This document shows positions 1-64,000 of a DNA stretch of 64,000 bases, one piece after another; the first letter of the stretch is position 1, and each line of letters begins with the position of its first letter. The notes under the pieces are model-generated. The model was not told where the DNA came from. It did no database searches and saw only the letters and a list, made by a program, of their open reading frames with translations. The position numbers and the translations under genes are program-made. The DNA is from Phycisphaerae bacterium (GTDB lineage: Bacteria > Planctomycetota > Phycisphaerae > Phycisphaerales > SM1A02): NCBI GenBank assembly GCA_016795065.1, contig JAEUIU010000016.1:1-64000 (forward strand), read 5' to 3'.

Positions 1-679
1 GGCTCGTCTCGGCATCACCACCGAGCGGATCGACGGCATTCGCGTCACCCCGCCCGATGTCGTCGAGGAGATCGTCGGCGTCCTTGCCGGCCGCGTGAAC
101 ACCCGTCTCGTCGGACTGCTCGCCGGCTCCGGCGCACGGACCGTCGGGCTGTCGCTCGGCGACGGCGGGCTCTGCGCCTGCCGGAAGGCGACGCGCTATC
201 CCTTTGACCCGGGCGCCGTCGGCGAGATCACCGATGGCGATCCCGAAGTCGTGAACGCCCTGATCTCCGCGGGCTTCATGCCGGTGGTCAGCTCGATCGG
301 GCTCGATGCCCACGGCAGCTTCCTCAACATCAACGCCGACGACGCGGCCGCGGCCATCGCCCTGGTCACCGGCGCCCGCGAGTTGGTGCTGCTCACGGAC
401 GTCGCAGGCGTTCTTGACCGTCATGGCGCCGTCATCGCCTCGCTGGACGAGCCGCACATCGAATCGCTCATCGCCGACGGCACGATCGCCGGCGGCATGA
501 TCGCCAAGGTTCGAGGCGCGCTCGAGGCGGCGACGAGAGCGAAGGTGCCGGTGACGATCGCTTCGTGGAAGGACCCGGCCTCCGTCCTTCAGGGGCAAGG
601 CGACACAGCCGAGCGTCGACGGGCCTGCACCAGGATTCTGCCGTCAACTTCACCATCGCTCGCAACCGTCCGCTCGTGA
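1..679 (+). CDS. argB: Acetylglutamate kinase, 5' end cut by the window
   Basis: ArgB phosphorylates N-acetyl-L-glutamate with ATP, the second step of arginine synthesis, in the cytosol. The open frame runs in from the window edge (first full codon at base 2), so the N-terminal ATP-site glycines are missing. Visible family features are the LLTDVAGVLD strand and the GGMIAKVRGA segment (families usually have GGMxPKV), followed by a short C-terminus. The amino acid kinase fold is clear across the visible 225 codons. The downstream neighbours argF, argG, argH and argJ on the same strand confirm the pathway. The last 30 residues are rich in Arg and Ser and do not look conserved. Confidence 0.93.
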   Translation, partial: ARLGITTERIDGIRVTPPDVVEEIVGVLAGRVNTRLVGLLAGSGARTVGLSLGDGGLCACRKATRYPFDPGAVGEITDGDPEVVNALISAGFMPVVSSIGLDAHGSFLNINADDAAAAIALVTGARELVLLTDVAGVLDRHGAVIASLDEPHIESLIADGTIAGGMIAKVRGALEAATRAKVPVTIASWKDPASVLQGQGDTAERRRACTRILPSTSPSLATVRS

Positions 680-752
680 TGTCGAATGATGCTCTTCCCG
701 ATGGCGAACCCGTCGGCGAGGAGAACGCCTTTCGTTGGGGATCCACCGCACG

Positions 753-1736
753 ATGAAGCACCCGATCCTGACCGCTCCGACGCCTGACCGCGCAGCCACA
801 CCGAGCGGGCTCTCCAGCCTCGCCGGCCGCAGCGTGCTCTCGCTCTGCGACTTGAGCGCTACCGAGATCCGCGCGGTGCTCGACCTGGCGAAGAGCCTCA
901 AGCGCGACTACGCCCCATGGCGCACCGCGATGAGCCAGCGGTCGGCGGTCCTTCTTTTCGAGAAGCCATCGCTGCGGACGCGGGTGAGTTTCGAGATCGG
1001 CATCGCCAAGCTCGGCGGGGCCATGGTCTTCCTCGACCACCAGAACAACCCGATCGGCGAGCGTGAAACCGTCAGCGACTACGGCCGCAACCTCGAGCGC
1101 TGGACCGACTGCCTTGTCGCCCGGGTCTATCGCCACGCGACGCTCGAAGCGCTGCGGAACGCGACCCGCGTCCCGGTCATCAACGCCCTCTCCGAACTCT
1201 GCCATCCCTGCCAGATTCTCGCCGATGCCCTCACGCTGGAGGAGCACGGGGTGGATCTTGCCTCCATGAGGCTGGCGTGGCTCGGCGACGGAAACAACGT
1301 CTGTCATTCGCTGATCGAACTCACCGCGATCTTCGGCGGATCGATCACCGTCATCACCCCGCGCGGCTACGAGCCCTGCTCCAAGGTCGTGGGCCAAGCC
1401 CAAGCGGCTGCGGCCGCGACCGGGGCGAGGATCTCCCTGACCAACGACCCCGCCGCGGTTCGTGGCGCCGATGCGGTCTACACCGACACGTGGGTGTCGA
1501 TGGGACAGCAGAAGGACGCCGCGAAACTCGCCGCGATGCAGGCTCTCCAGGTCAACGCCGACCTCATGCGAACCGCCGGCTCGCATACGCTCTTTATGCA
1601 TTGCCTCCCCGCCCACCGCGGCGAGGAAGTGACCGACGAGGTCATCGACTCGAACCGTTCCGTCGTCTTCGACCAAGCCGAGAACCGCATGCACGCCCAG
1701 AACGCGCTGCTGTTGTTGGTGCTGGGTTTGGCGTAG
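753..1736 (+). CDS. argF: Ornithine carbamoyltransferase
   Basis: ArgF joins carbamoyl phosphate and ornithine to give citrulline in the cytosol. The 327-residue product has the carbamoyl-phosphate loop SLRTR at residues 73-77, HPCQ at 151-154 and the ornithine-site motif [11 protein letters not shown] near 289, and its length is normal for the family. A TTG lies six codons upstream at 735, but ATG 753 is the better start because conserved sequence begins about 20 residues later. No strong Shine-Dalgarno sequence is visible. It lies 73 bp after argB, probably in the same transcript. Its stop is followed by a spacer holding an inverted-repeat element. Confidence 0.95.
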
Positions 1737-1758
1737 GTTCCGATTCTCACACGCTTTC

Positions 1759-1926
1759 TTCACCGCAGAGGCGCGGAGGTCGCGGAGTCCAGAGGGAGCG
1801 ATTCGAAAGAAATGTCCGTCGACGCTTCCACCGTCTTCGACCAGAGCCACCAACGCCCGCTGCCTTCGCTTCATCCTTCCTCCCTCCTCCTTCTGACCTC
1901 CACGTCCTCCGCGCCTCTGCGGTGAA
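1759..1926. repeat. Intergenic inverted-repeat element, copy 1
   Basis: The spacer between argF and argG starts with TTCACCGCAGAGGCGCGGAG (1759) and ends with the near-perfect reverse complement CGCGCCTCTGCGGTGAA-like arm (1898-1926). The 29-bp arms match at all but a few positions. The middle is variable and ends in a pyrimidine-rich stretch. Related copies lie at 5231-5418 and 6643-6792. The transcript could fold into a long hairpin. It contains no gene. The ATG of argG lies 14 bp after the right arm. Confidence 0.8.
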
Positions 1927-1939
1927 CCGACTTCCCCCC

Positions 1940-3259
1940 ATGAACTCCCCCAAGAAAATCGCTGTTGCCTATTCCGGTGGCCTCGACACCTCCGTCATCA
2001 TTCCTTGGCTCAAGGAGAAGTACGGCTGCGAGGTCGTGGCCGTCGTCGCTGACGTTGGTCAGGGCGCCCAGGAACTCGAGGGCATCGAGGCCAAGGCGAA
2101 GAAGACCGGCGCCTCGTCGTGCCACATCAAGGACCTCCGCAAGGCGTTCCTCGAGGAATTCGTCTGGCCGATGGTGATCTCCGGCTCCGTCTACGAAGGC
2201 AAGTACCTGCTCGGGACCTCGATCGCTCGGCCGATCATCGCCCGGGCCCAGGTCGAGGTCGCCCTTAAGACCGGTTGCGACGCCCTTGCCCACGGCTGCA
2301 CCGGGAAGGGCAACGACCAGGTGCGCTTCGAGTCGACCTATGCGGCGCTCGCCCCGCACCTCCAGATCATCGCCCCGTGGCGGATGTGGGATCTCCGCAG
2401 CCGCGAACAGCTCTTGGGCTACCTCAAGCAGCGGAACATCCCCTGCGCGGCGAGCGCCGAGAAGATCTACTCGCGCGACGCCAACCTCTGGCACATCAGC
2501 CACGAGGGCGGCGAGTTGGAGGATCCCTGGAACGCGCCGCCCGAGGACGTGTGGATGCGCAGCGTCTCGCCGCTCAGCGCCCCGGACGCCCCCGAGGAGG
2601 TCATGATCTCCTTCGAGCAAGGCGTTCCCGTGGCCCTCAACGGCAAGAAGACCGACGCGGTCACGCTGGTCGAGAAGCTCAACGCCATCGGCGGCAAGCA
2701 CGGCGTCGGCCGCGTGGACATCGTCGAGAACCGCCTCGTCGGCATGAAGTCGCGCGGCTGCTACGAAACGCCCGGCGGCACGATTATCACCGCCGCCGCC
2801 CGCGGCCTCGAAGAACTCGTCCTCGACCGTACGACGCTCCACTATCGCGAGAAGCTCAGTCACGACTTCTCCGAGATCATCTACGAGGGCTCGTGGTTCA
2901 CGCCGCTCCGCGAGGCGATGTGGGCGAGCTTCGCCTCGATCGCCAGGGTCATGACCGGTGACATCGTCGTGCGGCTCCACAAGGGAAGCGCGACCGTCAT
3001 CAAGCGTCGCAGCCCGCACAGCCTCTACAGCGAGAGCTTCGCGACCTTCGGCGCCGACGAGGTCTACGACCAGTCGCACGCCGGCGGCTTCATCCGTCTC
3101 TACTCGCTGCCGGCGCGCATCCGGGCTCTCAAGGCCAAGCATTCCCTCGACGGCGGCAAGGCCAGCAAGAGTTCCTCCAGCCGCGAGCTGAAGCCGGCTG
3201 GAAAGTCGAAGCTGCCCGCCAAATCCAAGGCCCAGTCCAAGGCTGCCGGAAAGAAGTAA
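1940..3259 (+). CDS. argG: Argininosuccinate synthase
   Basis: ArgG condenses citrulline and aspartate using ATP to give argininosuccinate. The N-terminal PP-loop motif YSGGLDTS is at residues 10-17. [23 protein letters not shown] and the GCYETPGG loop follow in the family order. ATG 1940 is chosen because the PP-loop lies nine residues later, as in homologues; the frame stays open upstream but that part crosses the repeat element. The product is 439 residues. The last 40 residues form a Lys/Ser-rich tail ([20 protein letters not shown]), an extension beyond the usual end and probably disordered. The gene is followed 9 bp later by argH. Confidence 0.96.
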
Positions 3260-3268
3260 CGAATCACG

Positions 3269-5218
3269 ATGACCCAAGCTCCCACCACACCTCCTGCCGG
3301 CAGCGCCTCGACAGCGCTCTGGGCAGGGCGTACCGAAGGGCGTCCCGACGACCTCTTTCGGCGCTTCAACGACTCGCTCGTGTTCGATCGGACGCTCGTC
3401 CGTGAGGACATCGAGGGCTCCATCGCATGGGCGAAGGCCCTCGAGCGGGCCGCAGTGCTGACGACCGACGAGCGGCGGTCGGTCGTCGCGGGGCTGAAGG
3501 ACATCCTCTCGGCGGTCATGAAGGACCCGAGCATCATCGCGACCGCAAGCGATGAGGACGTACACAGTTGGGTCGAGCGCGAGCTGATCGCCCGCGTCGG
3601 CGAACTTGGCAAGAAGCTTCACACCGGCCGCAGCCGCAACGATCAGGTCGCCACCGACCTGCGGCTGTGGACCGCGCGGGAGCTGGTCGCGCGGAAGGCG
3701 GAACTGAAGCAGGTCATGCGGGCCCTGCTCGACCTTGCCGAGCGCGAGAAGAGCACGGTCCTGCCGGGGTACACCCACCTTCAGCGGGCCCAGCCGCTTC
3801 TTTTCGCCCACTGGTGTCTTGCGTACGTCGAGATGTTCCGACGCGATGCGGACAGGTTGAACGACGCGTTAGATCGGGTGCGGATCTCGCCGTTGGGTTC
3901 CGGCGCCCTTGCGGGGACCGCGTACCCGATCGACCGCGACGCCCTCGCTGCCGATCTCGGGTTCACCGCAGCCACCGCCAACTCGCTCGACGCGGTCAGC
4001 GACCGCGACTTCGTGGTCGAAACGTTAGCCGCATCGACCCTCTGCGCGATCCACCTCTCGCGCCTGGCCGAGGACATGATCTTCTATGCGACGAGCGAGG
4101 CCGGCTTCATCGAGCTGCCCGATGCCTTCACCAGCGGCAGCTCGCTCATGCCGCAGAAGAAGAACCCCGATGCCCTCGAACTCATCCGCGGGAAGACCGG
4201 TCGCCAGCTCGGCAACCTGGTCACGATGCTGGTGACGTTGAAGGGTCTGCCGCTCGCCTACAACAAGGACATGCAGGAGGACAAGGAGCCTCTCTTCGAC
4301 GCGATGGAGCATCTCTCGATGTGCCTGCAGGTCCTGCCTCCGATGTTGGCGGGCACGAAGGTGAACCGGGAGCGGACCATGGCCGCGGCCTTGGGCGGCT
4401 ACTCGAACGCGACCGACCTCGCCGACTATCTCGTCAGCCACGGCGTTCCCTTCCGCGAGGCCCATCATCAGGTCGGACGCATCGTGCGCGATGCGATCCA
4501 GGAGAAGCGGAACCTCGATGAGCTTTCGGTCGAGACGCTCCAACGCCACGCCCCGAAGGTCGAGAAGGACGTCTACACGTCCCTCACCATCGGTGCGTCG
4601 CTCGGCAAGCGCTCGGTCGAAGGCGGCACCGCGCCGACCTCGGTCGAGTCGGCGATCGAGCGCGTCCGGCGCATGCTCCGCGAGCGGGCCGAAGGCTCGG
4701 CGGACGGGGCCGTCGAACTCCGACAGGCCCGCATGGATGACCTCGACGACATCTGCCGTCTGGTCGATCACTGGGCGGTGAAGGGCGAGAACCTGCCCCG
4801 AAGCCGCGAGGACATCATGAAGGCGATCCTCGACTTCGGCGTCGCCGTCATCGACGGCCACGTCGTGGGCTGCGCCGCGCTCTGGATCTACACGCCGCAA
4901 CTGGCCGAGATCCGCTCCTTGGGCATCGACGAGGCCTTCCAGGGTCGCGGCATCGGTCAGGAGATCGTCGGCTACTTCCTCGACCTTGCCAAGGACCTGC
5001 ACATCCCGAAGGTCTTCGTCCTCACGAGAGCTCCAAAGTTCTTCGAGAAGTGCGGCTTCAAGACCGTTTCCATCAACAGCCTGCCGGAGAAGGTCCTGAA
5101 GGACTGCGCGAACTGCCCGAAGAACACCTGCTGCGACGAGATCGCGATGACCTACGAGACTGGCGCGAGCCCGAAACCGGCCGAGCTACCCCGCGCCGTG
5201 ACCGACGGGCAGCGGTGA
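3269..5218 (+). CDS. argH: Argininosuccinate lyase fused to a GNAT acetyltransferase (ArgH(A)-type)
   Basis: Residues 1-465 are argininosuccinate lyase, which splits argininosuccinate into arginine and fumarate. It has HTGRSRNDQVATD, the catalytic GYTHLQRAQP histidine and the superfamily signature GSSLMPQKKNPD. Residues 475-620 are a GNAT domain with the acetyl-CoA loop FQGRGIGQEIV and a cysteine cluster CANCPKNTCCDE. The total of 649 residues compares with about 460 for ArgH alone. The same domain order is known in ArgH(A) of marine gamma-proteobacteria, where the tail is an N-acetylglutamate synthase. That role here is inferred. It follows argG by 9 bp. An alternative is that the tail acetylates another amine. 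Confidence 0.93.
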   Translation: MTQAPTTPPAGSASTALWAGRTEGRPDDLFRRFNDSLVFDRTLVREDIEGSIAWAKALERAAVLTTDERRSVVAGLKDILSAVMKDPSIIATASDEDVHSWVERELIARVGELGKKLHTGRSRNDQVATDLRLWTARELVARKAELKQVMRALLDLAEREKSTVLPGYTHLQRAQPLLFAHWCLAYVEMFRRDADRLNDALDRVRISPLGSGALAGTAYPIDRDALAADLGFTAATANSLDAVSDRDFVVETLAASTLCAIHLSRLAEDMIFYATSEAGFIELPDAFTSGSSLMPQKKNPDALELIRGKTGRQLGNLVTMLVTLKGLPLAYNKDMQEDKEPLFDAMEHLSMCLQVLPPMLAGTKVNRERTMAAALGGYSNATDLADYLVSHGVPFREAHHQVGRIVRDAIQEKRNLDELSVETLQRHAPKVEKDVYTSLTIGASLGKRSVEGGTAPTSVESAIERVRRMLRERAEGSADGAVELRQARMDDLDDICRLVDHWAVKGENLPRSREDIMKAILDFGVAVIDGHVVGCAALWIYTPQLAEIRSLGIDEAFQGRGIGQEIVGYFLDLAKDLHIPKVFVLTRAPKFFEKCGFKTVSINSLPEKVLKDCANCPKNTCCDEIAMTYETGASPKPAELPRAVTDGQR

Positions 5219-5230
5219 GCGAGACGAGAG

Positions 5231-5418
5231 TCACCGCAGAGCTTTGGCACAGACGCGCGGCATTCCCGTGCTCGTCGACGGGAGGTCGCAGAGCCTGACG
5301 CAGAGGTGTACAAGGGGCTGCGCGATTGCCATCGTGTGAGTACCAGCCCCTGCGACCGAACCAACGACCTTCCTGATCCTCTCCTTCGGGACTCCCCGTC
5401 CTCCGCACTCTGCGGTGA
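5231..5418. repeat. Intergenic inverted-repeat element, copy 2
   Basis: The spacer between argH and argJ opens with TCACCGCAGAG (5231) and closes with CTCCGCACTCTGCGGTGA (5401-5418), an inverted pair related to copy 1. The internal stretch GTCGACGGGAGGTCGCAGAG resembles part of copy 3. The right arm ends 13 bp before the argJ start codon. No gene is seen inside. Confidence 0.7.
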
Positions 5419-5431
5419 ATCTCGATTCCCC

Positions 5432-6625
5432 ATGACCACACCATCCCACCAGTTCCCCAAGGGCTTCACCGGTTCGACCGCTTCCGCTGCGATCAAGAAG
5501 CCCGGGCGGCAGGACATGGCCCTGATCGTCTGTGAGGACGGCGCGACCGCTGCCGGGATGTTCACCAAGAACCTCGTCTGCGCAGCTCCGTTGCAGCTGT
5601 CGAAGCGTCACCTCATCGAGTCGCGCGGGCATGCCAGCGCGATCCTGATCAACTCGGGATGCGCGAACGCGGCGACCGGCACCGAGGGATTGTCGCGGGC
5701 GATCGACTGCGTTGACGCCGTAGCGAGGTCGTTGGACATCGCTCCCGAGTCGGTGCTGGTCAATTCGACCGGCGTGATCGGCGTGCAGTTGCCGATCGAG
5801 CGGATGCTGCCGCAGATTCCAGGGCTGGTCGCGTCGCTCAAGGGCGGTGATCTGCTGCCCGTCGCCCAGGCGATCATGACGACCGACACGTACCACAAGA
5901 CCGCCCAGGTGACCGTTGAACACGAAGGTCGGACCGCGATCGTCTCCGGCATGGCGAAGGGCGCGGGGATGATCCATCCGGACATGAGCCCGCCACAGGC
6001 AACGATGATCTCGGTGCTGATGACCGATGCCGAAGTGGACGCGGCCTCGCTCCAGCGCATGCTTCAGAACGCCGTCGACCAGAGCTTCCACCGCATCTCG
6101 ATCGACGGCGACACTTCGACCAACGACAGCGTCTTTGCGTTGGCCAGCGGCAAGGCCGGCGCCTTCCCACACGCCAAAGTCGAGCAGGCGTTCAAGCAGG
6201 TCGCGAAGGAGCTGGCCCTTTTGGTCGTGCGGGACGGCGAGGGTTTCGAACGCGGCATCGAGGTGAAGGTGACCAGCGCCCGATCCAACGACGAGGCCCT
6301 CAAGGTCGCCCAGACGATCGCGATGAGCCTGCTCGTCCGTTGCGCGGTGACCGGCGGCGATCCGAACTGGGGTCGCATTCTCGCTGCGGCAGGTCGCAGC
6401 GGCGTGCCTCTGCGCGTCGAAGACCTCCACCTCTCCGTCGGCGGCGTCGACCTTTTCAGGGACGGCGCACCCTCAACGACCCCGCTCGCCGAACGCGAGC
6501 GCGTCTTCCGCCAGCCGCTGGTCGAGATTCGCCTCGACCTGGGCCAAGGTCACGCGAGCGATGAGTTCTTCTCCTGCGGACTGACCACCGAGTACGTGAA
6601 GTTGAACGCTGATTACACGACGTGA
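5432..6625 (+). CDS. argJ: Bifunctional ornithine acetyltransferase / N-acetylglutamate synthase
   Basis: ArgJ moves the acetyl group from N-acetylornithine to glutamate, which recycles acetyl groups; bifunctional forms also use acetyl-CoA. The 397-residue product has the self-cleavage site PQATMISVL, where the chain is cut before Thr to give the two subunits, after KGAGMIHPDM. The C-terminus carries GDPNWGRILAAAGRSG. ATG 5432 fits the family start (a short N-terminus, then FTGSTASAAIKKPGRQDMAL). With this enzyme a dedicated acetylglutamate synthase is needed only for priming or not at all, so the GNAT tail on ArgH is notable. It is the last gene of the arg cluster. Confidence 0.95.
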   Translation: MTTPSHQFPKGFTGSTASAAIKKPGRQDMALIVCEDGATAAGMFTKNLVCAAPLQLSKRHLIESRGHASAILINSGCANAATGTEGLSRAIDCVDAVARSLDIAPESVLVNSTGVIGVQLPIERMLPQIPGLVASLKGGDLLPVAQAIMTTDTYHKTAQVTVEHEGRTAIVSGMAKGAGMIHPDMSPPQATMISVLMTDAEVDAASLQRMLQNAVDQSFHRISIDGDTSTNDSVFALASGKAGAFPHAKVEQAFKQVAKELALLVVRDGEGFERGIEVKVTSARSNDEALKVAQTIAMSLLVRCAVTGGDPNWGRILAAAGRSGVPLRVEDLHLSVGGVDLFRDGAPSTTPLAERERVFRQPLVEIRLDLGQGHASDEFFSCGLTTEYVKLNADYTT

Positions 6626-6642
6626 GGTTCGTGACCGCTTGG

Positions 6643-6792
6643 TCAACGCAGAGGCGCAGCCTGCCCCGAGCTCATCGAGGGGAGACGCGGGGGCCCGATA
6701 CAGGTCGTCAAGAAGGTGTCCGGTCGCGCGACCGTCCACCCTTCTTCCATCCTTTGCGTCAGGCTCTGCGTCCTCCTCGCCTCTGCGGTGAA
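6643..6792. repeat. Intergenic inverted-repeat element, copy 3
   Basis: The left arm TCAACGCAGAGGCGCAG (6643) faces the right arm CCTCGCCTCTGCGGTGAA (to 6792). It lies between the convergent argJ and the minus-strand gene that ends at 6801, so the hairpin could end transcription from both sides. The arms are less perfect than in copy 1. Confidence 0.7.
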
Positions 6793-6800
6793 TCCGCCTC

Positions 6801-7997
6801 TCACCTCCGAATGCCACGGGCCCGCGCCAGATCAAACACCGTCTTGGGCCTGTCGCAGCAGCGCTCATCGGCGGGCGCGTCGTCGTTGCCGCCGTTGCCT
6901 CCGCCGCCCGCGAAGACCAGCGGATAGATGATGAAGTCGTCGTGCACCTGGTACACGGGCGTGTTGCCCATCGCGATGCAGGCGTTGTTCAGTTCGATCA
7001 GGTGCTCGCGGCCGAGCTGAAGCTCGTGCTCGTTCGGATGCGATGTCGAGCCGATCGGAAAATCGTCGCCAGGCACGTTGGACATCTCGACGTGCGTTCC
7101 CATCACATGGCAAACGGGCTTGTCCGCGGTGAAGTCGACGAGGCGCTGGATGCTCGCCTTGTATTGGCTCCAGTTGGAGATGTAGAGCCGCCCCGGATAG
7201 AGCGTGTCGCCGGTGAGGAGGAAGCCGGTGTCACGGTCATACACGGCGACGTGGGCGGTCTGGTGTCCGGGCAGCGGAATCACCTGAACGACGCGCCCGC
7301 CGAGGTCGTAGTCGACGATCTGGTCAGGCCAGGTGACGATGCCAAAGAAGTTCTTCACCGCCGTCTGGGTCAGCCCGACGACCGTCGTGTTCGGTTTGCC
7401 AGCGAACTGCCCGTCGTTGAAGACGTGATCGCCATGGGCGTGGGTGTGGCTGACGATGAGTTGGATGCTCGCCTGCCCGTGGGCCGCAAGCCATTGGTCG
7501 ATGATCGACTTCACGGTCGTGTACATCGCCACGTTCGACGCACCGGTGTCCTGCATGAGGACCTTCTGCGAACCGAAGAGGAGGTAGATGAACGGCCCCT
7601 CGAAGTTCGTGCAGAGCGACTGCCGCAGGATGTAGGTGTTCTCGTTGTACTGGTGGATCTGGATCTGCGGGTCCGTCGCGCAGTTCGGCGCACCCCAAAT
7701 CCACTGCGTCGGGAAGGTGCCGGTCTCGACCACCACGTCGCCCCAACTGGCCAGCAGCGTCGCCAGGTCGGCGGCGTCGACCGTGCCGTCCTCGTTGAGG
7801 TCGGCGGTCGATCCCTCCGTGTCCCACTCGCCAAGAAGGACGGCGAGGTCGGCGCTGTTGACGCTCCCGTCATCGGTGAGGTCACCCAACCCGCACTGCG
7901 CCGCGCAGAGGTTGGTGACGGCCAATACCGCGGCAGCCGCGCAGGCACCGAGCCGTTTCGTCCCGGTCCATCGCCGGCTCGCGTTCACGTGGGCCAT
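6801..7997 (-). CDS. Secreted metallo-beta-lactamase-fold hydrolase with N-terminal dockerin-like domain
   Basis: A signal peptide (about residues 1-33, ending CAAQ) is followed by two dockerin-like calcium loops at 36-86, with GDLTDDGSVNSADLAVLLG and DLNEDGTVDAADLATLLASW. The catalytic part carries the metal motif HTHAHGDH at about 184-191, GHQTAHVAVYD and TGDTLYPGR. The family hydrolyses diverse esters, thioesters and lactams; the substrate here is unknown. ATG 7997 has AGGAG directly beside it, so GTG 7988, nine bases further, is an alternative start. It lies 67 bp after the phosphatase gene and may be cotranscribed. The C-terminus has a Gly/Asn run and RCCDRP. Confidence 0.85.
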   Translation of the reverse strand: MAHVNASRRWTGTKRLGACAAAAVLAVTNLCAAQCGLGDLTDDGSVNSADLAVLLGEWDTEGSTADLNEDGTVDAADLATLLASWGDVVVETGTFPTQWIWGAPNCATDPQIQIHQYNENTYILRQSLCTNFEGPFIYLLFGSQKVLMQDTGASNVAMYTTVKSIIDQWLAAHGQASIQLIVSHTHAHGDHVFNDGQFAGKPNTTVVGLTQTAVKNFFGIVTWPDQIVDYDLGGRVVQVIPLPGHQTAHVAVYDRDTGFLLTGDTLYPGRLYISNWSQYKASIQRLVDFTADKPVCHVMGTHVEMSNVPGDDFPIGSTSHPNEHELQLGREHLIELNNACIAMGNTPVYQVHDDFIIYPLVFAGGGGNGGNDDAPADERCCDRPKTVFDLARARGIRR

Positions 7998-8064
7998 CTC
8001 CTGGGTCCTTCCTGTTCCTGTTCGGCTTGTCCGTTGTCGGGGGTCGTCCACAGTGTGACCCAAT

Positions 8065-9579
8065 TCAGGCGTGATGCCATAGCGTTGCTACCAGAACGTC
8101 GTCCGTCGGCTCCCCGGCCCGGTGCCGCCGCACCGCCTCGACGAGGGCCGGGGCAATCCGGTCGGGTCCCCCGATGCGGGCGTCCGAGATCACCTGATGC
8201 AGCGTGCGGTCGCCAAAGAAGGTTCCGTCCGCCGCGATGGACTCGTGGACGCCGTCGGTGCAGAGCACGATGGCGTCACCACGGGCCAGCGGACGCTCGA
8301 TCTCGCCGGCCGAGAAGCCGGCAGCATCGGTGACTCCCAGCATGACCGCCGTCGCGTGGCATTCCTCGATGCCGCCGCCCGCCCGAAGGAGGAGCGCGGC
8401 CGGATGCCCAGCGTTGGACAGTCGCAGTTGTCCTTCGCGGGCCTCGACCGCGATCGCCGTGGCGAAGATCCCCTGCGGCGCGAGCGAGCGGCAGAAGAAG
8501 CGATTGAGCATCGTGATGACATCGCCCGGCCCCGAGTCGGGAGCGTCCTCGAGCAGGCGTTCGATTTCACCGTGGACGCGATTCGCGGCCAGGGCCGAGG
8601 CGACGCCGTGGCCGACCACATCGGCCAGGACCATCAGCACCCGACCATCGTCATGACGCTTGGCGAATAGGTAGTCGCCGCCGATCTCCCGCATCGGCTC
8701 ATAGCTGTAGTCCATGCGAATGCGGCCGTCACGCATCGGCGCCGGCAGGAGCGACTCGTGCACCCGTCGGGCATCGGCGAGATCCTGCCGCAGGTCACCG
8801 AGCCTCGTCCGCAGCACCTGCCATCGGAAGCTGTCGACGAACTTGCGGTAGCGCCACGTGCTCCAGATGAGTCCGGGCGCGGCGGCGAGCGGCCAGATCG
8901 CGATCATCCACACCTTCGCGTTCGGCGGACCGTTCACGAGGGAGAGGAGGGTCAGGATGTAGGCGATGGTGACAGGAATGACGGGAATGAGGGCTTCGCG
9001 CGGCGAGAGGGCCACGAAGAAGGAGGCGAAGAGGTGGGCGAAGCCGGCGCAGACGATCGAGGTGCAGCCAAAGACGAAGGGTTCGATCCAGGTACCGCGA
9101 TCGGCGGCATCGAGGACGCTGCCGTCGCGCGTCGCCCACCAGACGTAGAGGACGATCGAGGATCCCGTTCCCATCAGGAGCCCGAGGAACAGTCGCATCA
9201 GCCGCTCACGCGAGTGCCGCAGGCGCTGGAAGATCGCCGCGAAGACGGCGTGAAAGAGAATGAGCAGGCCGTCCATGATCGGATCGGCAAGCTCCGAGGC
9301 GAGGGAGGTCGCTGCGCGTTCCGACCGTGCCTCGCTCATCGCGGTCCAGAGGTCCATGACAAAGAACGGAGCGATGAACAGGGCCATCACCACCGCGTAG
9401 ACAAACGCCCGCTTGCGCTGGAACGAGAAAAGCTCGTCGGCGAAGCGGGCCGCCGCCTCGGGGCCGAACTCCCTCCGCACGGCGTCCCCGACATCAGGCA
9501 GTTGCTCGGCCCACTCGCGCAGGTCGACGCCGGTTGATCCGGGTTGGGAACGTGAGGTCGGCGATCCGTCGCTGGCCAT
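8065..9579 (-). CDS. Membrane PP2C-type (SpoIIE) serine phosphatase
   Basis: This 504-residue protein has about six membrane segments between residues 58 and 245 and a C-terminal SpoIIE/PP2C domain from about 275. Metal-site motifs are REIGGDYL (298-304), ADVVGHG (319-325), LSNAGHPA, CTDGVHES and DDVLVATLW. Such proteins dephosphorylate anti-sigma-factor antagonists or act in stress signalling. No partner kinase or antagonist gene is adjacent, so the target is unknown. ATG 9579 was chosen because the upstream open frame is basic and low in complexity and runs across the divergent lipoprotein start. It shares a 91-bp divergent promoter region with the lipoprotein gene at 9671. Confidence 0.85.
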   Translation of the reverse strand: MASDGSPTSRSQPGSTGVDLREWAEQLPDVGDAVRREFGPEAAARFADELFSFQRKRAFVYAVVMALFIAPFFVMDLWTAMSEARSERAATSLASELADPIMDGLLILFHAVFAAIFQRLRHSRERLMRLFLGLLMGTGSSIVLYVWWATRDGSVLDAADRGTWIEPFVFGCTSIVCAGFAHLFASFFVALSPREALIPVIPVTIAYILTLLSLVNGPPNAKVWMIAIWPLAAAPGLIWSTWRYRKFVDSFRWQVLRTRLGDLRQDLADARRVHESLLPAPMRDGRIRMDYSYEPMREIGGDYLFAKRHDDGRVLMVLADVVGHGVASALAANRVHGEIERLLEDAPDSGPGDVITMLNRFFCRSLAPQGIFATAIAVEAREGQLRLSNAGHPAALLLRAGGGIEECHATAVMLGVTDAAGFSAGEIERPLARGDAIVLCTDGVHESIAADGTFFGDRTLHQVISDARIGGPDRIAPALVEAVRRHRAGEPTDDVLVATLWHHA

Positions 9580-9670
9580 TCGCCCAATGGTGTCACGATC
9601 GACCCCAAACGTCCAATCGGCGTGGTCGGCCACTGGTACGCTTCGGCGGTTCCGTCCAGAGAGATCTCCC

Positions 9671-10129
9671 ATGCAACGAACCCGCCTTCTCGCCGTAGCC
9701 TGCCTCCTTCTCCTCGCCCCTGCCGTCGCGCCGATGACCGGCTGCCAGGGAGGCGGACCCTTCGGCGCCTTCGATCCGCGGGCGGCGGCCATGGCCGCGC
9801 TGAGCGATGCGGTGAAGCAGAGCGTGCGGAGCTACCTCACCGGTCTCGAGGGCGTCGTGAAGGAACTGAACGATGTTCGCGACCTGACCTCGGCGGTGAA
9901 GGCGATCGACAAGGTAAAGCCCTACTACGACGACGTGCAGAGAGCGATGCCCGAGCTGAAGAAGCTCTCCGGCAAGGACCTCGAGAACGTGCGCGTCGCC
10001 TTCGGGCCAGAACTCGAGAAGGCCGCCGACGACTTCAAGGGAGAGGCCGAACGGCTCGCAGGCAGCGGGTCGATCGGCACCGTGTTGAAGGCTGTGCTGG
10101 ATCAGATCAAGCCGTTTACGGCGAGGTGA
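9671..10129 (+). CDS. Small predicted lipoprotein
   Basis: The 152-residue product starts MQRTRLLAVACLLLLAPAV and has a lipobox-like MTGC, so export and lipidation at about residue 23 is likely. The mature part is alpha-helical and charged, with no recognised domain. It is divergent from the phosphatase gene. The function is unknown. Confidence 0.75.
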   Translation: MQRTRLLAVACLLLLAPAVAPMTGCQGGGPFGAFDPRAAAMAALSDAVKQSVRSYLTGLEGVVKELNDVRDLTSAVKAIDKVKPYYDDVQRAMPELKKLSGKDLENVRVAFGPELEKAADDFKGEAERLAGSGSIGTVLKAVLDQIKPFTAR

Positions 10130-10589
10130 GTGCGGCCCACCCTGCGCCTGAAGCTGGAATGAGATGACTTCCCTATGCCTTCGCGACGGAAGGTCGTCGT
10201 ATTCCGCTGACGACCAAACGCCCTTTCAGCGCTACCCGGAAGCCTCCTGACGGCGCAGGGCGGCTTGGCTGACGCCGACACATCACGTGCGGTGGTTTCG
10301 ACGCACCCTGATTCGCGCATCGCTGCAGCGCTGCCGAAGCCAATCCACGGTGAACTCCGCGACCGAGGCGCCCATACCGCATTGGGCGCCTCGATCCTTG
10401 CGCCACACTAACAGTTCGCCCGCCTGGCCAGAGCGCTTCGTGCGCGCCCTCCACGCTTCGCTCACATCGAACGACCGTCGGATGCGAGCGAAGATGAAAC
10501 CGAGCAAAGACCCATTTCGCGTCTGTCCTCACCACGATTCGGCTGCGACACCTCAAGCGTCAAGTCCGGACCTCGTTAGGAGCATTCGC
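10130..10589. other. 460-bp gene-free spacer with one perfect hairpin
   Basis: No convincing gene is seen. The one clear structure is an 11-bp perfect inverted repeat, CGAGGCGCCCA at 10364-10374 and TGGGCGCCTCG at 10383-10393, with an 8-base loop and no T tract. The end of the spacer holds the ribosome-binding site TTAGGAGC for the next gene. Confidence 0.5.
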
Positions 10590-12914
10590 ATGCGATTCCT
10601 GTCCCTCGTCCTCGCCATCACCCTCGTTCCCTTGGCCGCAAGGTCCCAGGCCCAACAGGCCTTCTCGCTGGTTGTCCTCCCCGACACCCAAAACTACGTG
10701 AATAGCGCCACCAACGCCCCGATCTTCACCGCCCAAACCCAGTGGATTCGCACCCACATCGAGTCGGGCAACGACCGCAATATCGGGTTTGTCTCCCACG
10801 TCGGTGACGTGGTGAACACCGCGACAAACTCCATTGAGTGGACTCGCGCGGTCGAGTCGATGGACGTGCTTCGCGCAAAGTCCGGCTTCGTCGTTCCGCA
10901 CGGCATTCTGCCCGGAAACCACGACTACCAGTCGACGGGGAACAAGCAAACTGGTGCGGCGACGTTCGCGGCGAGCTTTGGTCCAGCTGCCTACGTTGGC
11001 GCGCCGTGGTACGGCGGCGCTGAGGCCTCCGGCACCAACAGTTACCAGGTATTTTCCGCGGGCGGACGCGAGTACTTGCACCTCGCCCTCGAGTGGCAGC
11101 CGACCGCGAACGTCCCTGTCCGCGATCCCTCGCCGATCGAGTGGGCCCAAGGCGTGATCGCCGCCCACCCTGATCTGCCGGTGATCCTCTCGACGCACGA
11201 GTATCTCGACGAGGACCCGCCGGGCCGCAGCGGCGCCGGCAACACCCTCTTCGACGAGCTTGTCCGAACCAACGATCAGATCTTCCTCGTTCTCTGCGGC
11301 CACTACCACTCCGGCAACCAATTCAACTCCGGCGAGTACCACCAGGTCAGCCTGAACAACTTCGGCAAGCCGGTCGTGGAGATGCTTCAGGACTTCCAGG
11401 ACTACACCGCAGGCGGCAACGGATGGCTGCGCCTCGTTGAGATCGACGAGGCCGGCGACGCGATCAACGTCGAGACCTACAGCCCCTGGCTCGATCAGTA
11501 CCAGACCGAGACCATCGAACAGGTCGGCGGTTTCGCCAGCCAATTCACGATCGCGATCGACTTCGCCACCCGCTTCGAGTTTGTCGCGCCTCCCGAGCCG
11601 CCGGCGGAGATCTACGACGAAACGGTCTTCGCCCAAGGCCTCAACGGCTACGTCGGGACGGAGGACAAGGAAATCCGCTCCTCCGGCGGCGATGCCGCGA
11701 ACGGCGACGAGACGAGCATCAGTGTCGATGGCGACGACGGCTCGCCGGGGCTTCAGCCGAATCATGGACTTGTCCGCTTCGACGGCATCATCGGCGAAGG
11801 CCCCGGACTCCTCGCTCCGAACAGTGAGGTCGAGGAAGCGCTCCTCGTCCTCAATGTGATCGATCCAGGCAGCGGACTCCGCGTCTATGGAATGACGACC
11901 ACCTGGGACGAGGCAACGACCTGGGCCGCGCTCGGCGGAAACGGCGCAACGCCCGGCGTCGAATGTGACGCAGCCCCGCTCTTCACCATCGGTGCGGACA
12001 ACAGCTCGGCGAACGTTCCCACTGGCACGTTGACCATCGACGTGACGGCTCTCGTGCAGGCGTGGGTGAACGGCGAACGTCCGAATCACGGCATCGCACT
12101 CATTCCGTTCACCAACGGCACCAATGGCGTTGACATCTCGACGAGCGAATCGACGGCGCCACCGAAGCTCGTCATCCGCTCGCTTAAGAGGGGCCTCATC
12201 CTCGCCGATTTCCGTCAGGACGTGGATGGCTACGCTGGCGTTGAAGACACCCAGATCCGTCAGGCTGAACCGACCACGACGCAGGGCGATGCCGCATCGT
12301 TCAGCATCGACGCCGACGACCCGAACGGAACCGGGAACGCGAACCACGTGCTCATGCGTTTCGCCGAACTCAACGTCGCAACCGATGCGGTCGTGCGAGC
12401 GACGCTCTTCCTGACCGGCAGCGACACCGGCGCCGGGGGCTCGCTTTACCGCATGCTGATCGCTTGGGACGAGAACGCGACTTGGGCCGCCGACTTCGGC
12501 GGCGACGGAGTGCAGGCCAATGGCGTCGAAGCGATGGCGACGGCCGACGCTCTCGTGGTCGGCACGACGGGAGAAGTGGCGATCGACGTGACGGCTGCCG
12601 TGCGAAGCCAGCTGGAAGCCGGCCAGAACAGCATCGACTGGGTGTTCCTCCCGGCGGGGAATGATGGCTGGGACATCGCTTCGAGCGAGGCCGCCGAGTC
12701 GCTCCGTCCGCGGCTGCAAATCGTGGTGGAAGCCGAAGCCCCATGTATCGGTGACTTCGACCAAAGCGGCGCCGTGGACGGCGCCGATCTCGCCGTGCTT
12801 CTCGGAGCTTGGGGCACGAACGACTCGATCGTCGACCTCAACGCAGACCGCACCGTCGATGGAGCTGACCTGGCCATCCTCCTGGGCGCATGGGGCGCTT
12901 GCTCCCCCGGCTAA
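10590..12914 (+). CDS. Secreted metallophosphoesterase with two DNRLRE modules and a C-terminal dockerin-like domain
   Basis: The 774-residue product begins with a signal peptide (MRFLSLVLAITLVPL, cut near AQA-QQ). A calcineurin-like phosphoesterase follows at about 25-320 with PDTQNY, GDVVN, GNHDY, THEY and CGHYHSG. Two DNRLRE-type beta modules, each with WDEATTW or WDENATW and an IDVTA strand, cover about 345-705. The end is a dockerin-like pair, GDFDQSGAVDGADLAVLLG and LNADRTVDGADLAILLGAW. The Shine-Dalgarno sequence TTAGGAGC supports ATG 10590. A secreted or surface phosphohydrolase is likely and its substrate is unknown. It is single, with a hairpin terminator after it. Confidence 0.88.
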   Translation: MRFLSLVLAITLVPLAARSQAQQAFSLVVLPDTQNYVNSATNAPIFTAQTQWIRTHIESGNDRNIGFVSHVGDVVNTATNSIEWTRAVESMDVLRAKSGFVVPHGILPGNHDYQSTGNKQTGAATFAASFGPAAYVGAPWYGGAEASGTNSYQVFSAGGREYLHLALEWQPTANVPVRDPSPIEWAQGVIAAHPDLPVILSTHEYLDEDPPGRSGAGNTLFDELVRTNDQIFLVLCGHYHSGNQFNSGEYHQVSLNNFGKPVVEMLQDFQDYTAGGNGWLRLVEIDEAGDAINVETYSPWLDQYQTETIEQVGGFASQFTIAIDFATRFEFVAPPEPPAEIYDETVFAQGLNGYVGTEDKEIRSSGGDAANGDETSISVDGDDGSPGLQPNHGLVRFDGIIGEGPGLLAPNSEVEEALLVLNVIDPGSGLRVYGMTTTWDEATTWAALGGNGATPGVECDAAPLFTIGADNSSANVPTGTLTIDVTALVQAWVNGERPNHGIALIPFTNGTNGVDISTSESTAPPKLVIRSLKRGLILADFRQDVDGYAGVEDTQIRQAEPTTTQGDAASFSIDADDPNGTGNANHVLMRFAELNVATDAVVRATLFLTGSDTGAGGSLYRMLIAWDENATWAADFGGDGVQANGVEAMATADALVVGTTGEVAIDVTAAVRSQLEAGQNSIDWVFLPAGNDGWDIASSEAAESLRPRLQIVVEAEAPCIGDFDQSGAVDGADLAVLLGAWGTNDSIVDLNADRTVDGADLAILLGAWGACSPG

Positions 12915-12954
12915 ACCGTTCGCTGGATCACGACACCATTGGTGAGATGAACAA

Positions 12955-12984
12955 AGGCCCTGCGGAGCTCGCTCCGCAGGGCCT
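12955..12984 (+). terminator. Hairpin after the metallophosphoesterase gene
   Basis: A 14-bp perfect stem, AGGCCCTGCGGAGC and GCTCCGCAGGGCCT, has a two-base loop and is followed by CTCCTT. It begins 40 bp after the stop codon. The T tract is weak, so it may be an mRNA-stabilising hairpin rather than a terminator. Confidence 0.6.
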
Positions 12985-13112
12985 CTCCTTGAGCGAGCAA
13001 GACTTCGCGCGGATCACTCAGCATTTGCGCGAGCTTCGCACTTTTTCCGGAACCTGTCTGGGTATTGGTCTCGTCGGTCTGGATCTGGATCTTGTCAGGA
13101 TCTATGTCTGAA

Positions 13113-13137
13113 TCTGGACACCCACATCCTGAAGATC
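13113..13137 (+). repeat. Forward end-motif copy A outside the element
   Basis: TCTGGACACCCACATCCTGA starts at 13113, 45 bp before the element's own left end and in the same direction. It may be a remnant of an older copy or a second recognition site. Confidence 0.65.
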
Positions 13138-13157
13138 TTCGGCGAACGACCCCTCCG

Positions 13158-15079
13158 ATTTTGGACAGCCACATTCTGAACATCGCGTGGACGGTTTGGT
13201 GATCGCGCACTGCGGCGACCCGCTGGCGGAATCGGCCAGTTTCGCGGGAGCGCCGCCGCAGCGCGGTAGGCTCGGGATGGCCCCTTGGGCGGGGCGTCGC
13301 GCCGGCTTGGAGGAAGAGCGAAGAGTGGGTTACGCACGGCATCTCACCGTCCCGCAGGACGAGGGCGGCATCTTCCATTGCTTCTCGCGCTGCGTCCGCC
13401 GCGAGCGGCTCCTTGACGCGCCCGACCGTCCCGAGCTTCTCGAGCGGCGGCTTGCCTTCCTCTCCACGAAGGTCTTCGCCGTCGACCTCATCGAGTTCAA
13501 GACGATGGGCAACCACGTCCACGTCATCGTCCGCACCCACCCGGAACTGACCTGGTGCTGGACCGCCGAGGAGGTCGCCCGCCGGTGGCTGCGGCTCTCG
13601 CTTGCCGGACGCCGGCCCGATCTTGACGAGGGGGAGGAACCCGGCGACGCGGCCGTGGCCGCCCTTGCCGCCGACGCGCCCCGGATCGAGGAGCTCCGGC
13701 GGCGCCTCGCCGACCTTGGCAGCTACCACTCGGCCTGGAAGGAGTGGGCAGCCAAGCGATGGAACAGGGAGGACCGGGTGTCGGGACACTTCTGGGAGGG
13801 CCGCTACGGGCTGACGACGCCGCTGGACGAGGGCGCGGTCCTGTCCCAGTCGGCCTACGTCCTCCTCAACGCGGTGCACGCGGGACTGGAGCCGGAACTG
13901 GGGATCGGCACGCCGGGCTCGCTCAGGACCAGGATCAGGAGGCTGATGCGGGAGATCGGCCAGCGGGCCGAGCGCGACAGCGAGTTCGACCGGGACTTCG
14001 TTCACGCGTCCTGGACGCCGGTCTATCCGTGCGATCCCGGATCGGCGAGCGGACTCGATGACGAGGAGTATGCGAAGCGCGTGGCGGCGGGGCGGCATCG
14101 CGCGTCGTTCCGGGCCGCGTTGCGCGAGGAGGCACGCGAGCTCTCGCGGCTCTCGCGCGACGGCGAGGCCGACGAGGTGGAGCGGCTGGCGAGGGAGCTG
14201 CGCGACCAAGGCGGTGCCGGAGAGGCCGGGACGGCGACGGCATCCGAACCCAAGCCCGTCCGACGGCGGCGTCCCCGGAACGTCCCCCGCCACCGGTCGC
14301 GTCGGGAGGCGGACGCCGCGCCGTGGACGCGACTGCGGCGCGACGAGAGCGCCTGGCGGACCGGGCGACCGAATCCGTTCTCGCCGACGAGGCTCGTCCG
14401 CGGCGCCGTGCCGGTGATGCCGGGCGTGACGCTCGGGATGTTCATCGCCTTCACCAACGAGGAGGGAATGCATCCGAGGCCGGACAAGCGGGGCTCGATC
14501 GCGCCGGACGCGGAGCACGCGCTGGTGAGCCTCCGCCAGCTGGTCACGGCAGCCGGGCCCGACAGGCAGCCCAACGAGCGGCGGACCGATCCCGCGCCCG
14601 GGGAGCCCGTCATCGATCCGGGCATTCCCGACCCGCCGGCGATCGCCGCCGCGAGGCGGCTCGCCGCAGCGATGCGGGACGGATTGGCCGCGCTCCTGGC
14701 CCGCGCACGTGGGCGGGCCGGCGGCTGCGAAGGGGCCGCCGCGGGACCGCTTCCCGTCCGCCACCGCGGCACCGCAATCGGCTCGGAGGAGTCGCTCCGG
14801 AACGAGGCCCTCCGCCGACGGGGAACGTGTGTGCACTCGGCGCGGGCGACGCTGCGCGAGTGACGCGGGCGAAGGCGGCATCGTGTCGCGACAAGCGAGA
14901 GCCGGATCCGGTGCGACTGATCTCACAACGGCGGTCGGGCCGTGGCGCGCCCTGAGAGCCGCACAATTGGTCGGCAGCCCGCAACAAGGTCACGCGCAGA
15001 GCCCAAATCCTGCAGGAAGCGACATGTCGGCTCCCCCCAGCCTTCCCGAATCACCGCACAATGTGGGTGTCCAAAATGC
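13158..15079 (+). mobile_element. 1.9-kb element with inverted end motifs and a Y1 (HUH) transposase
   Basis: The left end reads ATTTTGGACAGCCACATTCT (13158). The right end, read on the other strand, is ATTTTGGACACCCACATTGT (15078 downward). The two ends are thus an imperfect inverted repeat of about 20 bp. Inside lies one transposase gene. About 140 bp next to the right end recur at 16376-16518, and a 31-bp stretch from the transposase 3' end (14837-14867) recurs exactly at 17455-17485, which shows that deleted copies exist nearby. Classical IS200/IS605 elements have hairpin ends rather than inverted repeats, so the organisation is closer to REP sequences served by a REP-associated transposase. 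The exact cleavage points are not known. Confidence 0.7.
13325..14863 (+). CDS. Y1/HUH transposase, REP-associated (RAYT)-like
   Basis: The N-terminal 130 residues match the IS200-like Y1 transposase fold: an opening strand ARHLTVPQDEGGIFHCFSR, then the HUH metal motif in KTMGNHVHVIVRTHP. Later RVSGHFWEGRY and AYVLLNAVHAGLE match the RAYT block whose tyrosine probably attacks DNA. These enzymes cut and join single-stranded DNA. At 512 residues the protein is much longer than usual (about 160-330), with an insertion after the HUH motif and a long Arg/Pro-rich C-terminus of unknown role. GTG 13325 is preferred because GGAGG lies about 11 bp upstream and homology starts at once; ATG 13277 is an alternative. 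Confidence 0.75.
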   Translation: MGYARHLTVPQDEGGIFHCFSRCVRRERLLDAPDRPELLERRLAFLSTKVFAVDLIEFKTMGNHVHVIVRTHPELTWCWTAEEVARRWLRLSLAGRRPDLDEGEEPGDAAVAALAADAPRIEELRRRLADLGSYHSAWKEWAAKRWNREDRVSGHFWEGRYGLTTPLDEGAVLSQSAYVLLNAVHAGLEPELGIGTPGSLRTRIRRLMREIGQRAERDSEFDRDFVHASWTPVYPCDPGSASGLDDEEYAKRVAAGRHRASFRAALREEARELSRLSRDGEADEVERLARELRDQGGAGEAGTATASEPKPVRRRRPRNVPRHRSRREADAAPWTRLRRDESAWRTGRPNPFSPTRLVRGAVPVMPGVTLGMFIAFTNEEGMHPRPDKRGSIAPDAEHALVSLRQLVTAAGPDRQPNERRTDPAPGEPVIDPGIPDPPAIAAARRLAAAMRDGLAALLARARGRAGGCEGAAAGPLPVRHRGTAIGSEESLRNEALRRRGTCVHSARATLRE

Positions 15080-15198
15080 CCCCAGTGGACTTGGCCATCC
15101 TCATCGGTGCGTGGGGAGGTTCAAGCGCAGACCTCGACGGCGACGGGGTGGTTGGCGCCTCGGACCTCGGCATTCTGCTCGGTGCGTGGACGAGCTGA
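15080..15198 (+). pseudogene. Fragment of a dockerin-type gene fused to the element's right end
   Basis: Directly after the right end motif the sequence encodes VDLAILIGAWGGSS, then ADLDGDGVVGASDLGILLGA and a TGA stop at 15196-15198. This is the end of a dockerin-like domain, as in the intact genes at 10590 and 24230. The frame is continuous with the ATG inside the end motif (15061), so a 45-residue peptide could be made. The rest of the parent gene is not on the left side of the element, so it was probably lost or the fragment was carried in. Confidence 0.75.
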
Positions 15199-15221
15199 GG
15201 CGACCGGTTGGACTGAGGCGA

Positions 15222-15291
15222 CCGCCGACGGGGAACGTGCGGCTGATGTTGGAGACTCGCAGTCTGAACATCCAATGTGGGTGTCCAAAAA
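15222..15291. repeat. Remnant copy of the element's 3' part and right end
   Basis: CCGCCGACGGGGAACGTG at 15222-15239 equals 14814-14831 near the end of the transposase gene. TCTGAACATC, as next to the left end, is then fused directly to CAATGTGGGTGTCCAAAA (15273-15290). It looks like an internally deleted copy. Confidence 0.65.
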
Positions 15292-15455
15292 TTGCCAGCA
15301 GGTCGCAAGGCCGCCGTCGTACTCGACCTGATCAAGGTCAAGTCGACCCCACGGCACGCGTCGCCCGAGAGCACGGGCTCACACCCATATGCCCAGCCCG
15401 CAGGTACAAAACGCCAGCGAGTCCCCAGAATGAGCGGTTGCGACACGCAAGAATC

Positions 15456-15514
15456 TGCAACAAAACGGTTGCACACCGCTCCAAGTCGAGCCATACTGCA
15501 ACCTGGAGGTTGCA
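15456..15514 (+). promoter_or_regulatory. Twin palindromic operators around a promoter for the SRPBCC-ArsR operon
   Basis: Two 18-bp palindromes share one plan: TGCAACA-AAAC-GGTTGCA at 15456-15473 and TGCAACC-TGGA-GGTTGCA at 15497-15514. Their centres are 41 bp apart. A possible promoter lies between: TTGCAC (15469-15474), 17 bp, CATACT (15492-15497), so each operator covers one promoter box. The second operator also contains the ribosome-binding site GGAGG. Control by the ArsR-type repressor encoded in the operon is the likely role and is an inference. Confidence 0.65.
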
Positions 15515-15515
15515 C

Positions 15516-15977
15516 ATGATTGGATCGACGACAGACAGGATCGAGCGGCAGGTGGAGATCGCGGCTCCCGTCGAGCGAGTGTGGCGAGCGCTGACCGACT
15601 ATCGCGAGTTCGGAAGCTGGTTCCTGGTCCGGCTCGAACGCCCATTCGTGCTCGGGGAGACGGCCGTCGGCCAGATCGCCTATCCCGGTTACGAGCACCT
15701 CCGCTTTGAGGCGTTGGTCGTCGCGATGGATCGGCCACGCAGCTTCGCGTTTCGATGGCATCCGTACGCCGTCGACCCAGACGTCGACTATTCGAATGAG
15801 CCAACGACGCTCGTTGAGTTCACCCTGACGGCGACAGCGACCGGGACGCTCCTCAAAGTCTGCGAATCTGGATTCGATGCGATACCAGCCGAGCGCCGCG
15901 ATCTTGCATTCCGCATGAACGACGGCGGATGGAGGCAGCAGATGGAGAACGTGAAGGCATGGATCTCCCGTGGCTGA
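15516..15977 (+). CDS. SRPBCC (AHSA1-type) domain protein
   Basis: This 153-residue protein has the SRPBCC start ERQVEIAAPVERVWRALTDY, a middle strand block (LGETAVGQIAYPGYE) and the C-terminal helix NDGGWRQQMENVKAWI. Such proteins bind hydrophobic ligands or act as co-chaperone-like domains. Pairing with an ArsR repressor, with overlapping frames, is common in bacteria, where the pair often responds to unknown small molecules. GGAGG six bases before ATG 15516 sets the start. It lies between two copies of the island repeat. Confidence 0.85.
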   Translation: MIGSTTDRIERQVEIAAPVERVWRALTDYREFGSWFLVRLERPFVLGETAVGQIAYPGYEHLRFEALVVAMDRPRSFAFRWHPYAVDPDVDYSNEPTTLVEFTLTATATGTLLKVCESGFDAIPAERRDLAFRMNDGGWRQQMENVKAWISRG

Positions 15978-16332
15978 CGTCGCCCGCAGAACGACCGAGC
16001 TGCAGCGGGAGCTGAAGCGACACATCCACGTCTTCGCCGCGCTCGGCGACGAGACGCGCGTCGCGATCATCGCCCAACTCAGTGACGGGAAAGCGCGATC
16101 GATCAGCCGCCTGACCGATCGCCGAACGATCACTCGCCAGGCGGTCACCAAGCACCTCGAAGCGCTCGAAGGGGCCGGGCTCGTTCGCCGCTCGCGGCTC
16201 GGGCGGGAGAGCCTTTTCACGCTCGATCCGAACGCTCTCTTCGCCGCGAAGGCCGCCATGGATCGGCTCTCCGCCCACTGGGATGACGCGCTCGCGCGGC
16301 TCAAGCAATCGGTCGAATCGGACAATGCCTGA
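15970..16332 (+). CDS. ArsR-family transcriptional repressor
   Basis: The 120-residue protein has a winged helix: FAALGDETRVAIIAQL, then the recognition region TITRQAVTKHLEALEGAGLV and the wing RRSRLGRESLFTLDP. No cysteine metal site of the ArsR/SmtB type is visible, which fits the group paired with SRPBCC proteins. GTG 15970 overlaps the end of the preceding gene by 8 bp, so the two are translationally coupled. It probably binds the TGCAACC/GGTTGCA palindromes upstream. Confidence 0.88.
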   Translation: MADVARRTTELQRELKRHIHVFAALGDETRVAIIAQLSDGKARSISRLTDRRTITRQAVTKHLEALEGAGLVRRSRLGRESLFTLDPNALFAAKAAMDRLSAHWDDALARLKQSVESDNA

Positions 16333-16368
16333 CTCCAGCGGCGCGGACATCGCGCGGGCATCGGGTTG

Positions 16369-16518
16369 GCATTTCGGACGGTGGCGTGCGCCGAAAGTCG
16401 CACAATTGGTCGGCAGCCCGCAACAAGGTCACGAGCGGGGCCCAAATTCAGCAGGTAGCGACATGTCGGCTCTCCCCGGCCTTCGCGAACCCCCGCACAA
16501 TGTGGGTGTCCAAAATGC
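16369..16518. repeat. 150-bp non-autonomous copy of the element
   Basis: It starts with GCATTTCGGAC, a damaged left end, and ends with CACAATGTGGGTGTCCAAAA (16496-16515). Bases 16399-16433 equal 14960-14994 exactly (35 bp), and the rest aligns with the last 140 bp of the full element. It holds no gene. Confidence 0.75.
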
Positions 16519-16527
16519 AGCCCCAAA

Positions 16528-17223
16528 ATGCCTTGCTTTCTGCAAGTACAACCTCCGATCGCAGCCCTCTTCCAGTCGGAGTGGCATTCGCTTCTCTGCA
16601 GCCGCGGATTTCAAACCGTGCATCGCCGAAGCGTGATCTACTGCTACAAGGAGGGTCCACAAGGCACCGCGGGCATCACCGTTGAGCTCGGGAGGGACTG
16701 GCGTCGATCCAAGAACTTCGAGATGGAGTTCTGTGCGTACGCCCGATGCATCGACCAGCTTGAGGCGAGGTTCATGGAGGCTTCGGCCCGTACAGGCCCC
16801 GTCACGACCGCAGGGCACATCGACTGCTCTCGCGAGATTCACCATCCGGATGCAAGCAACCCCGATTACTACCTCCGCATCGATGCGCTGGTGCCAGAAC
16901 TCGCCAAATGCCGGGGTCCACTGGGCGTGTTTGAAGCAGCAGCGTCCGATTCTGTCCTGGCTGCTTTCGCGTCCGCGCTCGAATCGCACGCTCTGAAACT
17001 TGCGGAGTTGGCTGAATCGCTCCTTGATCCTGCGGTACTTCTCAGCACGCTGATGGACAGCGCGCGACGACATACGGGACTCGCACCTGTTGGAGAGTGG
17101 GGAACGATCTTCCTGCTCGGTCACGCACTGGGCGACCAGCAGGCTCGCTCCGAGGCACTCCGCCAGCTTCAAGCGCATTCCCCGGCTCACATTGAGTGTT
17201 TTCGATACATGAAGCTGCTCTGA
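16528..17223 (+). CDS. Hypothetical protein of the repeat array
   Basis: A 231-residue open frame starts 10 bp after the right end of a repeat copy. I do not recognise a certain family. The N-terminal part (FQSEWHSLLCSRGFQTVHRR, then ITVELGRDW) has the look of DUF4304-like proteins seen near toxin genes, but the match is weak. No signal peptide or membrane segment is seen. The start is unusual: the ATG lies in CCAAAATGCC just past the repeat, so the true 5' end may have been cut off by the repeat. A lone immunity-type protein is one possibility. Confidence 0.6.
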   Translation: MPCFLQVQPPIAALFQSEWHSLLCSRGFQTVHRRSVIYCYKEGPQGTAGITVELGRDWRRSKNFEMEFCAYARCIDQLEARFMEASARTGPVTTAGHIDCSREIHHPDASNPDYYLRIDALVPELAKCRGPLGVFEAAASDSVLAAFASALESHALKLAELAESLLDPAVLLSTLMDSARRHTGLAPVGEWGTIFLLGHALGDQQARSEALRQLQAHSPAHIECFRYMKLL

Positions 17224-17312
17224 CGTCAGAAACCGTGACCACGAGTACACCCGCGATGGCCTGATGCGCCTCCTCCAGGCGCGGCGGGGCGAGGTCGACA
17301 ACTCGCGGGAGC

Positions 17313-17338
17313 AGTTTGGACACCCACCTTCTGAGCAG
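17313..17338 (+). repeat. Forward end-motif copy F1
   Basis: AGTTTGGACACCCACCTTCT follows the hypothetical gene by 90 bp and has the same direction as the element's left end. Between it and the next copy at 17430 lies about 90 bp without a gene. Confidence 0.65.
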
Positions 17339-17429
17339 TCGCCTCAATATCCATAACGCCTATGGCGAAGGAGAACGTCACATGACGATTCGCAACCCCG
17401 ACCGACGCGTGTTTGTTGCTTCCGCCCCC

Positions 17430-17707
17430 ATTTTGGACAGTCACATTCTGGATCTCGGCGCGGGCGACGCTGCGCGAGTGACGCGAGCGGGAGCTGACAT
17501 GGCGGAGGGCGGAGGGACAGAGTGACAGACGGGCGCTGGCGGGCGCGGTGGCGCGCGCCCAGATCCGCCGAGAGCCGCAGGAAAGCAGATCGCGAACCAA
17601 GCAACGTCACGGGCAACGTCACGGGCAGGCCACGGATTCCGGCGGAAACGGCCTGTCGGATCCCCCGGCCGTCACGAAACCACGCACAATGTGGGTGTCC
17701 AAAATGC
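17430..17707. repeat. 278-bp deletion derivative of the element with both ends
   Basis: The left end ATTTTGGACAGTCACATTCT (17430) is followed by a 31-bp exact match to the transposase 3' end (17455-17485 equals 14837-14867). A diverged subterminal part follows, with a doubled CAACGTCACGGG (17604-17628), and then the right end CACAATGTGGGTGTCCAAAA (17685-17704). It is a typical internally deleted copy that an intact transposase could move. Confidence 0.75.
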
Positions 17708-17716
17708 CCCTCGAAA

Positions 17717-18559
17717 ATGCAAAGCGAACTAGATTCAATTCAGGTTTTGGCCCGTTCGGCGTCCCTTCCCCCTTCTGACTGGCTTTCGGGGCCTCCGAGC
17801 GAACCGATCGCCTCCGTAGTTGCGAGACTGTTCTCGACAGATCTCCCCGCGATTCGCCCCGAGTGGACCATCGAGCGATGTCTATTCGCCTCGAGCCCTT
17901 CCGGCATCGCGATAGCTCGGTGGCTTCCAAACTGCCAAGCTGGCGGGGAATCGCAGGTTTCAGCCGAAATGCTCACTGCCGACACTATTTGGAAGTACAG
18001 CCATCGCACGGGGGAATGGCTCGCATCGCCGGGGGACAGAGCGATGGTTCGGCAATTGGTGCCTGGTCTAATCAATGGGCTTTGTCGATTCTGCTCTGCA
18101 GGTCCTTGGTGGAATGATTCGGATTGCCGCGACGGCGCGAACGAATATGATATAGAGATTGGACATCGAGAGTCGCTGGGGGCCTGGGGGAGAGGTGGCT
18201 TGGGGCAGCAGGGTTCGACCCGGATCCGATTCGGCAGAGACGGCTTACAGCTGGGGAGCATTGGAATTGCCGAGGACGGCGCTCTGCGTAGAGCGAGACT
18301 CGTGCTGTCGGTGTTTCGACGGGGGGAGTTGGTGCTTCCGACCACAGAAGTGGCCGTCAACTACTCGGCGGAGAGAGACTCGACCGTTCCGACCAACGTC
18401 GTGATCAATGTTGTTGAGCAACTAGAGTTCCAGGCGCATAGTTTGGGCATCGGCAGCCTTCCTGATGCTTGGCTTTCGGCGCCCCGGCAAGCCATTGTGC
18501 GATTGGTGGCCCACCCCAGCCCGGTGCTTGCGGTTCTCGGGGATCGGATAAGATTTTGA
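17717..18559 (+). CDS. Hypothetical protein of the repeat array
   Basis: The 280-residue product has no family I recognise. It has Trp-rich segments (TIWKYSHRTGEWLAS, GPWWNDSDC) and a region ending NVVINVVEQLEFQ. No signal peptide or membrane helix is seen, so it is probably cytosolic. Base use is less GC-rich than in flanking chromosomal genes, which suggests transfer. The ATG lies 10 bp after a repeat right end, and another copy begins 12 bp after the stop, so the gene fills the space between repeats. Confidence 0.6.
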   Translation: MQSELDSIQVLARSASLPPSDWLSGPPSEPIASVVARLFSTDLPAIRPEWTIERCLFASSPSGIAIARWLPNCQAGGESQVSAEMLTADTIWKYSHRTGEWLASPGDRAMVRQLVPGLINGLCRFCSAGPWWNDSDCRDGANEYDIEIGHRESLGAWGRGGLGQQGSTRIRFGRDGLQLGSIGIAEDGALRRARLVLSVFRRGELVLPTTEVAVNYSAERDSTVPTNVVINVVEQLEFQAHSLGIGSLPDAWLSAPRQAIVRLVAHPSPVLAVLGDRIRF

Positions 18560-18570
18560 GGGACCTCTCC

Positions 18571-18595
18571 AATTTGGACAACCACATTCTGTGTC
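18571..18595 (+). repeat. Forward end-motif copy G1
   Basis: AATTTGGACAACCACATTCT begins 12 bp after the preceding stop codon. It resembles the element's left end at most positions. Confidence 0.65.
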
Positions 18596-18621
18596 CGTTC
18601 TCGACCGCTGGGAACGCAGTA

Positions 18622-18668
18622 GCATTTTGGACAGGCATAAGCATGCACAATGTGGGTGTCCAATCTGC
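18622..18668. repeat. Minimal 47-bp back-to-back pair of end motifs
   Basis: GCATTTTGGACAGGCAT (18622) is followed at once by the inverted motif GCACAATGTGGGTGTCCAAT (18645). The two ends nearly touch, so the whole unit can fold into a hairpin. The ATG in the right motif (18650) is in frame with the next small gene. Confidence 0.7.
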
Positions 18669-18724
18669 CGTCCGGAGCGCTTCGAGCTCAGAGGCGTGCA
18701 CGACGCGTTAAGGGTATTCTCGCC

Positions 18725-18889
18725 GTGAACCTCGTTCGGCTTTTCATCTTGGTGATTATCTTTGCAGCTGTCTACCTAATCGTAGGGCGTTGGCTGCACC
18801 TTCAACGAGGCTGGGCTGTTCTCGCGGCAACCCTACTTACTGCAGCGTGGGTCCTCTATTCCCGAATTCGCTGGAAGGACGACGTGTAG
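18725..18889 (+). CDS. Small membrane peptide of the repeat array
   Basis: A 54-residue peptide, NLVRLFILVIIFAAVYLIVG then WAVLAATLLTAAWVLYSRI, has two hydrophobic segments and ends with RWKDDV. The start is uncertain: GTG 18725 is chosen, but the frame is open back to the ATG inside the repeat motif at 18650, which would give 79 residues with a basic N-terminus. The function is unknown. It is flanked closely by repeats on both sides. Confidence 0.5.
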   Translation: MNLVRLFILVIIFAAVYLIVGRWLHLQRGWAVLAATLLTAAWVLYSRIRWKDDV

Positions 18890-18895
18890 GCGGAA

Positions 18896-18920
18896 GCAGT
18901 TTGGGCACCAGCTTCCTGAG
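18896..18920 (+). repeat. Forward end-motif copy G3
   Basis: GCAGTTTGGGCACCAGCTTC, 7 bp after the stop codon, is most similar to copy F1 at 17313. It is the most diverged copy. Confidence 0.5.
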
Positions 18921-19000
18921 TACCTTCTTGTCCCGCTCCCCGAAATCCCCTCGCAATCCGGCTCTGAGTTCGGTGGAGAAATTCGCGGTCTCCGGGGGCT

Positions 19001-19049
19001 CAGTTTGGACAGGCATAGACCGCGCGCACAATGTGGGTGTCCAAAATGC
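19001..19049. repeat. Minimal 49-bp pair of end motifs
   Basis: CAGTTTGGACAGGCATAG (19001) faces the exact right end motif CACAATGTGGGTGTCCAAAA (19027-19046), with about 8 bp between them. It has the same design as 18622-18668. Confidence 0.7.
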
Positions 19050-19068
19050 CCCTCTCGTCGGCGCGTTG

Positions 19069-19416
19069 GTGTATACGACCGTTGTGCGACTCGGTGCCGC
19101 AGCAGTCGGCGGATGGGCGGCATACAGCTGGGCCGGCGACAATGACGGCGGATCCGGCGGGATGGACGCCGAGCCGCTTCCCAACGAGCCTGACGGGACG
19201 CTGAGGCAGGTTTCAAAGAGCGAGATTAGGCAAATGGAGAAACGCGATCTCTATGCGGAAGAAATAAGGCGAGAAGAACTTGGCGTATCAAGAACCGGGC
19301 CTTTCCAGTTATGGAGAGACGAGAGCGGCCGAATCTGGATTGGCCCTAACCGCAAGCGACTCTATCCGGAAGATCGTCCCTATCCGACGCGATACTTCAT
19401 TAATGAGTGCTTTTAA
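19069..19416 (+). CDS. Toxin-like C-terminal domain, probably lacking its parent N-terminus
   Basis: About 115 residues. A glycine/alanine-rich hydrophobic stretch (LGAAAVGGWAAYSW) is followed by a basic region: EIRQMEKRDLYAEEIRREEL, then FQLWRDESGRIWIGPNR. The end of RHS or other polymorphic toxins often looks like this (a pre-toxin hydrophobic linker, then a small basic toxin domain), and I see some likeness to toxin type 33, but this is not certain. There is no proper start; GTG 19069 lies 20 bp after a repeat right end. The stop overlaps or abuts an immunity-like gene, as in orphan toxin/immunity cassettes. Confidence 0.5.
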   Translation: MYTTVVRLGAAAVGGWAAYSWAGDNDGGSGGMDAEPLPNEPDGTLRQVSKSEIRQMEKRDLYAEEIRREELGVSRTGPFQLWRDESGRIWIGPNRKRLYPEDRPYPTRYFINECF

Positions 19417-19417
19417 T

Positions 19418-19792
19418 ATGGCGGAACCAACACTGCATCTAATTGTAACCGCCGAACGTACGTATTACCGCACTCCGGGCGAGCTCCAGGCCGCAATTGG
19501 GGTAACCGGCGACGGTCGCGAGCAGAATCCAAGCTCGCGGTTCGTTTCGTGGAAACTGGATTCGAAAGCTCCCCAAGGCGCGGATCTAGATGGGCATTTT
19601 GCGGCCCTTCTAAGTCGAATGGCGGAATATCCTGGCTTACTCTCGGCGCTCCCGCCGCACTCAGAAGCCGCGTTCTGCTGGTCAGGCTACACCGATTCTG
19701 CCAACTTATCGGATAAGCTCTCGCTTGATACTCTGACTGAGCTTGCCCGTCTCAAGTTACCTCTTATGATTGACGTGTATTTTTCGTCGTAG
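19418..19792 (+). CDS. DUF4279-like, probable immunity protein
   Basis: A 124-residue protein, MAEPTLHLIVTAERTYYRT, with RFVSWKLDSKAP in the middle and a C-terminal LTELARLKLPLMIDVYF. The pattern (an N-terminal strand, a variable loop, a W-x-LDSK strand, then LDGHFAALLSRM) fits the DUF4279 family, which often lies beside toxins. ATG 19418 follows the toxin-like stop within TAATATG, which suggests reinitiation; ATG 19403, overlapping by 14 bp, is an alternative. Local base composition is less GC-rich than in core genes. Confidence 0.55.
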   Translation: MAEPTLHLIVTAERTYYRTPGELQAAIGVTGDGREQNPSSRFVSWKLDSKAPQGADLDGHFAALLSRMAEYPGLLSALPPHSEAAFCWSGYTDSANLSDKLSLDTLTELARLKLPLMIDVYFSS

Positions 19793-20193
19793 GCGATCCG
19801 CCTCAAGTCCAATATGGAAAGCGGCTGCGTCCATTTTCAAGTTCTCAAGTCCATTTCAGGAGTTTGTTCGCGAGCTCAATTTGGACAGGCTTGTTTCGGG
19901 AGGTCGCCCGTAACTTCCCCAGCGGGGGAGAACAGCTCCGTTGCGCCACTCTACTGCTCGACCGCGTGACCCCGAGTGACTGCAGTCGCCACCCGGGCTC
20001 ACTTTGGACAGGCGCAGGTCGCGGGGAACTGCGGGGGAGTTGCCCCGTTTGCAGGAGGGAGCATTCGGCCCTGACACCGCTTGACCGATTGACTCCAATT
20101 GACTGGGCTCGTCAGCAGTCCGTGCAAGCCCAAGTGCAAGGCAAACCCGCCCTCGCCACAACCCCCGCCCGTTCCGCCACTTCGAACGCACCG
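19793..20193. repeat. Gene-free end of the array with two more end motifs
   Basis: Two forward motifs occur, CTCAATTTGGACAGGCTTG (from 19875) and CTCACTTTGGACAGGCG (from 19999), both of the variant class with GGACAGGC also seen at 18622 and 19001. No inverted partner follows them. The rest of this 400-bp stretch shows no gene. Confidence 0.55.
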
Positions 20194-20243
20194 CCACCCC
20201 CTTGCCAAGGTGGACGTCAAGGGTTCAAGCCCCTCCCCCGCTC
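20194..20243 (+). tRNA. 3' fragment of tRNA-Gly(GCC)
   Basis: The sequence has an anticodon loop TTGCCAA with flanking stem bases (CCACC upstream, GGTGG downstream), a five-base variable loop ACGTC and a T arm with GGGTTCAAGCCC. A 3' acceptor side close to CCCCCGCT follows, without CCA. The matching 5' half (a GCGGGGG start and D arm) is absent upstream, and the stems have mismatches, so this is a partial degenerate copy. Integrating elements often leave such 3' ends at their borders. It marks the edge of the accessory island next to pheS. Confidence 0.55.
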
Positions 20244-20357
20244 TTCGAACCGACCATGTCTGGATGACCCGCGGCGCCGGCGTCCGTACTGGCCTCTGCA
20301 TGGGCCTCTGCATGGCCCTCTCCACGGCCTCCGCCTCCGGTCCCAACTCACCGTCAC

Positions 20358-21353
20358 TCAAAACTGCCGCAAGAACCTCGCGTCGTTCTCAAACAGCCAG
20401 CGTATGTCGGCGATGCCGTACTTTCGCATCGCGATGCGCTCGATGCCGAGGCCGAACGCGAAGCCGGTCCACTCCTCGGGATCGATGCCGACGGCGTTGA
20501 GGACGTTCGGATCGACCATGCCGCAGCCGCCGAGCTCAACCCATTGGAGTTCGCCGCGAATCCGCATCTTCATGTCGAACTCGGCGCTCGGTTCGGTGAA
20601 CGGGAAGAAGCTCGGGCGCAGGCGCACCTCGGCATCGGCCCCGAAGTAGGCCTTTGCGAACTGGAGGAGCGTGGTCTTCAGGTCGACCATGCTGACGTTG
20701 CGATCGATGAAGAGGCCCTCGATCTGATGGAACATCGAGAAGTGGGTCGCGTCGTGGGCGTCGGGGCGATAGACGCGGCCGGTGGCGACGACCTTGAGCG
20801 GCGGCTTCTGCGACTCCATCGCCCGGATCTGGACCGTGGATGTTTGGGTCCGCAGGAGCAACCGCTCGGCCCACGCTCCGCGCAGGTAAAAGTTGTCGCG
20901 CGGGTCGCGGGCCGGATGGCCGGCCGGAATGTTGAGGGCGTTGAAGTTGTGCCACTCGTCCTCGAGCTCCGGGCCTTGGGCGACCGAGAAGCCCATGCGG
21001 GCGAAGACATCGGTGATCTCGTCGATGGTGCGCGACAGGACATGCCGCCGACCGAGGCCGAGGTCCACGCCCGGCTCGGTGATGTCGGTGATTGGTCCGC
21101 TCGGACCGCTGGCGGCGAGGGCGGCCTTGCGCTCCTCGAACTTCGCCTCGAGAGCGGCTTTCACCTCATTCAGTCGCTTGCCGACCGCCGGTTTCAGGTC
21201 CTTGGGGACGTCTTTGAGCCCGGCCATGGCTGACTTGAGCTGGCCGTTGGCACCGATGTAGGCGATGCGCCACTTCTCCAGCGCATCGCCGCCGGTGACC
21301 GCGGCAAGTTCAGCAAGGGCGGATTGTTCGAGCGAAAGGAGCGCGTCGAGCAT
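20358..21353 (-). CDS. pheS: Phenylalanine-tRNA ligase alpha subunit
   Basis: PheS is the catalytic subunit that charges tRNA-Phe and works as an alpha2beta2 complex with PheT. The 331-residue protein has the N-terminal coiled-coil region and then class II motifs: HNFNALNIPAGHPARD, ATHFSMFHQIEGLFID (motif 2) and GFAFGLGIERIAMRKYGI (motif 3). ATG 21353 gives the normal length. pheT is not next to it, although the two are often an operon. The gene ends 115 bp from the tRNA fragment that borders the accessory island. Confidence 0.95.
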   Translation of the reverse strand: MLDALLSLEQSALAELAAVTGGDALEKWRIAYIGANGQLKSAMAGLKDVPKDLKPAVGKRLNEVKAALEAKFEERKAALAASGPSGPITDITEPGVDLGLGRRHVLSRTIDEITDVFARMGFSVAQGPELEDEWHNFNALNIPAGHPARDPRDNFYLRGAWAERLLLRTQTSTVQIRAMESQKPPLKVVATGRVYRPDAHDATHFSMFHQIEGLFIDRNVSMVDLKTTLLQFAKAYFGADAEVRLRPSFFPFTEPSAEFDMKMRIRGELQWVELGGCGMVDPNVLNAVGIDPEEWTGFAFGLGIERIAMRKYGIADIRWLFENDARFLRQF

Positions 21354-21485
21354 GTCGGGGATGGTAGCGGAAACTCGCTCCCTTCTGCGGAGGCAACAGG
21401 ATCGCGATGAGCGGGCGTTCATGAGGCGCGCTGCGACGCCAAGGCGATTGACTTGCTCGCCCGAGAGGGGATCATCGACCCAGCG

Positions 21486-24071
21486 ATGGCACTCTCGGAC
21501 CTTAGCCGTGGCGCTCCCCCCGCCGGACCGCCGTTGCTCGATGCGCGGGCGCTGCCCGCGGCCCGCACGCAGGTGCTCCTGGTCGCCTGCGACTTCGACG
21601 GCACCATCGCTCGGATCGCCGGCCGGCCCGGCGATGTCACTCCGGAACCGGCGGCGCTCACCGCTCTCCGCGGACTCGCGGCGTTGCACCACACCCATGT
21701 CGTGGTGATCTCGGGTCGAGGACTTGAAGACCTGCGCAACAGGCTCGGAACGGTCGACGGCGCTCGTCTCGTGGGAAGCCACGGCGCCGAACTCGACGGC
21801 GAGACGGCGTCTCGCCTGACCCCTGACATCCTGACCGTTCGTGACCAGATCCGTGCCGCGGTTCGGCATGCCGCGGAGCAGGACACCCGTCTCCACTGCG
21901 AGGAGAAGCCGTTGGGCGCGGCACTGCATGATCGCGACGTGCCCGACGACGTGGCTGCAGTCGCCCGGGCCGCCCTGGCCGCTTCGCTTCATGGTCTCCC
22001 TGGCATTCACGAGCGAACCGGGAAGCGGGTGATCGAATACGGAGCGCTCCCCGCTGACAAGGGAAGCTGCCTCACGGCGATGCGTCAGAGGCTCGGCGCG
22101 ACCGCGACGATCTTCCTCGGCGATGACAGCACCGATGAGGATGTCTTCCGGATCTTGCGCCCGGGTGACCTGGGCATCAAGATCGGTGAGGGCGAGTCGT
22201 TTGCCGCGCTCCGCCTCGACGGCCCGATCGAGAGCGCCGAGTTCCTGACGGCACTCCTCCGCGAGCGGGTCGAGTGGCAACACTCCGGCCATGCCGTGCC
22301 AATCGAGCGGCACACGATGCTCTCCGACCAGCGCACGGTCGCACTCCTCACTCCGGAGGCGCGTATCGTCTGGTGCTGCCTGCCGCGCATCGACTCCCCT
22401 GCCCTCTTCGGCGAACTGTTAGGTGGGCCGATGGCGGGTCACTTCGCAATCAGTCCCGTCCGCGATGACGAGGCGCCGACCCAACGCTACGTCGGGGACA
22501 GCTTCGTCGTCGAAACCGCATGGCCAAGCATGCGCATCACCGACTGCCTCGATTGCTCCGCCGGACGACCGTTCCTCCGGGCCGGCCGGACCGATCTCGT
22601 TCGGATCATCCAAGGGTCTGGGCAGGCCCGCCTGAGTTTCGCACCGCGCCTGGATTTCGGCCGCCGCCCCACTCACCTTCGGATCGTTCCGGAAGGCATC
22701 GTGGTCGAGGGCACGCTGGACCCGGTGGTCCTGCGATCGCCTGGCATCGCTTGGACACTGGTCGAGGAGGGTCCCCACCACCGGGCGGAAGCGATCGTCG
22801 CGTTAGGACCGGAGCCGCTGGCGCTGGAGCTTCGCTACGGGCTCTCCACCACCAAGGAACTCGTGGCCCCCGTTGCCGCACGCATCGACCAGACCCGCCG
22901 GTTCTGGGAGCTTTGGACAGGCTCGCTTCGCCTTCCGCCGATCCATCGCGATCTGGTGTTGCGCAGCGCTCTCGTGATCAAGGGCCTCTGCTACGGACCG
23001 ACTGGTGCGATCTCCGCGGCGGGCACCACCAGCCTTCCGGAATCGATCGGCGGCGTTCGCAATTGGGACTATCGATTCTGCTGGCTCCGCGACGCGGCAC
23101 TTGCGGCCACATCGCTTGCCCGCCTCGGCTCGACCGGCATCGGCACCAAGTTCCTCGACTGGATGTTGGGGGTGCTCGATAGCGAGGGTTCGCCCGAGCG
23201 ATTCAGGCCTGTCTACACCGTCACGGGAAATCACCTTGGGGCCGAGGCGGAGATCGGCGAGCTTGTCGGCTATCGCGGAAGCCGGCCGGTGCGTGTCGGG
23301 AACGCCGCGGCTCAACAGCTCCAGCTAGACGTGTTCGGACCGATTCTCGACCTTCTTGCGGTACTCGCCGACGGAGGCATGGCGCTGAGCGCCGAACACT
23401 GGCGACTGACCGAGGCGATCGTGCAGGCGGTCGGACTGCGCTGGACCGAGCCCGATCACGGGATCTGGGAGGTTCGCGGTCCCCTCCGTCACCATGTCCA
23501 TTCGAAGGTAATGTGCTGGGTCGCGGTCGATCGCGGGATCGCCATCGCCCGGGCCTTCGCCTCGGAGCCGCCGCCGGAGTGGCTGGTCCTGCGGGAGGAG
23601 ATCTCCGCCGACATCCTCCACCGCGGCTGGAACGCCGACATGGCGTGCTTCACGGCGGCCTACGGAGAGACGACCATCGACGCCTCGGCGTTGCACGTGG
23701 GACTCTCGGGCCTCTTGCGCGGCGACGACCCGCGGTTCCTGTCGACGGTGCGACGTGTGGAGGAGTCGCTGCGCGAAGGAAGCACCGTCTATCGGTATCG
23801 CTTTGACGACGGTCTGCCGGGTACCGAGGGCGGCTTTCAACTCTGCACCACGTGGCTCATCGAGGCAATCGCCCTGTGCGGCGAGCGCCGACGGGCCCGG
23901 GCGTTGTTGGACGACTACGCGTCGCGCTTCGGACCGACAGGTCTCGCGGCCGAGGAGTATCTCGTCGCGACCAACGAGTGGCTGGGGAACCATCCGCAGG
24001 CCTATTCGCATTTGGGCCTCATCAATGCGGCCCTTGCTCTGGGAAGCGGAGGAGTGCCAGGCACCGCCTGA
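21486..24071 (+). CDS. Trehalose-6-phosphate phosphatase fused to a GH15 glycosidase (probable trehalase)
   Basis: Residues 1-265 are a HAD-type trehalose-phosphatase (OtsB) with the nucleophile motif ACDFDGTIA (about 34-42), VVVISGRG and LGDDSTDEDVF. Residues 275-861 are a GH15 catalytic module with SLPESIGGVRNWDYRFCWLR around 515 and GTEGGFQLCTTWLIEA near the end, as in bacterial GH15 trehalases. One chain could thus make trehalose from its phosphate and then split it into glucose, or the second module could act on another alpha-glucoside. No otsA synthase is visible nearby. ATG 21486 is chosen; TTG 21453 is possible. The gene is divergent from pheS. Confidence 0.87.
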   Translation: MALSDLSRGAPPAGPPLLDARALPAARTQVLLVACDFDGTIARIAGRPGDVTPEPAALTALRGLAALHHTHVVVISGRGLEDLRNRLGTVDGARLVGSHGAELDGETASRLTPDILTVRDQIRAAVRHAAEQDTRLHCEEKPLGAALHDRDVPDDVAAVARAALAASLHGLPGIHERTGKRVIEYGALPADKGSCLTAMRQRLGATATIFLGDDSTDEDVFRILRPGDLGIKIGEGESFAALRLDGPIESAEFLTALLRERVEWQHSGHAVPIERHTMLSDQRTVALLTPEARIVWCCLPRIDSPALFGELLGGPMAGHFAISPVRDDEAPTQRYVGDSFVVETAWPSMRITDCLDCSAGRPFLRAGRTDLVRIIQGSGQARLSFAPRLDFGRRPTHLRIVPEGIVVEGTLDPVVLRSPGIAWTLVEEGPHHRAEAIVALGPEPLALELRYGLSTTKELVAPVAARIDQTRRFWELWTGSLRLPPIHRDLVLRSALVIKGLCYGPTGAISAAGTTSLPESIGGVRNWDYRFCWLRDAALAATSLARLGSTGIGTKFLDWMLGVLDSEGSPERFRPVYTVTGNHLGAEAEIGELVGYRGSRPVRVGNAAAQQLQLDVFGPILDLLAVLADGGMALSAEHWRLTEAIVQAVGLRWTEPDHGIWEVRGPLRHHVHSKVMCWVAVDRGIAIARAFASEPPPEWLVLREEISADILHRGWNADMACFTAAYGETTIDASALHVGLSGLLRGDDPRFLSTVRRVEESLREGSTVYRYRFDDGLPGTEGGFQLCTTWLIEAIALCGERRRARALLDDYASRFGPTGLAAEEYLVATNEWLGNHPQAYSHLGLINAALALGSGGVPGTA

Positions 24072-24229
24072 TGGACGTCACGCGAAGCGGCCTCCCCGCC
24101 ATCGGAAGGCGAAGCGTGACTTTTTCGGGAAGAGCGGAATCCGTCGGACAGGAACCTGCCGTCCTGCGCCCTCTGGGGGGGGCGGTGTTGGCACCGGCCC
24201 ATGTTCGCGCTCGACCTCGGAACTCCACC

Positions 24230-26257
24230 ATGACCATTCCAGCCAATGCCGCGCCATTCCCATGCGCATCCCGACACCGTTCAAAGGTCCTTCTCGCTGC
24301 CCTTGTCTTGGGGGCGTGCGTGACCACGGGCGCAACCGCAGGCGAGGTTTGCCCTTGCCTCGGCGACCTCACCGCAAATGGCGAGATTGGAGCTGATGAC
24401 CTTGCGATCATGCTGGGTGCGTGGGGCAACTGTCGGTCCTGTGCCAATTGCCCGGCTGACCTCTCCGGTGACTGCAAGGTTGACGCCACCGACTTGGCCA
24501 TTCTCCTCGGTGGGTGGGGGCCCTGCGGACCGACCCCGGCGAACGATCATTGCACGGACGCAAGCGACATCGTCTACTGGACCGGATCGGCGAATCCATT
24601 CTGCACCATCGGCGCTGACACGGACGGACCCCCTTCCACCTGCGGTGTCCCGTCCATCACGGCGATCGATGGGGATGTTTGGTATCGGTTCTATCCTTCG
24701 ATCGACGGCACGGTCCAAATTGGTGTCTGCGCCGATTTCGATGTTCGCATTGCCGTTTACGGCGAGAACATTTTCGGCAACTGCGCCTGTCCCGGCGGGC
24801 TCTTTGGTGCGCCGCTTCTGGGTTGCGCGGGAACGAGCAGCTTCTATGTGTGCGACCAGGCAGCTTCGCTCTTGGTTCCAGTCACGGGTGGCGACTGCTA
24901 CCTGCTTCGCGTCGGAGGCGCCCCCGGTCAACGCGGCAAGGGCAACATCGACCTGAACTTCTTCGTGCCGCCGTGCGAAATCGCGTCGTCGACCAAGCTG
25001 GCCGCGACTGGCATCGAGGCCGATACCGAATACGGCATCGCTGTCGATATCAGCGGCGACCTTGGCGTCGCCGGTGCGATCTTCGATGACATTCTCTTTG
25101 GCATGCAAAGCGCCGGTACGGCCCGGGTCTATCGCTATCAGGGCAATACGTGGACGCCTGAGGTCACGCTCATCGCGCCGGAGCCCTTTGCGTCACAGCG
25201 ATTCGGGGTCAGTCTCGCGGCCAGCGGTGATCGCATCGCCGTCGGTGCCGCGGACGTCGAGGCAGGCTGTCTTGCCGATCCCAACTGCGACACGGGTGCC
25301 GTTCATCTGTATGCATTCGACGGAACCAGTTGGAGTTTCGACCAGTCGCTGGTGCCCGCCAGCTCCGACGCCGATCCGCTGGACAAGTTCGGCTCGCGCG
25401 TTGACATCGACGGCAACCGCGTGATCGTCGGCGCCTGGGACGATTCAAATGCGAACGGGACGCGGGCAGGAGCGGCATATGTGTATCGGCCCATCATTTT
25501 CCTCGGAGCGGAGATCTGGATCCAGGACCAGAAGCTCATCGCGTCCAACGGGGACGACTTCGACAACTTTGCCTCGGACGTGGGCGTCAGCGGATCATGG
25601 GCGTTGGTGGGAGCCGATACCGACGAGCTAGGCGGCTCAGCCTATCTCTTCGAAGAGGTCGCCGGCACCTGGGTTCAACAGCAGATGCTCCATCCGACGA
25701 CGCTCGCCGCGTCGGCGGACTTCGGATACTCCGTCGCCATCGATGGTGACATCGCCGTGATCGGTGCCCCCGACTTTGGGGCGGGACCGGGCAAGGTCTA
25801 CGTGTACGAGCGATTTGCCGGTCTCGGCTGGCTTCTCACGGCGACCCTGACCGCCCATGACGGCGCCAACAACGATCGCTTTGGGGCAAGCGTCTCGATC
25901 GAGGGCGAGAAGCTCATCGTCGGAGCACCCGGCAACCTCGGCGGACGCGGAGCGGCATACCTCTACTGGCGTGTCTTCGGCGGCTGGGTCGAGCGGTCCA
26001 AGCTCGTTGCAGGTGACGCGGCCGTGAACGACAGCTTCGGCGGCAGCGTCGCGGTGACAGGCGAGGTCGGGGGCGGACTCGGCCTGATTGGTTCCTATCT
26101 CGATGACGTTGGGGCGGCGACCGATGCGGGTTCGGTCTACCGCTTCAACGGTCTCTTCGAATGCACGGGCAACGGCGTCGCCGAGGCGTGTGATATCGCC
26201 GACAACGGCTTGAGTGACGCGGACGCCGATGGCATCCCGGACATCTGCGAGCCCTAA
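24230..26257 (+). CDS. Secreted FG-GAP repeat protein with N-terminal dockerin-like domain
   Basis: The 675-residue product has a signal peptide (to about residue 38, TTGATAGE). A dockerin-like pair follows at about 42-97 (GDLTANGEIGADDLAIMLG; DLSGDCKVDATDLAILLGGW), then a PPC-like beta domain to about 250. From 260 to 640 come repeated FG-GAP blades of the form FGxSVxxxGDxxxVGAP, forming a beta-propeller. The tail NGVAEACDIADNGLSDADA is a form common at the ends of planctomycete secreted proteins. It is extracellular or surface-bound, and its ligand is unknown. It stands alone with a strong hairpin after it. Confidence 0.87.
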   Translation: MTIPANAAPFPCASRHRSKVLLAALVLGACVTTGATAGEVCPCLGDLTANGEIGADDLAIMLGAWGNCRSCANCPADLSGDCKVDATDLAILLGGWGPCGPTPANDHCTDASDIVYWTGSANPFCTIGADTDGPPSTCGVPSITAIDGDVWYRFYPSIDGTVQIGVCADFDVRIAVYGENIFGNCACPGGLFGAPLLGCAGTSSFYVCDQAASLLVPVTGGDCYLLRVGGAPGQRGKGNIDLNFFVPPCEIASSTKLAATGIEADTEYGIAVDISGDLGVAGAIFDDILFGMQSAGTARVYRYQGNTWTPEVTLIAPEPFASQRFGVSLAASGDRIAVGAADVEAGCLADPNCDTGAVHLYAFDGTSWSFDQSLVPASSDADPLDKFGSRVDIDGNRVIVGAWDDSNANGTRAGAAYVYRPIIFLGAEIWIQDQKLIASNGDDFDNFASDVGVSGSWALVGADTDELGGSAYLFEEVAGTWVQQQMLHPTTLAASADFGYSVAIDGDIAVIGAPDFGAGPGKVYVYERFAGLGWLLTATLTAHDGANNDRFGASVSIEGEKLIVGAPGNLGGRGAAYLYWRVFGGWVERSKLVAGDAAVNDSFGGSVAVTGEVGGGLGLIGSYLDDVGAATDAGSVYRFNGLFECTGNGVAEACDIADNGLSDADADGIPDICEP

Positions 26258-26293
26258 CCTTCATCACGGCTGCAAAGGCAGCGGCAAAACCCA

Positions 26294-26326
26294 ACAACGG
26301 GCGAGGCTGTGGTCCTCGCCCGTTGT
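26294..26326 (+). terminator. Intrinsic terminator-like hairpin
   Basis: A 13-bp perfect stem, ACAACGGGCGAGG and CCTCGCCCGTTGT, with a 7-base loop lies 37 bp after the FG-GAP gene stop and is followed by CTTCTG. About 190 bp without a gene follow before the convergent gene ending at 26516. Confidence 0.7.
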
Positions 26327-26515
26327 CTTCTGCCGATCGATGGTGAGTCGCTCATGACGGCTTGCGGCGAGCGTCATGGTGTGACGTGGACATCCCCATC
26401 GGACCGGAGAGGCTGCACGCGGTCAGGTGTCCTATTCTCCCCGCGCGACACCTGCCGACGTGCTCGAGAGTCTGCGATACGTCGCTCCCGCAGCCCGTGC
26501 GGGATCAGCGAACTG

Positions 26516-26689
26516 TTAGGTCACCTTTCCCCGGCGGAGAAGGCCTGCCACGAGCGAAATGAGGAAGAGGACGAGAAAGACGAGGAAGAGCACCTTGGCG
26601 ATCGAGACGGCGCCGGAGGCGATGCCGCCGAAGCCAAACACGGCCGCCACAATCGCGATGATGAAGAAGACGGCTGCCCAATAGAGCAT
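26516..26689 (-). CDS. DUF1328 small membrane protein
   Basis: The 57-residue protein [19 protein letters not shown], then [20 protein letters not shown], has two membrane helices and matches the DUF1328 (YtjA) family in length and in the GFGGIA turn. These proteins are often induced by envelope or osmotic stress. AGGAG upstream supports ATG 26689. It follows the entericidin-like gene by 70 bp and may share its transcript. Confidence 0.88.
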
Positions 26690-26759
26690 GGGAACTCCTT
26701 GTGATGCCTGCACTCAGGCAGGCGACGGATCCGAAGCTGAGGAACCGAGCCTCGACGTA

Positions 26760-26981
26760 TCAGTCGTTGATGGCGTCCTTCGTGTCCTCAGCCACGTCCT
26801 GAAGGCCCTCACCGGCTGCCTCGACGTCCTCGCCGACGCCTCGGGTCGTGTTGCAGCCACCCAAGAAGAGCGGGAGGACCATCGCCAAAGCCGTCACCGA
26901 GATCGGGATGGCAAGGCCGAAGAACACGCTAGCTGATTCGGCGCCCGTTCCAGCCGCAGGCATGTCGCGGATGTCGCGCAT
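26760..26981 (-). CDS. Entericidin-like small lipoprotein
   Basis: A 73-residue protein with one hydrophobic segment (PISVTALAMVLPLF), a lipobox FLGGC and the family tail NTTRGVGEDVEAAGEGLQD. The entericidin family comprises small membrane-lipid-anchored peptides linked to stress. GGAGG nine bases upstream supports ATG 26981. The segment before the hydrophobic core is longer (about 35 residues) than in enterobacterial members. Confidence 0.8.
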   Translation of the reverse strand: MRDIRDMPAAGTGAESASVFFGLAIPISVTALAMVLPLFLGGCNTTRGVGEDVEAAGEGLQDVAEDTKDAIND

Positions 26982-27151
26982 GATGTGATTCCTCCGTTGG
27001 TGGAACGCGGTCGAACGTCGAGTTCGATATGCCGCATTCCTCACGAGGAATCTACGGCCTGCCGGATCTCGTGACCCTCAAGCAGTCGCCCGAAACGGGT
27101 CTGTCGGTTCGCCGGAATGGGCGTGTCAATTCGAAAGAACCGCGGGGAAGG

Positions 27152-27586
27152 TCAGTCGCGCCATTTGTCGAGGACAACGCCGTCGCGAAGCTGGACAAAC
27201 GTCAAGGACTGACGCACGCGAGGTTCTTCCTTCTCTCCGGTGGACCACACTGTCACCGCGGCAAGCTGCTCGCGATTCGGCTGGTAGGCCCAACGCCAGA
27301 TCTCGGTCCCGTCATTCAAACCCGTGCGTGCATCGGGTTCGCCGAGCACTGCGAGGATCCAATCGGCCTTCGTCTCCCCTGCATCGATGTGATCAAAGAG
27401 CGCCTCGGAGACATACGTACCCGAGTAGTTGATCGAGGGACCTGAGATTTCCATCCTGATCGGTCCCTGCAAGTTCAGTTCGCCCCGTATCGCCATGTCT
27501 CCGTCGAGTGTCATGCGCGATTCGCCGCATGCCGCCAGGCAAAGGGCTATCGCAGTCGCACCAGCCTTCATCAACAGCTGTGGCAT
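27152..27586 (-). CDS. Predicted lipoprotein with a BamE/SmpA-like pattern
   Basis: The 144-residue protein has a lipoprotein signal, LMKAGATAIALCLAAC, with Cys near 20. The C-terminal half, AGETKADWILAVLGEPDAR then TEIWRWAY, has the layout of SmpA/OmlA (BamE) folds: a helix, the GxPD turn and a strand with Trp. A role in the outer envelope is possible. AGGAGG six bases before ATG 27586 decides the start. It is divergent from the next gene. Confidence 0.7.
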   Translation of the reverse strand: MPQLLMKAGATAIALCLAACGESRMTLDGDMAIRGELNLQGPIRMEISGPSINYSGTYVSEALFDHIDAGETKADWILAVLGEPDARTGLNDGTEIWRWAYQPNREQLAAVTVWSTGEKEEPRVRQSLTFVQLRDGVVLDKWRD

Positions 27587-27782
27587 CGGTTCCTCCTTGT
27601 CGGACATCGCGCCATCGGCGCGCCCTGCCGCGTCACGAACGTACGCCATGTGCCGTCCACCGTCGTTGCGGCAGCCGCCTGAATGCCGCTTCACCTCGGC
27701 TTCGCTGTGATACGCTCGAAACGTGGCTCCTTCACGACATGTGCACTGGTCGGCGTTGACCTGCCGTCTCAAGGAAACTGAC

Positions 27783-28298
27783 GTGTACTTGGGGCTCGCG
27801 GCGAGTCTCGACGATCTCATTTGCGACCTGGTCAGCGCTCGACAGATGGTTGCCTTCCCTCTCCAGGCCGTGCTGATGACCTCGGCCGACATCGAGGCCA
27901 CGCCGCTGCGCATCGTCGCGGTGCGCGACCCGCGGATAGTCGACATTCGGCACGACCCCGGCGCGGCACAGGTCGAGCCCGGCTTCGAGCGAGTGAAGCT
28001 CACGATTCGCTTGGACAGAGTCACGTCACCGAGCGACTCCGGCGATCCGACTGCGGTCGAGGCCAAGGCCCCTACGCGTGCGGCCGCACCTCGCTCGGCG
28101 ACCGAGATGCCGAAGCCGGTCATGGCCTTTCTCATGACGGTGGGGCTGCCCATTCAGGAGGAGGACGCCTTCTTCGGCACCGTCATCCATGACTTCGTGT
28201 CGAAGTCATGGATGACCTTTCCGTCGCTCCTTCGAAGTCTCGGATGCACGACCGCGGAGCACATCGCCGAGGGCGGCTGCGACGCGTGCCGTCGATAG
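27783..28298 (+). CDS. Hypothetical protein
   Basis: A 171-residue frame starts at GTG 27783 with AAGGAA six bases upstream. It begins YLGLAASLDDLICDLVSARQ and ends with a Cys pair, GGCDACRR. No family is recognised, and no signal peptide or membrane helix is seen. Codon use is like that of its neighbours, with G/C in third positions. It is convergent with the response-regulator gene, with 17 bp between their ends. Confidence 0.55.
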   Translation: MYLGLAASLDDLICDLVSARQMVAFPLQAVLMTSADIEATPLRIVAVRDPRIVDIRHDPGAAQVEPGFERVKLTIRLDRVTSPSDSGDPTAVEAKAPTRAAAPRSATEMPKPVMAFLMTVGLPIQEEDAFFGTVIHDFVSKSWMTFPSLLRSLGCTTAEHIAEGGCDACRR

Positions 28299-28315
28299 CC
28301 GGTCGCGTGAGGGCC

Positions 28316-28786
28316 TCACGCCCCATCACTGGTTCGCGGGTGAAGCTGCGAAAGCTCGTGCCACTCGGGCCCAAGCAGGAACTCCCCCCGCGCAACCCGG
28401 CGAATCGAGCTGACAATCGTCTCGACGTCGGCGTGCTTGCTGACGAATCCCCATGCCCCGGCGTCGATCGCCCGTTCGACGAGATCAGGCCGAGTATGCC
28501 CACTGAAGATAAGCACCCGCGCCGGACTTGCCCGTGCCACCAGATCGCCCAACGCCTCGAGCGGATCGCAGCCGGGCATGTCCAGATCGAGCAGGACGAC
28601 ATCCGGGCGCTGCCGATCGACGGACTCAACCATGAGCGAGGCGTCCTCGACCGGCGTCAGCCACTCGAAACCGCCGAGCAATCCCAACTTGATCGCCAAG
28701 GCCTCGATGACGAGCGGATTGTCGTCAACACAGAGCACCCTCAAGGGCGCAGGACCAGGTCGCTGCGTGGACGATGGCAAGAACAT
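28316..28786 (-). CDS. Stand-alone response-regulator receiver protein
   Basis: The 156-residue protein is one receiver domain: CVDDNPLVIEAL with the acidic pair, VVLLDLDMPG with the phosphorylated Asp, FSGHTRP and the lysine strand WGFVSKH. No DNA-binding domain follows. It starts 3 bp after the kinase gene, so the two are cotranscribed. It may be an output by protein contact or a phosphate sink. Confidence 0.87.
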   Translation of the reverse strand: MFLPSSTQRPGPAPLRVLCVDDNPLVIEALAIKLGLLGGFEWLTPVEDASLMVESVDRQRPDVVLLDLDMPGCDPLEALGDLVARASPARVLIFSGHTRPDLVERAIDAGAWGFVSKHADVETIVSSIRRVARGEFLLGPEWHELSQLHPRTSDGA

Positions 28787-28789
28787 CGA

Positions 28790-31699
28790 TCAACCTGCCA
28801 CAATCTGACGAGCGGCTTGGCGCTCGTCGTCGGGTTCGTTCGAAGGACGGTCGAGCTCCTCTGCCAGAGCTGACACGGTCGTTCTGAGCGTTCGTCGAAT
28901 CATCGACGGAGCGACTTGCTCAACCCATTGAACCTCATGCAATTGGACACCGTTCTGCACGTCGCGGTCGTCGGGCAGTCTCCCGAATGCGAGGATCCTC
29001 CGAGACTGCGGTCGGCCAGATTGCGCGAAGTGCTCGGCCTGCTCGATCGTCAGGATTGCCGCGTCAGTCACCCAGACCACTCCCCGCACCTCGCCCCCGA
29101 GCACCAGTTCCGGAAGCGACTCATGGATGACCTCGTCGACCTCACACCCAAGTGCGCGAGCCACGGTGGTGGCATACGCACGGAGTCGACCATCCGCGAG
29201 ACTCACAACCGCCCGAATCGGTGGCCGATGGGCCGCCGGCTCGGACTTGGCTGGTGGCGGAGCTGCCTCCGGTAGCGTCAACAGGAACGACGTTCCTTTC
29301 CCCGGCACCGAGTCGATCTCGATCGTCCCTCCGCACTGCTGCACGATGCCGTGCACCAGTGACAGCCCCAATCCGGTTGAGATCCCGCGTGCCTTGCTCG
29401 TGAAGAAGGGCTCCATGCAGCGAGCCCGTACCTCAGGCGCCATCCCGGCACCGTTGTCGCTGACCATGATCCGAACGCCGCGCCCGTCCGGGCTTCGCTC
29501 CGCGGCGATTCGTACCCAACCGCCGCGGCGGTCCTTCAACGCGTCTCCGGCATTCTGGACGAGGTTGAAGATGGCTTGCGTCAGGCGATGGCGCGAAACG
29601 GCAACGATCGGCACGTCCGCCGCGATGTGGCGCTCGAGCTCGGCGCCGCGAGGCAGGCAGTTCTTGAGGAAGGAATGGACGTCCGACCACCATTCGGTCA
29701 GGTCCGTTGCTTCAAAAGCGGCCGGTCGCTCCGGATCGAGGGAGAGGAGACGAAGCCCATTGGCAAGCCGCTGCAGGTATTCGGCCGACTTCCCGATGGC
29801 CCGCACGTCCTCCTCGACATTCGGCGGGACTCCCTTGATCACCATCGCCTCGAGTCGAAGGCGCACCGGCAGGAGGAGGTTGCCCATGTCATGGCCGAGG
29901 CCGGCGCAGAGGGTCCCAAGCGCCGCCATGCGCTCGGAGAGCCGCAATTGGGTATGCGACTCCTCGAGGGCGAGCGTACGGGCTGCGACGAGTTCCTCAA
30001 GACGATTGCGATAGCGCTCGAGTTCACCTTCGGCGCGCTTGCGATCGGTGATGTCTTGGATGACCGCAATGAGGTGCGTGGTCCGTCCGGAGGAATCGCA
30101 CGCCGCGGTCAGCGAGGTCGCCCCGAAGACGGCCCCTCCATCCGCGTGGCGAAACTGGAACTCGACCGTGACTGCTCCCTCGGTGCCGTCAACGAGGCTC
30201 TGGAGAATCGATGCCGCACGGCTTCGTTCGATCGGTTCCAACGTCTCGGAGAAGATGTTGCCCTCCAGTTCGGGCGCGGCCACGCCGAGCATCTCGCAAA
30301 GGCGCCTGTTGACCAGCGTGAATCGACCCGTGGTCGGTTCGATCTGGGCCTTGCCGACGCCGGCACATTCGAAGCTGCGGCGAAATGCCTGTTCTCGGTC
30401 ACGCGCGGAACGTTCCGCATCCCGGAGGACAGAGACATCGACAAACGCCGCTACGCTTCCGCGGGGGCGGCCGCTGGCATCAAGCAGAGCCGACGCGTAC
30501 TGGTAGACGCAACGCCGAGTGCCGTCGGGCCGCACGATCTCAAACTCCACCGGGCCGATCGGGCGTCCCGTGGCCATCGTCTCACGCATCGGTTCGCGGA
30601 GGGGTGTCGGAAGGACCTCTTCCGAGACCATGCCTGCGATGCCATCAAGCCGCGCCGAAGGAGGAACTCCGACGATGGCCGAACCCGCAGCGTTGACCGT
30701 CAGGATGCGGCAGCGTTCGTCGAATGAGACGGCAATGCCGATCGGCGCGGTGTCGAGAACTGCCTGCAGTTCCTGGGCTCGCTCAGCAAGCCGTTCTCGC
30801 AGGTCCTGGATGGTTCGCTCAATCGTGCGCTTCGAGAGGCACTCGCCCGTTTCGACGGCAATCTCCGCCAAGCCGCGCAACGAGCGTGCGTCGGAGGCGA
30901 AGGGCTCGCTTCCGCGCAGTTCCAAGAGCAACCCTCGTCGGACGCCCTGCTCGCTCTGGACGGTCAGCGGGATCGCCAGCACATGGGCTCCGTGGGGCTC
31001 GGATCGGGTATCCGATCCGACTGCGAGGCGACCGCCTTCCATCGCTAGAAGCCCCGTCTTGCTCGGTTCCGCGCCAGGGAGTCGACCTATGTCGTCACTC
31101 CCAGACCCGGCGCTCTGCTTCGCATCAGCCCTTCTCTCGGTGGCGCTCACCACGACGCGCGGCTGGTTCTGGTCGAAGCTCCATGCGTGGCCATACGTTC
31201 CCCCCAACCGATCCAACAGCACACCCAGCACCCCGATCATCGCCTGCTCTTCTGAGTGCGCCTCGCTGATTCTCCGTCGAACGTCCATACGAAGTTGCTG
31301 GTGGGTGCTGTGCAAGAGTCCATAGCGCCTGGCCTGAACGAGGCGATCGATGATGATCGAGATCACCACACTCTGGACGATGAAGGCAGAGGCCCGCAGC
31401 CACTGGGGAAGGGCGAGCTGGCCCCATCCGCCGGAGGTCGGCGCGACATGCAACGCGACGATCAGGAACGCGAACGCGAACGATGTCACCAGGCCGGGAC
31501 CAAGCCCGCCGAACCACGCGGCCGCAACGACACCGAGGATGCCAAAGAGGTATGGGGCGACAGCGACGTCGATGACTGGATCAAGCCAATGTCGCACCGC
31601 CACCAACAGCAGCGCCATCATTACGGCAATGGCATAGCGCCCCGGAGCCGAATGGCGAAGGGAACGCACGATAGTCAAACCGCCTGCACTCCGGCCCAT
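28790..31699 (-). CDS. Membrane hybrid-like sensor histidine kinase with GAF and two PAS domains
   Basis: The 969-residue protein has an N-terminal DUF4118-like membrane part (helices at about 22-36, 47-63, 68-85 and 104-119) and a GAF-like region at 145-285. PAS domains lie at 305-430 and 435-555. A HisKA segment follows with GLGHDMGNLLLP (His 603), then an HATPase with NLVQNAGDAL, DNGAGM and GLGLSLVHGIV. Residues 825-945 fold like a receiver but lack the phospho-acceptor pattern. It lies between a NarL-type regulator and a single receiver, all on one strand. The signal is unknown; GAF and PAS suggest a small ligand or redox input. Confidence 0.9.
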   Translation of the reverse strand: MGRSAGGLTIVRSLRHSAPGRYAIAVMMALLLVAVRHWLDPVIDVAVAPYLFGILGVVAAAWFGGLGPGLVTSFAFAFLIVALHVAPTSGGWGQLALPQWLRASAFIVQSVVISIIIDRLVQARRYGLLHSTHQQLRMDVRRRISEAHSEEQAMIGVLGVLLDRLGGTYGHAWSFDQNQPRVVVSATERRADAKQSAGSGSDDIGRLPGAEPSKTGLLAMEGGRLAVGSDTRSEPHGAHVLAIPLTVQSEQGVRRGLLLELRGSEPFASDARSLRGLAEIAVETGECLSKRTIERTIQDLRERLAERAQELQAVLDTAPIGIAVSFDERCRILTVNAAGSAIVGVPPSARLDGIAGMVSEEVLPTPLREPMRETMATGRPIGPVEFEIVRPDGTRRCVYQYASALLDASGRPRGSVAAFVDVSVLRDAERSARDREQAFRRSFECAGVGKAQIEPTTGRFTLVNRRLCEMLGVAAPELEGNIFSETLEPIERSRAASILQSLVDGTEGAVTVEFQFRHADGGAVFGATSLTAACDSSGRTTHLIAVIQDITDRKRAEGELERYRNRLEELVAARTLALEESHTQLRLSERMAALGTLCAGLGHDMGNLLLPVRLRLEAMVIKGVPPNVEEDVRAIGKSAEYLQRLANGLRLLSLDPERPAAFEATDLTEWWSDVHSFLKNCLPRGAELERHIAADVPIVAVSRHRLTQAIFNLVQNAGDALKDRRGGWVRIAAERSPDGRGVRIMVSDNGAGMAPEVRARCMEPFFTSKARGISTGLGLSLVHGIVQQCGGTIEIDSVPGKGTSFLLTLPEAAPPPAKSEPAAHRPPIRAVVSLADGRLRAYATTVARALGCEVDEVIHESLPELVLGGEVRGVVWVTDAAILTIEQAEHFAQSGRPQSRRILAFGRLPDDRDVQNGVQLHEVQWVEQVAPSMIRRTLRTTVSALAEELDRPSNEPDDERQAARQIVAG

Positions 31700-31741
31700 C
31701 CCGACTCCTCCGATCCGTCCCGTGGGACGTCATCCCGGAAC

Positions 31742-32398
31742 TTAGGCTTCGACGAGCCCCTCGGCGATCGCAAACCGAGTCAATTCGGCACGGTCGTGGA
31801 TGTCGAGCTTCTTCATGATCGAGGTGTGCTGCGAGTCGATCGTCTTCATGCTGCGGCAAAAGGCCCGGGCGATATCGGCCCGCGACATGCCGCGCCCGAC
31901 GAGACGCAACACTTCCAGTTCGCGCGGGGAGAGCAGGCTCAGGCGGCTGCGTCCGTCGCTTCCGGGGTTGTTGCGCGTTGACCGGAGGCGCTCGGCAACC
32001 TCCTCGCTCACCGCAAGGCGACCGGACGCGGCCCGACGGATACCGTCAATGATCGCGGTTGGCTTGTCACCCTTCCAGAAGTACCCCACAGCGCCGCGCG
32101 AAAGGGCGGTGTCAATGTAGTGATCACGTATGTGGGCCGAGAGAATCACGACCTTCACCGCGGGAAGCGCGGCTCGCAGGTCGATGAGCCGATCCAGCGG
32201 ACTCACGCCAGGCATGTCGATGTCGAGGAGGATCACGTTGGCATGAAGCTCACGAGCTCGCTCGACGACCGATTCCGCGTCGGGAAGGCGACCGACATAC
32301 GCGATGTCGGGTTCAACCGACATGCGTGCAGCAAGTCCTTCGATGAGGAGTTCATGATCGTCGACGCAAAGCACGTTGATGGGTGCGCGCAGAGCCAT
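31742..32398 (-). CDS. NarL/FixJ-type response regulator
   Basis: The 218-residue protein has a receiver domain (VLCVDDHELLIEGL, VILLDIDMPG, LSAHIRD, AVGYFWKGD) and a LuxR-type helix-turn-helix (LSPRELEVLRLVGRGMSRAD, MKTIDSQHTSIMKKLDI). It is a DNA-binding regulator, probably phosphorylated by the kinase encoded 42 bp downstream. It is the first gene of the three-gene operon, so it may control its own transcription from the 280-bp divergent region upstream. Confidence 0.92.
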   Translation of the reverse strand: MALRAPINVLCVDDHELLIEGLAARMSVEPDIAYVGRLPDAESVVERARELHANVILLDIDMPGVSPLDRLIDLRAALPAVKVVILSAHIRDHYIDTALSRGAVGYFWKGDKPTAIIDGIRRAASGRLAVSEEVAERLRSTRNNPGSDGRSRLSLLSPRELEVLRLVGRGMSRADIARAFCRSMKTIDSQHTSIMKKLDIHDRAELTRFAIAEGLVEA

Positions 32399-32681
32399 GA
32401 GCCGAATGTAGCACCGCCTTTCACGCCGCCGCGCTACCGAATCGACGAGTGGTCATGACCGGCGGTCAATCCGGCGGTTTCGGGCGATCGCCCGACGTAT
32501 CGGCCGTGCGCGTCCGCACAACAGCCCAAGGCGATGGGTGTTTCGGGCAACCGCCTCACAGCCGTGCCTGCGATCTTCGGCGAAGGTCTCCTCATGACGC
32601 GTCGCATCGTGTGACGCGCGTTTCCGTCCGCCGCCCGCCCATTCGTGGGCTCGGGCACGAGACGGTTCACAGGAGGTGAAC

Positions 32682-33258
32682 ATGGATTCGAACAAGAACG
32701 CGCCGGAGAGTCGGGAGCGCGCGAACGACGGATCGCATCCGGTCGGCACCGGGTTGGGCGCGGCTGCGGGCGGAGTGACGGGATTGGGGATCGGCGCCGC
32801 TCTCGGCGGGCCGGTGGGAGCGGCAATCGGTGCCGCAGCGGGAGCGGTGGCAGGCGGACTCGGGGGGAAAGAGGGTTGCAGAAGCAGTCGATCCAGCGGC
32901 CGAAGAAGCCTATTGGCGCCAGAACTATGCAACGCGCCCATATGTCGATCCGGAGGATCCGTTTGATCTCTACTTTCCCGCCTATCGCTTGGGTTGGGAG
33001 TCGAGGGCCCGTACCTGGGAAGAACGCGACCTCACCTTCACCGATATCGAGGATCGGCTCGCCAGCGAATGGAATCGCCTGTCGACCAAGACAGAGCTGA
33101 CCTGGGAGAAGGCCAAGAGCGCCGTTCGGGACGCATGGGATCGCCTGGCGATCGATCGCGCCGAGAACGAGGGGATGCCGCCGCTTCGTCGACATGATTC
33201 GACCGTGACGGGCGGCAACTACCCGAAGGGCGGGCAGACGCCAGGCTCGCGCATCTGA
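32682..33258 (+). pseudogene. Glycine-zipper protein gene with a one-base frameshift
   Basis: The first frame (ATG 32682, with AGGAGG upstream) encodes GLGAAAGGVTGLGIGAALGG and a glycine zipper. At the G/A run near 32862-32875 the family sequence moves to the next frame: VAEAVDPAAEEAYWRQNY, RPYVDPEDPFD, then AKSAVRDAWDRL. In intact homologues these parts form one protein of about 190 residues. The break is thus a single-base change, either a real mutation or a sequence error. The glycine zipper suggests membrane contact. Confidence 0.8.
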
Positions 33259-33340
33259 CCAACGGGCATCATCGACGCCATCGGGAGACGATGATTTGAA
33301 AGCGAAACGCTTTTCCTCTTCCTCGGAAGCACGACGGAAT

Positions 33341-33366
33341 GGGGGCGGGCCTCTTGGCTCGCCCCC
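33341..33366. terminator. Hairpin between convergent genes, in a 400-bp spacer
   Basis: An 11-bp stem, GGGGGCGGGCC and GGCTCGCCCCC (one G-T pair on the RNA), has the loop TCTT and is followed by TTCT. A weaker ATCATCG/CGATGAT pair lies at about 33266-33293. The rest of the 33259-33661 spacer shows no gene. Confidence 0.55.
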
Positions 33367-33661
33367 TTCTGAGCTTCGCAACGGCCGGCCCGAACGAAAG
33401 GTCCGGACACCACGTCTGAGGACGCCAGCGAACGCCTCGGGCTACACGGTAGGTCAATTGGTCGTGGGTCCGTGGGTCGTACACATCGTCTGCCGTCAGC
33501 CCCAAAGTCCCCGCCCGGGCCGCTGAGCCCAGGGCCAAGGGCATCCCACCATCGAGATCTCTCGTTGAGAGCGGGCCAAGCCAACAGCTTCGGCTCTTGG
33601 GGCTTCGGCACATTCATCGGCAGCCGCGCGCCCATGAGGTTCCTTCCGTTGGTTCACGCTC

Positions 33662-34729
33662 TCATGCGAATGGGATTCGGACGGACGCGAGCGACGGACA
33701 TTGAGCAATACGGTCCAAGGTCGTCCGAACGCGAACCTCAAGCGAACCGCTTGCAATGTGGACAGGAGACTGATTCCAAGAGAGCTCGTTGACATGCCAA
33801 CGGTGCTGACGATCGCTGAAAGAGGGGCCCGTTCGGGTTCCATCTTGAACAAACGGAAAGTCCGGCTGGCAGAAGACGATCAGGTCGTAGCTTCGGCGCG
33901 AGAGCCGAGCCAGCTCTGGATCCAATCGACCGAACAGAGTTTCACTGTAGAAGCGGGTCGTCAGCGGGGATGTGTCGCATACCAGGACGCCATGCGCAGA
34001 GTGGGCGAGCGCCACTTCCCGACCGACCTGTTCGCGAGCGATCAGGAGCATGTCGTCGAAGGCCAGTCTCCCCTCGCGTGCTAGCCAGTGCTCCCGCCCA
34101 AACTCGGGAACGAAGACGGTGCCAAGTCGTTCGGCGAGCGCAGCGGCAAGGACCGACTTGCCCGTCGACTCCGCGCCAAGGAGCGCAACCCGGGGCATGA
34201 AGGAGGAAAACACGGTCGGCGCAAGCCACGCACGATGGGCACTGGGGTCAGCGCGAATTCGCGTACCGCTGATCGGCACGCGTTCCCGTCGAATGTCGAC
34301 CTCGACATGGGCCACCTGACCGCGCCCGAAGCACTGCTCAAGGGCGCATGCGAACCCCGGACCGTATGCCTCGCTGGTGAAGACCGCATCAGGAGGGTCG
34401 CCACCCGCGACTTCACACAGTGCCGCGCAGAAACGACGGTGCATGTCGACCGGAGCGTCATTCTCCGGAAGTTGCCTGAACGGAAATCCCTCTGGCGCAT
34501 GCTCCTCGAGCCAGGGATCGTCGACGACGAGCGATTGAAGCGTGGGGTAGAGCTCTGCAAGCCACCGTCGTCGTTCGCTCGGAGGGCATCCTGGAAGTTC
34601 GGGCTTCGAGTAGCTCAGGAGAAGGACATCATCGCAAGTCCGCATGGCATGTTCGATCACCGCCTGGTGCCCGCGGTGGAGCGGTGCGAACTTTCCCACC
34701 ACCAACCCCCTGTGGAATCGCCGGCTCAT
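33662..34729 (-). CDS. nadR: Bifunctional NMN adenylyltransferase / ribosylnicotinamide kinase
   Basis: The 355-residue protein has an N-terminal nucleotidyltransferase with GKFAPLHRGHQ and ISGTRIRADP, and a C-terminal kinase with the P-loop ALLGAESTGKS. The kinase phosphorylates nicotinamide riboside and the first domain turns NMN into NAD. The helix-turn-helix of enterobacterial NadR is absent, so it is probably an enzyme only. ATG 34729 overlaps the pnuC stop as ATGA, so the two genes are coupled. Confidence 0.92.
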   Translation of the reverse strand: MSRRFHRGLVVGKFAPLHRGHQAVIEHAMRTCDDVLLLSYSKPELPGCPPSERRRWLAELYPTLQSLVVDDPWLEEHAPEGFPFRQLPENDAPVDMHRRFCAALCEVAGGDPPDAVFTSEAYGPGFACALEQCFGRGQVAHVEVDIRRERVPISGTRIRADPSAHRAWLAPTVFSSFMPRVALLGAESTGKSVLAAALAERLGTVFVPEFGREHWLAREGRLAFDDMLLIAREQVGREVALAHSAHGVLVCDTSPLTTRFYSETLFGRLDPELARLSRRSYDLIVFCQPDFPFVQDGTRTGPSFSDRQHRWHVNELSWNQSPVHIASGSLEVRVRTTLDRIAQCPSLASVRIPFA

Positions 34730-35277
34730 GTCGTCACCGCCAGACGCCTCCATCGTGAGAATCCGTACAGCGCGTTCACCCAATAGGCGGCATAGAGGGC
34801 TGACGTGATCCACAAGCCCCGACTCGCGAACAGGGGCACGGCGATGGTGTTTACCGCAAGCCAGAAGAGCCAGGTTTGTGTGCATCGCCGCATGAGCAGG
34901 ACTTGGGCGACGACACTCAGCGAGAGGACCGCAGCATCGGCAAAGGGGACGGCAGCATCGGTGAACCGATCCAATGCCCATCCATAGCTCACCGCCACCG
35001 TTACGGCCGTGACTCCCCCCACCACCACGGTGGACACGGAAGCCGAGGCGATCGGCCGCTCTCCCTTCGGATGGTCGGACCAGTGCCACCAGCCGTAGGC
35101 GCTCGTTGCGATGAAGAACACCTGAAGCAATGCGTCGGCATAGAGCTTGGCATCCGCGAAGAGGACGGTGAAAAGCACACAGCCGACGATACCTGTCCAC
35201 CACGTATGGACGCTGTTCCTGGCTGCGAGCAGGATCGACGTCGTGATCACGAGATTCGCGAGCGTCTCGAGGATCAT
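34726..35277 (-). CDS. pnuC: Nicotinamide riboside transporter PnuC
   Basis: The 183-residue membrane protein has about seven helices. ARNSVHTWWTGIVGCVLFTV and the family motif SAYGWWHW are visible, and the C-terminal YAAYWVNALYGFSRWRR fits PnuC. It takes up nicotinamide riboside by facilitated diffusion, driven by trapping through NadR. ATG 35277 gives the family length; the longer upstream frame is Arg-rich and unlike the family. Confidence 0.92.
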   Translation of the reverse strand: MILETLANLVITTSILLAARNSVHTWWTGIVGCVLFTVLFADAKLYADALLQVFFIATSAYGWWHWSDHPKGERPIASASVSTVVVGGVTAVTVAVSYGWALDRFTDAAVPFADAAVLSLSVVAQVLLMRRCTQTWLFWLAVNTIAVPLFASRGLWITSALYAAYWVNALYGFSRWRRLAVTT

Positions 35278-35408
35278 GTGGGCGGGTGTCCGCTGGGCGG
35301 CATGGCCGGGAATTCTCGTCGGTCGCAGCCCAATGCAGGACTCAATACGGCGAAATCGGGCTCCGACGTCTTCTCGTCCGGAGGCACGATCGCTTGCGCC
35401 GAGGCGCA

Positions 35409-35443
35409 AGAAAAAGGGCGAGCGAACATTCGTTCGCTCGCCC
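35409..35443 (-). terminator. Strong intrinsic terminator of the ribosomal operon
   Basis: A 12-bp perfect stem, GGGCGAGCGAAC and GTTCGCTCGCCC, has the loop ATTC. Read on the minus strand it is followed by TTTTTCTTG. It lies 27 bp after the rplQ stop. Confidence 0.9.
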
Positions 35444-35470
35444 TGTACATGCATGATGGCGCCGTGGCGC

Positions 35471-36058
35471 TTACGCCTTGGCTTCGGCGGCCTTGCGCAC
35501 CTTCGCGGCGAACGCCGTGCGGCGGTCGGCGATGGAACGACGGGTCGACTTACGGCCGCTCACCTGCGGACCATCTTCCTTGCCGACAAGCTGCAGGAGG
35601 ACCAGGTCGGTCGCATCGCCAAGGCGAACCTTGTCGAGCTTCACGATGCGGGTGTAGCCACCCGGACGGTCCTTGAAGAGCGGGGCGACGTTCTTGAAGA
35701 TGTGCTCGATCAGGCGCGGGGCCTTTCGGACCTCGCCGTAGCGGTTGAACTCGATCTCGCCCTGCTCGGGGAGGCTCCAGAACGGGGAAGTCTTGCGGGA
35801 CTCCTTGACGTTCGGGTCAGCGACCCACGCGAAGACCTTGCGGTCGGTGAGCTTGGACGTGATCTGACGGCGATTGGCCAGGTTCCTGGTCTTCGCCATC
35901 GTGATCAGCTTCTCGACGTAGCGCTGGACGGCCTTCGCCTTCGGCAGGGTGGTCTCGATCTGGCCGTGCTCGAAGAGGCCGGCGGCGAGATTGCGGAGCA
36001 TCGCACGGCGGTGGTTGCTCTTCAGACAGAGCTGCTTGCCAGAAATTCTGTGACGCAT
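35471..36058 (-). CDS. rplQ: 50S ribosomal protein L17
   Basis: L17 lies near the polypeptide exit of the large subunit. The N-terminal MRHRISGKQLCLKSNHRRAM is the family signature. At 195 residues it is longer than E. coli L17 (127), because of an added C-terminal part rich in Lys, Arg and Ala after the conserved core. It is the last gene of the operon, after rpoA, with a tandem repeat in the spacer. Confidence 0.95.
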   Translation of the reverse strand: MRHRISGKQLCLKSNHRRAMLRNLAAGLFEHGQIETTLPKAKAVQRYVEKLITMAKTRNLANRRQITSKLTDRKVFAWVADPNVKESRKTSPFWSLPEQGEIEFNRYGEVRKAPRLIEHIFKNVAPLFKDRPGGYTRIVKLDKVRLGDATDLVLLQLVGKEDGPQVSGRKSTRRSIADRRTAFAAKVRKAAEAKA

Positions 36059-36100
36059 GGGGACTACTCCAAACTAGCTTCCGGCATCGCCGGGTTCATG

Positions 36101-36142
36101 TCATGTCGATGGGGTCATGTCAATGGGGTCATGTCAATGGGG
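36101..36142. repeat. Three tandem 14-bp units between rpoA and rplQ
   Basis: TCATGTCGATGGGG is followed by two copies of TCATGTCAATGGGG. On the minus-strand mRNA the unit reads CCCCATTGACATGA and holds an ATG-TGA pair, but no open frame. Confidence 0.9.
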
Positions 36143-36158
36143 GCGGACCCATCGGCCG

Positions 36159-37169
36159 TCAGGCCGGCGAGTAGCCCTCCGGAAGCTGCATGCCGAGGGA
36201 GAGACCCATCGACTCCAGCACACTCTTGACCTCACGAAGCGAGGTCTTGCCGAACGAACGGACCGCGAGAAGATCATCCTCGGTCTTCTGGACGAGCTCC
36301 GACACCGACTGGATCTTTGCGCTCTCGAGGCAGTTCGACGCGCGAACCGAAAGCTCGAGATCCGTGACCGGCATGTTGAGCTTGCGGTACAGCTCCTCGT
36401 CGGCGCCGGCCTTGCCAAGCACTTCGCTCGACACGGTCGCGTCACCGGCCACTTCGAACTGGACGAAGGGATTCAGGTGCTTCCGCATGATCTTCGCGGC
36501 CTCGACCAACGCCATCTCCGGGGAGACGGTGCCGTTGGTCCAGACATCGAGAACCAGCTTCTGGTAGTTGGTCCGCTGACCGACGCGGGTGTCTTCGCAC
36601 GCGTAACGGACCCGCTGAACCGGCGAGAAGATCGCGTCGATCGGGATCTCGCCAATGACCTGTTCGATATCACGGCCGTACTGGTCGCTCGCGGGCTCGT
36701 AGCCGCGGCCCTTCTTGACCGTGAAGGTGCACTCGAAGTCGACCGCGTCGGTGAGCGTCGCGATCAGCTTCTCGGGGTTGTGGATCGTGACCGAGGCGTC
36801 GCCCTCAATGAGCTCGGCGGTGACGTCGCCAGGTCCCTCGGCAGCGAGGCGGAGCGTCTTCGGTTCGTCGCCTTCCATGCTGACGATCAGGCCCTTGATG
36901 TTCAGGAGGATGTCGGTGACGTCCTCAAGCACACCCGGGATGGTCGAGAACTCGTGGGTGATCATCTTGCCCTGGCTCTTGATCGAGACCTTGGAGATGG
37001 CCGCGCCTTCGAGGCTCGACAGGAGGATGCGCCGAAGGCTATTGCCCACGGTGATGCCAAAGCCACGCTCGAACGGTTCCGCGGTGAAGCGACCAAAGGT
37101 CTGCGACCGCGATTGACCGTCAAGGGTCACCTTTGCCGGAAGTTCTAGTCCTCGCCAACGTACGTGCAT
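36159..37169 (-). CDS. rpoA: RNA polymerase alpha subunit
   Basis: The 336-residue alpha subunit has the N-terminal assembly domain (PFERGFGITVGNSLRRILLS) and the C-terminal DNA-contact domain (SVRASNCLESAKIQSVSELV, then LGKTSL-like FGKTSLREVKSVLESMGL). It forms the platform for beta and beta-prime. A 206-bp gap to rpsK upstream is where rpsD usually lies; no S4 gene is there. Confidence 0.97.
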   Translation of the reverse strand: MHVRWRGLELPAKVTLDGQSRSQTFGRFTAEPFERGFGITVGNSLRRILLSSLEGAAISKVSIKSQGKMITHEFSTIPGVLEDVTDILLNIKGLIVSMEGDEPKTLRLAAEGPGDVTAELIEGDASVTIHNPEKLIATLTDAVDFECTFTVKKGRGYEPASDQYGRDIEQVIGEIPIDAIFSPVQRVRYACEDTRVGQRTNYQKLVLDVWTNGTVSPEMALVEAAKIMRKHLNPFVQFEVAGDATVSSEVLGKAGADEELYRKLNMPVTDLELSVRASNCLESAKIQSVSELVQKTEDDLLAVRSFGKTSLREVKSVLESMGLSLGMQLPEGYSPA

Positions 37170-37375
37170 GACTTCATACTCCAGTCGACTGGCAGTGGCA
37201 TCCGCAGTCGCCCCTCGCGGGGTCTTCTGCGGCGGAAACTGGCCCGCACCTCTCGGAAACCGCCGATCCTGCCAGCGATCGGGGACCCTTCTGTGTGACG
37301 AGCCGGAAACGATTCAACCGAAACGCCTCGGGGCGCTTTCGCGCACCGAAGCGGGAATGACTCTGTCGAAGCGGC

Positions 37376-37780
37376 TTACACCCGGCGCTTCTTCGGTGGG
37401 CGGCACCCGTTGAAGGGGATCGCCGTGTGGTCCTCGAGGGCGGTGATCTTGAGCCCGTTGGCCTGTAGGGCCGTGACCGCGCTCTCGCGACCCGGTCCCG
37501 GGCCACGCACGCGGACTTCGACTTCCTTCATGCCCATACGTCGGGCCTTGTTCGCGACCTTCTCGCTGGCGCGGGACGCTGCGAACGGGGTCGACTTGCG
37601 CGCCCCCTTGAAGCCGACGGTGCCCGCCGAGTCCCACGCGAGGACTTCGCCGTTCACGTCGGTGATCGTGACGATGGTGTTGTTGAACGTCGCATTGACA
37701 TGGGCGATGCCCTTGACGACGTTCTTGCGGATCTTCTTCTTCGGGGCATTCGCGCCCGCGGCAGGAGACTGGGTAGACAT
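37376..37780 (-). CDS. rpsK: 30S ribosomal protein S11
   Basis: A 134-residue platform protein with [31 protein letters not shown] and the end [10 protein letters not shown]. The N-terminal 20 residues ([16 protein letters not shown]) are a basic, probably flexible extension. It lies between rpsM and rpoA. Confidence 0.97.
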
Positions 37781-37884
37781 GCGGAACTCGCTGTGTAGGT
37801 GTCAGGGGTGGAGAGGGCGGGCAGCTCGCGGGCCGGTCGAGGTCGTCGGGAATGCCCGACGATGCCGAGTCGGCGTCGCGGGTT

Positions 37885-38262
37885 TTAGCCCTTCACGCCC
37901 TTCTTGCCGGCGACCGTCTTCTTCTTGCCCTTACGGGTGCGGGCGTTGCTACGGGTGCGCTGACCACGGACCGGAAGGCCCTTGCGGTGACGCTCACCGC
38001 GGTAGCACTTGATTTCCTTCAGTCGCTGGATGTCCTGGGAGACCTGCCGACGAAGGGCGCCTTCGACGACATAGCTCTGGTCAATCAGCGTTGCGATGGT
38101 CGAGATTTCACGGTCATCGAGCTGGTTGGCGCGACGGTCCGGATCGATTTCAGCCTTCTTCAGGACGTCGGCCGCGATCTTCGGGCCGATCCCGTGAATG
38201 TACTGAAGGGCGAACAGGATCTTCTTCTTCTCAGGAATGTCGATGCCGGCGATACGTGGCAT
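37885..38262 (-). CDS. rpsM: 30S ribosomal protein S13
   Basis: A 125-residue head protein that contacts tRNA and the large subunit: [28 protein letters not shown] and the C-terminal [20 protein letters not shown]. It follows rpmJ in the usual order. Confidence 0.97.
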
Positions 38263-38366
38263 GGTCTGTCTCGATCTCGCGGGGAAACCCCCGGCATGGT
38301 GCGGCCGAGGGGAAGTCTGGACTGGAATTGGTCTGGCGCTGGGCCGATCAGGACGAAACGGGCATC

Positions 38367-38483
38367 TTACCCTTGCCGCTGCTTCAGGCGAGGGTTCTTC
38401 TTGTTGATCACGAAACGCTTGCCCTTGCGGACCACGATCTGGCAGTCCTTCGTACGGCGCTTGATGCTGGCTCGAACCTTCAT
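38367..38483 (-). CDS. rpmJ: 50S ribosomal protein L36, zinc-site-lacking form
   Basis: This short gene of 38 codons reads [20 protein letters not shown] and ends NPRLKQRQG. The usual zinc-binding form has C-x2-C, a third Cys and a His; here only one Cys remains (C14), with Thr, Lys and Leu at or near the other ligand places. It lies between infA and rpsM as usual. A zinc-free form fits the zinc-free S14 upstream. Confidence 0.93.
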
Positions 38484-38574
38484 GGCGGGTTTCCTACTTC
38501 GTCTCTGGTGAATTCGGCGTCTGGTCAGGAGTGTCAGGGGGCCCGGGGCCTACGTGCCCCCTTTGGTGCTGATG

Positions 38575-38790
38575 TCAGTAGCGGTAAATGATCCGTCCCT
38601 TGGTCATGTCGTACGGGCTGATCTCGATCGTCACCCGATCGCCGGGCAGGATGCGGATGAAAAACTTGCGCATCTTGCCACTCACGTAGGCCAAGATCTC
38701 TTGGTTGGTCTCCAAGCGGACCTTAAACATGGCGTCCGGGAGGGCCTCGGTGACTTCGGCGTCGAGCGTGATCTTTTCTTCTTTGGCCAT
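38575..38790 (-). CDS. infA: Translation initiation factor IF-1
   Basis: The 71-residue OB-fold protein has [40 protein letters not shown] and [11 protein letters not shown]. It binds the 30S A site during initiation. It follows map in the order common to this operon. Confidence 0.97.
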
Positions 38791-38857
38791 GCAGGCGTTT
38801 CGGTGGCGGGGTCGGCGGTCTGGAGCCTTGCGGCACCGGTTCGACGCCCCTCTGACA

Positions 38858-39817
38858 TCAGGCAGTCGGGGTCGGTTCAGCTCGCGACGCGCCGGGGGGA
38901 ACGCTCCCCACGGGAATCGAAAGCACTTCGCAGCCGCGACGGGTTATCGCGACGGTGTGTTCAACATGAACGGCGGGCGAGCCGTCTGCGGCGACGACGG
39001 TCCATCCGTCGGCGAGGCGTCGGGTCGCAATGCCGAGTGGGAATCCATCCTCGTCCAGCAGCGGGTCGGCCCCGTGCAGGGTGATCATGGGCTCAATCGC
39101 CAGGACCATCCCTGGACGGAGGGTGAAATCCTCGCGGGCGACAAGCGAATGGGTCAGGCAGTTCGGAACCTGCGGCGCTTCGTGGAGAGCCTTGCCAATC
39201 CCGTGTCCGACATACTCAACCACAAGTCCGTGGCCGGCATCGATGACGAGGTCCTGCATCGCCTCCGCGATTTCGCTCCAGGCGGTGCCGGGCGAGGCCA
39301 TGCGAATGGCCGTGTCGAGCATTTCCTGGGCGACCCGAAGGAGGTCCAGTGAGCTAGCACTGACGTTGCCGACAGGAACGGTGATAGCCGAATCCGAGCA
39401 CCAGCCATCGAGCTTCACGCCGCAGTCGATCGAGACGAGGTCGCCGTCACGGATGACTCGGCTGCCGGGGATGCCGTGAACGATCTCGTCGTTCACGCTG
39501 ATGCAGGTGCAGGCAGGGAAAGCTGCGGCACCGTCCATCGAGGGATAACCTCGGAACAGCGCGCTGGCTTGATGCCCCTCGATGACCGCCATGGCGGCAG
39601 CGTCGACCGCCGCGGTCGTGGCCCCGATCACGCACGCATTGCGAGCAGCGGCAAGAGCCTCGGCCACAACCGCCCCGGCCGACCGCATGAGCTCAATCTC
39701 TTCGGGCGACCGAAGGGTTATCGCCGAGGAGGTCCGGACCAAACCAGTTCCGCGCGACACCGAGCGCCGCGATGCGGCGGAACGGGAGGCGATGAGCGTG
39801 GACTGGGAACGGGTCAT
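38858..39817 (-). CDS. map: Methionine aminopeptidase, type I
   Basis: It removes the N-terminal methionine from new proteins. The metal ligands are visible: Asp in VSIDCGV, Asp in WCSDSA, His in YVGHGIG, Glu in AIEPMI and Glu in VEHTVA, plus the substrate His in EIVHGIPG. At 319 residues it has about 35 extra N-terminal residues (Ser/Arg-rich) before [15 protein letters not shown] at codon 28 is another possible start. It follows secY without adk in between. Confidence 0.95.
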
Positions 39818-39863
39818 GGTCGTAGTCGAGTGGTCAGAGCGTCAGTGCGACAGGCGATGCCGG

Positions 39864-41285
39864 TCAGCCTCGAGCACTCCGGATCTTCGGAGCCTTCGAG
39901 TCCGCCTGGCCGGTGGCCAAGAAGCCAGAGTAGTTTCGCATGAGGAGGTTGGCTTCGATTCGTTGGATGAGGTCGAGTCCGACGCTCACCACGATCAGCA
40001 GGCCGGTTCCTCCGAGGAACTGGGAGACATAGAACGGAATGCCGAGGTAGCTCGTGACCAAGGTCGGAATGACCGCGATCACCGCAAGGAACCCGGCACC
40101 GACGAAGGTGATGCGGGTCATCACGGTCTCGAGGTATTCGGCCGTGCGCGGGCCCGGTCGAAGTCCCGGAATGAAGGAGCCGTGCTCCTTCAGGTTCTTG
40201 GACATCTCGTCCGGGCTGAACTGGACGGTGGTCCAGAAGTAGCTGAAGAAATAGATCAGGACGATCTCGAGCATCACGTACGGGAATGCCCCGTGTGCGA
40301 AGTTAGTTGCGAGGAACGACGTGATCGAGATCATCACCTCGCCCCAGTTGTCGGTGAGCGCCCGCGTCTGCAAGAAGCCGAAAAAGGCCGAGGGGAAGAT
40401 CATCAGCGAGCTGGCGAAGATGATCGGCATGACGCCCGCGTGGTTGAGGCGCAGCGGCAGGTAGTGCTTCTGGCCACCAAAGACCTTGCGGCCTCGAGTG
40501 TGCTTGGCTTGCTGAATGGGAATGCGCCGTTGGGCGACGGTGATGAGGATCGCCCCGGCGGTGATTGCCAGGAAGAAGCCAATGAGCATCAGCAGACCGC
40601 CGAATCCGAGCTTGTTGGCGTCGGCGGCGGTCTGGCTCGCATCGAAGTTGTCAATGACCCAACCGATGGCAACCGGCATGCGAGAGAGGATGCCCGCGGT
40701 CAGGATCAGCGAGACGCCGTTTCCGATGCCGTACTTGTCGATCTGCTCGCCAAGCCACATCAGGAAGAGCGAGCCAGCGGTCATACCGACCACGCCCGCC
40801 ATGTAGAACACCATCAGGTTGACGCCGGTTTGGAACGCCGGTTCGACCAGGCCCGAGCGGCGGAGGAACTCCAACCACATGAAGCCTTGGGCGATGCAAA
40901 GACCAACGGTCGCGTACCGCGTCCACTCCATGATCTTCTGTTGACCAGAAGCACCTTCCTTCTTCAGCTCCTCAAGTCGCTTCACGACGGAGCCAAGGAG
41001 CTGGAAGATGATTGACGCGGTGATGTACGGCATGATGCCCAGCCCGAACAGAGTCGAGTGGGCGAGGTCACCACCGGAGAAGATCGATGCGAAGTCGAGG
41101 ATGCGTCCCCAACCGGAACCGCTTCCCTCCGAGGCCTTCTTGGCAGCCTCGGCGAGCTCGGTCTGGCTAACGCCCGGAAGCGGAATCCAGAAGCCGATGC
41201 GATAGATCGCCAGCATGCCGAGCGTGAAGAACACGCGGGAACGCAGGTCGGGGATCTTGAAGATGTTCGCGAACGCTTGGAACAT
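39864..41285 (-). CDS. secY: Protein translocase subunit SecY
   Basis: The 473-residue core of the Sec channel has ten membrane helices. It starts MFQAFANIFKIPDLRSRVFF, with the plug region near IFSGGDLA and YGIGNGVSLILTAGI and ADSKA near the end. ATG 41285 matches the family start; the frame extends upstream to TTG 41405 but that part is not conserved. A 142-bp gap separates it from rplO. Confidence 0.96.
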   Translation of the reverse strand: MFQAFANIFKIPDLRSRVFFTLGMLAIYRIGFWIPLPGVSQTELAEAAKKASEGSGSGWGRILDFASIFSGGDLAHSTLFGLGIMPYITASIIFQLLGSVVKRLEELKKEGASGQQKIMEWTRYATVGLCIAQGFMWLEFLRRSGLVEPAFQTGVNLMVFYMAGVVGMTAGSLFLMWLGEQIDKYGIGNGVSLILTAGILSRMPVAIGWVIDNFDASQTAADANKLGFGGLLMLIGFFLAITAGAILITVAQRRIPIQQAKHTRGRKVFGGQKHYLPLRLNHAGVMPIIFASSLMIFPSAFFGFLQTRALTDNWGEVMISITSFLATNFAHGAFPYVMLEIVLIYFFSYFWTTVQFSPDEMSKNLKEHGSFIPGLRPGPRTAEYLETVMTRITFVGAGFLAVIAVIPTLVTSYLGIPFYVSQFLGGTGLLIVVSVGLDLIQRIEANLLMRNYSGFLATGQADSKAPKIRSARG

Positions 41286-41427
41286 GCACGAGGCGCCTTC
41301 GCGCCAACCACTCCCCTTCTCGATCAGAACGGCACCCAATCCGGTCAGGGGTTTGCGGCCTGATTGATCAGACGGCTCCGGACGGGGCGATTGCCCATGG
41401 GGCAATTCCTGTTGATTACTTCTTGGA

Positions 41428-41982
41428 TTACTTCTTGGACTTCTTCTCCGACTTGCCGCCAGCAGCCTTGGCCTCGGCCTTCGCCTTCTTGACCGTGCCT
41501 CGCTTCGCCTTCCACTGGGCAGCCGGATCCGGAAGGGCGATCTCGGTGATCGTAGCGCCAGCCTTCTCTACCTTGGCTCGGGCCTGGGCAGAGAACTTCA
41601 CAGCGTGAATCTTCACCTTCTTGGTGAGTTCGCCCTCGGCCAGGACCTTCAGGGGAAGGTCCGCGTTCGGGATGAGGCTCTTCTTGGCAAGCGACGCAGC
41701 GTCGACGGTATCGCCGTCGTTGAAGTACTGCTCGATGGCCTTGAGATTGATGATGTGGAACGCGGTGCCGAAACCGAAGTTCGAGAAGCCCCGCTTGGGG
41801 AACCGACGCGAGAACGGCGTTGCACCGCCTGCATAGGAGGGACGGCTGACCCAGCCGGCGCGACTCTTCGCACCCTTGTGTCCCTTGGTGCTGGTACCGC
41901 CGTGGCCGCTGCCTTCGCCGCGCCCGATGCGCTTGCGACCCTTTTTGGCTCCGACCTTCTCGGTGATCTCGTGGATCATCAT
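41428..41982 (-). CDS. rplO: 50S ribosomal protein L15
   Basis: The 184-residue protein begins MMIHEITEKVGAKKGRKRIG and has GSGHGGTSTKGHKGAKSRAG. It is longer than usual (about 145) through a Lys/Ala C-terminal tail of about 30 residues. The L30 gene (rpmD) that usually precedes it is absent: only 85 bp separate it from rpsE. Confidence 0.96.
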   Translation of the reverse strand: MMIHEITEKVGAKKGRKRIGRGEGSGHGGTSTKGHKGAKSRAGWVSRPSYAGGATPFSRRFPKRGFSNFGFGTAFHIINLKAIEQYFNDGDTVDAASLAKKSLIPNADLPLKVLAEGELTKKVKIHAVKFSAQARAKVEKAGATITEIALPDPAAQWKAKRGTVKKAKAEAKAAGGKSEKKSKK

Positions 41983-42067
41983 GACTGCTGCGCTCCTGAC
42001 TCGTTCCTGATTCGTTCGCCCGGACTCATTGGCTTGGACGTGAGTGATTGGTGTTCAAGGCCAAGGC

Positions 42068-42799
42068 TTAGGCCGGGGCAGATTCGGCGGCACCGCCGCC
42101 ACCACTGCTTCCGCCACCGCCCCCGCCTCCACCGTCACGGCGCGGACCGCCGCGACCACCGCGACCACCACCACCGCCACCGCCTCGGCCACCGCGGCCA
42201 CCGCGGCGCTGTTCCTCACCAACGGTGTTGACCGGGGCCTGTGCCTTCTCGCCGGCCTTGGTGGCTGGCATGAAGGCCATTCCGCGACGGATCGCCTCTT
42301 CCACGGTGGTCTCGGCGAGGCCGTGACCGAGGAGTTGTTCGACCTTCTCGCGAGTGCGGAGCATGTTGAGGGCTTCAAAGACCGCCTTCACGACGTTCTT
42401 CGGGTTGCTCGATCCGTAGCACTTGGTGAGGCAATCCTGCACACCGATCATCTCGAGAACGGCACGCACCGCGGCGCCGGCAATGACGCCGGTACCCGGG
42501 GAGGCCGGGACGAGTCGGACCTTTGAGGCGCCAAACTGGGCCTCAACCGCGTGGGGAATGGTCTTCCCCTGGAGCGGGAAGCCACGCATCTTGCGCTTTG
42601 CCTCTTTCTGGGCCTTCTCGATGCCTTGAGGCACCTGGTTGGCCTTCGCGTAGCCCATGCCAACGCGACCGCGGCGGTCACCCACGACCACCAGCGCGCC
42701 GAAGGAGAAACGACGACCACCCTTCACGGTCGCGGACGTGCGGTAAACGCCAACCGTGGTGGATTCGATCGATGATGATTCGTCAAGCAGCTCTGCCAT
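42068..42799 (-). CDS. rpsE: 30S ribosomal protein S5 with a Gly/Arg-rich tail
   Basis: The S5 core (residues 10-180) has RRFSFGALVVVGDRRGRVG, GYAKANQVP and PASPGTGVIAGAAVRAVLE. The last 45 residues, [20 protein letters not shown] and onward, form an RGG-type tail ending in a glycine/serine run, unlike typical bacterial S5 (about 165 residues). Such tails bind RNA in eukaryotic proteins. The DNA there is highly repetitive. Confidence 0.95.
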   Translation of the reverse strand: MAELLDESSSIESTTVGVYRTSATVKGGRRFSFGALVVVGDRRGRVGMGYAKANQVPQGIEKAQKEAKRKMRGFPLQGKTIPHAVEAQFGASKVRLVPASPGTGVIAGAAVRAVLEMIGVQDCLTKCYGSSNPKNVVKAVFEALNMLRTREKVEQLLGHGLAETTVEEAIRRGMAFMPATKAGEKAQAPVNTVGEEQRRGGRGGRGGGGGGGRGGRGGPRRDGGGGGGGGSSGGGGAAESAPA

Positions 42800-42939
42800 G
42801 GGTCTCTCTCGCTGACGCCAGTGCTTGTTGGTCGCACCGACTCGCTGTCCCGTTGCCGGGTGTGCCCCGACACGAAGGCCGGGAGGGTCTTACTCACTAG
42901 GAATTCGGCTGGTGAAACGTCGTGTGGTACGGGGTCCGA

Positions 42940-43299
42940 TCAGAACTTCAGACCTGCCTCGCGAGCCGCATCGGCGAGCGCCTTGATGCGACCGTGGAAG
43001 CGGTAGCCGTTGCGGTCGAACACGACCGCGCTGACTCCAACCTTCGAGGCCCGTTCGGCAAGGGTCTTGCCAATGGCCTTGGCGATGGCGGTCTTGTCGC
43101 CGGTCGCGGCAAAGCCCTTGTCGCGACTCGACGCTGACGCAAGGATATGCCCCTTGAGGTCGTCGATGATCTGGGCGTACATGTGATCGAGCGAGCGATA
43201 GACGGTGAGGCGCGGCCGGGCGGGAACGCCCAGAATGCCCTTGCGTCCGCCGAGCTTGCGGCGTGCCCGTCGGGTGGTCTTGATCTCGTGCCGGTTCAT
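42940..43299 (-). CDS. rplR: 50S ribosomal protein L18
   Basis: The 119-residue 5S-rRNA-binding protein has RARRKLGGRKGILGVPARPR, LTVYRSLDHMYAQIIDD and VVFDRNGYRFHGRIKALAD. ATG 43299 gives the family length. It is in the usual place between rplF and rpsE. Confidence 0.96.
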   Translation of the reverse strand: MNRHEIKTTRRARRKLGGRKGILGVPARPRLTVYRSLDHMYAQIIDDLKGHILASASSRDKGFAATGDKTAIAKAIGKTLAERASKVGVSAVVFDRNGYRFHGRIKALADAAREAGLKF

Positions 43300-43355
43300 A
43301 ATCGATCCTTGGGTCAGTCGTCTTGTCGTGTGCGGTGTGGAGGGCGCAGGTCGGA

Positions 43356-43913
43356 TTACGAGCCGAACGCCTTGCCTTGCTTGCGGATGATGACCTCGTC
43401 GACGTACTTCACACCCTTGCCGTTGTAGGGCTCGGGCTTCCGCTGGGAGCGGATCCGGGCGGCAAACTCGCCGACCGCCTGCTTGTCCGGGCCACTGATG
43501 ATGACCTGGTTCTGGTTCAGATCGACCTTCACCGTGGAGGGAATGTCGAGTTCGATCGTGTCGGCGTAGCCCAGCGTCAGGACAATCTTCTTGCCCTGAA
43601 TCTTCGCGCCCCAACCCACGCCGTTGATCTCGAGCTTCTTCTCGTAGCCCTTGGTGACGCCCTCGACCATGTTGTCGATATTGGCTCGGGTCAGGCCCCA
43701 ATAGGCCTTGCGGTTGCCTTCTTCGAGCTTGGTCATGTCGACGGAGCAGACGATCTTCTTCTCGCTCTCGGTCCAAGCGACGTTGACTTCGGGGCGCCAC
43801 GTCTGCTTGACCGTCCCCTTCGGGCCGGTCATCTCGATCGTGCGTGCATTCGGGTTGATCGTGACCTTCACGCCTGCCGGCACGGTCACGGGTTGCTTTC
43901 CAATTCGGGACAT
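43356..43913 (-). CDS. rplF: 50S ribosomal protein L6
   Basis: The 185-residue protein, MSRIGKQPVTVPAGVKVTIN, has two similar domains and the C-terminal signature RKPEPYNGKGVKYVDEVI. It lies near the factor-binding site. ATG 43913 fits the family; the upstream open frame is not conserved. Confidence 0.97.
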   Translation of the reverse strand: MSRIGKQPVTVPAGVKVTINPNARTIEMTGPKGTVKQTWRPEVNVAWTESEKKIVCSVDMTKLEEGNRKAYWGLTRANIDNMVEGVTKGYEKKLEINGVGWGAKIQGKKIVLTLGYADTIELDIPSTVKVDLNQNQVIISGPDKQAVGEFAARIRSQRKPEPYNGKGVKYVDEVIIRKQGKAFGS

Positions 43914-44093
43914 GATTCGTGGTGTCCTCTGTGTTAGTCCGGTCAGTCTGAGTCGTTCGGGACGGCTCAGGCCACCGGGGCTCCGATTCCATCCACGCGA
44001 GTCTTCCGACGAAGGCAGACCCGCGAAACCGTCATCCATCCGTCCATCCATCCGGCTGTTCGTGTGAACAGCCAACCATCCGGAAAGTCCGCG

Positions 44094-44492
44094 TCAGCAG
44101 ACCTCCGCCACCACCTCGCCGCCGATGTTCGCCTCGCGGCACTGCCGGTCGCTCATCACGCCACGGCTTGTCGAGACGATGGAGATGCCGAGGCCCTGAA
44201 GGGGTCGCGGCAACTCGTCGACGCCGCGGTAGATGCGGCAGCCGACCTTCGAGACTCGTTCGATCTTGTTGATCAGTTGCTCGCCGCGCTGGCCGTACTT
44301 CAGGTGCACGCGGATGAGACCCTGGCGTCCGTCCTCGACAAATTCGAAGTCGCGGACGAAGCCCTCATCCTTGAGGACCTTGACCACACCGCGGTTCAGC
44401 TTGTTGCTGAGGCAAGTGACGGTCTTCTCGCGGTTCCGCACGGCGTTGCGGATGCGGGTGAGCATGTCGGCAGTCAGATCGTGAAGTGCCAT
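44094..44492 (-). CDS. rpsH: 30S ribosomal protein S8
   Basis: The 132-residue protein, MALHDLTADMLTRIRNAVRN, has the C-terminal block GLGISIVSTSRGVMSDRQCR and EVVAEVC. It binds the central domain of 16S rRNA and, in other bacteria, represses the spc operon mRNA. Confidence 0.97.
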   Translation of the reverse strand: MALHDLTADMLTRIRNAVRNREKTVTCLSNKLNRGVVKVLKDEGFVRDFEFVEDGRQGLIRVHLKYGQRGEQLINKIERVSKVGCRIYRGVDELPRPLQGLGISIVSTSRGVMSDRQCREANIGGEVVAEVC

Positions 44493-44638
44493 CGTTCGCT
44501 CCGTCGCCCGCCGTTCGGTGCCGGCGTCGTGCCGGTGCCGCGTTCGGGCGCTCTCGTTCAGTGGGTCGGCCGCACTTGTGCGTCGGCCCTGTGGGGATCA
44601 GTGGGATCCGTCGGGGGTTCTATTGGGGGAGGGCGGCG

Positions 44639-44824
44639 TTACCAGCTCGCCTTCCGCATGCCGGGGATGTGACCCTTGAGGGCCAATTCCCGGAGCATCA
44701 TGCGGCTGATGCGAAACTTGCGGTACACGCCACGCTTTCGGCCGGTGATCTCGCAGCGGACTTGCTTCCGCGAGGAGAACTTCGGCGTCTGCTTCATGCT
44801 GTTGAACGTTGCCTTGCTCGCCAT
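44639..44824 (-). CDS. rpsN: 30S ribosomal protein S14, short form without zinc ligands
   Basis: At 61 residues it has the length of the zinc-type (S14Z) protein and its C-terminus [18 protein letters not shown]. The two C-x2-C pairs that bind zinc are lost: [11 protein letters not shown] keeps one Cys, and the second pair is ISRMM. It is thus a short C-minus variant; most C-minus S14 proteins are about 100 residues. Confidence 0.94.
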
Positions 44825-44865
44825 GGTTCGGTCCTTTGGGTGGCACGGTCAGTGCCCCCGAGCGG

Positions 44866-45597
44866 TCACTTCCTGCGGGATTCCTCGGGCTTGACGAAGG
44901 GCATGCCGAGCTCGCCCAGAACGAAACGGCTCATCTTCGGGTTGGAGTTCTCGAAGCAGACCGTGATGTGCATGCCGTGGGTGAAGGTGACGTTGGCCAT
45001 GTTGATCTCTGGCCACACCGCCTGCTCGTTCAGGCCCATCGAGTAGTTGCCGGCCTTGTCGAAGGCCCGGTCCTTCACGCCGCGGAAGTCCTTGATACGC
45101 GGGGTCGCGAGGTGGATGAGGCGATCGAGGAAGTGCCACATCTTGTCGCGGCGAAGGGTGACCATGAAGGCCGACGGGGCGCCTTCGCGCACCTTGAAGT
45201 TCGCGACCGACTTCTTCGCGAGGATCATCACGGCCCGCTGGCCGGTGATGGTCGAGAAGGTGCTGAGCACCGTGTCGCGAAGCTCGGGCTTGAGCTTCTG
45301 GTTCTCGAGGAACTTGCCGACGCCGGCGTTGACCACGATCTTGGTCATACGGGGGAGCTCATGCCTGTTCTTGAGCTTGAACTCCTCCATCACCTTCGGC
45401 GCGATCTGCTCCATGTAGGTCTGCTGCAGGCGCGGATAGTCCTTGCGGCGCCAGTCTGGCTTCACGCCGGGCTCGCGCTTTGGCTTCTCGGCCGTCGCGG
45501 CGGAGGCGGAGTCAGCACCCTTCGCCGGCTTGCTTCCGGCGGGAGCCTTCTCCTTCTTTTCCTTCTTGTCCTTCTGAGGTTCTTTCGAAGCCGCCAT
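44866..45597 (-). CDS. rplE: 50S ribosomal protein L5 with a long basic N-terminal extension
   Basis: The L5 core starts at about residue 53 (YPRLQQTYMEQIAPKVMEEF) and has VVNAGVGKF, GQRAVMILAKKSVANFKVR and the end GELGMPFVKPEE. It binds 5S rRNA. The first 50 residues (KEPQKDKKEKKEKAPAGSKP, then Ala/Lys-rich) are an extension not found in most bacteria, where L5 is about 180 residues. Confidence 0.95.
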   Translation of the reverse strand: MAASKEPQKDKKEKKEKAPAGSKPAKGADSASAATAEKPKREPGVKPDWRRKDYPRLQQTYMEQIAPKVMEEFKLKNRHELPRMTKIVVNAGVGKFLENQKLKPELRDTVLSTFSTITGQRAVMILAKKSVANFKVREGAPSAFMVTLRRDKMWHFLDRLIHLATPRIKDFRGVKDRAFDKAGNYSMGLNEQAVWPEINMANVTFTHGMHITVCFENSNPKMSRFVLGELGMPFVKPEESRRK

Positions 45598-45663
45598 CGT
45601 TCGCTCCAATCCCGCTCCCGGTCGGTGCCCGCATATGGTGCGAGACCACCGGACAGCGTGGCT

Positions 45664-46050
45664 TTAGGCCTTGACCTTCTTGCTAGTAGCTGTCGTCGTC
45701 TTCTTCACGCTGCCGGTGCCGCGCGGACCGTGCAGCGGCTTGCCGATTTCTTTGCCCCCGCGGGCAGCGACCCGGACCTTTGTGCCGTCCGTCTTGGTGA
45801 CGAATCGGACGCGGGTCGGCTTGCCATCGACCACCGGGCTCACGTTCGAAACGTGAATCGGCATCTCCTGCTGGACGATGCCACCCTGAGGACGCTGCTG
45901 GGTCGGCTTGATGTGCTTGGTGCGGATGTTCACACCCTTGACGACGACGCGATCGCCGTCGTCGACCACGGCGAGAATCTCGCCGACGGTGCCGCGGCTC
46001 TTGCCGGCAGTCACCATGACCGTGTCACCCTTGCGTACGTGTCGGGGCAT
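45664..46050 (-). CDS. rplX: 50S ribosomal protein L24
   Basis: The 128-residue protein has the KOW motif region VRKGDTVMVTAGKSRGTVGE and VKGVNIRTKHIKP. A Thr/Lys-rich C-terminus follows. Its start shares one base with the rplN stop (TAATG-like junction). Confidence 0.96.
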   Translation of the reverse strand: MPRHVRKGDTVMVTAGKSRGTVGEILAVVDDGDRVVVKGVNIRTKHIKPTQQRPQGGIVQQEMPIHVSNVSPVVDGKPTRVRFVTKTDGTKVRVAARGGKEIGKPLHGPRGTGSVKKTTTATSKKVKA

Positions 46051-46436
46051 CAGACAACCTCCGTCGCCAACGAGACGATCTTCATGTAGTTCTTCTCGCG
46101 CAACTCACGGGCGACCGCACCGAAGATGCGGGTGCCGCGGGGGTTGCCTTCCTTGTCAATGAGCACGCACGCGTTCGAGTCGAAGCGAACGTAGCTTCCG
46201 TCCTCGCGGCGGGTCGGGTACTTGGTCCGGACGATCACCGCCTGGACCTTGTCGCCGGCCTTGACGTCAGCGTTCGCCAGCGCCTTCTTGACGGTGCAGA
46301 CGACCTTGTCGCCAATGCCCATCTGAAGGCGGGTGAACTTGCCACTGGCCGTGGACGAGCCGAGCACGCCGATCACCATGGCGATTTTCGCGCCGCTGTT
46401 GTCGGCCACCTCGAGCCTTGTTTCCTTTTGAATCAT
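46050..46436 (-). CDS. rplN: 50S ribosomal protein L14
   Basis: The 128-residue protein, [20 protein letters not shown], has [20 protein letters not shown] and [20 protein letters not shown]. It lies at the subunit interface. The order rpsQ-rplN-rplX is standard. Confidence 0.97.
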
Positions 46437-46508
46437 CGGTGGGTCATCCCGCGAAGGCCGCGGATGCTCCTAGAGCCTCTACTGAGGCGAGGGTTACGGG
46501 GTTTGGTC

Positions 46509-46814
46509 TCAGGCGTTCTCGCCGAACGGGAGGTCGGCCTTCGCCAGGCCTCGCTCGACGATGCGAACGAGGATCCAGCACTTGGTTCGGGAGATCGGAC
46601 GACACTCGGCCACCTCGACACGGTCGCCGACACGCGACTCGTTCTTCTCGTCGTGGACGTGAAGCACGGTCCGCTTCTTGATGTACTTGCCGTACTTGGG
46701 GTGCTTGTCCACGTACGGAATCACGACCTTGCGGGTCTTGGTGCGCTTGTCGCTCTCGACGACGCCGATGCGCCGCGGGCTCTTCTCGGGGATGGTGATC
46801 GTTGCGTCGCTCAC
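46509..46814 (-). CDS. rpsQ: 30S ribosomal protein S17
   Basis: The 101-residue OB-fold protein has RRIGVVESDKRTKTRKVVIP, KRTVLHVHDEKNESRVGDRV and ECRPISRTKCW. It overlaps rpmC by 4 bp. Confidence 0.96.
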   Translation of the reverse strand: MSDATITIPEKSPRRIGVVESDKRTKTRKVVIPYVDKHPKYGKYIKKRTVLHVHDEKNESRVGDRVEVAECRPISRTKCWILVRIVERGLAKADLPFGENA

Positions 46815-47026
46815 GACTTGCCTCCAGCGGAGTTGGCCTTGGCCTTGCGGGCGTTCAGTTCGGTCAGCACCCGAGCAAGGTCCTTCCGCGTCTTCTTGAA
46901 CTGCGAGGTGTCCTCGATCTTCTCCGTGACCGTTTGGACACGGAGATCGAAGAGCCGACGGCGAAGCCGATTGGCTTCGACCTTGATCTCGTCGTTGTTG
47001 AGCTTGTGGACTTCGACTGCCTTCAT
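46811..47026 (-). CDS. rpmC: 50S ribosomal protein L29
   Basis: The 71-residue two-helix protein, VHKLNNDEIKVEANRLRRRL, carries FDLRVQTVTEKIEDTSQFKK and the family RKDLARVLTELNARK. It lies by the exit tunnel. Confidence 0.95.
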   Translation of the reverse strand: MKAVEVHKLNNDEIKVEANRLRRRLFDLRVQTVTEKIEDTSQFKKTRKDLARVLTELNARKAKANSAGGKS

Positions 47027-47109
47027 GACTGGTTCACCGTGTGCTGTTCAAGAGAACGGGCGTTGATCGATTCGAATGGTTGGTTGGTTCCGCTGAGCCT
47101 GACGCGGGA

Positions 47110-47529
47110 TCAGACCGCGACGCGGCGACCCACAAAGCGGGTGCGGATGGGCATCTTGTAGGCGATGCGGGCCATCGCCTGCTTCGCGAGGTCCTCGGAA
47201 ACGCCGGCGATCTCGAAGAGAATCGTTCCCGGCTTCACGCGAGCCGCCCAGTACTCGACGTCGGCCTTACCGGTACCCATTCGGGTTTCCAGCGGCTTCT
47301 TCGAAATGGGCTTGTCCGGGAAGACCCGGATGAAGATCTTGCCCTGGCGGCGAAGGAAGTGCTGAGCGGCGATACGACCGGCCTCGATCTGCCGACCGGT
47401 CACCCAGTACGGCTCGAGCCCCTGTAGGCCGAACTCGCCGAAGGCGACATAGTTGCCGCGCGTCGCATTGCCGCGCAGCTTTCCGCGCTGCTCCTTGCGG
47501 AACTTGACTCGCTTTGGCATCAAGGACAT
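47110..47529 (-). CDS. rplP: 50S ribosomal protein L16
   Basis: The 139-residue protein has MPKRVKFRKEQRGKLRGNAT, ARVKPGTILFEIAGVSE and the C-terminal KMPIRTRFVGRR. It sits near the A-site tRNA. AGGAG ten bases upstream favours ATG 47529, three codons ahead of the usual MPKR start. Confidence 0.96.
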   Translation of the reverse strand: MSLMPKRVKFRKEQRGKLRGNATRGNYVAFGEFGLQGLEPYWVTGRQIEAGRIAAQHFLRRQGKIFIRVFPDKPISKKPLETRMGTGKADVEYWAARVKPGTILFEIAGVSEDLAKQAMARIAYKMPIRTRFVGRRVAV

Positions 47530-47619
47530 GGCTATTCGCTCCTGGCAGGCGGGCTTTCACGACGTCGTGAGGGCCCGGTTGTTCGTGTGGTGGAAAGGTG
47601 ACGGTGACGAAAGACGCGT

Positions 47620-48324
47620 TTAGCGACGGCCGCGGGCACGAGCCCGTCCGCCGGCTGCCGACGACTGGGTCGCGTCGTCGTCGTGTTCGGAATACATGCC
47701 CTTGAAGACCCAGACCTTCACGCCGATCGAGCCGTAGGTCGTGTAGCTCTCGCTGATCGCGTAATCGACGTTGGCCTGAAGGGTGGAAAGGGGGATGGAT
47801 CCGAGCCGCTGGTCGAGCGTTCGGGACATTTCGGCCCCGCCGAGACGACCGGAGAGCTGAATGCGGACGCCCTTGGCGCCGTTCTGCATCGCGGACTCGC
47901 AGCGCATCTTGAGGACGCGGCGGAAGTTCGCCCGCTTCTTCAGCTGCTCCGAGATGGTCTCGCCAATCAGCTTGGCGTCGATCTCGGGATTCTTGATCTC
48001 GATGACCTTGATCGCGACCTTTCGGCCGGTGAGGGCCTGGAGGTCGGTCGTGAGTTGCTCGACGCCGGCGCCCTTGAGGCCGACGACCGTTCCCGGGCGG
48101 GCGGTCTTGATGATGACCGTCAGCTCCTCGCGGGTGCGCTCGATCAGCACGTCAGCCACCGCCGCGTATGGCGGGGTCCGGTTGAGGCGCTTGTCGAGGA
48201 ACTTGCGGATCTTGTAGTCCTCGACGAGCAGCTCGCCGAAGAGCGCCTTCGGGGCGAACCAGCGAGACTTGTGGGCCTCGGTGATGCCGACGCGGAAGCC
48301 GAAGGGATGGACCTTTTGTCCCAT
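47620..48324 (-). CDS. rpsC: 30S ribosomal protein S3
   Basis: The 234-residue protein, MGQKVHPFGFRVGITEAHKS, has a KH domain (TARPGTVVGLKGAGVEQL) and the C-terminal GVRIQLSGRLGGAEMSRT. It forms part of the mRNA entry site. A short RARGRR end follows an acidic HDDD run. Confidence 0.97.
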   Translation of the reverse strand: MGQKVHPFGFRVGITEAHKSRWFAPKALFGELLVEDYKIRKFLDKRLNRTPPYAAVADVLIERTREELTVIIKTARPGTVVGLKGAGVEQLTTDLQALTGRKVAIKVIEIKNPEIDAKLIGETISEQLKKRANFRRVLKMRCESAMQNGAKGVRIQLSGRLGGAEMSRTLDQRLGSIPLSTLQANVDYAISESYTTYGSIGVKVWVFKGMYSEHDDDATQSSAAGGRARARGRR

Positions 48325-48385
48325 GGGGGTGTCCTAGGTGAAGCGAAGTGGGGTCAGATGCGTGAGAAGGTGAGCGAAGGAGGGT

Positions 48386-48715
48386 TCAGCGGACGTCCAC
48401 ACCGACATGGATGTGGCAGGTGCGCTTCATGATCGGAGCCGAACGGCCACGATCCTTGGGCTGGAACCGCTTGATCGTGGGGCCCTCGTCGACGCGCGAC
48501 TCGCTGACGACGAGACGGTTCACGTCAGCGTTGCGGTCCTGGGCATTCGCGATGGCGCTCTTCAGCACGCTGGCGATGAACCAGGCGCCGCGGCGCTTCG
48601 AGAACTGGAGCGAGGTGAGGGCCACGTCCACCGGCTGACCGCGGATCATGTCGGCAATGAGCCGGGCTTTCCGCGGAGCGATGCGAGCGAATCGGTGGGA
48701 TGCGTTGTACGCCAT
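48386..48715 (-). CDS. rplV: 50S ribosomal protein L22
   Basis: The 109-residue protein has RFARIAPRKARLIADMIRGQ, ANAQDRNADVNRLVV and a tip loop with GPTIKRFQPKDRGRSAPI, which lines the exit tunnel. ATG 48715 gives the family length. Confidence 0.97.
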   Translation of the reverse strand: MAYNASHRFARIAPRKARLIADMIRGQPVDVALTSLQFSKRRGAWFIASVLKSAIANAQDRNADVNRLVVSESRVDEGPTIKRFQPKDRGRSAPIMKRTCHIHVGVDVR

Positions 48716-48823
48716 GGTGTGCCTATCGAGAAACGGTTGCCGGATGCAATTCGTGACGTAAGAGCCTGAAGGATCGTCCCCAAAGCGGGACAAGTGCTGG
48801 AGAAGAAAGCGTGACCGAGTGGG

Positions 48824-49117
48824 TTACTCGGACTTCTCTCCACCCTTGAGGGATTCCTTCTTGTTCGTGTGTCCCTTGAACATGCGGGTTTGGGCGAACT
48901 CGCCGAGCTTGTGGCCCACCATGTCTTCCGTGCAGAAGACGTCGATGAACGCCCGGCCGTTGTGGACCTGGAACGTGTAGCCGACGAACTCGGGAACGAT
49001 GGTGCAGGCCCGCGCCCAGGTCTTGATCGGAGCGCGCTTTCCGCCTTGAGCGATCTTCTCCACCTTGCGGAAGAGCTTCTCGTCGACGTGGGGACCCTTC
49101 TTCATTGAACGGGACAT
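48824..49117 (-). CDS. rpsS: 30S ribosomal protein S19
   Basis: The 97-residue head protein, [20 protein letters not shown], has [20 protein letters not shown] and [20 protein letters not shown]. It follows rplB in the standard order. Confidence 0.97.
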
Positions 49118-49216
49118 GTCTGGTCCTTAGGTGAGCTGGCTTGAGTGAGCTGGCCGGTTGGGCTGGCTGACCTTATCTCTGTGAGAGCGGGGTTCGGTAC
49201 AGGGCGGGGAGCGACG

Positions 49217-50071
49217 TTAGAGCTTGAGCTGGCCGTAACGGCGGCTGCGACGACGCCGAATGATGCGGCCATCGCTGGCCTTGCCGAAGCGACGGGTACG
49301 ACCGCCCTTGGCCTGCGTGCCGGAAGAGTTTGAAGGCTCCTGGCCACCCTTCGATCGGCCTTCACCACCACCGTGCGGGTGCTGGTGGTGGCACATTGCG
49401 ACACCACGAGTGGTCGGACGTCGGCCGAGCCAGCGGTTACGGCCGGCCTTGCCGAGGATCACGTTGGCGTTGTCGGGGTTGCCAACCTCGCCGACCGTCG
49501 CGCGGGCGTCGAGGGACACCTGTCGAATTTCGCCCGAAGGAAGCACAAAGGTCGCCCAACGTCCTTCCTTGTTGGTCAGGCGGCCCGACATGCCGGCTGC
49601 CCGGCAGAGGACGCCACCCGAACCCGGCCGCATCTCGATGCAGTGGATCGGGAGACCGGTCGGGATGTACTTCAGCGGCATGCAATTGCCGGCCTTGGGA
49701 TCGATCGCCTTCGAGGAGCTGAGGACGGTCGCGCCCGCGGTCACGCCCTTGGGAGCGAGGATGTAGCGGAGCTCACCGTCGGGGTACTTCACGAGAGCGA
49801 TGTGCGACGACCGGTTGGGGTCGTACTCGATGCCCACGACCACAGCGACCACGTCGTCCTTGTTGCGCCGGAAGTCGATCTTGCGGTAGCGACGCTTGTG
49901 ACCGCCACCCTTGCCGAGGATCGTGATCTTGCCTTGGGTATTACGTCCGCCCGACTTGGTCAGCGGTCGAAGCAGGCTCTTCTCAGGTGACTTCTTCGTC
50001 ACCTCGGCGTGGATGTTCACCGAGGCGTTGCGGCGCCCGGCGGTGACTTTCTTGTAGACGCGAATTGCCAT
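49217..50071 (-). CDS. rplB: 50S ribosomal protein L2 with an altered conserved loop
   Basis: The 284-residue protein, MAIRVYKKVTAGRRNASVNI, has GGGHKRRYRKIDFRRNKDDV, the family core and the C-terminal PHGGGEGR. L2 lies by the peptidyl transferase centre. Most bacteria have MNPVDHPHGGGEGR there; this one reads MCHHQHPHGGGEGR, and the next stretch (usually a KHPVTPWG type) reads SKGGQEPSNSSGTQAKG. The reading frame and length are normal, so this is a real variant. Confidence 0.96.
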   Translation of the reverse strand: MAIRVYKKVTAGRRNASVNIHAEVTKKSPEKSLLRPLTKSGGRNTQGKITILGKGGGHKRRYRKIDFRRNKDDVVAVVVGIEYDPNRSSHIALVKYPDGELRYILAPKGVTAGATVLSSSKAIDPKAGNCMPLKYIPTGLPIHCIEMRPGSGGVLCRAAGMSGRLTNKEGRWATFVLPSGEIRQVSLDARATVGEVGNPDNANVILGKAGRNRWLGRRPTTRGVAMCHHQHPHGGGEGRSKGGQEPSNSSGTQAKGGRTRRFGKASDGRIIRRRRSRRYGQLKL

Positions 50072-50156
50072 TGGTAGGTCTCGTCAGCTATCCGCTCCGG
50101 TGAGCGGTTGGCGTTGGATGCGGCGTGCTCGGGGACGTTTGTCCCGCGGGGATACC

Positions 50157-50432
50157 TTAGAAGAGCTCGATCTTGTCGTCGGCGTGAACTCGGACGATCG
50201 CTCGCTTGGTCGTCTTGCCCTCGATCATGCCGTAGCGGTAGGACCGGTTGCGGGCCTTCCGGTTGATCGTGGCGACGCCGACCACCCGGACCTTGTAGAG
50301 GGCCTCAACGGCCTTCTTGATGTCGGTCTTGGTGGCACGACGGTCGACGGAGAACGAATAACGATTCGCGTCGGTGGCGGCGGTCGCCTTTTCCGTCACG
50401 AGGGGCTTGTGGATGACTTCGGTGGGAAGCAT
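50157..50432 (-). CDS. rplW: 50S ribosomal protein L23
   Basis: The 91-residue protein, MLPTEVIHKPLVTEKATAAT, has RRATKTDIKKAVEALYKV and VATINRKARNRSYRYG. It forms the docking site for trigger factor and SRP at the exit. Its ATG shares one base with the rplD stop. Confidence 0.96.
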   Translation of the reverse strand: MLPTEVIHKPLVTEKATAATDANRYSFSVDRRATKTDIKKAVEALYKVRVVGVATINRKARNRSYRYGMIEGKTTKRAIVRVHADDKIELF

Positions 50433-51133
50433 TAGGCGAGCTCCTTCTTGCTGCCGCACTTGCCGCTGTCGGCGGACTTCTCGCAGTCACAGGAGCAGCA
50501 CTTCCAGCAAGTGCTGTCGAGGAAGCTCTGGAGCGCGGCCTTGTCCACCACGAGGTAGCGGTGGTTCAAAAGCTCGAAGGCGTTGAGCTGCTCGATACGG
50601 CAGACATCAACGCCTTCAATGTTGCGAGCGGAACGCATCGCGTTGCGGTTCTTCGGATCGACCGCAACGAGGCACGTGCGGTTGATCCCGACGGAGGAGA
50701 GCATCGCGGAGAACTCGGCCGTCTTCGGGGCGGCGAAGTTCAGGTCGGCGAAGCACTTCACCTCGCCGTCGACGAGCTTGGCGAGAAGCGCGTTGCGGTT
50801 GGCGAGGCGGCGAGAGGTCTTGGAGAGCGACGTGCGGAAGTCCTCGCGGGTGCGGGTCTTCGCGAAGGCAACGCCACCGCCCTTGCGGTTGGGGACGCGG
50901 CTTGCGCCGACGCGGGCGTTACCGGTGCCCTTTTGCTTGTACAGCTTGCGGGTGGAACCTTCGACCGAACCGCGGCTCTTCGTGCGGGCGGAGCCCTGAC
51001 GCTGGTTTCCGTGGGTGATGACGTAGGCCTGCTTCAGCAGGGCGAAGCGGACGGTGCCGCCGAGGCTCTGCTCGTCGATCGACAGGGTGTCGACCTGCTT
51101 GCCTGTCTTGTCGTAGATGGGCAGGGAAATCAT
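50432..51133 (-). CDS. rplD: 50S ribosomal protein L4 with a cysteine-rich C-terminal tail
   Basis: The L4 core has QAYVITHGNQRQGSARTKSR, KGTGNARVGASRVPNRKGGG and AFELLNHRYLVVDKAAL. After position 205 the chain ends LDSTCWKCCSCDCEKSADSG and then KCGSKKELA. Six cysteines lie in 17 residues, a metal-binding-like cluster not seen in usual L4. In E. coli, L4 represses its own operon; nothing shows this here. Confidence 0.95.
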   Translation of the reverse strand: MISLPIYDKTGKQVDTLSIDEQSLGGTVRFALLKQAYVITHGNQRQGSARTKSRGSVEGSTRKLYKQKGTGNARVGASRVPNRKGGGVAFAKTRTREDFRTSLSKTSRRLANRNALLAKLVDGEVKCFADLNFAAPKTAEFSAMLSSVGINRTCLVAVDPKNRNAMRSARNIEGVDVCRIEQLNAFELLNHRYLVVDKAALQSFLDSTCWKCCSCDCEKSADSGKCGSKKELA

Positions 51134-51325
51134 GGTTCGTTCCTTGGGGGGGTGTCGGATCTTGCGATCCACATCCGTGTGGGGCTCGGGTTCGGACCGA
51201 AGGGTCCGCTCGTCGCCGCCGGTCGCCTCCGCCTCCGGCCACCGTCAGGAATGGTGGCGGGCAGGCATTGACTCAGGTATTGCCAGCGTGGGCTTGCTTG
51301 TCGTCACCTGGCGGTTCCGCCCTGA

Positions 51326-51343
51326 AGGTCCCGCGGGGGACCT
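51326..51343 (-). promoter_or_regulatory. Hairpin in the 257-bp rplC-rplD spacer
   Basis: AGGTCCC (51326-51332), GCGG and GGGACCT (51337-51343) make a perfect 7-bp stem about 50 bp after the rplC stop on the minus strand. It is not followed by a T tract, so it is probably an mRNA structure. The rest of the spacer shows no gene. Confidence 0.35.
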
Positions 51344-51390
51344 CAACGGCGGCCTTCCAGGCAGTGTGGTGCCGAGACTCGCTCAGCGCC

Positions 51391-52074
51391 TCACTTGCCA
51401 GCCTGCACTCGCGCCTTTCGCTTGTAGAGACGGGTCGAAGGCCGGATCACGAGGTAACCGTCGTTGGCGCCCGGCACTGCGCCCTTGACGAGGAGAATGT
51501 GCTTCTCCGGGTCAGCGGAGACGACATCAAGGCTGCGAACAGTGACCTGTTCGTCGCCCATGTGTCCTGCCATCCGCTTCCCCTTCTTGATCTTTGCACC
51601 GTGTCCACGGTCGGTGCCGTGGGAGCCGATGCTGCCGCCGGTGCGGTGCTTTCGCTCCGTACCGTGCGTCGCGCACATGCCCTTGAAGTTGTGCCGCTTC
51701 ATCTGGCCCTGGAAACCCTTGCCCTTCGAGGTTCCGATGACATCAACGAACTTGATGCCTTCGAAAATCGAGAGGTTGACCTCCTGGCCGAGCTCGAAGC
51801 CGTTGGCTTCGGCGTCATCCTTGCAGCGGAACTCGCGGTGGATGCGCTTCGGGCTGACTCCGGCCTTTGCGTCGTGGCCGATGTTGGCCTGGTTCGAGCG
51901 ACGGGCCTTGACGTCCTCCATGCCGATTTGGATGGCGCTATAGCCATGCTTGTCAGAGGTCTTGACCTGGGTGACGAAGCAGGGACCGGCTTGCACGACG
52001 GTGACCGGGATGTTCTTCCCGTCCGGCATGAAGAAGCGGGTCATGCCGATTTTCTTTCCGAGGATCGCTGGCAT
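51391..52074 (-). CDS. rplC: 50S ribosomal protein L3
   Basis: The 227-residue protein, MPAILGKKIGMTRFFMPDGK, has the central block GKGFQGQMKRHNFKGMCATH and GSIGSHGTDRGHGAKIKKGK. It starts assembly of the large subunit. It follows rpsJ after a 150-bp spacer with a hairpin. Confidence 0.97.
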   Translation of the reverse strand: MPAILGKKIGMTRFFMPDGKNIPVTVVQAGPCFVTQVKTSDKHGYSAIQIGMEDVKARRSNQANIGHDAKAGVSPKRIHREFRCKDDAEANGFELGQEVNLSIFEGIKFVDVIGTSKGKGFQGQMKRHNFKGMCATHGTERKHRTGGSIGSHGTDRGHGAKIKKGKRMAGHMGDEQVTVRSLDVVSADPEKHILLVKGAVPGANDGYLVIRPSTRLYKRKARVQAGK

Positions 52075-52184
52075 GGTGGTGGGTCAGTCAGGGGGTCGTG
52101 GCCAGAGGTCGGGGTCGCGGGGAGTTGTCTGCGATTCGACGTGACCGGGGCAGGAGTCCCGCGGCAAATGCCGGGGCAACGAAA

Positions 52185-52215
52185 CGCCCCGCTGCCGTAA
52201 TCGGCGGGCGGGGCG
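52185..52215 (-). terminator. Attenuator-like hairpin between rpsJ and rplC
   Basis: The outer stem CGCCCCGC and GCGGGGCG and the inner GCCG and CGGC form a 12-bp stem with one bulge. On the minus strand it is followed by TTTCGTT. It lies 9 bp after the rpsJ stop and could cut the amount of downstream mRNA. Confidence 0.5.
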
Positions 52216-52224
52216 ATGAGAGGC

Positions 52225-52533
<309 letters not shown>

Positions 52534-53014
52534 TCCAGAACCTCTTTCAGCGACGAACTTCAGCGACGAAACGGTTGGACCGAGTCGTTGCGACAACCCG
52601 CCTCGATGTCCCGGCAACCGCACGTGGCGGTTACCACAGCCCGGCTCCGACAGCGACGTCACGCATGACGTCCGTCTCGGAACCGCGTCGGCGAGCCCTT
52701 TTCTTGATCGGCCGCACGCACAGCGCGTGCACGGTCTGGGCCTGCCGGGAAACGGCGAGAATCGGGGAGGATAGCTATCCGCAAGATCCTGTCAAGACGA
52801 CGGGCCGTTCTGACCTCTCCCGACCCTGCTCGAGCGCCTTGTTTGGGCCTTCCATTCTGGCATCGAAGGTCCGAAAGTCAGGGGCTTCATCACGGCGATG
52901 GACGCCGCGGCGGATACCCTGTCACCCTCTGGCCCGCACAAACTCGGCGGGGCACTGCCCCCTGACCGATTCCGACTCGTCTCGGTTCGAACCCTCCGAC
53001 GGGGATATCACCCG
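52534..53014. other. 481-bp divergent region between rpsJ and an exported-protein gene
   Basis: It holds the ribosomal-operon promoter candidate at 52768-52795 and a minus-strand leader of about 230 bases. No small gene or tRNA was found here. Confidence 0.5.
52768..52795 (-). promoter_or_regulatory. Promoter candidate of the ribosomal operon
   Basis: On the minus strand TTGACA (52795 to 52790) is followed by a 16-bp spacer and TATCCT (52773 to 52768). The first box is perfect and the second is 4 of 6. The resulting leader before rpsJ would be about 225 bases. Confidence 0.6.
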
Positions 53015-54553
53015 ATGCGCCTTCTGCGTCCCCTGCGACTCCCCTCCCATTGTTCATCGCTCGTCGCTGGTTTCATCCTCTTCTTATCCACAGCCTATCC
53101 CGCTGTTGGCCAAGCCCCTGCCACCGCGCCTGACGGTGGTCATGGGGATTCCGCCCCAGCCACGAGCCCCCCGCGCTCCACCCCGGCTCGCCCAGCCGAC
53201 TCGGGAGACATCGATGCGCGGACCGATCCGATCCGGGCCCTGGAAGAGGGATGGGTGGTGGTCGAGGGCCTTGGGCTGAAGTTCCGACCGCCGCAGCCGG
53301 CGCTTGGAAAGGGCGAGGACCTCGCCGGCGTCCTTCGCTACGAGGTCGTGGACGGCTCCGCGTCGCCGCGCTGGTGGATGCGATTCCAGACGCTCACAAG
53401 CTCTCGAAGCGGACTTACCGCCAAGGACCAGATCAACGCGTATCTCGACGCGATGACCAAGAGCGGGAAGAGCTTCACCGTCACCATTGATGAGGCGATC
53501 TCGCCGAGCGGATCGAAGGGCGAGGGACGCTTTGTCATTCTCGAGTCGCCGCTCCCGCAGGGCGGCACCGGCACAAGCGGGTGGGTCATCATCCCGACCG
53601 GCAACGACCGTTACCTCGTCTGCTCTCTCGTCGCACCAACGAACACCTTCGCTAGCGTCCTCCCCAGCCTGCGGGAGAGTTTCGAGACGATGTCGGTCCT
53701 CTCTCCCGACCAGATCGTGAAGGACCGGCGTGAACGGATCGATCGAGGCACGGACATGCTGCGCTTCAGCGAGTCCAAGCTCCGCGAGGCGCTTCAGCAG
53801 GACCCGCTTCTCTTTCGCGTCTTTCGCGAGGGAAGTCGGGCCGACGGCTCGGACGCCACCGAGATCGGATGGATGACGGTTCGAGCGATCGAGGGGATGC
53901 GTGGCGAGGTCGACGCCTCACGCGACAGCGCCAAGTTCGACAGCGACGAGCGCGAAAAGGGCCTGATGGTGATCGTCCAGGCCAAGACCGTCATCGGTGG
54001 CGACGCGACCAATCTCGTCGACACCGAGTCACGCTACTGGGTGTCGTGGGACCGGACGAGCGAAGTCTGGTCGATTCGCAGCACCCAACGACAGCGTGAC
54101 GCGGCCCGCACCACCAGCCAGACGGGTGTGCGCACGCCCCCCCGGCGAGGCGACCCGCGTCCGATCCTGCGGGTGGTGAACTCGACAGGCATGAGCGAGC
54201 CGCTCGAGTGGGCCGTACCTCCGAACTACCTGTCGCAGGCCGAACTGGTGATGCTCGGCCGTTTGTTGCCCCGCGACAATCCGCATCCCGATCCCTACGC
54301 CAGCTACGCCTTCGATCCGAAGACCAACGGGCTGCCGCAGCGAATCGACTCGCTCAAGCGCAACGACGACGGCACGTGGACGCTTGAGACGCGGATCGGC
54401 GCCGCGCCGGTGCCGCTGATCCAGACCTTCGACGACAAGGGCAACCGGTCCCGGCGCGTTGACGTCGACGCCATCGGAACCGTCGTCACCGAGCGCATCA
54501 CCGCCGAGAAGCTCAAGTCGATCTGGCGAGCCAAGGGACTCCCGATCCAATGA
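53015..54553 (+). CDS. Exported hypothetical protein
   Basis: The 512-residue protein has a signal peptide (CSSLVAGFILFLSTAYPAVG), then a Pro/Ala-rich linker. A domain follows with GWVVVEGLGLKFRPP and SGWVIIPTGNDRYLVC, which suggests a beta-rich fold. No catalytic motif is recognised. Its end overlaps the next lipoprotein gene as ATGA, so the two form an operon and probably act together in the envelope. Confidence 0.75.
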   Translation: MRLLRPLRLPSHCSSLVAGFILFLSTAYPAVGQAPATAPDGGHGDSAPATSPPRSTPARPADSGDIDARTDPIRALEEGWVVVEGLGLKFRPPQPALGKGEDLAGVLRYEVVDGSASPRWWMRFQTLTSSRSGLTAKDQINAYLDAMTKSGKSFTVTIDEAISPSGSKGEGRFVILESPLPQGGTGTSGWVIIPTGNDRYLVCSLVAPTNTFASVLPSLRESFETMSVLSPDQIVKDRRERIDRGTDMLRFSESKLREALQQDPLLFRVFREGSRADGSDATEIGWMTVRAIEGMRGEVDASRDSAKFDSDEREKGLMVIVQAKTVIGGDATNLVDTESRYWVSWDRTSEVWSIRSTQRQRDAARTTSQTGVRTPPRRGDPRPILRVVNSTGMSEPLEWAVPPNYLSQAELVMLGRLLPRDNPHPDPYASYAFDPKTNGLPQRIDSLKRNDDGTWTLETRIGAAPVPLIQTFDDKGNRSRRVDVDAIGTVVTERITAEKLKSIWRAKGLPIQ

Positions 54554-55290
54554 GTCGAGTTGCTCGGAGCGTCGCACTCGTGAGCTTGGTGCTTGTCGCG
54601 CTCCAGCAACCGGGCTGCACGACCGATTCCGCGCTGGTGAACGATCCCGTCCCCTCGGCCCCGCGCTTCGAATCGATCCGTCAGCTCCCCGCGGATGGCG
54701 CCGTCAGCGCGGCCGATCTCGTCCCGGGTCATGACGGCGTCGAGGTGTGGGTGTCGGTCGAAGGTCTCCTTGCCCCGAACGAGTTCGACCTGACGACGAC
54801 CGAAAGCGCGATCCTCGCAGGCACCACATCGACCCGCACCGCAGACCTGGAGACCGCCCATTGGCGAGTCGCCGCCGATGGATCCATCTCGCTTGAGCGG
54901 GTGGATTCCCATCCGGATGCAACGGCGTCGCTTTTTGATCCACCGCTCCTGATCGCACCGGCCTCGCTGACTTGTGGCGCCGACGTTCATGCCGAGTCCT
55001 CGATGCGTGCGGTCCGCCTGCCCAAAGCCACCTCGAAGCGCGATCGCGGCCTGGCACGGCGCACCGTCCGATACGCACGCGATGAGGATGTCCGCTGGCG
55101 GGGCGAGGAGCACCGCATGAAAGTCATCGAGGTGACCTTCACGGCCGACCTCTCTGCTGCCCAAGTCGAGCGAAAGTCGGAATTGTGGGTTCTTCCGGGT
55201 CTAGGCATCGTGGCCGAACGCTGGCGCGAGCGACTGGTGATTCTCAAGCTCTTTCCCAAGGAAAGCGGGCAGTTCGCCTATCGGCGCTGA
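54550..55290 (+). CDS. Hypothetical lipoprotein
   Basis: The 246-residue protein has a lipoprotein signal ALVSLVLVALQQPGC with Cys at 23. The mature part includes a positively charged region KATSKRDRGLARRTVRY and a last strand block LWVLPGLGIVAERWRE, the kind of turn seen in periplasmic DUF proteins. No known family is certain. It is translationally coupled to the gene before it. Confidence 0.72.
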   Translation: MSRVARSVALVSLVLVALQQPGCTTDSALVNDPVPSAPRFESIRQLPADGAVSAADLVPGHDGVEVWVSVEGLLAPNEFDLTTTESAILAGTTSTRTADLETAHWRVAADGSISLERVDSHPDATASLFDPPLLIAPASLTCGADVHAESSMRAVRLPKATSKRDRGLARRTVRYARDEDVRWRGEEHRMKVIEVTFTADLSAAQVERKSELWVLPGLGIVAERWRERLVILKLFPKESGQFAYRR

Positions 55291-55381
55291 CAGATAGCCT
55301 TGCAAGTGAAAGTGGGCTCATGCCGCTTTCGCACTCCCCGACTTGAGCCGGGGCTTCGACGCTGCGTACGCTCTCCGCCAT

Positions 55382-56224
55382 ATGGCACGCCCGCGCATCC
55401 TCCTCGCGATCCCCGTCTACAACGAGGAGAAGTACGTCTCGAAGGTACTCTCCGAGGTGCGCGGCTATGTCGCCCGGCCGTGTCAGGCCGCATGCATGCT
55501 GGACAGCGTGCTGGTGGTCGACGACGGATCCACCGACGCGACGCCAATGGAGCTGGCCAAACATCGCGTTGAAGTGATCCGACACGCCGAGAACCGCGGA
55601 TACGGCCGCTCGATGCAGGACATGTTCCGCTGGGCCAGTTTCGACCGGTTTGACTGGCTCATCACGATGGATTGCGATGAGCAGCATGAGCCTGCAGCCC
55701 TGCCCTCATTCGTCGAGGCGATCTGCGCCGATGACGCCGATGTCATCTCCGGCTCGCGTTACCTCCGCAACACGCCGCTGGACGACTTGCCGCCCGGCGA
55801 CCGCCGCCGCATCAACGCAACCATCACCGACGACCTGCGGACGCGACTCGGGCTCGACCTCACCGACAGCTTCTGCGGCTTCAAGGCCTATCGCGTCTCG
55901 GCGTGCGAACGGCTCTCCTTCGACATCGATGGCTATGACTTCCCGATGCAGTTCTGGCCGCAGGCCGTGGCCAACGGGTTGAGAGTGCGGGAAATCCCCG
56001 TGCGGCTCATCTACAACGATCCGAACCGCAGCTTCGGCGGACCGCTCGATGATCCGACGCACCGGCTGCTTACCTATCGCAAGACGATGCACCGGGAGAT
56101 CCTCCGCCTGAGGGATCGGCTTCCCGCAACGGCGACGGCGGGCCTTTCGATGCGCGATGCCTGTTGCTGTTGCTCGCGCCACGCTGACGACGAGCGGGAA
56201 CGCGATTGGACCACCTGCGAATGA
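55382..56224 (+). CDS. Family 2 glycosyltransferase
   Basis: The 280-residue protein has the GT-A nucleotide fold: ILLAIPVYNEEKYVSKVL, VLVVDDGSTDATP, a DxD-like MDCDEQHEP and a later GYDFPMQFWPQA. It transfers a sugar from a nucleotide sugar, with dolichol-phosphate-mannose-synthase-like members closest in pattern. The C-terminus ends in a run CCCC that is unusual. ATG 55382 is chosen. Its end overlaps the next start as ATGA. Confidence 0.85.
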   Translation: MARPRILLAIPVYNEEKYVSKVLSEVRGYVARPCQAACMLDSVLVVDDGSTDATPMELAKHRVEVIRHAENRGYGRSMQDMFRWASFDRFDWLITMDCDEQHEPAALPSFVEAICADDADVISGSRYLRNTPLDDLPPGDRRRINATITDDLRTRLGLDLTDSFCGFKAYRVSACERLSFDIDGYDFPMQFWPQAVANGLRVREIPVRLIYNDPNRSFGGPLDDPTHRLLTYRKTMHREILRLRDRLPATATAGLSMRDACCCCSRHADDERERDWTTCE

Positions 56225-57558
56225 GTTACGCCGAGCTTGCTGCCCTCCGCTCGGAGACCCTGGTCGCACCCGCGATCGCGGAACAGATCGCTAGCCTAAA
56301 ACGGGCCCGGGATGCGGCGGGTCGCATCTCGCTCTTCGGCCAGCCCTTGGTCGCGTGGCAACGGACCAGTCGCGCGGCGTTAGGAATTGCCGATGATCGT
56401 CCGGTCGTCATGACAGGGCATCAGGCCGGCATATGGCACGCGGGGATCCTCTCGAAATGGATCGTGGCCGATGAGGTCGCGTGCCAATCGAATGCATCCG
56501 TCGCGGCGATCGTGGTCGATCAGGACACCAACGACGCAAGCCTCATCGCCTATCCCACTCTTCGCGACGGCGTCCTGGGCTCTGCCTCGCTACCGGCCGT
56601 GCCGTCGCGACGCTCTGGGCCGACCGGACGTCAACCGCCCATTCGCGTCGGTCCCGCCGAAGCCGCTCCCATTCCCGAGGTCGCCGATGCCCTCGAACGC
56701 ATCCGCCGGGCCGTGAACGAGTCGTCGGTCATGCCGAACATCGCGTTGCAGATGAGCCTCGCGCAGAGCTCCCTCATGAGCGAACTGTTAGGGCTGGTGT
56801 CAGGACCGATCACCAACGTGCCCGCGACCGCGGTCCTCAAGACGCCGTTCGCGGAGCGGCTGCTTGGCGCGATGCAAGGCGATCCGGAGCAGTGCCGAGC
56901 TGCCTACAACGCGGCCTTGTCCGCAGATCCGGGCGTGGCGCGGGCCCTTCTTCCGGGCGAATTGCCGCTCTGGCGCCTGACCGAGGGCGGACGGGAAACG
57001 GTCTTCGCCTCGGACATGCGCGCTCCCCTTGCCCCGCGGGCACTCCTCATGACGGCGATCGCGAGGCTCGTCCTCTCCGACCTCTTCATCCACGGCACTG
57101 GTGGAGGCCGCTACGAGCGCGTGACCGAGGCATGGATACGCGGATGGCTCGATATCGAACTACCCGCCATGTCGATCGCGACCGCGACGGTGCGCCTACC
57201 CCTTGGCCGGTTCCTCGGAGCGGGCCCGGCAGTGACCATCGCTGAACTTCGCCGCAGGGAGTTCGACCCGGACGGCTCGGAGCGCCAATTAAGCCCCGCG
57301 ATGAGAGAGAAGCTCGACGCCGTTGCGTCAGCACCGCGGCGGTCGACCGAGCGCCGTGAGCGCTACCTCGCCCTGATGCAGCATCGCCAGGCTCGCCGCG
57401 CCGCCCATGCGGCCGAGCTCCAGACCTTGCGCGACGCCGTCGCGCATGGTGCCCGCGAGGCTCGCGCAGCGGAGCTTGCCGCAAGCCGCACGTGGCCATG
57501 GCCATTGCATGAACGAACGGTGCTGGCGGAGCTTCGGGCGAGGCTCACATCCGGGTAA
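56221..57558 (+). CDS. BshC-like (YllA-family) conserved protein
   Basis: The 445-residue protein has VVMTGHQAGIWHAGILSKW and AIVVDQDTNDASLIAYP, a pattern close to BshC, which adds cysteine in bacillithiol synthesis (there G-Q-Q-P-G-L and D-x-D). The C-terminal half is long and helical and Arg/Ala-rich. No bshA or bshB is visible, so a bacillithiol role is doubtful. It is coupled with the glycosyltransferase. Confidence 0.6.
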   Translation: MSYAELAALRSETLVAPAIAEQIASLKRARDAAGRISLFGQPLVAWQRTSRAALGIADDRPVVMTGHQAGIWHAGILSKWIVADEVACQSNASVAAIVVDQDTNDASLIAYPTLRDGVLGSASLPAVPSRRSGPTGRQPPIRVGPAEAAPIPEVADALERIRRAVNESSVMPNIALQMSLAQSSLMSELLGLVSGPITNVPATAVLKTPFAERLLGAMQGDPEQCRAAYNAALSADPGVARALLPGELPLWRLTEGGRETVFASDMRAPLAPRALLMTAIARLVLSDLFIHGTGGGRYERVTEAWIRGWLDIELPAMSIATATVRLPLGRFLGAGPAVTIAELRRREFDPDGSERQLSPAMREKLDAVASAPRRSTERRERYLALMQHRQARRAAHAAELQTLRDAVAHGAREARAAELAASRTWPWPLHERTVLAELRARLTSG

Positions 57559-57567
57559 CGTCGGTCA

Positions 57568-58590
57568 TCACTCCGGCATGCGCAGCGGATCCGGCCGGTA
57601 AAGTCGATTCCCGTCCAGCGCCCAGACCTTGTCGGTGAAGTCTCCGCCGAGATCGGTCTCTAGCCCGTACTCGCCACGGCGCACTTGGGTGAGGGCCAGC
57701 GCGGTCTTCGCGTCGAGATTGTCGAGGAGGGCAACGAAGATCGCCTCCGGCGTCGCCGGCTGCTTTGGAGCGCCGAACTCAAGCTTGTCGTGGTGGCTCG
57801 CGATGATGTGCTCGAGGACCGTCTGGGCCCGTGGCGGAAGATCCGGACCGCCGGCCGCCTTCACCGCGTTGAACTTGGAGCGGAGGAGGAGCATGCCATC
57901 GACGACGTGACCGATGAGGTTGCCGCGGAAGGTGTAATTGAAGCCACGCTCCCACTCCAGCTCGATCGTCTTGCCTAGGTCATGGGTGAAGAGGCCCATC
58001 AGGATGAGATCGCGATTGAGCTCGGGATAGAGCGGGAGAATCCGCTCGGCGACCTTGAGCAACTGAAGGGTGTGCTCGAGCAGGCCACCGATGAAGGCGT
58101 GGTGCACGCTCGCTGCCGCCGGCGCGCGGCGGAAGCGGCGCATGAGGTTCTCGTCGGTGATGAAGACCTCGGCGAGCTTCTGCATACCTGGGTGGCGCAG
58201 CGTGCCCATGATGCCGGAAAGCTCTTCGAACATCGCATCAATGTCATGGCGTGTCGTCGGCACGAGCCGCGAGAGTTCCTCTGGCGACGGCTCGGCAGGC
58301 TCGACTGCGTCGATCACGATCTGGATTGCGCTGTTGTAGAGTTCGGTGCGTCCGCGGACTCGGACGAATCCCGCGTTCGAAAGTCGAGCGAAGCCCACCT
58401 CATCGCAATTCCACATCCGGGCGGGCACCTCGCCGCTGGCGTCGCGGAGGATGCACTTGAGAAAGGACTTCGCTTGGCGGGTGACCCCGAGTTGCGGGTT
58501 GATGAGGCTGTACACCCCATCGACAACCATCCGATCGGCGAGCGTCTTGATGTCGATTTGGCCGGTGGCGCCGGAAGCTGCTGCAGTCAT
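57568..58590 (-). CDS. HD-domain 3'-5' exoribonuclease-like protein (YhaM family)
   Basis: The 340-residue protein has an N-terminal OB-like nucleic-acid part (GEVPARMWN, GFVRVRGRTELYNSAIQI) and an HD phosphohydrolase part with HHAFIGGLLEHTLQL, FTHDLGKTIEL and IASHHDKLEFG. This matches YhaM-type nucleases that trim RNA 3' ends. ATG 58590 is chosen. It ends 9 bp from the convergent BshC-like gene. Confidence 0.85.
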   Translation of the reverse strand: MTAAASGATGQIDIKTLADRMVVDGVYSLINPQLGVTRQAKSFLKCILRDASGEVPARMWNCDEVGFARLSNAGFVRVRGRTELYNSAIQIVIDAVEPAEPSPEELSRLVPTTRHDIDAMFEELSGIMGTLRHPGMQKLAEVFITDENLMRRFRRAPAAASVHHAFIGGLLEHTLQLLKVAERILPLYPELNRDLILMGLFTHDLGKTIELEWERGFNYTFRGNLIGHVVDGMLLLRSKFNAVKAAGGPDLPPRAQTVLEHIIASHHDKLEFGAPKQPATPEAIFVALLDNLDAKTALALTQVRRGEYGLETDLGGDFTDKVWALDGNRLYRPDPLRMPE

Positions 58591-58627
58591 GGTCGCGAGT
58601 GTACCGACCATCGCGACACAACTGGAA

Positions 58628-59572
58628 TCAGGCGCCCTGTGACGCGCCGGCCTCGCCGCGCATCGCAGCCAAAACGACGGGCAACTCATCGGCGAGGTCG
58701 CCCGGCAACATGCCCGCCTCGCCATGCCGGTCAGCCCATCGGTCAGCGGCACATCCATGGATATGCACCGCGAGCCTCGCCGCGTCGAAGAGCGTGACCC
58801 GCGGCGTCGGCCCCCGCGAGAACTGGGCGACGAGTCCGGCAATGAGGCCCGCAAGCACATCGCCCGAGCCTCCCGTCGCCAGAGCAGCGTTGCCTGAACC
58901 GTTCACCCACGCCCGTAGCCCATCGCTGACCACCGTGCCTGCCCCCTTGAGGACAACGATGCATCCAAGCCGACGGGCCAACTCGCTTGCCGCCTCGACG
59001 CGCCCGGCGGGCTCCAGCGGATCCAGCCGCACTCCCAGTGACTCTGCCAACCGTGCGAACTCACCGGGGTGCGGCGTCATGATCACCGACGCCCGAATGT
59101 CGCGATGACCCTCCGGAAGCGAGGCGAGAGCATTGAGGCCATCGGCGTCGAGAACAACCGGCACCTGATCCTGGGAAAGCAGCCGAACGACGATCTGCTG
59201 TTCGGCCGTCCCGTTGCCGAAGCCCGGGCCCAAGGCGATCACCGACGCCCCACTCATCACCCCATCCAATCGCTCGGCCGCGCCGCTGGCATCCAAGCGC
59301 CCATCTGGCTGAGCAGGAAGCGCCACGCCCGTTGCAGCGGGGCAGAGGGTCAGACCGGCGGGGAGCAACTCTGCATGCATCGCCAGAACGGCGAGCCCCG
59401 CCCCACTTCGCAGTGCCGCCGTTGCGGCCAAGGCCGGCGCCCCGAGCATCGTGCGTTCACCATCGATCCCCAAGTGTCCACCGACCACCACGACAGTCCC
59501 GAACGTTCCCTTGTGACCGAGCGGATCGCGCGGCGGGAGCGGCGGCAGGTCGTGAAGCACCTCCGCGCTCAT
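58628..59572 (-). CDS. nnrD: ADP-dependent NAD(P)H-hydrate dehydratase
   Basis: The 314-residue protein of the YjeF C-terminal (ribokinase-like) family repairs hydrated NAD(P)H. It has GTVVVVGGHLGIDGERTML, VIALGPGFGNG, MTPHPGEFARL and the ATP-site GGSGDVLAGLIAG. The epimerase half (NnrE) is not fused. Its start overlaps the transglutaminase gene end by 4 bp, as ATGA. Confidence 0.92.
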   Translation of the reverse strand: MSAEVLHDLPPLPPRDPLGHKGTFGTVVVVGGHLGIDGERTMLGAPALAATAALRSGAGLAVLAMHAELLPAGLTLCPAATGVALPAQPDGRLDASGAAERLDGVMSGASVIALGPGFGNGTAEQQIVVRLLSQDQVPVVLDADGLNALASLPEGHRDIRASVIMTPHPGEFARLAESLGVRLDPLEPAGRVEAASELARRLGCIVVLKGAGTVVSDGLRAWVNGSGNAALATGGSGDVLAGLIAGLVAQFSRGPTPRVTLFDAARLAVHIHGCAADRWADRHGEAGMLPGDLADELPVVLAAMRGEAGASQGA

Positions 59573-61152
59573 CGGGTTGGCGACTCCTGCGGCGCGTTCG
59601 TGGTTTCGGCTGCGGCCGGAGCGGACGGCGAACGCGCGTCGTCGTCGCGCAGGTCAAGAATCGAGAGGTTGCCGATCAGGGAGAGGGTCGATGTCCACAT
59701 TGGATCGGTCGCCCCGGCCTCGAGCGCTCCGACCGCCACGCAAAGGTGGGCAGCATGGAAACGAGTCGGCAAGGTTGCGTCGTAGTCCACCCATTCGAGT
59801 CCGCCGCCCCCTTCCATCGGAACCAGGGCCTGCGTCCAGACATGCCAAGCCCAGACGTTCTTCTCGCCCGCGAAACGATCGGCGTAGACCAGTCCCGCCG
59901 CCACTCGGGCTGGAATGCCCGCCTCGCGAAGGAGCGCCGCCAGGAGCACCGCGTGCTCGCTGCAATCCCCACCGCGCGACTTGGCCGCTTCGGCCGCGGA
60001 CGCGAAGGCACTGGCCAGGTTCTTGTTGGGAAGGGCCCGATCGGTGGCCTTGCGAAGGACCTCGGCGCGCTCGCGTGGCGGATAGCTACGGTCCTTCGGC
60101 AGCGCTTTCTCGAGAATCGCCCGCACCGCCGGGTCGCTCCCGTCGATCAGTTGGGAACGGCTGATGAAGGCGGTCGATGTGGCCTCATCGCCGACAGGCG
60201 TGCTCCCGCGATCGGCATCGATCTCGACCTCGAGTTCGTTCGGGCCAACGCGCTTCACGCGCTGACCGCCGACGGATGGGAACTCGGCCAGTTCGTTCTC
60301 TTTGGTCGTGACCCGAAGCCTGAGCTTGGACATCTCCATGACACCGAAGAGGCGCCGCTTGGCTGGCACGAAACTCTTCACCAGGATCTCGGCCCCCGTC
60401 TTCTGGCTCGCCTCAATTGCCCGCTCCTTCGAGGTGAGCCGGGTCTTCAGTTCGCCGATCCCCAGGCTTGCGACGCTCTCCACCAAGACGCCATCCTGGG
60501 CGAAACGCTCGGTGATCTCGATCTTCTGAAGCGAGTCGATCACCGTCCAGATGTTGACCGGGATCATGCGCGGCGTCGGTTCGTGGTCGATGTTGGCGTG
60601 GCCGGTGCCCTTTCGTTTCATCGAATAGGACGGGAGCTCAAGACCCGTTTCCAGATCGATCGACCGATAGTTGATCTCGCGCGCACCGGCGGTCATACGC
60701 TCGAGGACATAGTTCTCGGCTGCCGCGGGCGTTAGCCATCCGTCGTTGGGGAGGACCTTCTCACGTTTTCCCGCGCTGTCGGTGATGGTCACCTTCCAGT
60801 TCTCTCCGTCGCGGGCGAAACGAAAGGTCGTTTCCGCCGGGCTTCCACCCATGTCTTGGCGGATCGAACCCTCGATCGGCTCGCCGCGCTTGCTCTCGAT
60901 GAAGACGCTCTGGGTCGAGATGGCCACGCTGGTCTCGCCGCGCGAAAGCCGCATCTGCATCGACCGCGTGGTCCTGATCTGTTGGCCGTCGGTCTCCTCA
61001 AGGGAATGCATCGACCCGCAGGACTGGCCAGCGAGGGTGAGTTCGAACCATCGCTCCTCCGCCACGGTCCAATCGGCGGCGCCCGCGATGCGGACCATGG
61101 TGGCGACCATCAGGAGGACGATCGCCCACGATGAGAGGAAAGATGGTCGCAT
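59569..61152 (-). CDS. Exported transglutaminase-like protein
   Basis: The 527-residue protein has a signal peptide (WAIVLLMVATMVRIAGAADW) and a long N-terminal beta domain. The C-terminal transglutaminase-core triad has Cys in SRGGDCSEHAVLLAALLREA, His in WAWHVWTQA and Asp in WVDYDATLP. Such bacterial proteins are proteases or amide-processing enzymes in the periplasm. It follows lysS by 3 bp on the same strand. The C-terminal tail is Ala/Ser/Pro-rich. Confidence 0.87.
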   Translation of the reverse strand: MRPSFLSSWAIVLLMVATMVRIAGAADWTVAEERWFELTLAGQSCGSMHSLEETDGQQIRTTRSMQMRLSRGETSVAISTQSVFIESKRGEPIEGSIRQDMGGSPAETTFRFARDGENWKVTITDSAGKREKVLPNDGWLTPAAAENYVLERMTAGAREINYRSIDLETGLELPSYSMKRKGTGHANIDHEPTPRMIPVNIWTVIDSLQKIEITERFAQDGVLVESVASLGIGELKTRLTSKERAIEASQKTGAEILVKSFVPAKRRLFGVMEMSKLRLRVTTKENELAEFPSVGGQRVKRVGPNELEVEIDADRGSTPVGDEATSTAFISRSQLIDGSDPAVRAILEKALPKDRSYPPRERAEVLRKATDRALPNKNLASAFASAAEAAKSRGGDCSEHAVLLAALLREAGIPARVAAGLVYADRFAGEKNVWAWHVWTQALVPMEGGGGLEWVDYDATLPTRFHAAHLCVAVGALEAGATDPMWTSTLSLIGNLSILDLRDDDARSPSAPAAAETTNAPQESPTR

Positions 61153-61155
61153 CGG

Positions 61156-62793
61156 TCAGGCCTCGGTGTTCTTGAGGAGCGGGAAGAGAATGACGTCGCG
61201 GATCGAAGGTGAATCGGTGAGAAGCATGACCAGCCGATCGACGCCAAGGCCCATCCCCCCCGCCGGCGGCATGCCGACCTCAAGCGACTCGAGGAAGTCA
61301 TGATCGAGGGTGCGGAAGGTGCTTTCCTCGTCGTCGGCGCCGCGAAGCTGTTCGGTGAACTTCGCACGCTGGATATCGGGGTCGTTCAGCTCGCTGTACG
61401 CCGGCCCGACCTCCATACCGCCGATGAAGAGGTCCCACCGGTCACAAAGCACTGGGTTGCTGCGCGAGGGACGGGTGAGGGGCGAAATCGCGCTCGGATA
61501 GTCCAATACAAAGGTCGGCCGCTCGGGATTGAGGAGCGGTTCGGCGACCTCCTCGAAGACCTCGTTGACGACCAGCCAGTCGTCGAGCTTCGCCTCGTCC
61601 TTCACGTGGATCTCCCGGGCCTTCGCCCGGACCTTCGCCATGTCAGCCATGGGGAAGCCGCAGGCCCGCTCGAAGAGCTCGGCATAGCGGACTCGCTCAA
61701 AGGGCTTGCGATAGTCGATCCGCATCGAGCCAAACGGGATCACCGGGGCGGTCTCGCTGCCGCCGACCTCAAGTCCGGCGGCACTCCGATCGCGCCATTG
61801 CTGGCAGGCCAGCGCGTAGACGAGGCCTTCGACGAGTTCCAGCATCGTCATGTAGTCGCCGAAGGCCTGGTAGGCCTCCATCGCGGTGAACTCGGGATTG
61901 TGGCTCCGGTCGACGCCTTCGTTTCGGAAGTTGCGGTTGATCTCGAAGACCTTCGACATGCCGCCGACGAGCAACCGCTTGAGGTAGAGCTCCGGCGCGA
62001 TGCGCATGAAGAGCGTCATGTCGAGGGCGTTGTGATGCGTCGTAAAGGGTCTCGCCGCGGCGCCGCCGGCGATCGGCTGCATCATCGGCGTCTCGACCTC
62101 GAGATAGCCCTGCGTCTCCATGTAGCGGCGAATGCCGGAGACGATGCGCGACCGCGCCTCGAAGGTGCGGATCACCTCGGGGTTGGAGTACATGTCGACG
62201 TAACGCTTGCGGTAGCGGATCTCAGGATCGGTCAGGCCGTGCCACTTCTCCGGCGGCGGTGCGACTGACTTCGAGTGCATCTCGAGGCGCGAGGCCCAGA
62301 CGCAGATCTCGCCGGTCTTGGTACGCCCGATCGGTCCCTCTGCGACGACGATATCGCCGTAGTCGAGTTGCTTGGCCAGGGTGAACTCGCCTTCGGAGGG
62401 CATGTTGCCCTTCGAGAGCGTCACCTGAAGGTCGCCGCTGGCATCGCGCAACCGGATGAAGACAAGCTTGCCGATGTCGCGGTGCTGGACGAGGCGGCCA
62501 GCGACCTTCGCCTTCGGTCGGCCATCGATCGTGACCTGGGTCGGATCGGCCTTTCGCTTCGCCTCGGCGGCCTCAAATTCGGCGCTGGCGGTCTCGCTGT
62601 GCAGGGCGCGTGCGGCGGCCAGGCTCATCAGCCCATCCACGCGTTGGCCGTAGGGTTCGATCCCGAGTTCGGCGCGATGCTTGCGGAGCTTCTCCCGACG
62701 GGCTGCAATGAGGTCTGAACCGTCGGAGGGAGGCGCCGAATCGGGCTGCGAAGGGGACGGGGGGACGGTCACTGGGTTCTCCGCGGGCGGCAT
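61156..62793 (-). CDS. lysS: Lysine-tRNA ligase, class II
   Basis: The 545-residue enzyme has an N-terminal OB domain (VAGRLVQHRDIGKLVFIRLR) and class II motifs: NRNFRNEGVDRSHNPEFTAM, the lysine-site IPFGSMRIDYRKPF and the end GGMGLGVDRLVMLLTDSPSI. It charges tRNA-Lys. The start is unclear because the frame is open upstream to 63102; ATG 62793 gives a short Pro/Ser-rich lead before DLIAARREKLRKH. The farther-upstream frame encodes the tandem-repeat region and is unlikely to be translated. Confidence 0.94.
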   Translation of the reverse strand: MPPAENPVTVPPSPSQPDSAPPSDGSDLIAARREKLRKHRAELGIEPYGQRVDGLMSLAAARALHSETASAEFEAAEAKRKADPTQVTIDGRPKAKVAGRLVQHRDIGKLVFIRLRDASGDLQVTLSKGNMPSEGEFTLAKQLDYGDIVVAEGPIGRTKTGEICVWASRLEMHSKSVAPPPEKWHGLTDPEIRYRKRYVDMYSNPEVIRTFEARSRIVSGIRRYMETQGYLEVETPMMQPIAGGAAARPFTTHHNALDMTLFMRIAPELYLKRLLVGGMSKVFEINRNFRNEGVDRSHNPEFTAMEAYQAFGDYMTMLELVEGLVYALACQQWRDRSAAGLEVGGSETAPVIPFGSMRIDYRKPFERVRYAELFERACGFPMADMAKVRAKAREIHVKDEAKLDDWLVVNEVFEEVAEPLLNPERPTFVLDYPSAISPLTRPSRSNPVLCDRWDLFIGGMEVGPAYSELNDPDIQRAKFTEQLRGADDEESTFRTLDHDFLESLEVGMPPAGGMGLGVDRLVMLLTDSPSIRDVILFPLLKNTEA

Positions 62794-62974
62794 GACAGGT
62801 GTTGGAGGCGGCGGACGAAGCAATACAGAGCCCTGTTGGGTGCTCGCTTCGACGAAAGCTCGCCTCATATAGGAAGACGTTCGGACGACGACGATCGGCG
62901 ATGGTACCCTTTTCGCCTTTGCCCTTTGGGTTCTCAACGCGTTCTTGGCGACGTTCGGGATGGCGTACTTGATC

Positions 62975-63034
62975 CTGTTCTGGGTCCAGTCCTGGGTCCT
63001 GTCCTGGGTCCTGTTCTGGACGCTGTCCCGGGCC
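62975..63034. repeat. Five tandem 12-bp units before pfkA
   Basis: Units such as CTGTCCTGGGTC and CTGTTCTGGGTC repeat five times with small changes in the lysS-pfkA spacer. The array lies 55 bp before the pfkA start and has no gene. Confidence 0.9.
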
Positions 63035-63089
63035 ACGCATTGTCCCTGACCCTGAGCGGCGTGATTCGCATTCCTAGGCCTGGATCTCC

Positions 63090-64000
63090 ATGACACCCCC
63101 ATCTGCCATTCGCCGCGTCGGAGTACTGACCGGCGGCGGCGACTGCCCCGGCCTCAACGCCGTGATCCGAGCGGTTACGAAGACCGCCATTCGAATGCAC
63201 GGCATCGAGGTCATCGGCATTGAGGACGGCTTCCTCGGCCTGATCGAGAACCGGACCCGTCCCCTTACCTTCAAGGACGTCTCGGGCATCCTCACTCGCG
63301 GCGGCACCGTGCTGGGTAGCCACAACAAGGCCAACCCCAGTCGCTACTGCGTCGGCCATGATGGGCACGGGCAACCGATCTTCCGCGACGTCACCGAACG
63401 CTGCATCGACACCTGCGTCCGGAACCGCCTCGACGCGATCATCGTCATCGGTGGCGACGGCACGATGGCTTGTGCTGCACCACTGGTGCGGGCAGGAGTC
63501 AACATCATTGGGGTCCCCAAGACCATCGATAACGACCTCGTCGGCACCGAAATCACCTTCGGCTTCCTCACCGCCGTCGCGACCGCAACGGACGCCCTCG
63601 ACCGGCTCCACTCCACCGCCGACAGCCATCACCGCGTGATGGTCTGCGAAGTCATGGGCCGAAACGCCGGCTGGATCGCCCTCCATTCCGGCGTGGCCAG
63701 CGGCTCGGACGTGATCCTCCTGCCGGAGATCGCCTTCGACCTCGATGTCGTCAGCGACTACATCCGTTCGCGAATGCGAAGCGGACCCGGGTTTGCGATC
63801 GTGGTGGTCGCGGAGGGGGCCAAGCCCGCTGGCGGCCATCAGATCATCGCCCGCCATGACCCGACGAGCCCCGATCCGGTGAGACTGGGCGGCATTGGCC
63901 ATCTGGTCGCCCAGGAGATCGAGAAGCGGACCGGCGCGGAGACCCGCACCACCGTTCTTGGGCACATTCAGCGTGGCGGCCCGCCGATCGCGGCCGACCG
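63090..64000 (+). CDS. pfkA: 6-phosphofructokinase, 3' end cut by the window
   Basis: ATG 63090 begins MTPPSAIRRVGVLTGGGDCP. The ATP-site GGDGT (in VIGGDGTMACAAPL), the substrate motif PKTIDND, MGRNAGWIALHSG and a last visible GHIQRGGPP all match the family. It phosphorylates fructose 6-phosphate in glycolysis. The pair Gly in GGDGT with Lys in PKTIDND is a mix found in the third (mixed) PFK group, so ATP or pyrophosphate dependence cannot be fixed from sequence alone. About 304 codons are visible and the C-terminus lies outside. Confidence 0.92.
   Translation, partial: MTPPSAIRRVGVLTGGGDCPGLNAVIRAVTKTAIRMHGIEVIGIEDGFLGLIENRTRPLTFKDVSGILTRGGTVLGSHNKANPSRYCVGHDGHGQPIFRDVTERCIDTCVRNRLDAIIVIGGDGTMACAAPLVRAGVNIIGVPKTIDNDLVGTEITFGFLTAVATATDALDRLHSTADSHHRVMVCEVMGRNAGWIALHSGVASGSDVILLPEIAFDLDVVSDYIRSRMRSGPGFAIVVVAEGAKPAGGHQIIARHDPTSPDPVRLGGIGHLVAQEIEKRTGAETRTTVLGHIQRGGPPIAAD

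Follow-up and report, generated by a model that had tools for sequence, protein, structure and literature searches.

The window analysed here comprises positions 1 to 64,000 of the forward strand of contig JAEUIU010000016.1, from the 4.99-Mb draft genome of a Phycisphaerae bacterium (SM1A02; GCA_016795065.1, G000 below). It holds a gene for a Y1/HUH transposase framed by inverted repeats and, downstream of it, a series of shorter sequences related to these ends (Table 1). The terminal repeats, 21 nt long and 90% complementary according to a repeat finder, both carry ATTTTGGACA[G/C]CCACATT[C/G]TG; the outer edges of the 1920-bp element read ATTTTGGACA on the left and TGTCCAAAAT on the right. 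The initial annotation had reported inverted 20-mers agreeing at 18 of 20 positions, and we find exactly these at 13158-13177 (+) and 15058-15077 (−); it had set the right end at 15079, two bases beyond the actual one at 15077. No tnpB was seen next to the transposase gene.

Table 1 Features of the transposase locus and of the related sequences around it, in window coordinates.
Feature	Position	Strand	Remarks
Outer degenerate left unit ATCTGGACACCCACATC	13112-13128	+	Motif search
Whole transposon, very probably TIRYT-type	13158-15077	+	1920 bp, TIR to TIR; inverted ends and border comparison
Left terminal unit ATTTTGGACAGCCACATTCTG	13158-13178	+	
Y1/HUH transposase, 512 aa, GTG start	13325-14863	+	HUH residues 64-66, Tyr178
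Right terminal unit, reverse complement ATTTTGGACACCCACATTGTG	15057-15077	−	
Mini-element, ~46 bp, degenerate left unit and right unit	15245-15290	.	Fold z −2.72
Right-end fragment	16374-16516	.	87% identical to 14935-15077; left unit weak or lost
Solo left-type unit TTTGGACACCCACCTT	17315-17330	+	Left-end similarity reaches 17342
MITE-like derivative, internally deleted, 276 bp	17430-17705	.	
Mini-element, ~95 bp, two ends pair mutually	18572-18666	.	Fold z −3.54
Mini-element, ~46 bp, partial left unit and right unit	19002-19047	.	Fold z −2.28

Both borders are backed by copies. On the left, DNA similarity between the window and a paralogue of the same genome (C18) sets in at 13155, a point three bases beyond the left unit, and the two sequences are unrelated farther out. 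On the right, three downstream repeats, 16374-16516 (87% identical), 17614-17705 (76%) and 19025-19047 (100% over 23 bases), each end at the base matching 15077. Since similarity stops at these points on either side, we place the element at 13158-15077. No target duplication or direct repeat is visible in the window sequence beside 13158 and 15077. No empty site was found, the insertion region being without a syntenic counterpart in the single same-genus genome compared (G001). The right flank contains a shortened dockerin-like reading at 15086-15199 (DLAILIGAWG...DLGILLGAWTS, followed by a stop), the 5' part of which is absent from the left flank; the insertion site has therefore probably been rearranged.

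The terminal sequence recurs beyond the two ends. With up to three mismatches, the 17-mer TTTTGGACACCCACATT occurs at 11 sites in the window, where 0.05 are expected and none of 100 shuffles gave as many; all 11 are confined to 13.1-19.05 kb. The 16-base form TTTGGACACCCACATT, with at most one mismatch, has 20 sites genome-wide (0 for the reversed control). Outside the 13.1-19.05 kb stretch the repeat lies beside paralogues and also where there is no transposase. Exact matches of the 17-mer in GTDB contigs were 14 lone, scattered sites in unrelated phyla, which we took as chance. At least one neighbour of the element, 17430-17705, is an internally deleted, MITE-like copy: it joins the left 21 bp (95% identical), 36 bp around the transposase stop codon (97%) and the right 93 bp (76%). 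Between 15274 and 19050, single mini-elements stand between genes, and their right unit often stops shortly before the next gene; AAAATGCCCC gives an ATG at about 17704 and 19046, and TIR (terminal inverted repeat) remnants may provide start codons or leaders in this stretch. An integron-like cassette array was considered for 15-19 kb and dropped: most right-facing units are paired with a left unit, as mini-elements would be.

Seven further matches to the protein exist in the same genome. Most of them break off where a contig stops, a pattern to be expected when a multicopy element is assembled to draft level. The closest, that of C18, is an open frame 92% identical over residues 1-246 and a fragment at a contig end; the next best fragment reaches 76%. 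Three direct units, 27-29 bp apart, lie on the left of the C18 copy, three units in the opposite direction lie on the right of another (C62), and the outer units differ among copies. The source genome has no identical full-length copies of the element that would show recent movement.

The open reading frame, 13187-14863, encodes 558 residues from its first GTG and 512 from the GTG at 13325, which is the most likely translation start because homologues begin there. H64, H66 and Y178 are invariant in 32 of 32 aligned homologues; the loss of these residues in all homologues, which the initial annotation had named as a refutation, is not seen. Two copies of another genome (G020 L085 and L086), outside this alignment, have lost both the HUH and the catalytic Tyr; their DNA is about 99.8% identical, and they have nonetheless moved or been duplicated recently, perhaps mobilised in trans. 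The window protein matches Pfam Y1_Tnp below the cut-off, 28 of the 32 homologues at E 0.01 or better; its match to NCBIfam REP_Tyr_transpos is weak, as it is in 31 of the 32. No helix-turn-helix was found in the tail, Pfam on the 32 proteins giving Y1_Tnp plus one stray DUF2972 only, and peptide patterns revealed no close relatives in GTDB contigs.

No solved structure could be found by sequence search. The AlphaFold model (mean pLDDT 78, largely of low confidence after about residue 295) has its best fold match in 4er8, TnpA-REP with DNA (Foldseek E 1.2e-3; Z 11.4, rmsd 2.3 over 146 residues), the comparison that the initial annotation had suggested; IS200/IS605-type HUH structures match it at Z about 8 to 9. 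The insertion announced for this very long protein of 512 residues is also present in the model, as helices 81-128 between the strand that carries the HUH (64-71) and the core helix 131-149. The motifs of the window protein are NHVH, WEGRY and YVLLNA; the majority consensus of the 32-protein alignment reads WEGRFKS, YVDLNPVRAG and TS. The HUH appears as NHLH or NHFH in other homologues and as NHYH in several gamma-proteobacterial relatives. The insertion is common to the gamma-proteobacterial relatives, and those with NHYH reside on plasmids of Alteromonadales and Vibrionales.

To our knowledge, hairpins are what all HUH transposases examined to date recognise. IS200/IS605 elements have subterminal imperfect hairpins, insert next to a fixed tetranucleotide and make no target-site duplication; RAYT genes are flanked by GTAG-tagged palindromic REPs. 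For the left and right ends of the window element, predicted DNA folding is not more stable than in shuffled sequence (z 0.91 and 0.01, respectively). In a paired-arm test on 230 units, stems of at least 5 occur in 20.4%, versus 15.7% with shuffled arms and 20.4% with arms swapped within the family; a hairpin at each unit was thus rejected as a general feature, being barely above shuffled arms and equal to the within-family swaps. Suggestive single hairpins are CGCAAGA...TCTTGCG (G022) and AATTG...CAATT (G017). Three mini-elements of the window fold beyond shuffles (z −2.3 to −3.5), and two of them, 18571-18668 and 18999-19048, have ends that pair with each other. Because the ends fold like shuffles and the units have no general stem, the ends belong neither to the hairpin type of IS200/IS605 nor to the REPs, and they carry no GTAG tag; the initial annotation was right to separate them from both.

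Of 101 genomes searched, 9 besides the source genome hold homologues, which share about 23-41% identity with the window protein, and 36 genes have usable flanks. These flanks hold units specific to each family, with the core GGACA[CG]nCA; examples are AGGGACAGGCACG, TGGACACACCCG, AAGACAGGACAGGCAC, CCGAAAGNGGACACACACTCGG and TTCGGACACGCA. In 21 of the 36 genes, GGACA[CG] faces inward on both sides (shuffle mean 2.45, maximum 8), and over all 36 it is found 118 times inward (65 upstream, 53 downstream) against 28 outward (17 and 11). The remaining 15 genes do not have the strict core on both sides; some homologues without it, those of G001 for example, use other units. The reversed control motif is also somewhat in excess in these flanks; it occurs within the units (GGACAGG), which probably accounts for this. 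A relative from Photobacterium has GGGACAGGCA units on both sides, one from Vibrio upstream.

Genome-wide, GGACASRCAC exceeds its reversed control in six of the ten gene-bearing genomes (G000 111/19, G017 141/13, G022 136/25, G020 107/37, G059 70/4 and G012 77/32), whereas in the other four (G001, G024, G027 and G088) this 10-base core is little or not enriched. Where no gene was detected, the ratio is near 1 in 13 of 14 genomes, the exception being G014 (38 to 16). In G059, the 70 sites accompany a single transposase fragment at a contig end, and the repeats may persist after their enzyme is lost or be located far away from it. G017 contains scattered arrays that have no transposase, each made of 2-6 direct units spaced 22-34 bp apart. 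A 2.3-kb copy in G020 is 99.1% identical at two places; the wider family has therefore moved recently. In G088 (L088, 3412-6347), two near-identical TIRYT copies stand in tandem, surrounded and separated by dense GGCCTGGACACCG arrays.

Solo arrays also precede the metH gene shared by two congeneric species, with identical orientation in both: in the source genome on C77 (L145, 5867-6100) and in G001 on C92 (L144, 4520-4745). Each is built of its own unit, GGACAGCCACATT in G000 and CATAACGATGTGTGGC in G001, where CATAACGATGTGTGGC also flanks a transposase (L063). As G001 has just a handful of such loci, the shared location looks unlikely by chance; it reflects either an insertion hot spot or the turnover of an old array. 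We considered the G001 locus as an empty site for the C77 array and rejected it, since it holds an array of its own.

In 2013, Di Nocera et al. reported tyrosine transposases lying between terminal inverted repeats and named them TIRYTs, the elements being called TIRtrons (PMC3733652). Their TIRs form moderately abundant repeat families, occurring as dimers or clusters, in which the motif GGGGWSAS is common, not universal (PMC3733652). The window gene resembles them: it encodes a Y1 protein with HUH and Tyr and sits between terminal inverted repeats instead of REPs, and its TIRs form a dispersed family, 20 sites in the genome, with arrays. The published motif is close to the GGGACAGG/GGGACAC of homologues; the window unit TTGGACAC, however, fails its first two G, and several homologues have GGGACAG or AGGACAG. 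The 512-residue protein moreover exceeds the median length of every published subclass, and the ends are often multi-unit arrays. Altogether, 13158-15077 is very probably a TIRtron, with one Y1 HUH transposase gene between inward-facing GGACA-core units, and we hold its identity as a TIRYT element with good confidence.

Quentin et al. placed these TIRYTs mostly in TnpA-Y1 subclass 2.1, also in 2.2 and 2.5, and detected nothing resembling REPs for 2.1 and 2.3 (2018, PMC6006769). Subclass 2.3 is marked by a β3-αC insertion of ~55 residues, W-E, YVDLNP, T-S after the core, NHYH, a long C-terminal tail and members in Alteromonadales (PMC6006769). The window protein shares the insertion of about this size, W-E, T-S and the long tail; YVDLNP is found in most homologues, and there are Alteromonadales relatives. 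It differs in its HUH (NHVH for the published NHYH), in YVLLNA and in a tail of about 300 residues. Because the HUH is not NHYH we stop at the term 2.3-like and do not place it in 2.3 itself; this likely assignment rests on features and not on the published tree. As most of the listed features agree, it is a branch of the known tree. Of the distinct branch that had been suspected, a long-protein branch with an insertion is what stands; it is not apart from the known tree, and TIR-flanked Y1 genes have been known since 2013. The published work gives no repeats for subclass 2.3, whereas GGACA units are present in the window and beside the relatives from Photobacterium and Vibrio; since the TIRYTs were assigned to 2.1, 2.2 and 2.5, TIRs on 2.3-like genes are a modest extension. 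What is new is the longer protein, the array-like ends and the probable link between 2.3-like proteins and TIRs.

With RAYT/TnpA-REP of E. coli (4ER8), the window system shares the core fold with HUH and Tyr, a low-copy gene and dispersed cognate repeats, partly in inverted pairs. Its units are GGACA-cored, in contrast to GTAG-tagged palindromes, and its insertion and long tail are absent from the 165-residue 4ER8 chain. The IS200/IS605 elements IS608 and ISDra2 have in common with it the HUH and Tyr catalytic core; the window ends are instead inverted repeats without subterminal hairpins, and the protein is more than three times longer.

Three other readings were weighed. The nearest solved fold, the low-copy dispersal of the repeats and the REPIN-like folding of some window mini-elements into whole hairpins would suit a REP/RAYT system, with the units as degenerate REPs and the gene as a RAYT that has been domesticated and spreads REPINs. 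The absence of a GTAG tag and of a hairpin in single units, the several paralogues and fragments per genome, and the published lack of REP-like sequences for subclasses 2.1 and 2.3 (PMC6006769) make this highly improbable. We also regard it as very unlikely that the units are a pre-existing preferred target of the transposase, outside the element, with the gene merely among them: solo direct arrays without a transposase and the variation of outer units between copies could be so explained, but shared sequence starts at the innermost left unit and runs inward, up to 143 bp inside the unit is common to the right ends, and unit orientation on either side is inward (118 to 28). The unit sequence is moreover particular to each transposase family, as is the case where an enzyme recognises its own ends.

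The third reading, a decayed relic in which the window copy is immobile and its units mere remnants, is compatible with a TIRtron, and we consider it rather unlikely. In its favour are the many fragments, deleted derivatives and diverged ends, and the truncation of the dockerin-like coding sequence on the right flank. The 512-residue frame is nevertheless open with HUH and Tyr intact, the 92%-identical C18 fragment is open as well, and the 2.3-kb G020 copy is nearly identical at two places.

For the TIRtron reading, a mechanism can be proposed by analogy. Both TnpA-IS200 and TnpA-REP form a 5'-phosphotyrosine when they cut single-stranded DNA, and they choose the site through a guide (PMC8266576). 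For TIRYTs, which lack the hairpins read by other HUH transposases, we found no biochemistry in the literature. Single-strand cutting is a reasonably likely mechanism here too. The enzyme would bind the GGACA unit in single-stranded DNA, for instance on the lagging-strand template, cut beside it through a 5'-phosphotyrosine link and then join the ends, the two element ends being united by end-to-end pairing of the inverted units. It could move the full element, also deleted MITE-like copies and perhaps single units. Tandem arrays would result from repeated insertion at or beside existing units, or from strand exchange between units. The insertion and long tail may help to read a non-palindromic unit, in place of the hairpin recognition of TnpA-REP and TnpA-IS200.

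More tentatively, and with less than even confidence, we suggest that this 2.3-like Y1 branch reads short non-palindromic GGACA units without a hairpin, that it builds and spreads head-to-tail arrays, that recognition resides in the insertion or the tail, and that unit and protein turn over together. Such joint turnover would fit the metH gene, where two congeneric species have different arrays, each of its own type.

About 36 genes with matched, family-specific units, together with many solo arrays, pair a short DNA word with a protein, and with the collected set one can directly test whether a Y1 enzyme recognises DNA without a hairpin. Cognate repeats are now attached to proteins resembling a subclass that had been reported without any.
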